Shown piece by piece: positions 1 through 24,813 of a stretch of DNA of 24,813 nucleotides (position 1 is its first letter; every line of letters begins with the position of its first letter). The notes under the pieces were generated by a model that worked only from the letters and a program-made list of their open reading frames with translations, had not been told where the DNA came from and ran no database searches. The stretch is from a virus: the IMG/VR virus record IMGVR_UViG_3300024221_000060, positions 1 through 24,813 of that record. One strand, given 5' to 3'. Both the position numbers and the translations under genes were made by a program.

Positions 1-2
1 AC

Positions 3-272
3 TATGGCAACGTCTATTCAGGATGGGCCAATCTTGGCACGCGCGCGGCTGATATGCGCGAGCGCACGGGCAAGGAAAAGATCGAGGGTGGCGCACTGCT
101 GGACGTGGGCATGGCGACTATGCGCTGTCGCTCTGACAGCTTCACACGGGGCGTTACAGCGGCGGACAGGGTATCTATTCGCGGAACGACGTGGGCAATT
201 AAGAATGTCACGCAGGTTGATGCCAAAGACACTGTGATCGAGTTCCTGCTTGAGCGCGGGGTGGCGTCGTGA
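3..272 (+). CDS. Phage head-tail joining (head closure) protein, 5' end missing
   Basis: The reading frame is open from the first base, so the true start lies outside the window. About 89 residues are visible. The pattern of a short beta-rich protein with a GNVxxGW-like opening, a middle RCRSDSFTRGV strand, a DRVSIRGTTWAIKNV strand and a C-terminal VIEFLLERG fits the Phage_H_T_join / SPP1 gp16-like family, which closes the capsid connector and receives the tail. An internal ATG at 54 would give 72 residues but would remove the family's N-terminal part, so the longer partial frame is preferred. The gene ends in a GTGA overlap with the HK97 gp10-like gene, as expected for the head-to-tail connector order. 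Assignment is by recall of family features. Confidence 0.72.
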   Translation, partial: YGNVYSGWANLGTRAADMRERTGKEKIEGGALLDVGMATMRCRSDSFTRGVTAADRVSIRGTTWAIKNVTQVDAKDTVIEFLLERGVAS

Positions 273-667
273 GGGTGACGGGCGCAAAGAAGCTGGCCAA
301 GCAGTTTGACCGTATGCCTGAGGCTGTTGAGAAACAGATGGTTAAATCTATTCGCCGCAACACAGAGGCCGCAGCCCGCATGGCGCGCAGCCTTGTGCCT
401 GTTGCAAGCGGACAGTTGAAAGGGTGGATTCATACGAAATATGAAAAGCGCCCTGATGAATATATCGGTTCCGTTGAAGCTGCTCCGCCAACACAAGAGG
501 CGCAGATCAAAGCAAGAGCGGTTGAGTTTGGCCGAAAAAAAGGAGATCGCGGCACAACCGCAGCGCAGCCCTACATTCGACTTGCTCAAAGGCAGCAAGG
601 CCCAAAATTCAAAAAAAGCATGAAGGCTGCTATTCGTCGCGGCATCAAGGAGGCAACCAATGGCTGA
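269..667 (+). CDS. HK97 gp10-like tail component (neck/tail terminator region)
   Basis: The 132-residue protein starts at a GTG that overlaps the upstream TGA by four bases (GTGA), which decides the start. It has the features of the HK97-gp10_like family: a basic N-terminal helix (GAKKLAKQFDRMPEAVEKQ), a long helical stretch with many Ala and Arg, then PVASGQLKGWI, where the family typically has P-x-x-x-G-x-L. These proteins act at the head-tail interface of siphophages and gene transfer agents. Its position between the joining protein and the DUF3168 gene is canonical. The last bases contain the AAGGAGG ribosome binding site of the next gene. Confidence 0.82.
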   Translation: MRVTGAKKLAKQFDRMPEAVEKQMVKSIRRNTEAAARMARSLVPVASGQLKGWIHTKYEKRPDEYIGSVEAAPPTQEAQIKARAVEFGRKKGDRGTTAAQPYIRLAQRQQGPKFKKSMKAAIRRGIKEATNG

Positions 668-1079
668 TGGCTTTGTCCTAGCATTGCAGAAAGGCCTGCG
701 CGCCGCTCTGGTGGCCAACTCTGATGTGACCGACCTTGTGTCAACGCGCGTCTACGATGAGCCGCCACAGGACGTTGTGTTTCCATATCTGCGCTTTGGT
801 GAAATCACGCCAGTTGCCTTTGACACCGACACGCTAGAAGGCTCGTTGGTTTCTGTATCGCTTGAGGCTAACTCACGCAGCGCGTCTGGGCGCGTCGAGG
901 CGGCTCGGATTATTGAGGCAGTTAAGGCTGCGCTGCACCGTCAGGAAACGGCTGTCACGGTCACAGGCTTCACGCTGGTTGAATTGATATTCCAGACGTT
1001 TTCGGTTACAAGAGATGCTGAGGGTCGTGGCTACACGGCTGTTATCGCGCTTCAGGCTATGCTTGAAGAAATCGCCTAA
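660..1079 (+). CDS. Tail completion protein, DUF3168 family
   Basis: The 139-residue protein starts at an ATG seven bases after AAGGAGG and overlaps the gp10-like gene by 8 bases. The N-terminal helix (LQKGLRAALVANSDVTDLV), the following RVYDEPPQDVVFPYLRFGE and the late ARIIEAVKAALH helix are hallmarks of DUF3168. Members (lambda gpU/HK97 gp10-type completion proteins, and their GTA counterparts) cap the tail tube and contact the connector. The gene lies directly before the tail tube gene, as in most siphophages. Length is typical for the family. Confidence 0.82.
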   Translation: MADGFVLALQKGLRAALVANSDVTDLVSTRVYDEPPQDVVFPYLRFGEITPVAFDTDTLEGSLVSVSLEANSRSASGRVEAARIIEAVKAALHRQETAVTVTGFTLVELIFQTFSVTRDAEGRGYTAVIALQAMLEEIA

Positions 1080-1119
1080 ATACCGCGCTGTGGGCAAGCG
1101 CTCTTAAAGGAGGCCGATC

Positions 1120-1545
1120 ATGGCTAAACAACTTGGACGCGCCCTGCTGGTCAAAATCGGCGATGGCGAAGCATCGGAAGCATTTGCAAATCTTTGCGGT
1201 CTTAACTCTAAATCTCTGACGGTGAACAATTCGTCCATCGACGTGACTACGCCAGACTGCACGACGCCCGGGGGCGCTCTGTGGACTGAAACGCTGGCAG
1301 GTCTGAAAAATGTCTCTGTCTCCGGCGATGGTTTCTTTGAGGACAGCACCGCAGAAGCGCGCATGAACACAGTCGCAATGGCTGCGGACAACGCCTGCAA
1401 CTTTGAAATTGTTGTGCCTGACTTTGGTACATACGCTGGCGGGTTCCGCATCACGTCGCTTGAGTTCGGCGGCGAGACTGAAGGCGGTGTGACCTACAGC
1501 ATCAGCCTCGAAAGCAATGGCGTCGTCACGTTCACGGCTGCCTAA
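1120..1545 (+). CDS. Major tail tube protein, TP901-1 family
   Basis: The 141-residue, beta-rich protein is preceded by a very strong ribosome binding site (TTAAAGGAGG at 1104-1113), fitting the high copy number needed for a tube subunit. The N-terminal GRALLVKIGDG, the SSIDVTTPDCTTPGG segment, the KNVSVSGDGFF strand and the C-terminal VTYSISLESNGVVTFTAA match the TP901-1-type/GTA major tail protein family. The phrase VSGDGFF followed by a helix and an inner strand is common to this family. The 40-base gap before it is the largest in this part of the late operon and holds only the ribosome binding site. It is followed directly by the chaperone genes. Confidence 0.82.
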   Translation: MAKQLGRALLVKIGDGEASEAFANLCGLNSKSLTVNNSSIDVTTPDCTTPGGALWTETLAGLKNVSVSGDGFFEDSTAEARMNTVAMAADNACNFEIVVPDFGTYAGGFRITSLEFGGETEGGVTYSISLESNGVVTFTAA

Positions 1546-1919
1546 TGAGCATCACGGCTGAAGCGCCGCGTGGGGGTGTTGTCGAGTATATCGGCAGCAC
1601 CTCTTATACGTTTGTTCTGCGCAATCGTGAGATTGAGCGGTTTGAGGACAAGCACCGAGGCATCTTTGACTTGTGGGACGGGTTCTTTGGGCGCGGCAAA
1701 AAGCCGACATCTACTGAGGTTCGGGACATCGTGGCGCTTGGCTTGGTCGGCGCAGGCAATAAGGACCACGAGGCGGACAAGATTGTCTCTGAGTGCAATC
1801 CCGACGACCTGATGCGTCTTTATCAGGTGGCGCAGGCGATCGTGGGCGTGGCGTTTATGCCGGACGCGATGGATGACGCAAAAAAAAAGACCGAGGCGGA
1901 CCTAAGCCAGACCGATTGA
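1545..1919 (+). CDS. Tail assembly chaperone, GTA-type (upstream frame)
   Basis: The 124-residue protein starts one base within the TAA of the tail tube gene (TAATG). The beta-rich N-terminal half (RGGVVEYIGSTSYTFVLRNREIERFED) and the helical rest with VRDIVALGLVGAG and DDLMRLYQVAQAIVG resemble the gene-transfer-agent tail chaperone encoded between tube and tape measure. It probably coats the tape measure during tail assembly and is absent from the finished virion, as for lambda gpG. Near the 3' end a nine-adenine run (1880-1888) holds a canonical slippery heptamer, so part of translation is expected to pass into the next frame. Read without slippage it ends at TGA 1917-1919. Confidence 0.75.
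   Translation: MSITAEAPRGGVVEYIGSTSYTFVLRNREIERFEDKHRGIFDLWDGFFGRGKKPTSTEVRDIVALGLVGAGNKDHEADKIVSECNPDDLMRLYQVAQAIVGVAFMPDAMDDAKKKTEADLSQTD
1880..1889 (+). promoter_or_regulatory. Probable -1 programmed ribosomal frameshift site
   Basis: Nine adenines are followed by G. In the upstream gene's frame the codons are GCA AAA AAA AAG, so bases 1883-1889 read A AAA AAG, the efficient heptamer also used in E. coli dnaX. The -1 frame has a TGA at 1874-1876 and is then open to 2110, so slippage must happen inside 1877-1919, which is where this site lies. A shift here would give a 188-residue fusion (115 codons plus 73) beside the 124-residue unshifted product. I see no clear downstream stem or strong upstream Shine-Dalgarno-like stimulator. 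Confidence 0.72.
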
Positions 1920-2110
1920 ATGTTCGCGGCCTGATTGCCAACGGAATTGTGATCGGGTTACGTCCTGAGGAAATCCGTGATATGCTGCCGAAAGACACAT
2001 GGCTTGTTTTCCAAGGCTGGACCGACGCGCACAGCCCTAAAAAAGCTGGTTCGGAGGCCATGAGTTCAGAGCAATACCGCGAACTTGTGAGGCAAGTAGA
2101 TGGCAATTAG
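1916..2110 (+). CDS. Tail assembly chaperone, downstream frame (lambda gpT-like extension)
   Basis: This frame encodes 64 residues from a TTG that overlaps the upstream TGA, but it is open back to 1877 and is more likely made as a -1 frameshift extension of the gene before it. The small helical protein with RPEEIRDMLPKDTWLVFQGW looks like the second chaperone frame (lambda T, RcGTA gp10.1-like) found before tape measure genes. In lambda the T part of the fusion binds the tail tube subunit. The lack of an ATG, the weak start and the slippery heptamer upstream all favour fusion over free initiation. It overlaps the tape measure start by 11 bases. Confidence 0.65.
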   Translation: MNVRGLIANGIVIGLRPEEIRDMLPKDTWLVFQGWTDAHSPKKAGSEAMSSEQYRELVRQVDGN

Positions 2111-4037
2111 TGCAGAGCAGCTGAACATCATTCTTTCCGCCAAGGACAAAGAGTTCGCACGGGCAATGGAACGTAACCAGCGCCGGGTTGAGCGTTTCTC
2201 CAAGCAGTCTAACAAAAGTCTGGGCAAGACATCGAAGGCGTTTGGCGCGCTGTCAAAGTCTGTGGCTGCTTTTCTGCCTGCTTTATCTGCGGGCGCTCTT
2301 GTCGCAAGCGTTAAAAGCGTAACCTCACAGCTCGACGAGATTGGCAAGACTGCCGACAGAATTGGCATCACGACTGACGCCTTGCAGCTTTTGCGTGTTA
2401 CCGCTGAAAGCGCAGGCGTCGCTCAAGGCTCTCTAGACAACAGCATTGAGAAATTAGGCAAGGGCTTGGCTGAGGCCACTCAAGGCATCGGCACGGCAAA
2501 GGACGCCTTGGAAGTTCTTGGCTTGAACGCGCGCGACCTAATCAACCTTGGCTTGGATGGCGCAATGGGCGCTATCGCTGAGGAAATAAACAAGCTGCCG
2601 ACTCCTATGGAAAAGACGGCGATTGCAACGCAGCTATTTGGCCGCAGTGGCGCGCCGATGTTGAACCTTCTGCGTGAAGGCGCTGATGGCATGGCGCGGA
2701 TGCAAGCGGAAGCCCGCCAACTTGGTGTTGTGATTGACGAGGACTTGATTAGAGGCGCTGAGGATGCTCAGACGCAGCTTGACCTTATGTCGCGTGTTAT
2801 CAATGCGGAATTGTCATCTGCGCTTATCAATCTTGCGCCATTGCTTGTCAGCAGCGCGCAGGGTCTAGCGTCTCTAGCCTCTGCCGCAAACAAAATCATC
2901 AATTATGACATCCCTGAGTTTGTATCGACTGAAGCCGCTGACCAGTTGAGAGAATTGGCGGGCGAGTATGAAGGGCTAGAAAAAGAGCTATACGCGTTCA
3001 ACGTCGCTCAAATGCGGCACTCATCCAATTTGCAAAACATGGGAGAGGACTCTGACGCGGCAGCCAAGTCAGCAAATGATTTGGCAACGGCAGAGGCAAA
3101 CCTGCGAGCTGTTATTTCGCAAAGGGCATCTGGTCAGGCTGTTGTCGAAGGTCTTTCTGGATTGCAGGCGGAAACAGAGGAAATGCGCGAGCAGGCAAGG
3201 TTGCGTGCAATGTCTGCCGAAGATCGCGAAAGAATTCGCATCAGCAAATTGAAAGAGGCGCGTGAGACGCAGCTTATCAATGACCTCTACGCTAGCGGCG
3301 TTGAGATTACTGATGAGATGATGGACAACATTTTTGAGACTGTTGACGCTTATGGCGAAGCCGCTATTGCAGCCAGCAAAATCTTGAATCCCGTAGCGGC
3401 AGCGGCTTCTGGCACTCGCAAGATTGCAGATGAGGCCGAAAGCGCACGCGACGCCTATGTTCGGATGCTGAACGAAATGATTGCAGCTTCACCGGCTCTA
3501 CAGCAGCTTGGCTTTGATGCTGACAACCTTGAAAGCACGATGGCCATGGTTGAGAGCCGCATGGAGGACGCGTTCATGGGTATGATTGACGGCACGATGA
3601 GCGCTAAAGACGCGTTCAAGTCTATGGCAGCCGACATCATTAAAGAACTGTTTCGAGTGCTTGTGGTTCAAAGGCTTGTCGGTTCGTTTGGGGCAGGCGG
3701 TGGGGGCATCTTGGGCGCGGCCTTCGGTGCTTTCGGAGCGGCTGCGCACGGCGGGACGGTGCAATCTGGATCTCCTACGGTTGTTGGCGAGCATGGCCGC
3801 GAACTGTTTGTACCGCAGCAAAATGGCCGCATTATGACTACTGCGCAGACAAAGCAAATGCAGGGCGGCGGCGGCTCAGGTGTGACCGTTGTGCAAAACA
3901 TCAACGTCAGCACAGGCGTGCAGCAAACCGTCCGCACCGAGATTAAGCAACTCATGCCGCAGATCGCAGAGAGCGCGAAGTCTGCTGTTGCCGATGCCAA
4001 GCTGCGTGGCGGCTCTTACGGAAGGTCTTTTGCATAA
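2100..4037 (+). CDS. Tail tape measure protein
   Basis: The 645-residue, Ala-rich, mostly helical protein is the largest between the chaperones and the tail-tip genes. The N-terminal coiled region (KDKEFARAMERNQRRVERFSKQ) is followed by a hydrophobic stretch near residues 57-72. Then come TADRIGITTDALQLLRVTAE and the PTPMEKTAIATQLFGRSGAPML block typical of tape measures. The C-terminal part has a Gly/Ala-rich segment and HGGTVQSGSPTVVGEHGRELF, the characteristic end of lambda gpH-type proteins. It sets tail length; at roughly 0.15 nm per residue the tail would be near 100 nm (inference). It starts inside the second chaperone frame and ends one base into the next gene (TAATG). Confidence 0.9.
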   Translation: MAISAEQLNIILSAKDKEFARAMERNQRRVERFSKQSNKSLGKTSKAFGALSKSVAAFLPALSAGALVASVKSVTSQLDEIGKTADRIGITTDALQLLRVTAESAGVAQGSLDNSIEKLGKGLAEATQGIGTAKDALEVLGLNARDLINLGLDGAMGAIAEEINKLPTPMEKTAIATQLFGRSGAPMLNLLREGADGMARMQAEARQLGVVIDEDLIRGAEDAQTQLDLMSRVINAELSSALINLAPLLVSSAQGLASLASAANKIINYDIPEFVSTEAADQLRELAGEYEGLEKELYAFNVAQMRHSSNLQNMGEDSDAAAKSANDLATAEANLRAVISQRASGQAVVEGLSGLQAETEEMREQARLRAMSAEDRERIRISKLKEARETQLINDLYASGVEITDEMMDNIFETVDAYGEAAIAASKILNPVAAAASGTRKIADEAESARDAYVRMLNEMIAASPALQQLGFDADNLESTMAMVESRMEDAFMGMIDGTMSAKDAFKSMAADIIKELFRVLVVQRLVGSFGAGGGGILGAAFGAFGAAAHGGTVQSGSPTVVGEHGRELFVPQQNGRIMTTAQTKQMQGGGGSGVTVVQNINVSTGVQQTVRTEIKQLMPQIAESAKSAVADAKLRGGSYGRSFA

Positions 4038-4654
4038 TGGCTATTCAATATCCTTTGACACTTCCAACGCACGTCACGCCTCGCACGGTTGAATTGACCG
4101 CGGTAAACGCTGTCGCCTACAGCATGTCCCCGTTTACGTTCTCGGGTCAGGCTCACGCCTACGCTGGGCAGATGTGGCAGGTCGATGTAACTCTGCCGCA
4201 AATGCGTCGTGAGGACGCAAACATCTGGATCGCGTGGCTTGTGAGCCTCAAGGGGCAGACGGGGCGCTTCTTGATTGGCGACCCGACATGCACAGCACCG
4301 CAGGGTTCGGCAAATACATCTCTTGGCACTCCCGTCATCACAGATCAAACGGGCGAAACTATTGACGTGACGGGCGCTGCGACAAGTCAAACAAACTGGC
4401 TTGTTGCTGGCGACTACATCCAGATCGGCGCAGCATCAACGGCAACGCTGCATCAGGTTTTGCAAAACGCCAGCACGGATGCGTCGGGCAACGTGACGCT
4501 TGAGGTGTGGCCCGGCGTTCGTGGAACAAGATCCGGTAGCATCACTGTTAACAATCCGGTTGGAAACTTCCGCCTTGCCTCAAACCAGCAATCTTGGAAC
4601 GTCAGCGAGGCGTCAACCTACGGCATCACGTTTGGCGCTATGGAGGCAATATGA
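4037..4654 (+). CDS. Putative distal tail (Dit-like) minor tail protein
   Basis: The 205-residue protein has a beta-rich N-terminal half containing MWQVDVTLPQMRREDANIWIAW and SLKGQTGRFLIGDP. This pattern is shared by distal tail proteins that follow the tape measure gene and form the ring joining tube and tip. The C-terminal half (about residues 95-205) with TLEVWPGVRGTRSGSITVNNP also looks beta-rich. The start shares one base with the tape measure stop, and the stop overlaps the next ATG (ATGA). The role is inferred mainly from gene order (GTA gp12 position) and the general pattern; it could also be described as a plain minor tail protein. Confidence 0.55.
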   Translation: MAIQYPLTLPTHVTPRTVELTAVNAVAYSMSPFTFSGQAHAYAGQMWQVDVTLPQMRREDANIWIAWLVSLKGQTGRFLIGDPTCTAPQGSANTSLGTPVITDQTGETIDVTGAATSQTNWLVAGDYIQIGAASTATLHQVLQNASTDASGNVTLEVWPGVRGTRSGSITVNNPVGNFRLASNQQSWNVSEASTYGITFGAMEAI

Positions 4655-5202
4655 GCCGCACAGTTCCGTCATCGCTTATCACGGCATGGTCTGGCGAGAC
4701 TGCGCACCCATACTTCGCTGTTGAGTTTATGCTGGACAGCGCGCCGCTTCGCTTTTGGAGCGGATACGGGGATCGTGACATTGGCGGGGAGACATATATC
4801 GGCGCAGGTGAACTGATTTCTATCAGCGGCCTTGAGGAAGTGAACGACCTGTCGGCCAAAGCGCTGACGATCAGCCTCAGCGGCATTTCTGGCGCGGTCA
4901 TCAGCATGGCGCTGCAAGAGCCTTACCAGCGGCGCAAGTGCCGGGTCTATTTCGGTGACGCCTCTGTCTCGGATGTGGTTGAGGTATTCACGGGCAGCCT
5001 TAACAAGATGACGATTGAGGACAGCGCGGAAACTGGCACGGTCACTGTCTTGGTGGATAGCAAGCTAGTCGAGGCTGATCGGTCATCGGCGCGCCGCTAT
5101 ACCAGCGAGAACCAAAAGGCGCGGTATTCGGGCGATACATTTTTCGACTATGTTGCGCTTATTCAAGATGCGGAGATATTATGGGGCCGCAAAAGCAGCT
5201 AA
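4651..5202 (+). CDS. Tail hub / baseplate protein (DUF2163/BR0599-like position)
   Basis: Start chosen at ATG 4651, which forms an ATGA overlap with the upstream stop and has GGAGG at 4642-4646; an in-frame upstream ATG at 4594 lies deep in the previous gene and is unlikely. The 183-residue protein begins with SSLITAWSGETAHPYFAVEF and continues with LRFWSGYGDRDIGGETYIGAGELISI, typical of the hub subunits following Dit in lambda-like and GTA-like tails. A later segment (RRYTSENQKARYSGDTFFDYV) matches the end of such proteins, where a Q..RYPGD..F motif is common. Probably part of the hub to which the J-like tip binds. Confidence 0.6.
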   Translation: MSRTVPSSLITAWSGETAHPYFAVEFMLDSAPLRFWSGYGDRDIGGETYIGAGELISISGLEEVNDLSAKALTISLSGISGAVISMALQEPYQRRKCRVYFGDASVSDVVEVFTGSLNKMTIEDSAETGTVTVLVDSKLVEADRSSARRYTSENQKARYSGDTFFDYVALIQDAEILWGRKSS

Positions 5203-5600
5203 ACGCCTATCTGCGGGCCGTCAGAGATGTTCCTTTCAAGTGGGGGCACCATGACTGCCTGACGTTCACTAACGGCGCGTGGCGGGCCATGTATGGGCGC
5301 GGGTGGGCCGATGATTGGCTTGGCCGCTACATGATCCAGACAGCCTACGGTGAGCGCCCTATGCGCAAGGATCAGCTTCGCAGTGAGTTTGGTTTCTTTT
5401 CGTTTGAGGAGGGCGTGGATCAGAAGCTAACGCGGGCGGGTCGGGTTCCGCCAAGGGGCGCGCTTGTTGTGACGGAAAAGGCGGAGAAATGGGGGATTGG
5501 CTTCGGCATGGGTATATGCGTTGGAATTAAGGCGGCGTTTCTTTCGCGGCAAGGTGTGATATACATGCCTGTGACTGATATTGCGAAGGCGTGGGTCTGA
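5181..5600 (+). CDS. DUF6950 / NlpC-P60-like tail protein
   Basis: The 139-residue protein starts at ATG 5181, five bases after GGAG, and overlaps the hub gene by 22 bases. The N-terminal WGHHDCLTFTNG (Cys26, preceded by His-His-Asp) is the usual W/G-x-x-D-C nucleophile motif of NlpC/P60-like phage tail proteins, lambda gpK-type or GTA gp14-type. The later PPRGALVVT and GMGICVGIKAAFLSRQGVIYMP match the rest of the DUF6950 pattern. I do not see a convincing catalytic His after the Cys, so hydrolase activity is uncertain and the protein may be structural. It sits between hub and J-like genes, as this family does. Confidence 0.68.
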   Translation: MGPQKQLNAYLRAVRDVPFKWGHHDCLTFTNGAWRAMYGRGWADDWLGRYMIQTAYGERPMRKDQLRSEFGFFSFEEGVDQKLTRAGRVPPRGALVVTEKAEKWGIGFGMGICVGIKAAFLSRQGVIYMPVTDIAKAWV

Positions 5601-8491
5601 TGAAAGTTCCTTACAATGTAATGCGCCATGCTGATTGGGATCGGTCCCCGCGTGATCCGGCTACTATCGGTACAGCCATTGTTACAGGTCTTGGCGGGTC
5701 CACGGCTCTTGCCGCAACAACTGTTGCATTTGGCGCTACCGTTGCAGGAATCGTCGGCTATTTAGCAATTACAGTTGTCACATCTTGGGCATTGCAGGCT
5801 TTAGCCCCCAAGCCCGACTTCGGCGCGCTTGACTCCAACGGCATCTTGGTCAACCGCAAGGACGCGGTATCGCCTCACCAGTTTATCTACGGACAGGCCC
5901 GCGTCGGCGGAACGGTGACGTACTATGAGAGCACGGGCAACAATAATGAGTTCCTGCATCAGATCATCGCCATTGCGGGGCATGAGGTCGAGGAAATCGG
6001 CGACATCTACATCAACGATGAAGTTGTGACGTGGAACGCCAGCACAGGCTTGGTGGATGGCAAGTGGAAAGACAAAATCCGCATCCGCAAGCATTTAGGC
6101 GATCAGACGACACCGGACGCAGACCTGCTGGCTGAGAGCGAGCAAGTGACAGGCGCGTTTGTCGGCAACGGCATCGCCTATCTCTACGTTCGCTATGAGT
6201 ACGATCAGGACGTGTTCGCCAATGGCCTGCCTCTTGTGACAGCGGTTGTGAAGGGCAAGAAGGTTTACGATCCTCGCAGCGACACGACGGCATGGAGCGC
6301 AAACGCGGCTCTGTGCGTGCGTGACTACATCACCAGCGGTTACGGCCTACAAGACAGCGATGTGGACAACACAGCGTTCTCTGTGGCGGCTAACGTGTGC
6401 GATGAGAACATCACGCTGTCAGGCGGCGGGACTGAAAAACGCTACATGATGAACGGCGTCATAACGGCGGGTGAAAGCCATTCAACCATCTTGGGACGCA
6501 TGATGACATCCTGCGCCGGGACTTTGTTTTGGGGCGCTGGCAAATGGAAGTTGATCGCGGCTGACTATGTGGCTCCGACCAAGGTTCTCACGCTGGACGA
6601 CCTGCGCAGCAACATCTCGCTAGATACACGAGCCAATCTGCGGGACCAGTTCAACGCGGTGCAAGGCACGTTCAACGACGCGGCGTCTCGCTGGATTACG
6701 GTTGATTATCCACCTTTCACGTCTTCAGTGTTTGAGACTGAGGATGGCGGAGAGCAAACCAATCTGGACATGCAGCTACCGCTGACCACAAGCGGTGCCA
6801 CAGCGCAACGCATTGCCAAGCTGACCCTGTTCCGCGCACGCGAGCAAATGACATTCACTGCGGACTTTGGGCTAAACGCGCTTGATGTTGAGGTTGGCGA
6901 AATCATCGCGCTGACGATTGACCGATACGGATGGGACGAAAAAGAGTTTGAGGTGGCCGCCTGGAAGTTCGGCCCTAACGGTGAGGCGGGCGATCTGCGC
7001 GTGACGTTGACGCTGCGCGAGACATCCGAGGCGGCTTTTGATTGGAACGCTGAAGAATCGGCGATAATCAGCAACAACACCTCGTTGCCGTCGCCGTTGG
7101 TCGCGCCTGCCGCAGGCATTTCGCTTAGCACTGAGTTGCGCGTTGCCAACCAGCAAGTAGTGGGTGCGCTGATTATTGATGTGGTGGCAGATAGCCCGTT
7201 TGTTGACAGGTTTGAGGTGGAGTTCAAACGGGCTGACGAAACAGAGTTCATTAATCTTGGTCAATCGGGCAGTGGTCGCTTTGAAGCGATTGGCGTGTCT
7301 GACGGGCTGTTTGATGTCCGCGCAAGGGCGATCAACGTCTTTGGCGTCAGAGGCCCGTTCAATACCATTACAAACTTCTATGCGACCCTGTTTGAGCAGG
7401 TGCCAGAGGATGTGACAAACTTCTCTGCCAATGTCGTGGGCAACACTTTGCACCTAAGCTGGACGCCTGTTAGCGACCTTGATCTATCTCATTACAAGCT
7501 GCGGTATTCGTCGCTCACAAGCGGGGCTAAATATCAAAAGTCTGTTGATCTTGTCCAGCGCATTTCAAGACCTGCCAACACGGCAACGGTCCCCGCCCAA
7601 ACAGGAACATACTTCATCAAGGCCGTAGACAAGCTGGATATATCAAGTTCAAATGCCGCAAGCATTGTCATTGATACGAATGTTGCAGACATAGACTCTC
7701 TGAATGTGGTTGAGACGCAAGACGAACATCCAAATTTCTTGGGGGTAAGGGATGGCGTTTCTGTCGTAAACGATGATGCGTCCAACTTCATTACGCTGGA
7801 TACATCGCTTTTGTTCGACGAAGCATCTGGCGACTTTGACGATGCGTTGGGCTTGTTTGACGGTGGCTTTGGCACGGTGTCTGCATCAGGGACATATCAG
7901 TTTGACGAATACATTGACCTTGGTGAAGAGTATGTTAGCCGCGTCACGACTTCCATGTTGCTGGACTTCTTGGATTACATAAATGATTTCGACTCTGCTC
8001 TGGGATTGTTTGATGCGCGCGCAGGAGACTTCGACGGTGATCCAAGTCAGTTTGACACGACATCCGTAAGGACACAGGTATCAACCACCAATGACGACCC
8101 TGCTGGCTCGCCTGTTTGGTCTGATTGGCGTGACTTTATCGTGGGTGACATCAGCGCCCGCGCATTGCGTTTCAGGGCTGTCTTGGAAAGCACAAGCGGC
8201 GGCAACGCGCCCGCCGTTCGTGAGTTAAGCGTTGAAGTGGACATGCCTGACCGTTTAGAGGCTCAAGACGATCTGACCTACACTGAGTCCCTCGCTGTCA
8301 CGTTTCCAGCAGCGTTTAAGGCTGTGCCCGCGCTTGGAATAGCTGCAACCTTGGCAGATGGTGACAGATATGTTATTTCTGGAAAAAGCCGTAGCGGTTT
8401 CACAATTACCACATTTACGGGTGCATCTGTAAGCACAAACCCGACCACGATTGACTATGTGGCGAAAGGATATGGCAAGGAATTGACATGA
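5600..8491 (+). CDS. J-like tail tip / host specificity protein
   Basis: Start chosen at ATG 5600, sharing one base with the preceding TGA (TGATG); a GTG at 5591 would add three residues. The 963-residue protein has a hydrophobic Gly/Ala N-terminal segment (about residues 20-65). It is followed by the conserved NGILVNRKDAVSPHQFIYG and HEVEEIGDIYINDEVV blocks of lambda gpJ-type tip proteins. A fibronectin type III-like domain occupies about residues 600-693. Two Asp/Phe-rich segments carrying FDxALGLFD occur near 740-757 and 797-819. A C-terminal beta-rich part ends near VTFPAAFKAVPALGIAATLADG. It should form the central tip and contact the host receptor. It ends in ATGA with the fibre gene. 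Confidence 0.85.
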   Translation: MKVPYNVMRHADWDRSPRDPATIGTAIVTGLGGSTALAATTVAFGATVAGIVGYLAITVVTSWALQALAPKPDFGALDSNGILVNRKDAVSPHQFIYGQARVGGTVTYYESTGNNNEFLHQIIAIAGHEVEEIGDIYINDEVVTWNASTGLVDGKWKDKIRIRKHLGDQTTPDADLLAESEQVTGAFVGNGIAYLYVRYEYDQDVFANGLPLVTAVVKGKKVYDPRSDTTAWSANAALCVRDYITSGYGLQDSDVDNTAFSVAANVCDENITLSGGGTEKRYMMNGVITAGESHSTILGRMMTSCAGTLFWGAGKWKLIAADYVAPTKVLTLDDLRSNISLDTRANLRDQFNAVQGTFNDAASRWITVDYPPFTSSVFETEDGGEQTNLDMQLPLTTSGATAQRIAKLTLFRAREQMTFTADFGLNALDVEVGEIIALTIDRYGWDEKEFEVAAWKFGPNGEAGDLRVTLTLRETSEAAFDWNAEESAIISNNTSLPSPLVAPAAGISLSTELRVANQQVVGALIIDVVADSPFVDRFEVEFKRADETEFINLGQSGSGRFEAIGVSDGLFDVRARAINVFGVRGPFNTITNFYATLFEQVPEDVTNFSANVVGNTLHLSWTPVSDLDLSHYKLRYSSLTSGAKYQKSVDLVQRISRPANTATVPAQTGTYFIKAVDKLDISSSNAASIVIDTNVADIDSLNVVETQDEHPNFLGVRDGVSVVNDDASNFITLDTSLLFDEASGDFDDALGLFDGGFGTVSASGTYQFDEYIDLGEEYVSRVTTSMLLDFLDYINDFDSALGLFDARAGDFDGDPSQFDTTSVRTQVSTTNDDPAGSPVWSDWRDFIVGDISARALRFRAVLESTSGGNAPAVRELSVEVDMPDRLEAQDDLTYTESLAVTFPAAFKAVPALGIAATLADGDRYVISGKSRSGFTITTFTGASVSTNPTTIDYVAKGYGKELT

Positions 8492-9507
8492 GCCAAAATG
8501 ACTTCAACATCGCCAATCAGGGCTTCCCGTCATTTCGAAGTGACTTGAACTCCGCCTTGCTGGCGCTTGGTTCTAACTCGTCAGGCGCAACCGCTCCAGC
8601 GACCACCTACGCTTATCAGTGGTGGTATGATACTGCGAACAACATTCTCAAGATGCGCAACGCTAATAACGATGCGTGGATTGATTTTGCCTTTTTGAAC
8701 CAAACGACAGACGAACTGATTCCGACAATCGCCGGGGCAGAAATTACCGCAACGGCTGCCGAGTTGAACAATCTGGACGGCTTTACAGGGTCCACGGACA
8801 ACCTAAACGCCACGCAATTTCTCAGCGGACGCAATCTTATTATCAACGGCTCTGGTCGAATCAACCAGCGCGGTTATGTTAGTGCCACGGCAACTGGCGG
8901 GGCAAACGAATACACTCTTGATCGCTGGCGAGTGGTGGCGAGCGGCCAAAACCTGACATACACCGGTACGAATGCGGGCGTCACGATGACGGCACCTGCT
9001 GGCGGTGTTGAGCAGGTAATTGAAGGTGCTAACATCGTCGGCGGCACTTACGTTATCAGCTTTACCGGCACTGCCACATGTACGGTTGGTGGCGTTACCA
9101 AGTCCAGCGGTGATACTGTCACTCTGACAGCCAATACCAATGCGACGGTTCGCTTTAGCAGCGGCACGTTTACCGATGTGCAACTCGAAGCAGGCTCCGT
9201 CGCCACACCGTTTGAGCGCAGACCCGTGGGAACCGAGTTGGCGCTGTGTCAGCGGTATTATGAGGTTGGCGGCGGACATGGCGTATCTTATGGTTCGTCC
9301 GCATCTGCGGTCCAAAGGGGCCAAGTATATTATAGGGTTTCTAAAAGAGCTACCGCAACTCTCGGTCTCACCAAAACAGGTGGGGTGGCGACAGGCCCAG
9401 TGATTACCAATATCTTTCCTTCGCTTGATGGTTTTAGTTTTGGGTTCTCATCGACAGCTGCCAGTCAAGAAATTGTGATAACTTACACAGCAGACGCGGA
9501 GTTATAA
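8488..9507 (+). CDS. Tail fibre protein
   Basis: The 339-residue protein starts in an ATGA overlap with the tip gene. The N-terminal part contains YQWWYDTANNILKMRNANND, a strand pattern common in phage fibre shafts, then AELNNLDGFTGSTDNLN. From about residue 112, NLIINGSGRINQRGY followed by YTLDRWRV, and later DVQLEAGSVATPFERRP and LALCQRYYE, form a well-known fibre/receptor-binding module seen in many tail fibres. The C-terminus is probably the receptor-binding end and most variable. It likely attaches to the J-like tip. Confidence 0.8.
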   Translation: MSQNDFNIANQGFPSFRSDLNSALLALGSNSSGATAPATTYAYQWWYDTANNILKMRNANNDAWIDFAFLNQTTDELIPTIAGAEITATAAELNNLDGFTGSTDNLNATQFLSGRNLIINGSGRINQRGYVSATATGGANEYTLDRWRVVASGQNLTYTGTNAGVTMTAPAGGVEQVIEGANIVGGTYVISFTGTATCTVGGVTKSSGDTVTLTANTNATVRFSSGTFTDVQLEAGSVATPFERRPVGTELALCQRYYEVGGGHGVSYGSSASAVQRGQVYYRVSKRATATLGLTKTGGVATGPVITNIFPSLDGFSFGFSSTAASQEIVITYTADAEL

Positions 9508-9510
9508 GCC

Positions 9511-9825
9511 ATGATCACCCAAATCATAAAAACCCCACAAGGCTACGATATCATTCTCAACGGTCAAACGCTGTCCGTTCCAGACGCAGGCGGCAACCGC
9601 CACTACCAGATGGTGATGGAGGCCATCGAGGCAGGACAGCCCGTGCTTGATCCGCCGCCACCCCCAGCGCCCACGCTTGAGCAGCAGAAGGCAGCACGGC
9701 AGGCCGCATATACCGCAGAGGCCGACCCGATGTTCTTTAAGTACCAGCGTGGGAAGGCAACTGAGCAGGAATGGCTAGATTTAATCGCTGAGATCAAGCT
9801 GCGGTATCCGTATCCAGAGGTATAA
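9511..9825 (+). CDS. Small tail-fibre-associated protein (assembly chaperone candidate)
   Basis: The 104-residue protein follows the fibre gene by three bases. It has a beta-rich N-terminus (QGYDIILNGQTLSVPDAGGN), a Pro-rich hinge (LDPPPPPAPTLEQQKAARQ) and a helical C-terminus with EWLDLIAEIKLRYPYP. The Pro hinge plus the helix beginning EQQKAARQAAY and DPMFFKYQRGKATEQEW resembles C-termini of small proteins encoded after phage fibres, some of which act as fibre assembly chaperones. The function is inferred from position. Confidence 0.5.
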   Translation: MITQIIKTPQGYDIILNGQTLSVPDAGGNRHYQMVMEAIEAGQPVLDPPPPPAPTLEQQKAARQAAYTAEADPMFFKYQRGKATEQEWLDLIAEIKLRYPYPEV

Positions 9826-9828
9826 GCA

Positions 9829-9882
9829 ATGTCTCTGCCATATTACGTTGAGCCGGAATACTGGCTAGAAGGCTCTTACTAA
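9829..9882 (+). CDS. Tiny 17-residue ORF, possibly translated
   Basis: An ATG four bases after the previous stop opens a 17-codon frame encoding MSLPYYVEPEYWLEGSY, rich in Tyr, Pro and Glu. Its TAA shares a base with the ATG of the next small gene (TAATG), the same linkage used by real genes here. No strong ribosome binding site is seen (CCAGAGG about 10 bases upstream). It may be a real micropeptide, a coupling leader, or the remnant of a longer tail gene. No function proposed. Confidence 0.3.
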   Translation: MSLPYYVEPEYWLEGSY

Positions 9883-10025
9883 TGGAAATGGATGCAATCT
9901 GGAACACGATCCTTACGGGGGTTGTCGGCTTCATTGTTTGGTGGGCCAAGTCTCAATCGGATGAGACCAACGCCCGCTTAACTCGCCAGATATTTCGTGC
10001 TATGATGCGCGAGTATTTTCAATAG
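9882..10025 (+). CDS. Small single-pass membrane protein (47 aa)
   Basis: The frame encodes 47 residues and begins MEMDAIWNTILTGVVGF. One hydrophobic segment (about residues 6-22, IWNTILTGVVGFIVWWA) is followed by a polar, charged tail (KSQSDETNARLTRQ, then RAMMREYFQ). The ATG shares a base with the stop of the preceding micro-ORF. The architecture, a membrane helix near the N-terminus and then a charged helix, is like the larger membrane protein at 12925-13164. That could mean a duplicated or accessory lysis/holin-like function. Its place among fibre genes, far from the lysis cassette, is odd. Function unknown. Confidence 0.5.
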   Translation: MEMDAIWNTILTGVVGFIVWWAKSQSDETNARLTRQIFRAMMREYFQ

Positions 10026-10036
10026 GAGGCCGACAA

Positions 10037-10408
10037 ATGGCTACACTCAACGACCGCGTGTTTGACAACGGCCTCACCGTTCTCGACACAGAAGCAAACA
10101 AAATCATCAGCACCTCACAAGAGGCTACAACATTCACTGAAGCTAACGTGACCTACGCCCTTGGCCACAGCACAAGCCTTAGCATTGGTGCCCCACAGGA
10201 TCGCTCAGGTGGCGGTCGTGAGGTTGTCGTAGCAGCTATCGCTGATGGTTCTGTCACAGGCACAGGCACAGCTACTCACTACGCTATCGTTGATACTGTC
10301 AACAGCCGCTTGCTGGCGACGGGTTCTTTGACGGCTTCGCAGTCTGTCACAACGGGAAACACATTCACGCTTTCTGCCGTTTCTATCGGTATCCCTGACC
10401 CCGTTTAA
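10037..10408 (+). CDS. Hypothetical virion-associated protein
   Basis: The 123-residue beta-rich protein has a strong ribosome binding site (AGGAGG at 10024-10029), the same AGGAGGCCGA context as the tail tube gene. The N-terminus MATLNDRVFDNGLTVLDTEAN and the middle SLSIGAPQDRSGGGREVVVAA are patterns I associate with a hypothetical family frequent in marine and alphaproteobacterial phages next to tail fibre genes. Low Cys, many Thr/Ser/Ala and repeated GTGTATHYAIVDTVNSRLLAT strands suggest a secreted or virion beta-sandwich. No enzymatic motif is seen. It precedes the C1q-like protein by 17 bases and is probably made with it. Confidence 0.62.
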   Translation: MATLNDRVFDNGLTVLDTEANKIISTSQEATTFTEANVTYALGHSTSLSIGAPQDRSGGGREVVVAAIADGSVTGTGTATHYAIVDTVNSRLLATGSLTASQSVTTGNTFTLSAVSIGIPDPV

Positions 10409-10425
10409 TAAAGAGGTGCTGACAT

Positions 10426-11178
10426 ATGGTCACTTTCGCAAACAGAGCTAAAGTCAGCACCTCAACAACAGGTACTGGTAATATCACACTTGGTACTGCT
10501 GTTGCTGGCTACCAATCCTTTTCTGCCGCTGGTGTCGTCAACTCTGATGTATGTCGCTACACCATTGAGGATGGCAATGCGTGGGAAATCGGCTCTGGCA
10601 CTTACTCTGCTGGCACTCTCACTCGTGTTCTTGGTGAAAGCTCTACAGGCTCTCTGCTGAACCTTTCAGGCGATGCGGTGGTCTACATCACTGCGTCTGG
10701 TGAAGACATTGTGCAGCCTTCAGACTTGGCGACAGTTGCCACTACGGGCGCTTATAGTGACCTGTCTGGAATACCCACGCTTGGCGCTGCGTTCCAAGCA
10801 ACTTTAACATCTGGCGATGTTAGAAATGCAGTTGTACTTTGGAACAATATAGAAACAAATATTGGGGGCCATTACAGCAGCGCCACAGGAAGATTTACTG
10901 CGCCTGTTTCGGGCAATTATTACTTTGGCGCAAACGGCATCTTGGGGGATGCATCAGGAAGACTGCAACTCGGGTCTATGAATCTTCGGAAAAATGGCGC
11001 GGATGTGAAGGTGAGCCATTTCAATAATAGCGACGCTTGGGAAAACTGTAGTATCACATCTATCATGGCTATGTCTGTTGGTGATTACGCTGATATCTAC
11101 ATTTCGTCTGATTACAATGCGCCAAGTCTGTTTGGCTCTGGGTTATACTCCAATTTTTGTGGCTTTCTCCTCGGATAA
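10426..11178 (+). CDS. Virion adhesin candidate with C1q-like C-terminal domain
   Basis: The 250-residue protein begins [20 protein letters not shown], an N-terminal module (to about residue 105) typical of phage fibre-associated proteins. This part contains [16 protein letters not shown] and [10 protein letters not shown]. From about residue 120 the sequence has the C1q/TNF-like jelly-roll pattern: a strand with [24 protein letters not shown], then a strand with LRKNGADVK, and a final GFLLG. C1q-like domains trimerise and bind sugars or proteins, so a host-surface binding role is plausible (inference). RBS AGAGGTG lies upstream. Confidence 0.68.
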
Positions 11179-11195
11179 CCGAAAGGATAATAACT

Positions 11196-11498
11196 ATGAA
11201 CTACACCGTCACCCTCACCCCCGCCGAAGACGCGGCACTGTCCTACGCAGCGTTGTCGCAGCAGGATTGGATCGACAACTCGGTCCACGAACGCGCGCGC
11301 CTCGCCACAGACGAGATTGTAGGGATCACAGTGACCAAGTGCCTAGAAGCTGGAATTCAAATCCCCAACGCGAAAGACGAAATGGTCACGCTGGCCTTCG
11401 CACAGGGCTGGGTCAAGACCGCAGCCGAGCGTCAGGTGGAAGTCGAACGTCAGGCGGAAGTCGAGGCGGCAGCGCAGGCCAGCAGGGAACCTAACTAA
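11196..11498 (+). CDS. Hypothetical small tail-region protein
   Basis: Start chosen at ATG 11196, seven bases after AAAGGA; an upstream TTG at 11157 would lie inside the previous gene. The 100-residue protein begins MNYTVTLTPAEDAALSYAAL and is mostly helical. It ends in a charged, Ala/Glu-rich tail (about residues 76-100, with VEVERQAEVEAAA). The segment QDWIDNSVHERARLATDEIV resembles a short helical module I recall from alphaproteobacterial phage tail regions. No catalytic motif. It ends in TAATG, linking to a five-codon frame before the repeat protein. Confidence 0.58.
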   Translation: MNYTVTLTPAEDAALSYAALSQQDWIDNSVHERARLATDEIVGITVTKCLEAGIQIPNAKDEMVTLAFAQGWVKTAAERQVEVERQAEVEAAAQASREPN

Positions 11499-11515
11499 TG
11501 TCAGGCTACATCTAA

Positions 11516-12592
11516 ATGCTTGGATTTTCGCCTCTAGCCTCTGCGCCTTTAGCCTCTGCGCCTCTGGCTGATGATGGGGCGGTTATCGTCTACCCCATAA
11601 ATGCTGATGGCATTGTCACGGGTCAAGCTGTTGTTGATAGTTCTACTGTAGCTCAGGAACACGGCCTTACAGCCGATGGCTTGACGACAGGGTTACCAGT
11701 CGTTCCGTTGTCAACGCTTGTTCGGACACACATCCTACCGGCAAACAGCATTACAACCGGCCAACCTGTAGTGCCAGCTATCAGTGCTTCTGAAGAAGAG
11801 ACTTTCTCTGCTGACCCAACCACTACTGGTCAGCCTACAGTACAAGCCTCTGACCTACTGCAAGAGCATGAACTCTCACCAGTGGCAATTATTACAGGTC
11901 AACCAGTTGTCCCCGCAATCACAATGTCAGAGGACGAGACCTTTGCGGCTGATCCGATTTTGTCGGGCGCACCCGTCATTGCGACAGCCACAATCGAGCA
12001 AGATGAAAATCTAAACGGCGACAACATTGCGACGGGCAACGCTGTTGTTCCTGCGATTACAATGTCAGAGCGTGAAACGCTAAACGCTGACCCGATAACG
12101 GCTGACTTCCCAAGGGTCGGACAACCGACGATTGAGCAAGAGCATGACCTTGCGCCAGTGAGTATCGCAAGCGGCGCGCCTGTCATTTCTGCATCTGTCA
12201 TTGCGCAGGTGGAAGTTCTGACAGCGGCTAACATCACCACCCAGCCGCCCGTTGTTGGAAGCCCCACAGCGATTGTTGTCCATGTTTTGAGCGCCGATGA
12301 CATCACGACAGCCGCGCCCATTGTTGACGCCTCTACCATCGAGCAAGAACACGAGTTGCAGGCCGATAATGTTTTGGCTGGCGCACCTGTAATTCAGCCA
12401 TCTGTTATGGATGTCACGGTAATCCTCAGCGCAGACAGCATTGTGACAGGTGCGCCTGTGTTTGGGCCAGCATATGTCAATGGAAGCGCTAGAAGGTCGA
12501 TCAGCATTTCTGATCCTTCAAATAACGTCGCCCTAGTGAAGATTGGGCCAAATGCGTGTATTGTGACGCAGCAAGCAAACGAGGCGGCATAA
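11516..12592 (+). CDS. Repeat protein with thirteen 23-residue repeats
   Basis: The 358-residue protein has three parts. Residues 1-28 are hydrophobic and contain a short duplication (SPLASAPLASAPLAD). Residues 29-327 are thirteen consecutive units of exactly 23 residues, with consensus ADxIxTGxPVV then a variable middle and (T/S)IxQEHxL. Residues 328-358 form a tail (SISISDPSNNVALVKIG). Units 3 to 8 alternate between a VPAIxxSExETF/L type and an IEQEHxL type, a 46-residue higher-order period. No indels break the register. A regular beta-rich solenoid or fibre-like stack is likely (inference). I recall similar repeats in alphaproteobacterial prophages, without a known role. The location in the fibre region suggests a virion appendage. 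Starts directly after a TAA. Confidence 0.7.
   Translation: MLGFSPLASAPLASAPLADDGAVIVYPINADGIVTGQAVVDSSTVAQEHGLTADGLTTGLPVVPLSTLVRTHILPANSITTGQPVVPAISASEEETFSADPTTTGQPTVQASDLLQEHELSPVAIITGQPVVPAITMSEDETFAADPILSGAPVIATATIEQDENLNGDNIATGNAVVPAITMSERETLNADPITADFPRVGQPTIEQEHDLAPVSIASGAPVISASVIAQVEVLTAANITTQPPVVGSPTAIVVHVLSADDITTAAPIVDASTIEQEHELQADNVLAGAPVIQPSVMDVTVILSADSIVTGAPVFGPAYVNGSARRSISISDPSNNVALVKIGPNACIVTQQANEAA
11600..12496 (+). repeat. Thirteen tandem 69-bp coding repeats
   Basis: The DNA encodes thirteen 23-codon units in constant register. The protein-level pattern is much better conserved than the DNA, so the expansion is old or under protein-level selection. Units 3/5/7 and 4/6/8 are pairwise more alike, pointing to growth by duplication of a two-unit block. 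Confidence 0.75.
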
Positions 12593-12915
12593 TGGTTTTT
12601 TACATCAAGCAAAACGACACAAGCCCTTCGATGCTGGCTACGCTCGAGGATGCATCTGGAAATGCAATCAACCTTCTTGGCGCTTCTGTTCGCTTTCATA
12701 TGAGTGCAATCAGTTCTAGCATCACAAAGGTTGACGCTTCGGCATCTATCGTAACCCCCGCTGCTGGAACTGTTCAATACGATTGGGACGCGCTAGACAC
12801 CGACACAATCGGCTCATTCCAAGCTGAATTTGAAGTCACATATGTTGATGGCACAATCGAGACATTCCCGAATGACGGATATGTGCGGGTCGAAATTATC
12901 CGAGATATTGCGTGA
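12592..12915 (+). CDS. BppU N-terminal-like baseplate/fibre protein
   Basis: Start chosen at ATG 12592, sharing a base with the upstream TAA (TAATG); an in-frame ATG at 12556 lies inside the repeat gene. The 107-residue protein begins with FYIKQNDTSPSMLATLEDA and continues with INLLGASVRFHM and GTVQYDWDALDTDTIG. This is the pattern of the BppU N-terminal domain family, which anchors receptor-binding modules to baseplates in lactococcal phages and is widespread in phages generally. Here it stands alone, so it may be an adaptor for the neighbouring adhesins. Confidence 0.62.
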   Translation: MVFYIKQNDTSPSMLATLEDASGNAINLLGASVRFHMSAISSSITKVDASASIVTPAAGTVQYDWDALDTDTIGSFQAEFEVTYVDGTIETFPNDGYVRVEIIRDIA

Positions 12916-12924
12916 GGCTGACCT

Positions 12925-13164
12925 ATGGACACTCTATCCCTGCTCAAAACACTCTGGCCAATCGTTGTCGGTTTCATTGCGTTTCTGGTCTGGCTGATCC
13001 GGCTTGAGGGTCGGTCTATCGAGAACAACAAAGAGATCAAGCGGCTCTGGTCGCAGCGCAAAGAGGACTTGGAAATGTCCCGTCAGTCGCGCGTGGACAC
13101 GAACAAGATGCTGGGCGAGATACGCGATGACATCAAGGCGCTGATCGCCAAAGTCGGAAAATGA
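12925..13164 (+). CDS. Membrane protein with coiled coil, holin/antiholin candidate
   Basis: The 79-residue protein has one membrane segment at about residues 8-26 (KTLWPIVVGFIAFLVWLI). A long charged helix with heptad character follows (about residues 30-76, SIENNKEIKRLW to IRDDIKALI). This layout resembles XhlA-like and other accessory holins. It is the first gene of the lysis cassette and overlaps the next gene by an ATGA. Upstream GAGG lies about eight bases before the ATG. Whether it forms the lesion or regulates the two-helix protein downstream cannot be decided from sequence. Confidence 0.6.
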   Translation: MDTLSLLKTLWPIVVGFIAFLVWLIRLEGRSIENNKEIKRLWSQRKEDLEMSRQSRVDTNKMLGEIRDDIKALIAKVGK

Positions 13165-13397
13165 CACCGGAGTGGCTGAACCGCTGGCGCATCTGGCCAC
13201 GGCTCATCATCACGCTTTACGGGATCGCCTTCTACCGCACTACCGAATGGTTTATGGCGCTGCCTGACCCGACAAACGCGCAGGCAGGCTTTGTCAGCGT
13301 CATCGTTGGTGCAGGCGCAGGTTTCTTTGGGATATACGTCAATGGCAAAGCATCTAGCTCTAGTGTGCCTTCTGATCGCTCTGACGGGCTGCGGTAA
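13161..13397 (+). CDS. Two-helix membrane protein, holin candidate
   Basis: The 78-residue protein starts in an ATGA overlap. It begins MTPEWLNRWRIWPRLIITLYG, with membrane segments at about residues 12-33 and 42-60 separated by a short PDPTNAQ turn. The polar Ser/Arg tail (SSSSVPSDRSDGLR) would be cytoplasmic in a class II holin topology. I recall this family from many roseophages next to endolysins. Its last 56 bases overlap, in another frame, the start of the lipoprotein gene, an arrangement reminiscent of nested lysis genes. Confidence 0.62.
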   Translation: MTPEWLNRWRIWPRLIITLYGIAFYRTTEWFMALPDPTNAQAGFVSVIVGAGAGFFGIYVNGKASSSSVPSDRSDGLR

Positions 13398-13680
13398 GCT
13401 GCCCATCGGGATGCTCGGCGGTGGACCTAACGTCGCAGCCAATACGCAGGTCGGGCGCGAGAACGTGCAGCAAGCGGTGGCGCAGCAGACTCGAACAACC
13501 GCGGGCCGTGATGTGGTGACCACGACGCGAGATGTGGAGGCGGATCAAGTGGACGCTGTGACGATCAACAATGATCGGGTTCCAATTTGGCTGATTGTCG
13601 CGCTCGTGTTAGGGTGGCTTGCACCTAGCCCTAATGAAATCGGGCGCGGCGTGCGCAGATTATTTAAGCGGAGACATTGA
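13342..13680 (+). CDS. Unimolecular spanin-like lipoprotein
   Basis: Start chosen at ATG 13342 because it places an ideal lipoprotein signal peptide at the N-terminus: basic start (MAKH), hydrophobic core and lipobox LTGC with Cys17. The mature part is polar with Gln/Thr-rich character. A C-terminal membrane segment (about residues 80-94, VPIWLIVALVLGWLA) and a basic cytoplasmic tail (GRGVRRLFKRRH) follow. A lipid anchor for the outer membrane plus a C-terminal inner-membrane helix is the u-spanin plan of phage T1 gp11, and 112 residues is close to that size. It would fuse the two membranes after the endolysin has cut peptidoglycan. It overlaps the holin candidate by 56 bases. Confidence 0.75.
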   Translation: MAKHLALVCLLIALTGCGKLPIGMLGGGPNVAANTQVGRENVQQAVAQQTRTTAGRDVVTTTRDVEADQVDAVTINNDRVPIWLIVALVLGWLAPSPNEIGRGVRRLFKRRH

Positions 13681-13681
13681 T

Positions 13682-14134
13682 ATGGGTTTCAGCCTATCGA
13701 AGCGCAGCCTGAGCCGATTGGCTGGCGTGGATGAAGATTTAGTCGAAGTCGTGAAATACGCCATCACGGTCACAAAGATTGACTTTGGCGTGACGTGCGG
13801 CGTGCGCACCGTAGCAGAGCAAAAGGCCCTTGTGGCCAGCGGTGCCAGCCAGACGATGAACTCCAAGCACCTTGAGGGCCGCGCTGTTGATCTGGTCGCC
13901 TACATCGGCCCGCGCGTGTCGTGGGAGCTAAACCTATACGACGACATCGCTGACGCCATGAAAGAGGGCGCTGTGGTCAAATCCGTTGATCTGCGTTGGG
14001 GGGCGGCTTGGCACATCCCGGACATTCGTTTTTGGGACGGCACGATGGAGGACGCGATGAACAGTTACATCGACCTGCGCAGGTCTCAAGGCAAACGGCC
14101 ATTCATTGATGCCGTCCACTGGGAGCTGAATTGA
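13682..14134 (+). CDS. Endolysin, M15 family L-alanyl-D-glutamate-type peptidase
   Basis: Start chosen at ATG 13682, ten bases after GGAG; a TTG further upstream would lie in the spanin gene. The 150-residue protein has the M15C zinc peptidase pattern: SKHLEGRAVDL supplies His63 and Asp70, and DAVHWEL supplies the catalytic Asp143 and third zinc ligand His146, with the same D-x-x-H spacing as T5 endolysin. CGVRTVAEQKALVASGASQT is the usual region preceding the first motif. No signal peptide is seen, so export depends on the holin. It is the last gene of the late operon, facing the convergent minus-strand operon. Confidence 0.88.
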   Translation: MGFSLSKRSLSRLAGVDEDLVEVVKYAITVTKIDFGVTCGVRTVAEQKALVASGASQTMNSKHLEGRAVDLVAYIGPRVSWELNLYDDIADAMKEGAVVKSVDLRWGAAWHIPDIRFWDGTMEDAMNSYIDLRRSQGKRPFIDAVHWELN

Positions 14135-14139
14135 TTTAT

Positions 14140-14186
14140 GGGGCGCGCGACGCAGGCAAGGGAGGGGGACCACGCCGCGCGCCTCC
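14140..14186. terminator. Inverted repeat between convergent operons, candidate bidirectional terminator
   Basis: Arms GGCGCGCG (14142-14149) and CGCGCGCC (14176-14183) are perfectly complementary over 8 bp, with two more pairs possible outside. The 26-base loop is G-rich. The element fills the 51-base gap between the endolysin stop and the HNH gene stop. There is no T-run on either strand, so classical Rho-independent termination is uncertain. Confidence 0.35.
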
Positions 14187-14533
14187 TACATATCACCAAG
14201 CAGTCGCTTCACCAAAGGCAAATATCCGTGATCGGGTCCGTGCTTGTCGCGCCAAGTCTGTTTGCCGTTGTGGATCGCTTCCGGGCCGTCTAAGTGACAC
14301 TCCCGACACAGCGGTATCACATCGAAGTCGCTGGCCTTCCGGCTGCCGTAACGTTCGTGAATGCAATGGTGAGCGTCGGAGGGCGGCGGAGAGCCGCATA
14401 TAACGCACGGTAGGGCCTTTACCCGTCGCATATACTCTAGGGCTTCCTGACCCGCCTCTGAGGCCCTGTAGGCCCTACGCTTGGCCGAGACTTTGCGTAG
14501 GGGTGTTTTTTGTTTGAGCGGTGAACGCTTCAC
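14186..14533 (-). CDS. HNH-type nuclease, Ref/NinG-like recombination protein
   Basis: Start chosen at GTG 14533, which overlaps the upstream TGA as GTGA and gives the typical opening MKRSPLKQKTPLRK; longer starts at 14542 (ATG) and 14560 (GTG) exist but have poorly placed ribosome binding sites. The 115-residue protein has a basic N-terminus. It also has Cys43-x-x-Cys46 (CVIC), AHHCIHERYGSRKASDFDVIP, and Cys76-x-x-Cys79-His80 (CRECH), then RDKHGPDHG. This zinc-bound HNH layout resembles the phage P1 Ref / RecA-dependent nuclease group. It is the last gene of the minus-strand recombination operon. The exact nuclease subtype is uncertain. Confidence 0.68.
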   Translation of the reverse strand: MKRSPLKQKTPLRKVSAKRRAYRASEAGQEALEYMRRVKALPCVICGSPPPSDAHHCIHERYGSRKASDFDVIPLCRECHLDGPEAIHNGKQTWRDKHGPDHGYLPLVKRLLGDM

Positions 14534-14724
14534 TGGAACCATTTCTCCCAGCGGTGGCACTCTGCGCTGATGAACTTGACCTCTTGGTATAGGTACGAGA
14601 CCTTTTTTTTGCTTTTGCGCGCGCGTTCTATGGCTTGGTTGAAAAGTTCACGCTCCGCATATAGCGCATTCAGCTTACGGCGAGCGATAGGCCGCATGAT
14701 TGGGGTTAAGAGCCAGCGTATCAT
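14530..14724 (-). CDS. Hypothetical small basic protein
   Basis: The 64-residue protein begins MIRWLLTPIMRPIARRKLNA and then forms a charged helix (ERELFNQAIERARKSKKK). The amphipathic N-terminus, then Arg/Lys-rich helix and C-terminal RWEKWFQ, suggest a nucleic-acid- or membrane-associated helical protein, but no family is recognised. ATGA overlap with the GapR-like gene upstream and GTGA overlap with the nuclease gene downstream support it as a translated, coupled gene. Confidence 0.55.
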   Translation of the reverse strand: MIRWLLTPIMRPIARRKLNALYAERELFNQAIERARKSKKKVSYLYQEVKFISAECHRWEKWFQ

Positions 14725-14969
14725 AAACCAAGAGCCTCGCGGTACAGTTCCTCTATCGCTTCTTCCTCGGCGCGCTCATCCGCTTCCTTTTTGCGCAGCG
14801 CGACGATCTTGCGGATGGTCTTGGTGCAGTATCCGCGAGACTTGGCTTCGTCATAGACTTCCTTGCGGGCTTCGGTTTCGTCAGCGATGGCCGCGTTTTG
14901 ATGCTCAATGCGTTCGACGATCTGGCGAAGTTCGTCGGCGGTGACTGCGAATGTGTCTGTCATGGTCAT
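14721..14969 (-). CDS. gapR: GapR-like (DUF2312) DNA-binding protein
   Basis: The gene encodes 82 residues from ATG 14969 (ATGA overlap) or 80 from ATG 14963, which has better spacing to GGAG; I cannot settle which. The sequence TADELRQIVERIEHQNAAIAD, then KEVYDEAKSRGYCTKTIRKIVALRKKEADERAEEEA and ELYREALGL, matches the DUF2312/GapR family along its full length. Cellular GapR of Caulobacter and relatives is a tetrameric clamp that binds overtwisted AT-rich DNA ahead of replication and transcription. The phage copy may serve phage replication or modify host chromosome structure (inference). It has no long N-terminal extension. Confidence 0.85.
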   Translation of the reverse strand: MTMTDTFAVTADELRQIVERIEHQNAAIADETEARKEVYDEAKSRGYCTKTIRKIVALRKKEADERAEEEAIEELYREALGL

Positions 14970-15226
14970 GTTCTCCGTGGTGGCTCTGATGGAAGGGCGG
15001 CGATGACTTCGCGCCCGGTGGTTGTCACGCGCCAATGGTTTCCGCGCGTTGCAATTTCGAATGGCTTGTCTTTCGGTGGATCGGCCTGTTCCAGCCAGCC
15101 GCATTCCGCGAGGCTTAGAAGCGCAGACCCATGCACGCCCGTCTCGATGGACGTGAACGCGGTGTCTTGCACCTTGGCCAGCTTTTTAAGCGTCAGCCAT
15201 CGTGATCGTGTTAGCTTGGGTTTCAT
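14966..15226 (-). CDS. Hypothetical winged-helix-like protein
   Basis: The 86-residue protein has ATGA overlaps at both ends. The pattern LTLKKLAKVQDTAFTSIETG, then HGSALLSLAECGWLEQAD and WRVTTTGREVIAAL, looks like a winged helix in which a short helix, a recognition helix and a final TTxGREV/L strand-helix follow each other. This suggests DNA binding, possibly repression within the recombination operon. No specific family is recognised. Confidence 0.55.
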   Translation of the reverse strand: MKPKLTRSRWLTLKKLAKVQDTAFTSIETGVHGSALLSLAECGWLEQADPPKDKPFEIATRGNHWRVTTTGREVIAALPSEPPRRT

Positions 15227-15675
15227 GTGAACTCCTGTTCATAGCGTAGGGCTTCTGGATCTGTCAGGTGCACGCCTTGCGCCAGACAGTGTTTTTGCAT
15301 TTCATCCATGAACGCAGTCATCTGCTTGACGGTCATCAGCCGCGTCACTGGCAAGTCAAAGTCCTTGATCGCGTCTAGTTTCTGGTCGTATGGCAGGTGC
15401 TTCATAACCCTGTCATATGACACTCGGAACGCCTCGTTCTCAGCCCGCAGTATCGGCACGCCAAAGCGTAGCTTGCACTCTGCGCGGACATCCTCGTGGG
15501 TCTGATCGCCAAGCTGGGTAGCAATGTCAGTAAACCATCGCTGCGCCAGCCTGTTCTGAATGTGAGAGCGTTGCGCGCCTTGCGTCCATGTCACCGTCAG
15601 GGGCAGCTTGCGCCCCCGCAGCAACACCGACAGCGCGTCAACGTGCCCGGGTTCGCGGATGATTTTAGTCGGCAT
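15223..15675 (-). CDS. Putative NinB/Orf-like recombination protein
   Basis: The 150-residue protein starts in a TGATG overlap with the coiled-coil gene. It contains RSHIQNRLAQRWFTDIATQLGDQTHEDVRAECKLRFG, PILRAENEAFRVSYDRV and PVTRLMTVKQMTAFMDEMQ. The opening motif R-S-x-x-Q-N-x-L plus LPVTRLMTVKQM resembles phage proteins encoded beside annealing recombinases. NinB/Orf proteins bind SSB and load annealing proteins. The similarity is suggestive only, and hypothetical protein would be the safe label. Context: downstream of ERF and upstream of GapR and HNH genes in one operon. Confidence 0.5.
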   Translation of the reverse strand: MPTKIIREPGHVDALSVLLRGRKLPLTVTWTQGAQRSHIQNRLAQRWFTDIATQLGDQTHEDVRAECKLRFGVPILRAENEAFRVSYDRVMKHLPYDQKLDAIKDFDLPVTRLMTVKQMTAFMDEMQKHCLAQGVHLTDPEALRYEQEFT

Positions 15676-16355
15676 CAGAAGGCTTCCTTTTCCGTCCAGC
15701 GTTTCACACCTTCAATCTCTGTTCCTTTGTGATGCTTGTCGATATACGCTTCAATAAAGGCGGTCATTGCGTCCCGGTCGTTCTGCGCGATCCAATGCAG
15801 TGCTGCGCGGTGGTCCTGAATTTCATAGCGATGAACCGTGCGCATTCCTTTCACCGTGTCTTTTTGCTTGGCGCTGGCTTCCTGCGCCGCCTGCTGCGCC
15901 ATAGCGGCCTTCTCAGCGGCATCTCGCTGCGCTTGGATATCTGACGCCTGAGCGGCGCGTGCGGCCTCCATCGCCTCTCGCTTGGCCTTCTCAGCGGCCT
16001 CCCATGCTGCACGCTTTTCAGCCTCCTTTTGCGCGGCAAGGTGGCGTTTGAATGGGTCTTGCGCTGCGACGATGCCTTTGGCTACGCGGTCAAGGTCATC
16101 TTGGGTCGGCTTCCACCGTGCAACTTCTGCTTTCCATGCCTCATGCAGCGGCTTGGTCGCATCATCTCGGGCGTTTTTAACATCCTTAATGGCGGACTTG
16201 ATGGACTTTAGCAGGTCATCCGTCGCCTTTAGCTGGGCTTCGTCCTGCACTGGCTCGCCGTCAAGCCAGTTACCCGCTTCCTCGATGACATCAGCGTAGG
16301 GCGCAAGTGCCACGTCGATTGGGTCAGGCGGATTGTTGTGTCCGATGTTGCTCAT
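15675..16355 (-). CDS. Coiled-coil protein of the recombination operon
   Basis: The 226-residue protein begins MSNIGHNNPPDPIDVALAPY, a motif repeatedly seen at the start of alphaproteobacterial phage proteins of this kind. Residues about 40-165 are strongly helical and coiled-coil, with Ala/Lys/Glu-rich stretches (QKEAEKRAAWEAAEKAKREA). The C-terminus has a compact domain with HRYEIQDHRAALHWIAQNDRDAMTAFIEAYI and ends KRWTEKEAF. It follows ERF by 11 bases and has AGGAGAG before the ATG. A role in single-strand DNA handling with ERF is an inference from context; no enzymatic motif is seen. Confidence 0.62.
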   Translation of the reverse strand: MSNIGHNNPPDPIDVALAPYADVIEEAGNWLDGEPVQDEAQLKATDDLLKSIKSAIKDVKNARDDATKPLHEAWKAEVARWKPTQDDLDRVAKGIVAAQDPFKRHLAAQKEAEKRAAWEAAEKAKREAMEAARAAQASDIQAQRDAAEKAAMAQQAAQEASAKQKDTVKGMRTVHRYEIQDHRAALHWIAQNDRDAMTAFIEAYIDKHHKGTEIEGVKRWTEKEAF

Positions 16356-16366
16356 TTTGCTCTCTC

Positions 16367-16981
16367 CTAGTATGGAATTTGGTCATCACCGATGTCGGAA
16401 TTGTCCGGCATGGTCAGGTTCTTTTTTGCTGCGTTCTTAGCTGCGACGACATCAGCGTGCGCGGCTGTAGGCTTGGGCAAGTTTGACCAGCGGTCTTTCA
16501 GGTCATCCAAGCTGTCAGCCTGCGCGAGATATTCTGTGGCTTGCTTGATTGCCTGCGGGTCAACCTCGGGCGGCTTGGGCGCTTCGCGCTTCGGTGCAGC
16601 TTTTGATGCTGCGTTGCCGTCGTCATCTTCAGCGGCTATCCCGCAAAGGCTTTCTACGCCCACGCGTTTTGCGTAAGTTGTGGCAGATTTAAGGCCCTGC
16701 ATGTCATTTTTGGACACGATAAGCGGCACGTCGCAAAAGATGTGCGTATCACTCTCGCCGTGGCTCAGAGTGGTGCGCATCATGTTGGTGCCTTCTATGG
16801 GTACGATGCTGCTCCAAACCGAAACCCCGTTTTGGTTCAGGGCTGGTAGTGCGACCTGCATCACGTCCGCCAAGTCGGCGTATTTGCTGCGAAAGTGGGG
16901 GTTCACCGTCCCTTTGACCACAGGCCCCATCTCAGACTGCGCCGAAGCTAGTGCGGTGTATACGTTTTTGTGCTGTGTCAT
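16367..16981 (-). CDS. erf: ERF family single-strand annealing recombinase
   Basis: The 204-residue protein starts in ATGA overlap with the small gene upstream, with AGGAG nine bases before. Residues 1-125 form the ERF domain: NPHFRSKYADLADV (27-40), VALPALNQNGVSV, TTLSHGE, and LKSATTYAKRVGVESLCGIAAEDDDG. A linker rich in Ala/Lys/Pro follows, then a helical region (AIKQATEYLAQADSLDDLKDRW) that may help ring assembly. The last residues, SDIGDDQIPY, closely resemble the acidic, aromatic tip of SSB proteins; the phage SSB at 22332-22715 ends DDEIPF. ERF anneals complementary strands during RecA-independent recombination. Confidence 0.88.
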   Translation of the reverse strand: MTQHKNVYTALASAQSEMGPVVKGTVNPHFRSKYADLADVMQVALPALNQNGVSVWSSIVPIEGTNMMRTTLSHGESDTHIFCDVPLIVSKNDMQGLKSATTYAKRVGVESLCGIAAEDDDGNAASKAAPKREAPKPPEVDPQAIKQATEYLAQADSLDDLKDRWSNLPKPTAAHADVVAAKNAAKKNLTMPDNSDIGDDQIPY

Positions 16982-17124
16982 TTCTGTGTCTCCTGTTTGT
17001 TGTTAAGGTCAGCAAGTGCCTTGCGCACCTGCTCAACCATTTCCCCTGCTGTTGCGTGGCTACTCTCGCGGACGATCGCTTGGATTTGCCCGATGCAATA
17101 GGCTCGGTCCCATTCGCGGCTCAT
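16978..17124 (-). CDS. Hypothetical 48-residue protein
   Basis: A short frame (MSREWDRAYCIGQIQAIVRE, then helical to the end at NNKQETQK) fills the space between two genes on this strand. It has ATGA overlaps on both sides (17121-17124 and 16978-16981), and its 3' end carries the AGGAG of the ERF gene. The tight coupling makes it very likely translated. The protein is helical and polar with one Cys, without a recognised family. Confidence 0.6.
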   Translation of the reverse strand: MSREWDRAYCIGQIQAIVRESSHATAGEMVEQVRKALADLNNKQETQK

Positions 17125-17351
17125 TCGAATTCCAGCCCGTCGCACATGCTGTAGATCGCATCGCGCAAGTCTTTGGGCAGGGACATGACGTTTACGTCTA
17201 CACCGAGGATTGTGACCGACTGCACGTCAATCGTGCTGTCTTTGACGACTTCCCATGTAGGCGAGCCGGGAACGCCGTAGTCTTCGATCTCTGTCTCTGC
17301 TGTGTAGTCGATTTCAATGTCGTCGCTTGCGTATTTTGCTGTTCGTGTCAT
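17121..17351 (-). CDS. Hypothetical acidic protein, first gene of the minus-strand operon
   Basis: The 76-residue acidic protein begins MTRTAKYASDDIEIDYTAET and contains GVPGSPTWEVVKDSTIDVQSV and SLPKDLRDAIYSMCDGLEFE. I recall similar proteins at the start of recombination modules in Rhodobacterales phages, without known function. AGAGAGG lies upstream of the ATG. It is the first gene reading left from the divergent control region, so it should be expressed early. Confidence 0.62.
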   Translation of the reverse strand: MTRTAKYASDDIEIDYTAETEIEDYGVPGSPTWEVVKDSTIDVQSVTILGVDVNVMSLPKDLRDAIYSMCDGLEFE

Positions 17352-17447
17352 TCTACATACCTCTCTTGACTGGTTCTTGATACCGCGCTACCAGTGCGCT
17401 TGTAAACAGAAAAATGCAGCTAACGAAAAAAAGAGAGATGAGATACG
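17352..17447. promoter_or_regulatory. Divergent control region with overlapping face-to-face promoter-like boxes
   Basis: The 96 bases separate the leftward recombination operon from the rightward early genes. Rightward boxes: TTGATA (17377-17382), 18-base spacer, TGTAAA (17401-17406). Leftward, the same bases read TTTACA then TATCAA with the same spacer, so each -35 is the other's -10. An imperfect dyad (TAC..GCGC, seven bases, GCGC..GTA; 17381-17404) lies between the boxes and is a possible operator. Purine-rich GAGAGATGAG precedes the rightward ATG. Confidence 0.42.
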
Positions 17448-17768
17448 ATGCAAGCAACGAACAAAGAGGGCAGAGATATGGGATTTAGGGGACGCCATAA
17501 GAACCGCCGGGACGCCAACGAGGCGGATCTGGTCGCGGAACTGCGCGCGCACGGGTTCAGCGTTTACATGATGGATCAGCCGCTCGATCTGCTGGTGGGC
17601 TATGCTGGCCGAACCTACCTAGTCGAGATCAAGACGGAAAAGGGCAGGTTGACGGAGGCGCAGCTTGAGTTCCTCGCGCACTGGCGGGGCGATGCTACGG
17701 TCCTGCGCACCAGCACCGATGTTAAGCTGTTCGCGCGAATGGTGAAGGGGGTTCCCTGCGATGGATGA
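17448..17768 (+). CDS. PDDEXK-type nuclease (HJR/VRR-like)
   Basis: The gene encodes 106 residues from ATG 17448, or 96 from ATG 17478 (MGFRGRHKN); the N-terminal ten residues look non-essential. The core follows the small Holliday-junction-resolvase-like fold: ANEADLVAELRAHGFSVY with Glu25, PLDLLVG with Asp47, then TYLVEIKTEKG with Glu60 and Lys62 (ExK), and TEAQLEFLAHWRG. These are the metal-binding residues of PD-(D/E)XK enzymes. It is the first gene of the rightward early region and may resolve or trim recombination intermediates made by ERF. Confidence 0.78.
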   Translation: MQATNKEGRDMGFRGRHKNRRDANEADLVAELRAHGFSVYMMDQPLDLLVGYAGRTYLVEIKTEKGRLTEAQLEFLAHWRGDATVLRTSTDVKLFARMVKGVPCDG

Positions 17769-17964
17769 CATGCGCCTGACCATCCTGTCCTATCTCCGCA
17801 TCATCCCTGCGGCCAACACCGATATGATCGCGCGGGAGTTGGGCTTGCCTCATAGAGCCGTGCAGGACACGCTGCACCAGATGGACGATGACGGCGACGT
17901 TTTCCTGCGCTGCGGATGGTATCGACTGAGCGAAGCTTCTAAGACCTCGCTTGCAAGAGGCTGA
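17761..17964 (+). CDS. Small winged-helix DNA-binding protein
   Basis: The 67-residue protein overlaps the nuclease gene by 8 bases. The pattern MRLTILSYLRIIPAANTDMI, then ARELGLPHRAVQDTLHQMDDDGDV and RCGWYRLSE, is a winged helix: helix, helix, recognition helix (HRAVQDTLHQM), wing. Likely a transcriptional regulator, perhaps acting on the divergent control region just upstream (inference). It is followed by a 0.5-kb stretch without genes. Confidence 0.66.
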   Translation: MDDMRLTILSYLRIIPAANTDMIARELGLPHRAVQDTLHQMDDDGDVFLRCGWYRLSEASKTSLARG

Positions 17965-17969
17965 AAAAT

Positions 17970-18432
17970 GCTTTAGAAAGAAAAGCGGCGGCGAGTGCTA
18001 CAAACACTGCGCCGCCTTGAAGGCGCGAAGTTCTGGGGAGTTCGTACGCGCCTTGACTGAAGATATACCGTAGATACGGGCGCGCTTCAAGAACCCTCCT
18101 GACTTTTGACGCTTTGAAAGAAAAGCGAAGCAGAAACAGGCAGGCCTTTCCTCAATAGGTCTATTCACCGGGGACCTACCCCACCCCGTCTTGACCCGGT
18201 CCTAACTAGGCCAAGACAGAAGCGCGACAATAAACCCACCGACCGATGCGCATACTAGCGTACAGTTCGGGGACCGAGAAATCGGGGCAGGAGAAAACCC
18301 TGCGGGCAGCGGCTGGCCACCGATAAAAGGCATCGCGTAGATACGGTGAAGGAAGTGTTAGGGCTGTCCTGTATATCGGGGGCAGTAGCGGGGGACGGCT
18401 ATTGTCTAAAGCCAACTCAGGGGGGCAAGACA
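17970..18432 (+). ncRNA. Candidate structured non-coding RNA (strand inferred)
   Basis: No credible gene lies in 17965-18502; this part is dense in potential stems. Seen by eye: 17987-17997 with 18005-18016 (11 bp, one bulge, 7-base loop); 18020-18027 with 18047-18054 (8 bp); 18068-18079 (CCGTAGATACGG); 18111-18126; 18156-18161 with 18173-18178; 18188-18193 with 18212-18217, with an inner GG(T)CCT/AGGCC stem; 18274-18285 (CCGA, GAAA tetraloop, TCGG); 18287-18291 with 18299-18303; 18321-18324 with 18332-18335; 18362-18369 with 18393-18400; 18403-18407 with 18428-18432. GAAAGAAAAGCG, CGTAGATACGG and CAAGACAGA each occur twice. It does not match a known RNA that I recognise; a replication origin or GC-rich spacer is the alternative. 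Confidence 0.3.
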
Positions 18433-18448
18433 GATAGTTAAAAAAGAG

Positions 18449-18477
18449 TTGCGCTGCTTTATTTAATGTGAATTAAT
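18449..18477 (+). promoter_or_regulatory. Promoter candidate for the replication gene set
   Basis: TTGCGC (18449-18454), 17-base spacer, ATTAAT (18472-18477) lie in an AT-rich island just upstream of the ribosome binding site of the gene at 18503. Matches are 4 of 6 at each box, so support is modest. Position after the non-coding stretch fits. Confidence 0.3.
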
Positions 18478-18502
18478 GGTGGAACAAAAAGGAGAAACAA
18501 AC

Positions 18503-18721
18503 ATGACAGTAAAGATTGATAGTAACGTGCCTTTCCCAAGCGTACAGAAGCGCAAGACTGCAAAGTGGCCGTTTCCTGATATGAACGTTGGCGATTCTTT
18601 CGAGTTCGCATCCGAAAACCGTGCAAGCATTTCTGCATCCTGCACCTATTACAGCAAGCGACTTGGGCGCAAATATGCGACGCGCAACGTTGATGGTGTT
18701 TATCGTTGCTGGCGTATCGCG
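18503..18721 (+). CDS. Small DUF7303-like protein
   Basis: Start chosen at ATG 18503 because AAAAAGGAG lies eight bases before it; an ATG at 18476 has no such site. The 72-residue protein begins MTVKIDSNVPFPSVQKRKTA and has KWPFPDMNVGDSFEF followed by RKYATRNVDGVYRCWRI. The Y/W-P-F-x-x-M-x-V-G-D-S-F signature and a C-terminal R/V-x-R-x-x-x strand are typical of a small protein family frequent in phage replication regions (I recall DUF7303). Possibly nucleic-acid binding; function unknown. Confidence 0.65.
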
Positions 18722-18727
18722 TGAGTT

Positions 18728-19072
18728 ATGTTGATGATTGAAACCCCATCAGACATCTTGAGCCACCACGCATCTCACGAAGCCGTAGACAGCTTCATTG
18801 CGTGGCGGAAGAAAATCAGGAAGCCACTAACAGAGCGCGCGGCAGTTATGATTGCCGCGACGTTACGCAAGATTAACGACGACAACGGAGACGCCACCGA
18901 GGCGCTTGACATGGCGCAGGAACACGGCTGGCAAACCATCAAGCCAGATTGGTATTGGAGACAGAAAAATGGGAACGGAACTAACAACAAACGTCGCAGC
19001 CCCGACACCACGGTTGACGCAATCTCTTTCGCCGCAAGAGCGCATCGAACACCGAACGAAGATTGCTTTTGA
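18728..19072 (+). CDS. Replication-region hypothetical protein
   Basis: The 114-residue protein contains SFIAWRKKIRKPLTERAAVMIAATLRKI, DDNGDATEALDMAQEHGWQTIKPDWYW, then a polar tail. The W-(K)-x-x-I-x-K-x-L-T-x-R-A-A and the GW-x-x-I/L-K-P-D/E-W motifs are widespread in phage proteins near helicase loaders and primosomal genes. The 3' end overlaps the next gene by 104 bases, so the polar tail after residue 80 may be constrained by the second frame. Start could also be ATG 18734. Confidence 0.58.
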   Translation: MLMIETPSDILSHHASHEAVDSFIAWRKKIRKPLTERAAVMIAATLRKINDDNGDATEALDMAQEHGWQTIKPDWYWRQKNGNGTNNKRRSPDTTVDAISFAARAHRTPNEDCF

Positions 19073-19397
19073 GGTCGAGGTCATCATGCACAGCTATTGG
19101 CAGGCAACACCACCAGAACAGGTGAAGGCTGCTATCTTGGCAGATTGGTGCGACGCTATGGAGGACTGGACACAGGAGCAGGTGGTCTGGGCGCTTCGCA
19201 AGTGGCGCAACGAGAACCCGAACAAACGACCAAACCCGGGTCACATCTTGGCATTGATGAAGGAGGCGCGCGGGAAGAAGATTGCCGCTCAGGTTCCCAA
19301 GCAAGAACAGGACGACGCACGCGAGCGGGTCAGCGCAGATAGGGCGGCGGAGATTATGGCGCAGGCTGGTTTTAACATCCGGCGGTTTCCAAAATAA
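18969..19397 (+). CDS. Possible helicase-loader-like replication protein
   Basis: Start chosen at ATG 18969, nine bases after GGAG; an ATG at 18852 lies in the previous gene's overlap and lacks support. The 142-residue helical protein contains AFEVEVIMHSYWQATPPEQV, VVWALRKWRNENPNKRPNPGHILALMKEA and a C-terminal AAEIMAQAGF. R-P-x-P-G-x-I after a helical W-x-x-A-L-x-x-W repeat is a pattern in small phage proteins related in layout to helicase loaders such as SPP1 G39P. This is a weak, context-based assignment. Confidence 0.5.
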   Translation: MGTELTTNVAAPTPRLTQSLSPQERIEHRTKIAFEVEVIMHSYWQATPPEQVKAAILADWCDAMEDWTQEQVVWALRKWRNENPNKRPNPGHILALMKEARGKKIAAQVPKQEQDDARERVSADRAAEIMAQAGFNIRRFPK

Positions 19398-19478
19398 TCG
19401 CGATTTGTGCGCAAAGCATGTTTACACGTTCGCAAACTTGCGATAGGAAGGGGGTGTACCAACCAAGGAGACAAGAAA
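19398..19478 (+). promoter_or_regulatory. Promoter/operator candidate before a run of small genes
   Basis: The 81-base gap has TTTACA (19421-19426), 17 bases, TAGGAA (19444-19449), and in the spacer a perfect dyad TCGCAA-AC-TTGCGA (19430-19443). The -10 is weak (3 of 6). The TTTACA box with a dyad in the spacer repeats the layout of the divergent region at 17377-17406. AAGGAG precedes the gene at 19479. Confidence 0.3.
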
Positions 19479-19616
19479 ATGACTTTCGAAGTTTACAACC
19501 AGATCACCGGAAAAACCCACTCAGTTTGGGATTTTGAGGATACCGCAAAGGCAATCGCCAAGCAGGAAAACCTCAATAAAGGTGGCAACATCATCTTCAA
19601 AGTTCGCAAAGCATAA
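19479..19616 (+). CDS. Hypothetical 45-residue protein
   Basis: Start chosen at ATG 19479 after AAGGAG (about eight bases); an upstream ATG at 19407 lies in the control region. The small basic protein begins MTFEVYNQITGKTHSVWDFE and includes DTAKAIAKQENLNKGGNIIF. The upstream context ACCAACCAAGGAGACAAG recurs before the gene at 19662. A TTCG hairpin follows the stop. No family recognised, but the strand-helix-strand layout resembles the DUF2188-like gene next to it. Confidence 0.6.
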   Translation: MTFEVYNQITGKTHSVWDFEDTAKAIAKQENLNKGGNIIFKVRKA

Positions 19617-19620
19617 CCAA

Positions 19621-19638
19621 CGGGGGCTTCGGCCCCCG
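19621..19638 (+). terminator. TTCG-tetraloop hairpin, copy 1
   Basis: C-GGGGGC, loop TTCG, GCCCCC-G forms a 7-bp stem five bases after a stop codon. No T-run follows, so it may be a weak terminator, an RNA-stability or attenuation element. Same stem-loop recurs at 19871-19886. Confidence 0.5.
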
Positions 19639-19661
19639 CCACCAACCAAGGAGACAAGCAA

Positions 19662-19865
19662 ATGAACGCCACGCATATTCACATCTTTTACACTGACGCC
19701 AGCAACGGCTGGTGCGCTTTGCAACTGGATAGCGAAGGCCATCAAGTTGGCGAGGGCAATTATCACTACCGCAAAGCTGACGCTGTAAAAGATGCCAAGC
19801 GTAACGGGCTACCTGTTCATCTGTTTGGACGCAATGGTCTCTTACAGCGTGTTATCGGCGCATAA
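19662..19865 (+). CDS. DUF2188-like small protein
   Basis: The 67-residue protein begins MNATHIHIFYTDASNGWCAL. The later HYRKADAVKDAKRNGLPVHLFGRNG matches the DUF2188-like pattern: a strand, then A/K-x-x-A-x-x-x-A-x-x helix, then a strand with dG. AAGGAG lies upstream within a sequence repeated before the previous gene. Flanked on both sides by GGGGGC-TTCG-GCCCCC hairpins. Function unknown; may be an early regulator. Confidence 0.6.
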   Translation: MNATHIHIFYTDASNGWCALQLDSEGHQVGEGNYHYRKADAVKDAKRNGLPVHLFGRNGLLQRVIGA

Positions 19866-19870
19866 CTAAC

Positions 19871-19886
19871 GGGGGCTTCGGCCCCC
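19871..19886 (+). terminator. TTCG-tetraloop hairpin, copy 2
   Basis: GGGGGC, TTCG, GCCCCC six bases after a stop codon; identical to the hairpin at 19622-19637 and again without a T-run. It sits just before the ribosome binding site of the next gene. Confidence 0.5.
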
Positions 19887-19908
19887 AAGCTAACAAGAAG
19901 GAAAAGCA

Positions 19909-20115
19909 ATGAATTATGATCAAGCAATGAAGGCCCTCAACGAAGCGATATACAAGGCGGTTCGCTGCGCCAATCGGGAGAGAAAGCCGGTGACGGCTCT
20001 TAGCGAGATGGCATATGATATCGACCACATCATCGACCACGGTATGACGCGCGAAGAAATGCGTCACATCAAGAAAGCGCAGAAGCAACTCAAAGAGCAA
20101 TGGAGCAACCAATGA
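19909..20115 (+). CDS. Hypothetical helical protein
   Basis: The 68-residue, charged, all-helical protein begins MNYDQAMKALNEAIYKAVRC and ends KKAQKQLKEQWSNQ. AAGGAAAAG precedes the ATG. It overlaps the downstream gene by ATGA. No family recognised. Two His residues in DIDHIIDHGM may be structural only. Confidence 0.57.
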   Translation: MNYDQAMKALNEAIYKAVRCANRERKPVTALSEMAYDIDHIIDHGMTREEMRHIKKAQKQLKEQWSNQ

Positions 20116-20582
20116 CACCGATGACAATCAGCAATGTTCACGAGCGCGGCTTCGCCTTCGCAGTGACAGACGAGGCAGAGCAAGCGTTTATCCCTTCGCA
20201 CACCCTATCGGGGCACGAACTGAAGGCTGGTGACAAAATCTCTGGCGTTCTTGTGCCAAACCCAAGCGACAAGTCTACCCACGGCACGCCTTGGCTCTGC
20301 GTTAAGATCGAGGGCGGCAATGTGGAGGAAAAGCCGGAGGTTCAAAGCATCGAGGTGCGTGACGCAGAGGTCTACGACGTCATCTCAGAGGGCATTTACG
20401 TCACGACATCGGAGATTGCAGAATTCCTTGAGATCGACGGCAAGACGGCTCTCAACAGCGCGATGCGGTTGTTCAACGCCGGCAAGATTGCCAAGGCCGA
20501 TGTTTACGCCAACGTAGGACAAGCGCGCCCATCGTTTGTGCTTTTCGCGGCTGACGCCAAACGCTTTCTGGAGGACGTGTGA
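20112..20582 (+). CDS. OB-fold plus winged-helix protein
   Basis: Start chosen at ATG 20112 (ATGA overlap, GGAG six bases before); ATGs at 20100 and 20121 are alternatives. The 156-residue protein has two parts. Residues about 5-66 look like a cold-shock/OB fold: HERGFAFAVTDEAEQAFIPS, HELKAGDKISGVLVPN, TPWLCVKIE. Residues about 85-150 look like a winged helix: VYDVISEGIYVTTSEIAEFL, then SAMRLFNAGKIAKADVY and PSFVLFA. Single-strand nucleic acid binding plus DNA-binding wing suggests a regulator or replication accessory factor. This is by fold-pattern recognition only. Confidence 0.58.
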   Translation: MTPMTISNVHERGFAFAVTDEAEQAFIPSHTLSGHELKAGDKISGVLVPNPSDKSTHGTPWLCVKIEGGNVEEKPEVQSIEVRDAEVYDVISEGIYVTTSEIAEFLEIDGKTALNSAMRLFNAGKIAKADVYANVGQARPSFVLFAADAKRFLEDV

Positions 20583-21301
20583 TGCAGTACACACCCGAAG
20601 CACAGCATAAGCTGAAAGAATACCTAGACACACATGACCTGCCAGCGGGCTTAGGCACAGAAGAAAGCGCTTGCTCCATTGCCGCAATCAACTTGGCAAT
20701 GACGGGCGAACTTACCGACGACATTCCGCCCTGTATGAGTGAAGTTTTAGGGAAGGTTATCATCGCCTTACAAGATGCCATGCCTGATAACATGCGCAAC
20801 AGTCGCAGATATAAAGAGTGGTTGCCTCATGCTGCTGGCACGGGCCGTGAGCGTGAGGAAGAACGACTTGCAGTATTGATGGATTGGCTGTGGGACACGG
20901 TGTTGCCGAAGCTACAGCCGATGGCAGACAAGTTAGGCTTTGGTCTTGAGTGGGCGGCTATGTGCCGTAAACGGACTGTTGCTGCTGCTGTTGCTGCTCG
21001 TGCTGCTGCTGATTATGCTGCTGTTGCTGCTGCTGTTGCTGCTCGTGCTGCTGCTTATGCTGCTCCTTATGCTGCTCGTGCTGCTGCTCGTGCTGCTGCT
21101 CGTGATGCTGCTGCTACTTATGCTGCTCGTGCTGCTGCTCGTGATGCTGCTGCTGCTTATGCTGCTGCTGCTGCTGCTTATGCTGCTGATGCTGCTGCTT
21201 ATGCTGCTCGTGCTGCTGCTACAGATAGCCCCACCTTCTGGCAGGACGTGGATACCATTGGCGTGCTGGAGCGTATGACTTTCTTGGGGGTAAAATCCTG
21301 A
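20582..21301 (+). CDS. Protein with alanine-rich repeat domain
   Basis: Start chosen at ATG 20582 (TGATG overlap). The 239-residue protein has an ordinary domain to about residue 133, including SRRYKEWLPHAAGTGREREEERLAVLMDWLWDTVLPKLQP. Then comes a low-complexity helix (about residues 133-213) of Ala interrupted by Tyr, Arg, Asp and Val, for example YAARAAARDAAAAYA. It ends with DSPTFWQDVDTIGVLERMTF, which returns to normal composition. The repeat is encoded almost only by GCT for Ala with CGT, TAT and GAT. The rigid, amphipathic helix may mediate oligomerisation. Similar Ala-repeat proteins exist in other phages; function unknown. Confidence 0.65.
   Translation: MQYTPEAQHKLKEYLDTHDLPAGLGTEESACSIAAINLAMTGELTDDIPPCMSEVLGKVIIALQDAMPDNMRNSRRYKEWLPHAAGTGREREEERLAVLMDWLWDTVLPKLQPMADKLGFGLEWAAMCRKRTVAAAVAARAAADYAAVAAAVAARAAAYAAPYAARAAARAAARDAAATYAARAAARDAAAAYAAAAAAYAADAAAYAARAAATDSPTFWQDVDTIGVLERMTFLGVKS
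20979..21222 (+). repeat. GCT trinucleotide-rich low-complexity repeat
   Basis: About 244 bases built from GCT triplets with interspersed CGT, TAT, GAT and GTT. Codon use differs sharply from the mixed GCA/GCC/GCG/GCT use elsewhere, which points to recent growth by slippage. The repeat stays in frame with the surrounding gene. Confidence 0.85.
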
Positions 21302-21765
21302 TGCTTATGACAGCAGCAACATGCCTTGCCCTCGCAGTGTATCATGAGGCGCGCGGTGAAGAGATCGACGCACAGAAGGCCGTGGCCGAGGTTGTCCTGA
21401 CCCGCGCAGCACATAGCGACTTCCCCATGACGGTCTGCGGTGTTGTGACCGAGCATCGCACGCCAGCCTCGCGCCCTTGGGCCTGCCAGTTTAGCTTTTA
21501 CTGCGACGGCAAGAGCGACACGCCTACCGACGCGGCAGCATGGCTCACAGCGCAGGAGGTGGCCCGTGAGGCGCTAGACGGCGACATTCTGGGCATAGGG
21601 GCCACGCACTACCATACGACTGCCGTGAAGCCTGTATGGCGGCACGAGTTGGAAGTTGTCGGTGTCATCGGCAGCCATGTGTTCTATAGCGACGGTGGCT
21701 GCCACCTACCAGCCTGCTCAGAGCGGCCAATAATGCGCCCAGAGCGTAAAGGAGAAAGCCAATGA
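21301..21765 (+). CDS. SleB-type cell wall hydrolase (Hydrolase_2)
   Basis: The 154-residue protein has a TGATG overlap with the upstream gene. YHEARGE (residues 14-20, catalytic Glu16), KAVAEVVLTRAAHSDFPMTVCGVV, CQFSFYCDG and GATHYHTTAVKPVW with IGSHVFY cover the whole SleB/CwlJ hydrolase domain. It should cleave peptidoglycan as a lytic transglycosylase. Start ATG 21301 or 21307. No clear signal peptide, although the first 13 residues are hydrophobic. It lies in the early region, far from the endolysin, which is unusual. Confidence 0.85.
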   Translation: MLMTAATCLALAVYHEARGEEIDAQKAVAEVVLTRAAHSDFPMTVCGVVTEHRTPASRPWACQFSFYCDGKSDTPTDAAAWLTAQEVAREALDGDILGIGATHYHTTAVKPVWRHELEVVGVIGSHVFYSDGGCHLPACSERPIMRPERKGESQ

Positions 21766-22034
21766 GCCACCCGATTAGAAAAGCCAGCATTCACACCTTC
21801 CAGCGCGTGGATAGCGACGGCAAAGGTTGCGAATGGATTGCGCGGTTTCACCCTTATAAGACCTACCCTATTTTGTTCAGCGGTAAGACGCGGCAGGAGG
21901 CTGTTGACGCGGCAGAAACGCTTCGTGCGGAGGCGATTGATAAGCATGAGGCTCAATGTATTCACCGTCAGAAGCTGCGCAAACTAGCGGCAGAGCGTAA
22001 GTCGGCGAAAGAGCGCAAGGAGGTGTCGCAATGA
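21762..22034 (+). CDS. Hypothetical basic protein
   Basis: The 90-residue protein has ATGA overlaps at both ends. The N-terminal part (KASIHTFQRVDSDGKGCEWI to FHPYKTYPILFSGKTRQEAVD) is beta-rich and the C-terminal third is a very basic helix (RQKLRKLAAERKSAKERK). AAAGGAG precedes the start. The layout suggests nucleic-acid binding, but no family is recognised. It lies directly before the DnaA-like gene. Confidence 0.58.
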   Translation: MSHPIRKASIHTFQRVDSDGKGCEWIARFHPYKTYPILFSGKTRQEAVDAAETLRAEAIDKHEAQCIHRQKLRKLAAERKSAKERKEVSQ

Positions 22035-22339
22035 ACGCATACACCACGAAATGGCCCACCGCTGTAGAGGGTTCAATGGTAAGCGAACGTCAGCGCAAAG
22101 CAGCGCGCGACATCATCGACCACGTTGCGAGAAAGCACGGCGTTTCTGTGCGGGAAATTATGGACCGAAGCCGCTTACCTTCCATCGTCGCAGCACGCCA
22201 AGAGGCAATGCGCTTAGTTCACAGCACTGGCCTAAAGCTGGGGCAGGTAGGTCTAATCTTCAAACGGGACCACAGCACGGTCCTATCAAACATCCGCAGG
22301 GCAGAGGCCCGCATACAGAAAGGAACGAACAATGTTTAA
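22031..22339 (+). CDS. Stand-alone DnaA domain IV (DNA-binding) protein
   Basis: The 102-residue protein corresponds to the C-terminal domain of the replication initiator DnaA only. Residues about 24-95 read AARDIIDHVARKHGVSVREI, then RSRLPSIVAARQEAMRLVHS, then GLKLGQVGLIFKRDHSTVLSNIRR, including the DnaA signature RDHSTVL (79-85). The AAA+ ATPase domain and the N-terminal domains are absent. It could bind DnaA boxes to mark a phage origin, or compete with host DnaA. It lies in ATGA overlap with the basic protein and overlaps the ssb gene by 8 bases. Confidence 0.82.
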   Translation: MNAYTTKWPTAVEGSMVSERQRKAARDIIDHVARKHGVSVREIMDRSRLPSIVAARQEAMRLVHSTGLKLGQVGLIFKRDHSTVLSNIRRAEARIQKGTNNV

Positions 22340-22715
22340 TCTCATGGTAGCAGGCAACGTCGGCAAGGACGCCGTACTGCGCCGCACGCAATCAGGTGAG
22401 CCTGTATTGGGTTTTTCAGTGGCAGTCGATCAGGGCAAGGACAAGAACGGCACAAAGCGCGACAGCGTATGGGTTAGCTGCTCAGTCTGGGGCAAGCGCG
22501 CAGAAAGCCTTGAGCGCTACATCACAAAGGGCACCAAGATTGTCGTCACTGGCCGACCCGGCGTTGATGTCTACGAGGGCCGGGGTCAGCTTAAACTGTC
22601 TGTCAACGAACTGACGTTTATGGGCGGCGGCAGTGATGCTGGTCAAGGCGATGGTGGCCAGAGCCAAGGCGGCGGCTTTGGCGGCAATGACATGGACGAC
22701 GAAATTCCGTTCTGA
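22332..22715 (+). CDS. ssb: Single-stranded DNA-binding protein
   Basis: The 127-residue protein is short compared with bacterial SSB (about 160-180). The OB fold covers residues about 1-102: MFNLMVAGNVGKDAVLRRTQ, VWVSCSVWGKRAESLERYI, KGTKIVVTGRPGVDVYEGRGQLKLSVNELTF. A Gly/Gln-rich linker ends in the acidic tip MDDEIPF, which in SSB recruits partner proteins. AAAGGA lies before the ATG. It should coat phage single strands and cooperate with ERF. Confidence 0.92.
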   Translation: MFNLMVAGNVGKDAVLRRTQSGEPVLGFSVAVDQGKDKNGTKRDSVWVSCSVWGKRAESLERYITKGTKIVVTGRPGVDVYEGRGQLKLSVNELTFMGGGSDAGQGDGGQSQGGGFGGNDMDDEIPF

Positions 22716-22951
22716 TGAACCCGTGGCGCACAGGAGACCCGGTAGGGATGGGAGAGATATATCTGCCCGACGCCAAGTCTAGCGCCGCGTATGCCAAGGC
22801 TTGCCGGGTAGCACTGATCGACAGCGCCGCCCGGTACGCAATCAACCTACCGACGCTTCAACAGCGCCGAGACTACATCAACAAGCAGCCAGCCGCCTCG
22901 GTGGATGCGCTCAAGGCAAGGATTAGAGAACTATGGGAGAAACAAGAGTGA
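22715..22951 (+). CDS. Hypothetical protein (DUF7696-like)
   Basis: The 78-residue protein starts in TGATG overlap with ssb. It contains DPVGMGEIYLPDAKSSAAYA and RRDYINKQPAASVDALKARI, then ELW. The segment YAINLPTLQQRRDYI followed by a helix is a pattern I associate with a small phage family (possibly DUF7696); unverified. Its end overlaps the next gene by GTGA and carries the GGGAG of that gene. Confidence 0.6.
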   Translation: MNPWRTGDPVGMGEIYLPDAKSSAAYAKACRVALIDSAARYAINLPTLQQRRDYINKQPAASVDALKARIRELWEKQE

Positions 22952-23214
22952 GCAAGGAACTGACGGACAAGATGCGCGCCAAGCTGGCGGCGGGGTTTGC
23001 TGCTGGCGATCAGGCGGAACTGCTGGAAGCGGCGCGGCAAGACGCCAAGGAAGCCGAGGCATATGCGGCGGAACTAGAGGCCAAGCTGGCGAAGGCGGTG
23101 GAGACTTTGGAGAAGCTGGCACGGCTTGGCAACGGCGACCGTTACGGCAACAGCGATGGCAACATGATTGCTCGCGCCACCCTCGCGATACTGAAAGGAG
23201 AGACAGATGAGTGA
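22948..23214 (+). CDS. Helical protein with shared AKLAKA module
   Basis: Start chosen at GTG 22948, overlapping the upstream TGA as GTGA with GGGAG eight bases before; ATG 22933 is an alternative. The 88-residue protein is Ala/Glu-rich and coiled-coil-like (AAELEAKLAKAVETLEKLAR). The EAKLAKA segment and the C-terminal LKGETDE are shared with neighbours at 23207 and 23936. The 3' end carries the AAAGGAG of the next gene within a repeated junction (23182-23213). Function unknown. Confidence 0.55.
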   Translation: MSKELTDKMRAKLAAGFAAGDQAELLEAARQDAKEAEAYAAELEAKLAKAVETLEKLARLGNGDRYGNSDGNMIARATLAILKGETDE

Positions 23215-23515
23215 GGATCTGACATGCACGAACTGCGGTGAATACGTTGGCTCACCGATAGCCGACCGCATAGAGGAGCTAGAGGCACAACAACAAAAGA
23301 CCTATCAAGAGCTGCTGAAGATTACGAAGATACACGATGAGGTGGAGGCCAAGCTGGCGAAGGCGGAGGAGTTGGTTAAAGTCGCATTTAACGAAGGCTT
23401 CTGCGAGGGCATGGATGAAGTGCAGCGGCAAAGAGGCGGAAAGAATTGGTATGAAAGTCGCTCCCGCCAGCGCCTCGCAGAACTAAAAGGAGAGATTGAT
23501 GAGGATGAAATCTGA
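23207..23515 (+). CDS. Small protein with CxxC pair and shared helical module
   Basis: The 102-residue protein begins MSEDLTCTNCGEYVGSPIAD, with Cys7-x-x-Cys10 suggesting half of a zinc ribbon. A helical middle contains EVEAKLAKAEELV and the C-terminus RLAELKGEIDEDEI. The CxxC start and the module resemble the gene at 23936. AAAGGAG lies in the upstream junction repeat. Function unknown. Confidence 0.58.
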   Translation: MSEDLTCTNCGEYVGSPIADRIEELEAQQQKTYQELLKITKIHDEVEAKLAKAEELVKVAFNEGFCEGMDEVQRQRGGKNWYESRSRQRLAELKGEIDEDEI

Positions 23516-23684
23516 CTTCGAGATTCTTATGGACCTTCGAAAAGAGGTTAGTCGTTTGACAGCTTTTCTGGTGCTTGTAAGTTTCGTCAATATGGCGATG
23601 GCTTTTATGTGGGCTGGTCTTGGAGACCGTGTCCTTAAATTAGAGGCATCTATCGCAGAACTAAAAGGAGAGATTGATGACTAA
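23499..23684 (+). CDS. Small membrane protein with shared C-terminal tag
   Basis: Start chosen at ATG 23499 after AAAAGGAGAG. The 61-residue protein has a helical start (DFEILMDLRKEVSRL), one hydrophobic segment (TAFLVLVSFVNMAMAFMWAG, about residues 20-40) and a C-terminus LEASIAELKGEIDD, the same tag as its neighbours. A single membrane helix in an early small gene suggests a host-takeover or superinfection-type function (inference). Confidence 0.55.
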   Translation: MRMKSDFEILMDLRKEVSRLTAFLVLVSFVNMAMAFMWAGLGDRVLKLEASIAELKGEIDD

Positions 23685-23922
23685 AGGCGAATATAGAGTA
23701 GGGGTCAATTTCAATCCCAGCAACGACGACATGGTGAGCCAGATCAAGCGCAAAGCCGCTGATCTGATTGACTTGATTCAAATGGTGCCAACCCCTGAGC
23801 CGGCGTCCCTTGACCCGCAGTTTGCCGAGATCAAGCGCCTTAAAGCACTGGCGCAGACCGAGATTGAAAGCGCAGCCATGTGGGCAGTAAAGGCCGTTAC
23901 AAAGCCACCCTCGCAGAACTGA
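23677..23922 (+). CDS. Hypothetical protein, possibly Acb2-like helical
   Basis: Start chosen at ATG 23677 after AAAAGGAG. The 81-residue protein begins MTKGEYRVGVNFNPSNDDMV. It has two helices, SQIKRKAADLIDLIQM and FAEIKRLKALAQTEIESAAMWAVKAVTKP, the second ending in an AAMWAVKAVT(K) motif. The RVG-x-x-FNPS(ND) start with this helix pair recalls the small anti-CBASS Acb2/Tad1-type phage proteins that sequester cyclic nucleotides. I cannot verify that from sequence memory alone. The end runs into a junction repeat read in another frame. Confidence 0.55.
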   Translation: MTKGEYRVGVNFNPSNDDMVSQIKRKAADLIDLIQMVPTPEPASLDPQFAEIKRLKALAQTEIESAAMWAVKAVTKPPSQN

Positions 23923-23935
23923 AAGGAGAGGCGGA

Positions 23936-24244
23936 ATGAGTGACCCACGATGCGCCAAATGCGGACATCCTCGCAGCAACCACCCCTATCGACACCCGTT
24001 CGTTGGGTCATCCAAGGACGATACTATCGAGGAATTAGAGGCCGACCTACGCAAGATGGCGCTGGATTTTATAGCCGCAGACGGACAGGCAGCAGAGGCG
24101 TATCAGGCCAAGCTGGCGAAAGCGGAGGGCTTATTGGTTGATGCAATGGTTCAGCTAGAAAACGGCAAGATCAAGACGCGCCGCAATTGTGCTTATCTAA
24201 TTGGGAAATTTCTTGCAGAACTGAAAGGAGAAACAGATGAGTAA
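23936..24244 (+). CDS. Small protein with CxxC start and shared helical module
   Basis: The 102-residue protein begins MSDPRCAKCGHPRSNHPYRH: Cys6-x-x-Cys9 followed by two His, a plausible zinc site. The middle has TIEELEADLRKMALDF and EAYQAKLAKAEGLL, and it ends FLAELKGETDE. It shares the AKLAKAE and LAELKGETDE modules with the genes at 22948 and 23207. AAAGGAG lies upstream in the junction repeat. Function unknown. Confidence 0.58.
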   Translation: MSDPRCAKCGHPRSNHPYRHPFVGSSKDDTIEELEADLRKMALDFIAADGQAAEAYQAKLAKAEGLLVDAMVQLENGKIKTRRNCAYLIGKFLAELKGETDE

Positions 24245-24323
24245 TTTTCAAATTTTTATCGTGTCCATTCTATCCGGAACGGCAGCGGGCGTGCTTGCCG
24301 CGTTCTTACAGCACATCAACTGA
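24237..24323 (+). CDS. Very small membrane protein (28 aa)
   Basis: ATG 24237 follows GAAAGGAG in a junction repeat and overlaps the upstream stop by eight bases. The 28-residue frame begins MSNFQIFIVSILSGTAAGVL and is one hydrophobic helix with a short polar end (QHIN). The excellent ribosome binding site makes translation likely. Such peptides could act in membranes; function unknown. Confidence 0.5.
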   Translation: MSNFQIFIVSILSGTAAGVLAAFLQHIN

Positions 24324-24335
24324 AGGGAAAGACAG

Positions 24336-24689
24336 ATGAGTGATGGAAGACCTAAATGGGTACACACGGAATTGTCTGAAAGTAAATTCAGAAAACTGCG
24401 TGGGTTTGGGGCATTTATTTCCCTCGAAGTAAAGAGAGAGATGACTAGTGCAGATACATGCCGTGATTGGACTGAGGCTAAAAACGGAAACGGGAAGGTT
24501 ATCACTCTCCCTCAAGGATGGAGCAAGGTCCTAAACTTTGCTGGCGAGTACTCAGGGTGGGGTCTTCTTGAGTTCAATCACTTAGGTAAAAGCATGGCAG
24601 ACACCGTAAAGAAAATTGACGTCTGGGAAGAGTCAAACTCTTTGGAGAGGGCTGAATATGAACGCCTTAAGAAGAAGTTTGAAGGATGA
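24336..24689 (+). CDS. Hypothetical protein
   Basis: The 117-residue protein begins MSDGRPKWVHTELSESKFRK. The ATG lies in a partial junction sequence (GAAAGACAGATGAGTG-like, without the GCAGAACT half). It has mixed composition with two Cys-poor beta-like stretches (FGAFISLEVKREM; KVITLPQGWSKVLNFAGEYSGWG) and a helical, charged end (SLERAEYERLKKKFEG). It looks more like an independent protein than the module-sharing neighbours. No family recognised. Confidence 0.52.
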   Translation: MSDGRPKWVHTELSESKFRKLRGFGAFISLEVKREMTSADTCRDWTEAKNGNGKVITLPQGWSKVLNFAGEYSGWGLLEFNHLGKSMADTVKKIDVWEESNSLERAEYERLKKKFEG

Positions 24690-24719
24690 CCACCCTAGCA
24701 GAACTGAAAGGAGAACAAG

Positions 24720-24813
24720 ATGGGTGAAGCACCAGAGCGAATTTATCTAGACGGGGATGTTGAAGCCGGTGACGGAATGTTCCCTCGATGCTTTGAGAGC
24801 CCGAAATATGCCA
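24720..24813 (+). CDS. Start of a hypothetical gene, cut by the window end
   Basis: ATG 24720 follows GAAAGGAG in the sixth junction repeat. Thirty-one residues are visible (MGEAPERIYLDGDVEAGDGM onward, acidic). The frame is open to the last base. No family can be assigned from this fragment. Confidence 0.5.
   Translation, partial: MGEAPERIYLDGDVEAGDGMFPRCFESPKYA

Follow-up and report, generated by a model that had tools for sequence, protein, structure and literature searches.

At the end of a roseophage-like contig, seven copies of a ~30-bp element with the core GCAGAACTGAAAGGAGA occupy consecutive gene junctions within the last 1.6 kb. This element, which we call a seam, combines a position at gene junctions, a Shine-Dalgarno sequence and a stop/start overlap with conservation at the nucleotide level; gene shuffling is localized at the junctions that carry it, and one recent difference between sister phages is bounded by a repeat. 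We propose that the seam is probably a portable gene-junction module that couples the translation of adjacent genes and, through the homology common to its copies, allows small accessory genes to be swapped, plausibly via the Erf recombinase.

Organization of the seam array

The window (the whole stretch analyzed, positions 1 to 24,813 of IMG/VR record IMGVR_UViG_3300024221_000060) has its nearest named relatives in Roseobacter phages CRP-821, CRP-822, CRP-823, and CRP-831 (tail region, 76-78% identity), and its single-strand DNA-binding protein (SSB) gene is similar to that of Sulfitobacter phage NYA-2014a. Two repeat-rich proteins lie upstream: one at 20579-21301 with a long Ala/Tyr-rich repeat (YAARAAARDAAA...) and no Pfam match, and an ORF at 11516-12592 with many imperfect repeats (TGQPVVPAI...), which is probably structural. 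From 22.9 kb to the window end, very small overlapping plus-strand genes follow one another in series, and every junction from 23.18 kb onward holds one seam copy. The genes concerned, and one internal repeat, are as follows.

16367..16981, minus strand: Erf-family single-strand annealing recombinase (PF04404, E 1.2e-17)
22332..22715, plus strand: SSB, upstream of the array
22948..23214, plus strand: small coiled-coil-type ORF (start GTG 22948 or ATG 22933), whose halves in sister contig L118 are parts of separate genes, with 464 bp more between them
23070..23098, plus strand: 29-bp internal coding repeat (ELEAKLAKA), site of the 464-bp L118 difference; related copies at 23345-23371 and 24104-24130
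23207..23515, plus strand: small ORF with CxxC head, coiled-coil repeat, and LAELKGE tail
23499..23684, plus strand: small ORF with a hydrophobic segment and the same LAELKGE-type tail, without the coiled-coil repeat
23677..23922, plus strand: Acb2/Tad1 hairpin-domain gene (anti-CBASS/anti-Thoeris sponge family; PF24729, E 6e-13), terminating within seam 4
23936..24244, plus strand: small ORF with CxxC head, coiled-coil repeat, and LAELKGE tail
24237..24323, plus strand: hydrophobic ORF of 28 aa, flanked by seams 5 and 7
24336..24689, plus strand: 117-aa ORF with no assigned function, between seams 7 and 6
24720..24813, plus strand: 5′ part of the gene for MGEAPERIYLD..., which in L118 has 96 aa and ends in a further seam

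The seam copies themselves are located as follows.

23177..23214, plus strand: copy 1, core 23185-23200 (3 mismatches); encodes ATLAILKGETDE and a stop, Shine-Dalgarno, ATGAGTGA stop/start overlap
23469..23506, plus strand: copy 2, core 23477-23492; encodes LAELKGEIDEDEI; next ATG 23499 within the upstream ORF
23647..23684, plus strand: copy 3, core 23655-23670; encodes IAELKGEIDD and a stop; start ATG 23677
23905..23942, plus strand: copy 4, core 23913-23928; frame +1; an internal TGA ends the upstream ORF (KPPSQN, stop); next ATG 23936
24207..24244, plus strand: copy 5, core 24215-24230; encodes LAELKGETDE and a stop; start ATG 24237
24314..24343, plus strand: copy 7, diverged; 24/30 to the 30-mer; frame +1; the 28-aa ORF terminates inside (...QHIN, stop); start ATG 24336
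24690..24727, plus strand: copy 6, core 24698-24713; after the upstream stop, in mini-ORF 24686-24727; start ATG 24720

Six of these copies match the core with 0-3 mismatches (at 23185, with three, and at 23477, 23655, 23913, 24215, and 24698). An earlier note on this DNA had counted six copies at successive boundaries; all six are present, and the count was too low, the diverged seventh at 24314-24343 sharing 24/30 bases with the 30-mer where the top unrelated window site shares 19/30. A scan of all 24.8 kb returned no seam copy outside the terminal array, to which the core is confined save for a single minus-strand match at position 12177 with three mismatches. Copies 1, 2, 3, and 5 encode an LAELKGE-type C-terminus of the upstream protein, as had been claimed. 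The other reading frame described for the fourth copy is likewise confirmed, and is shared by copy 7; in both, the upstream ORF ends inside the element. The sixth copy had been called untranslated: it does lie 3′ of the upstream stop, but inside a 13-codon mini-ORF (MTTLAELKGEQDG and a stop) that keeps the peptide frame of the coding copies. Its ATG at 24686 overlaps the upstream stop (ATGA) and its own end overlaps the next start, so that this ORF (24686-24727) bridges two genes with stop/start overlaps at both ends and is a possible coupling bridge.

A seam consists of up to ~15 variable bases (CCCGCACCACCCTC), GCAGAACTGAAAGGAGA, a spacer that is typically 5-6 bases long, and the ATG, with ATGAGTGA as the commonest form, and unites in one place the end of an ORF, an extended Shine-Dalgarno sequence (GAAAGGAG), and the stop/start overlap. 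GAAAGGAG matches the anti-Shine-Dalgarno sequence of 16S rRNA, and every copy has a ribosome-binding site of its own, as had been proposed. Because copies were chosen by their core, only the flanks give an unbiased measure of conservation; across 127 copies, the variable bases are mostly 40-60% conserved per position. Stop and start overlap at 123 of 140 assignable junctions (+5, +1, -2, or +8), in the forms ATGAGTGA, ATGA, or TGATG. The upstream ORF reads the seam in the LAELKGE peptide frame at 132 of the same 140 junctions, in frame +1 at seven, and in frame +2 at one. Seams form no stable hairpin (fold z-scores -0.7 to 1.6) and carry no terminator-like site on their coding strand, a search for sigma-70-type promoters returned none in 22300-24813, and the window contains no known RNA family. 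Thus, no conserved RNA fold, promoter, or terminator explains the conservation of the bases 5′ of the Shine-Dalgarno sequence.

Distribution of the seam and exchange of genes around it

The exact 16-mer occurs in more than 100 IMG/VR stretches among the matches listed, and most of these sites are gene junctions. Across 16 whole records, a total of 60 seam matches was found compared to three for a reversed control pattern; no record has matches on both strands, and most records have them in one cluster. In roseophage SIO1, a podovirus, gp13 is flanked by a seam copy on either side, two in all; the region in which SIO1 resembles the window starts at 24689, one base before seam 6, and extends into the next gene. 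AT-rich contigs (31-42% G+C; L028, L011, L071, L094, L099, and L119) have arrays of their own with (TCC/GCA)GAACTGAAAGGAGA and different genes. Their parallel seam is accompanied by xELKGE tails and ELEKIKAEIE coils, and may reflect either independent origin or very old sharing. Among 84,980 bacterial species, the 24-mer has no match and the 20-mer has two (Paenibacillus and a Nomurabacteria MAG; ~0.5 expected, as estimated from random sequence), a near-absence that marks the element as essentially viral. Matches of the consensus in Microbacterium (25 nt, 88%, E about 9) were rejected as noise.

Genes flanked by seams are diverse, with 232 of them falling into 161 families by sequence. The largest (24 members) comprises coiled-coil-type proteins of the form MSDDLVKRLR...ARTTLAELKGE, while other genes that carry or border seams encode an N6/N4 DNA methylase, ThyX, a DnaA-like HTH protein, and Acb2.

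To compare the two sides of a junction, we took junction pairs from different contigs in which one flank aligns over 140 nt or more with an identity of 95% or higher. The other flank lacks similarity in 10/20 seam pairs, but in 1/19 pairs at other tandem junctions and in 0/18 at mid-gene points (seams versus other junctions, Fisher p 0.003, a value weakened by the choice of strict tests after the loose results). Some of the concordant seam pairs match the window phage with its sister L118. At 85% over 100 nt, discordance is 16/29 for seams, 6/27 for other junctions, and 6/34 for mid-gene points; under the loose thresholds of the first flank test the controls were also highly discordant (0.73 and 0.55), and the strict thresholds were adopted instead. 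Window seam 1 and L084, for example, have the downstream gene in common (149/149 aligned bases identical) and unrelated upstream genes, while L061, L093, and L081 are identical on the upstream flank and then each continue into a different gene.

Homology breakpoints point the same way. Of 173 between-contig breakpoints, 33 (19%) have a seam on both sequences compared to 3.2% of interior aligned points, a 5.9-fold excess in a sample that is non-random, since the contigs were gathered via the seam, and in which many pairs share ancestry. Ordinary SD-ATG starts account for 12% of breakpoints versus 7% (1.7-fold), with no excess near arrays, and the internal coding repeats EAKLAKA and RIEELEA are enriched 7.2-fold and 6.2-fold. 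The excess depends on the null chosen: the interior-point null, like the strict flank test adopted once looser results had been seen, separates seams, whereas under a local-shift null seams and other SD starts are similarly enriched, and with looser settings ordinary junctions become breakpoint-like too. The flank test therefore has to be weighed alongside. By our working criterion for a shuffling junction, breakpoints fall at seams more often than at control sites, although the looser null did not separate the two. The earlier note had read the junctions as recombination seams. Exchange at seams does exceed that at controls, which supports gene shuffling there; the seam at gene ends is not the sole joint, given the equal enrichment of internal repeats, and we infer that the seam may promote the exchange and not only mark it. 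Within L112, which has many internal self-similar stretches, 24 within-contig breakpoints were also seen.

The same pattern could arise, possibly if doubtfully, from a signal for translation only, in which the seam serves short overlapping genes as an effective site for ribosome binding and termination-reinitiation, shuffling is general to junctions, and the seam is a passenger. Homology would likewise seem to end at the seam if shuffling fell anywhere in the junction and the seam were retained for translation. The Shine-Dalgarno sequence is indeed among the best conserved parts of the seam, 123/140 junctions overlap, a near-identical core serves a different gene set in the AT-rich contigs, and the start-associated sequences of cluster K mycobacteriophages have been proposed to act in translation initiation (PMC3203893). 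However, GCAGAAC lies outside the Shine-Dalgarno sequence yet is kept at synonymous positions, and both flank discordance and breakpoints are more frequent at seams than at other junctions. A translation signal and a role in exchange may also operate together.

Sister contig L118, 99.8% and 99.9% identical to the window over 2.5 and 1.7 kb, differs from it by 464 bp (L118 2470-2980). Both ends of the difference fall in a perfect 29-bp repeat that lies within two coding sequences; as a result, either the first small gene of the window arose by fusion of two L118 genes or these two arose by its splitting. This is direct evidence of repeat-bounded recombination adjoining the array, at an internal repeat rather than a seam, and the sole clean recent event beside it. 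Three window genes and many relatives share the RIEELEA/EAKLAKA repeats plus the tail. These genes, the location of the 464-bp event in such a repeat, and the common frame of 132/140 copies would fit tandem paralogs, in which coiled-coil genes were duplicated, the repeats are their conserved ends, and unequal recombination of the ordinary kind made the mosaic. We regard this as rather unlikely: it is already weakened by the non-paralogous genes that seams border (Acb2, read in a different frame, the 28-aa and 117-aa ORFs, DNA methylase, ThyX, and the DnaA-like protein), and the 161 families also speak against it.

Conservation of DNA or of peptide

The earlier note had inferred conservation of the DNA independent of frame. 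In three exhaustive degenerate IMG/VR scans that left the codons for Ala-Glu-Leu unconstrained, the codons 5′ of the Shine-Dalgarno sequence are mostly GCA-GAA-CTG. Synonymous positions in coding copies are strongly biased in the ATGAGTGA context, with GCA GAA in 33/33 sites and CTG in 30/33; with a spacing of 4 and G, GCAGAACTG occurs in 35/46 sites, and with a spacing of 5 in 39/77. The spacing-5 set includes an unrelated protein family (AAALAID-AELKGEGYDP), in which the residues are internal and codon choice is freer. This codon choice indicates that nucleotides outside the Shine-Dalgarno sequence are kept, or homogenized via exchange or recent descent. Conservation at the DNA level is therefore upheld, while frame independence is weaker, being mainly a feature of this window given 132/140 junctions in the peptide frame.

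That preponderance of one frame is what would be expected if the conserved unit were the peptide LAELKGE-D/E, with a function at the C-terminus, for example as a tag for degradation or localization. Such a function is very improbable as the explanation: the codons are constrained beyond the amino acids, two copies (4 and 7) use a different frame, copy 6 lies beyond a stop, and Acb2 relatives end without an LAELKGE-type peptide. Chance, or a codon-bias artifact of overlapping short genes where Shine-Dalgarno bases are bound to recur, is refuted by seven core matches (six array copies and the minus-strand hit) against a mean of 0.26 in dinucleotide shuffles and by long identical stretches spanning the seam that are common to different phages.

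The Acb2/Tad1 gene ending in seam 4 (PF24729, 49.2 bits versus a cut-off of 27) is a candidate anti-CBASS/anti-Thoeris sponge, for which family membership predicts cyclic-nucleotide binding and CBASS inhibition. It has 454 relatives in IMG/VR. Among the best 80 of these, apart from the window phage and sister copies, L219 has a one-mismatch seam upstream, L207 ends, also in frame +1, in a seam-like sequence with four mismatches, L263 and L268 show a resemblance with three mismatches and again a +1 ending, and the remainder lack a clear seam. Since the family usually ends in VKAATKP plus a few variable residues, mostly without a seam, the seam seems to be an end that this gene acquired. For the 117-aa and hydrophobic genes, all relatives that turned up belong to the same phage.

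A proposed junction module and its relation to known systems

In the module that we favor, a single stretch of ~30-45 bp would supply the last upstream codons, the extended Shine-Dalgarno sequence (GAAAGGAG), and the stop/start overlap, so that each array gene would be translationally coupled to the next; coupling in vivo is a prediction from this arrangement. Near-identical DNA at the ends of many small genes provides short homology at every junction, where seam-bounded genes would be gained, lost, and swapped with the translation signal preserved. The RIEELEA and EAKLAKA coding repeats would be extra joints that swap heads and tails. Erf-driven annealing on the common seam sequence would make the exchanges, and we infer Erf to be the candidate agent. 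Both Erf and SSB are encoded in the window, and the Erf gene belongs to the ERF superfamily (PF04404 as above; phrog_155, E 7.7e-32). Recombinases of the Rad52-like group, Erf among them, act on homology that is short and diverged (PMC3945230), exchange of this kind is described for Red-beta, RecT, or Erf (PMC3945230; PMC2327257), and the minimum cited for Red-beta, ~30 bp (PMC3945230), is near the length shared between seams. In Rad52-like mosaicism the homology is incidental, whereas in these phages it comes from an element repeated at the junctions.

Lambdoid phages also have short conserved sequences where mosaic genes meet (boundary or linker sequences), which have been proposed as guides for exchange. 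The seam differs from these in its phages and in the repetition of one sequence over many consecutive junctions of one genome. Repeated PeSL cassettes are said to have been described by Arbiol in 2010 and Comeau in 2014. In T4-type phages, they have been proposed to shuffle small early genes, and they consist of an early promoter and a stem-loop (PMC4503421), unlike the translational signal of the seam; seams showed neither sigma-70-type sites in 22300-24813 nor a stem-loop terminator (z -0.7 to 1.6). Start-associated sequences (SAS/ESAS) of cluster K mycobacteriophages (PMC3203893), with similar motifs in Microbacterium cluster EF phages (PMC7302621), are closer in form. They are short over-conserved repeats at the ribosome-binding position, in one orientation and in the non-structural region, attached to genes of different families and sometimes holding the upstream stop codon; the seam, too, lies a few bases from starts, in one orientation, among non-structural genes. 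ESAS add a linked 17-bp imperfect inverted repeat at about half of the sites (PMC3203893). The SAS/ESAS consensus differs from the seam (GGGATAGGAGCCC / GGGAAAGGACCCC), and the 13-bp SAS consensus GGGATAGGAGCCC has no match in the window with up to two mismatches; in turn, the seam usually encodes the upstream C-terminus and marks gene exchange. The seam therefore resembles SAS/ESAS and PeSL in how it works and departs from what defines them, the consensus of the one and the promoter plus stem-loop of the other. A search with relevant terms of the literature on alphaproteobacterial phages and new roseophages returned no mention of the seam repeat.

There is debate over whether phage mosaicism originates at short conserved sequences on gene boundaries or from joining at random with later selection (PMC3945230). 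One defined sequence at consecutive junctions of many marine phages, with an excess of exchange over controls, makes this question testable through recoding. Seams are also a route to finding small, rapidly exchanged phage genes, including the anti-CBASS candidate. More tentatively, it is conceivable that unrelated roseophages keep one seam as a shared junction code, by which any seam-bounded gene could be annealed into any array and translated at once. If true, such a code would be a homology-based counterpart of integron-like capture, turning over anti-defense genes such as Acb2.
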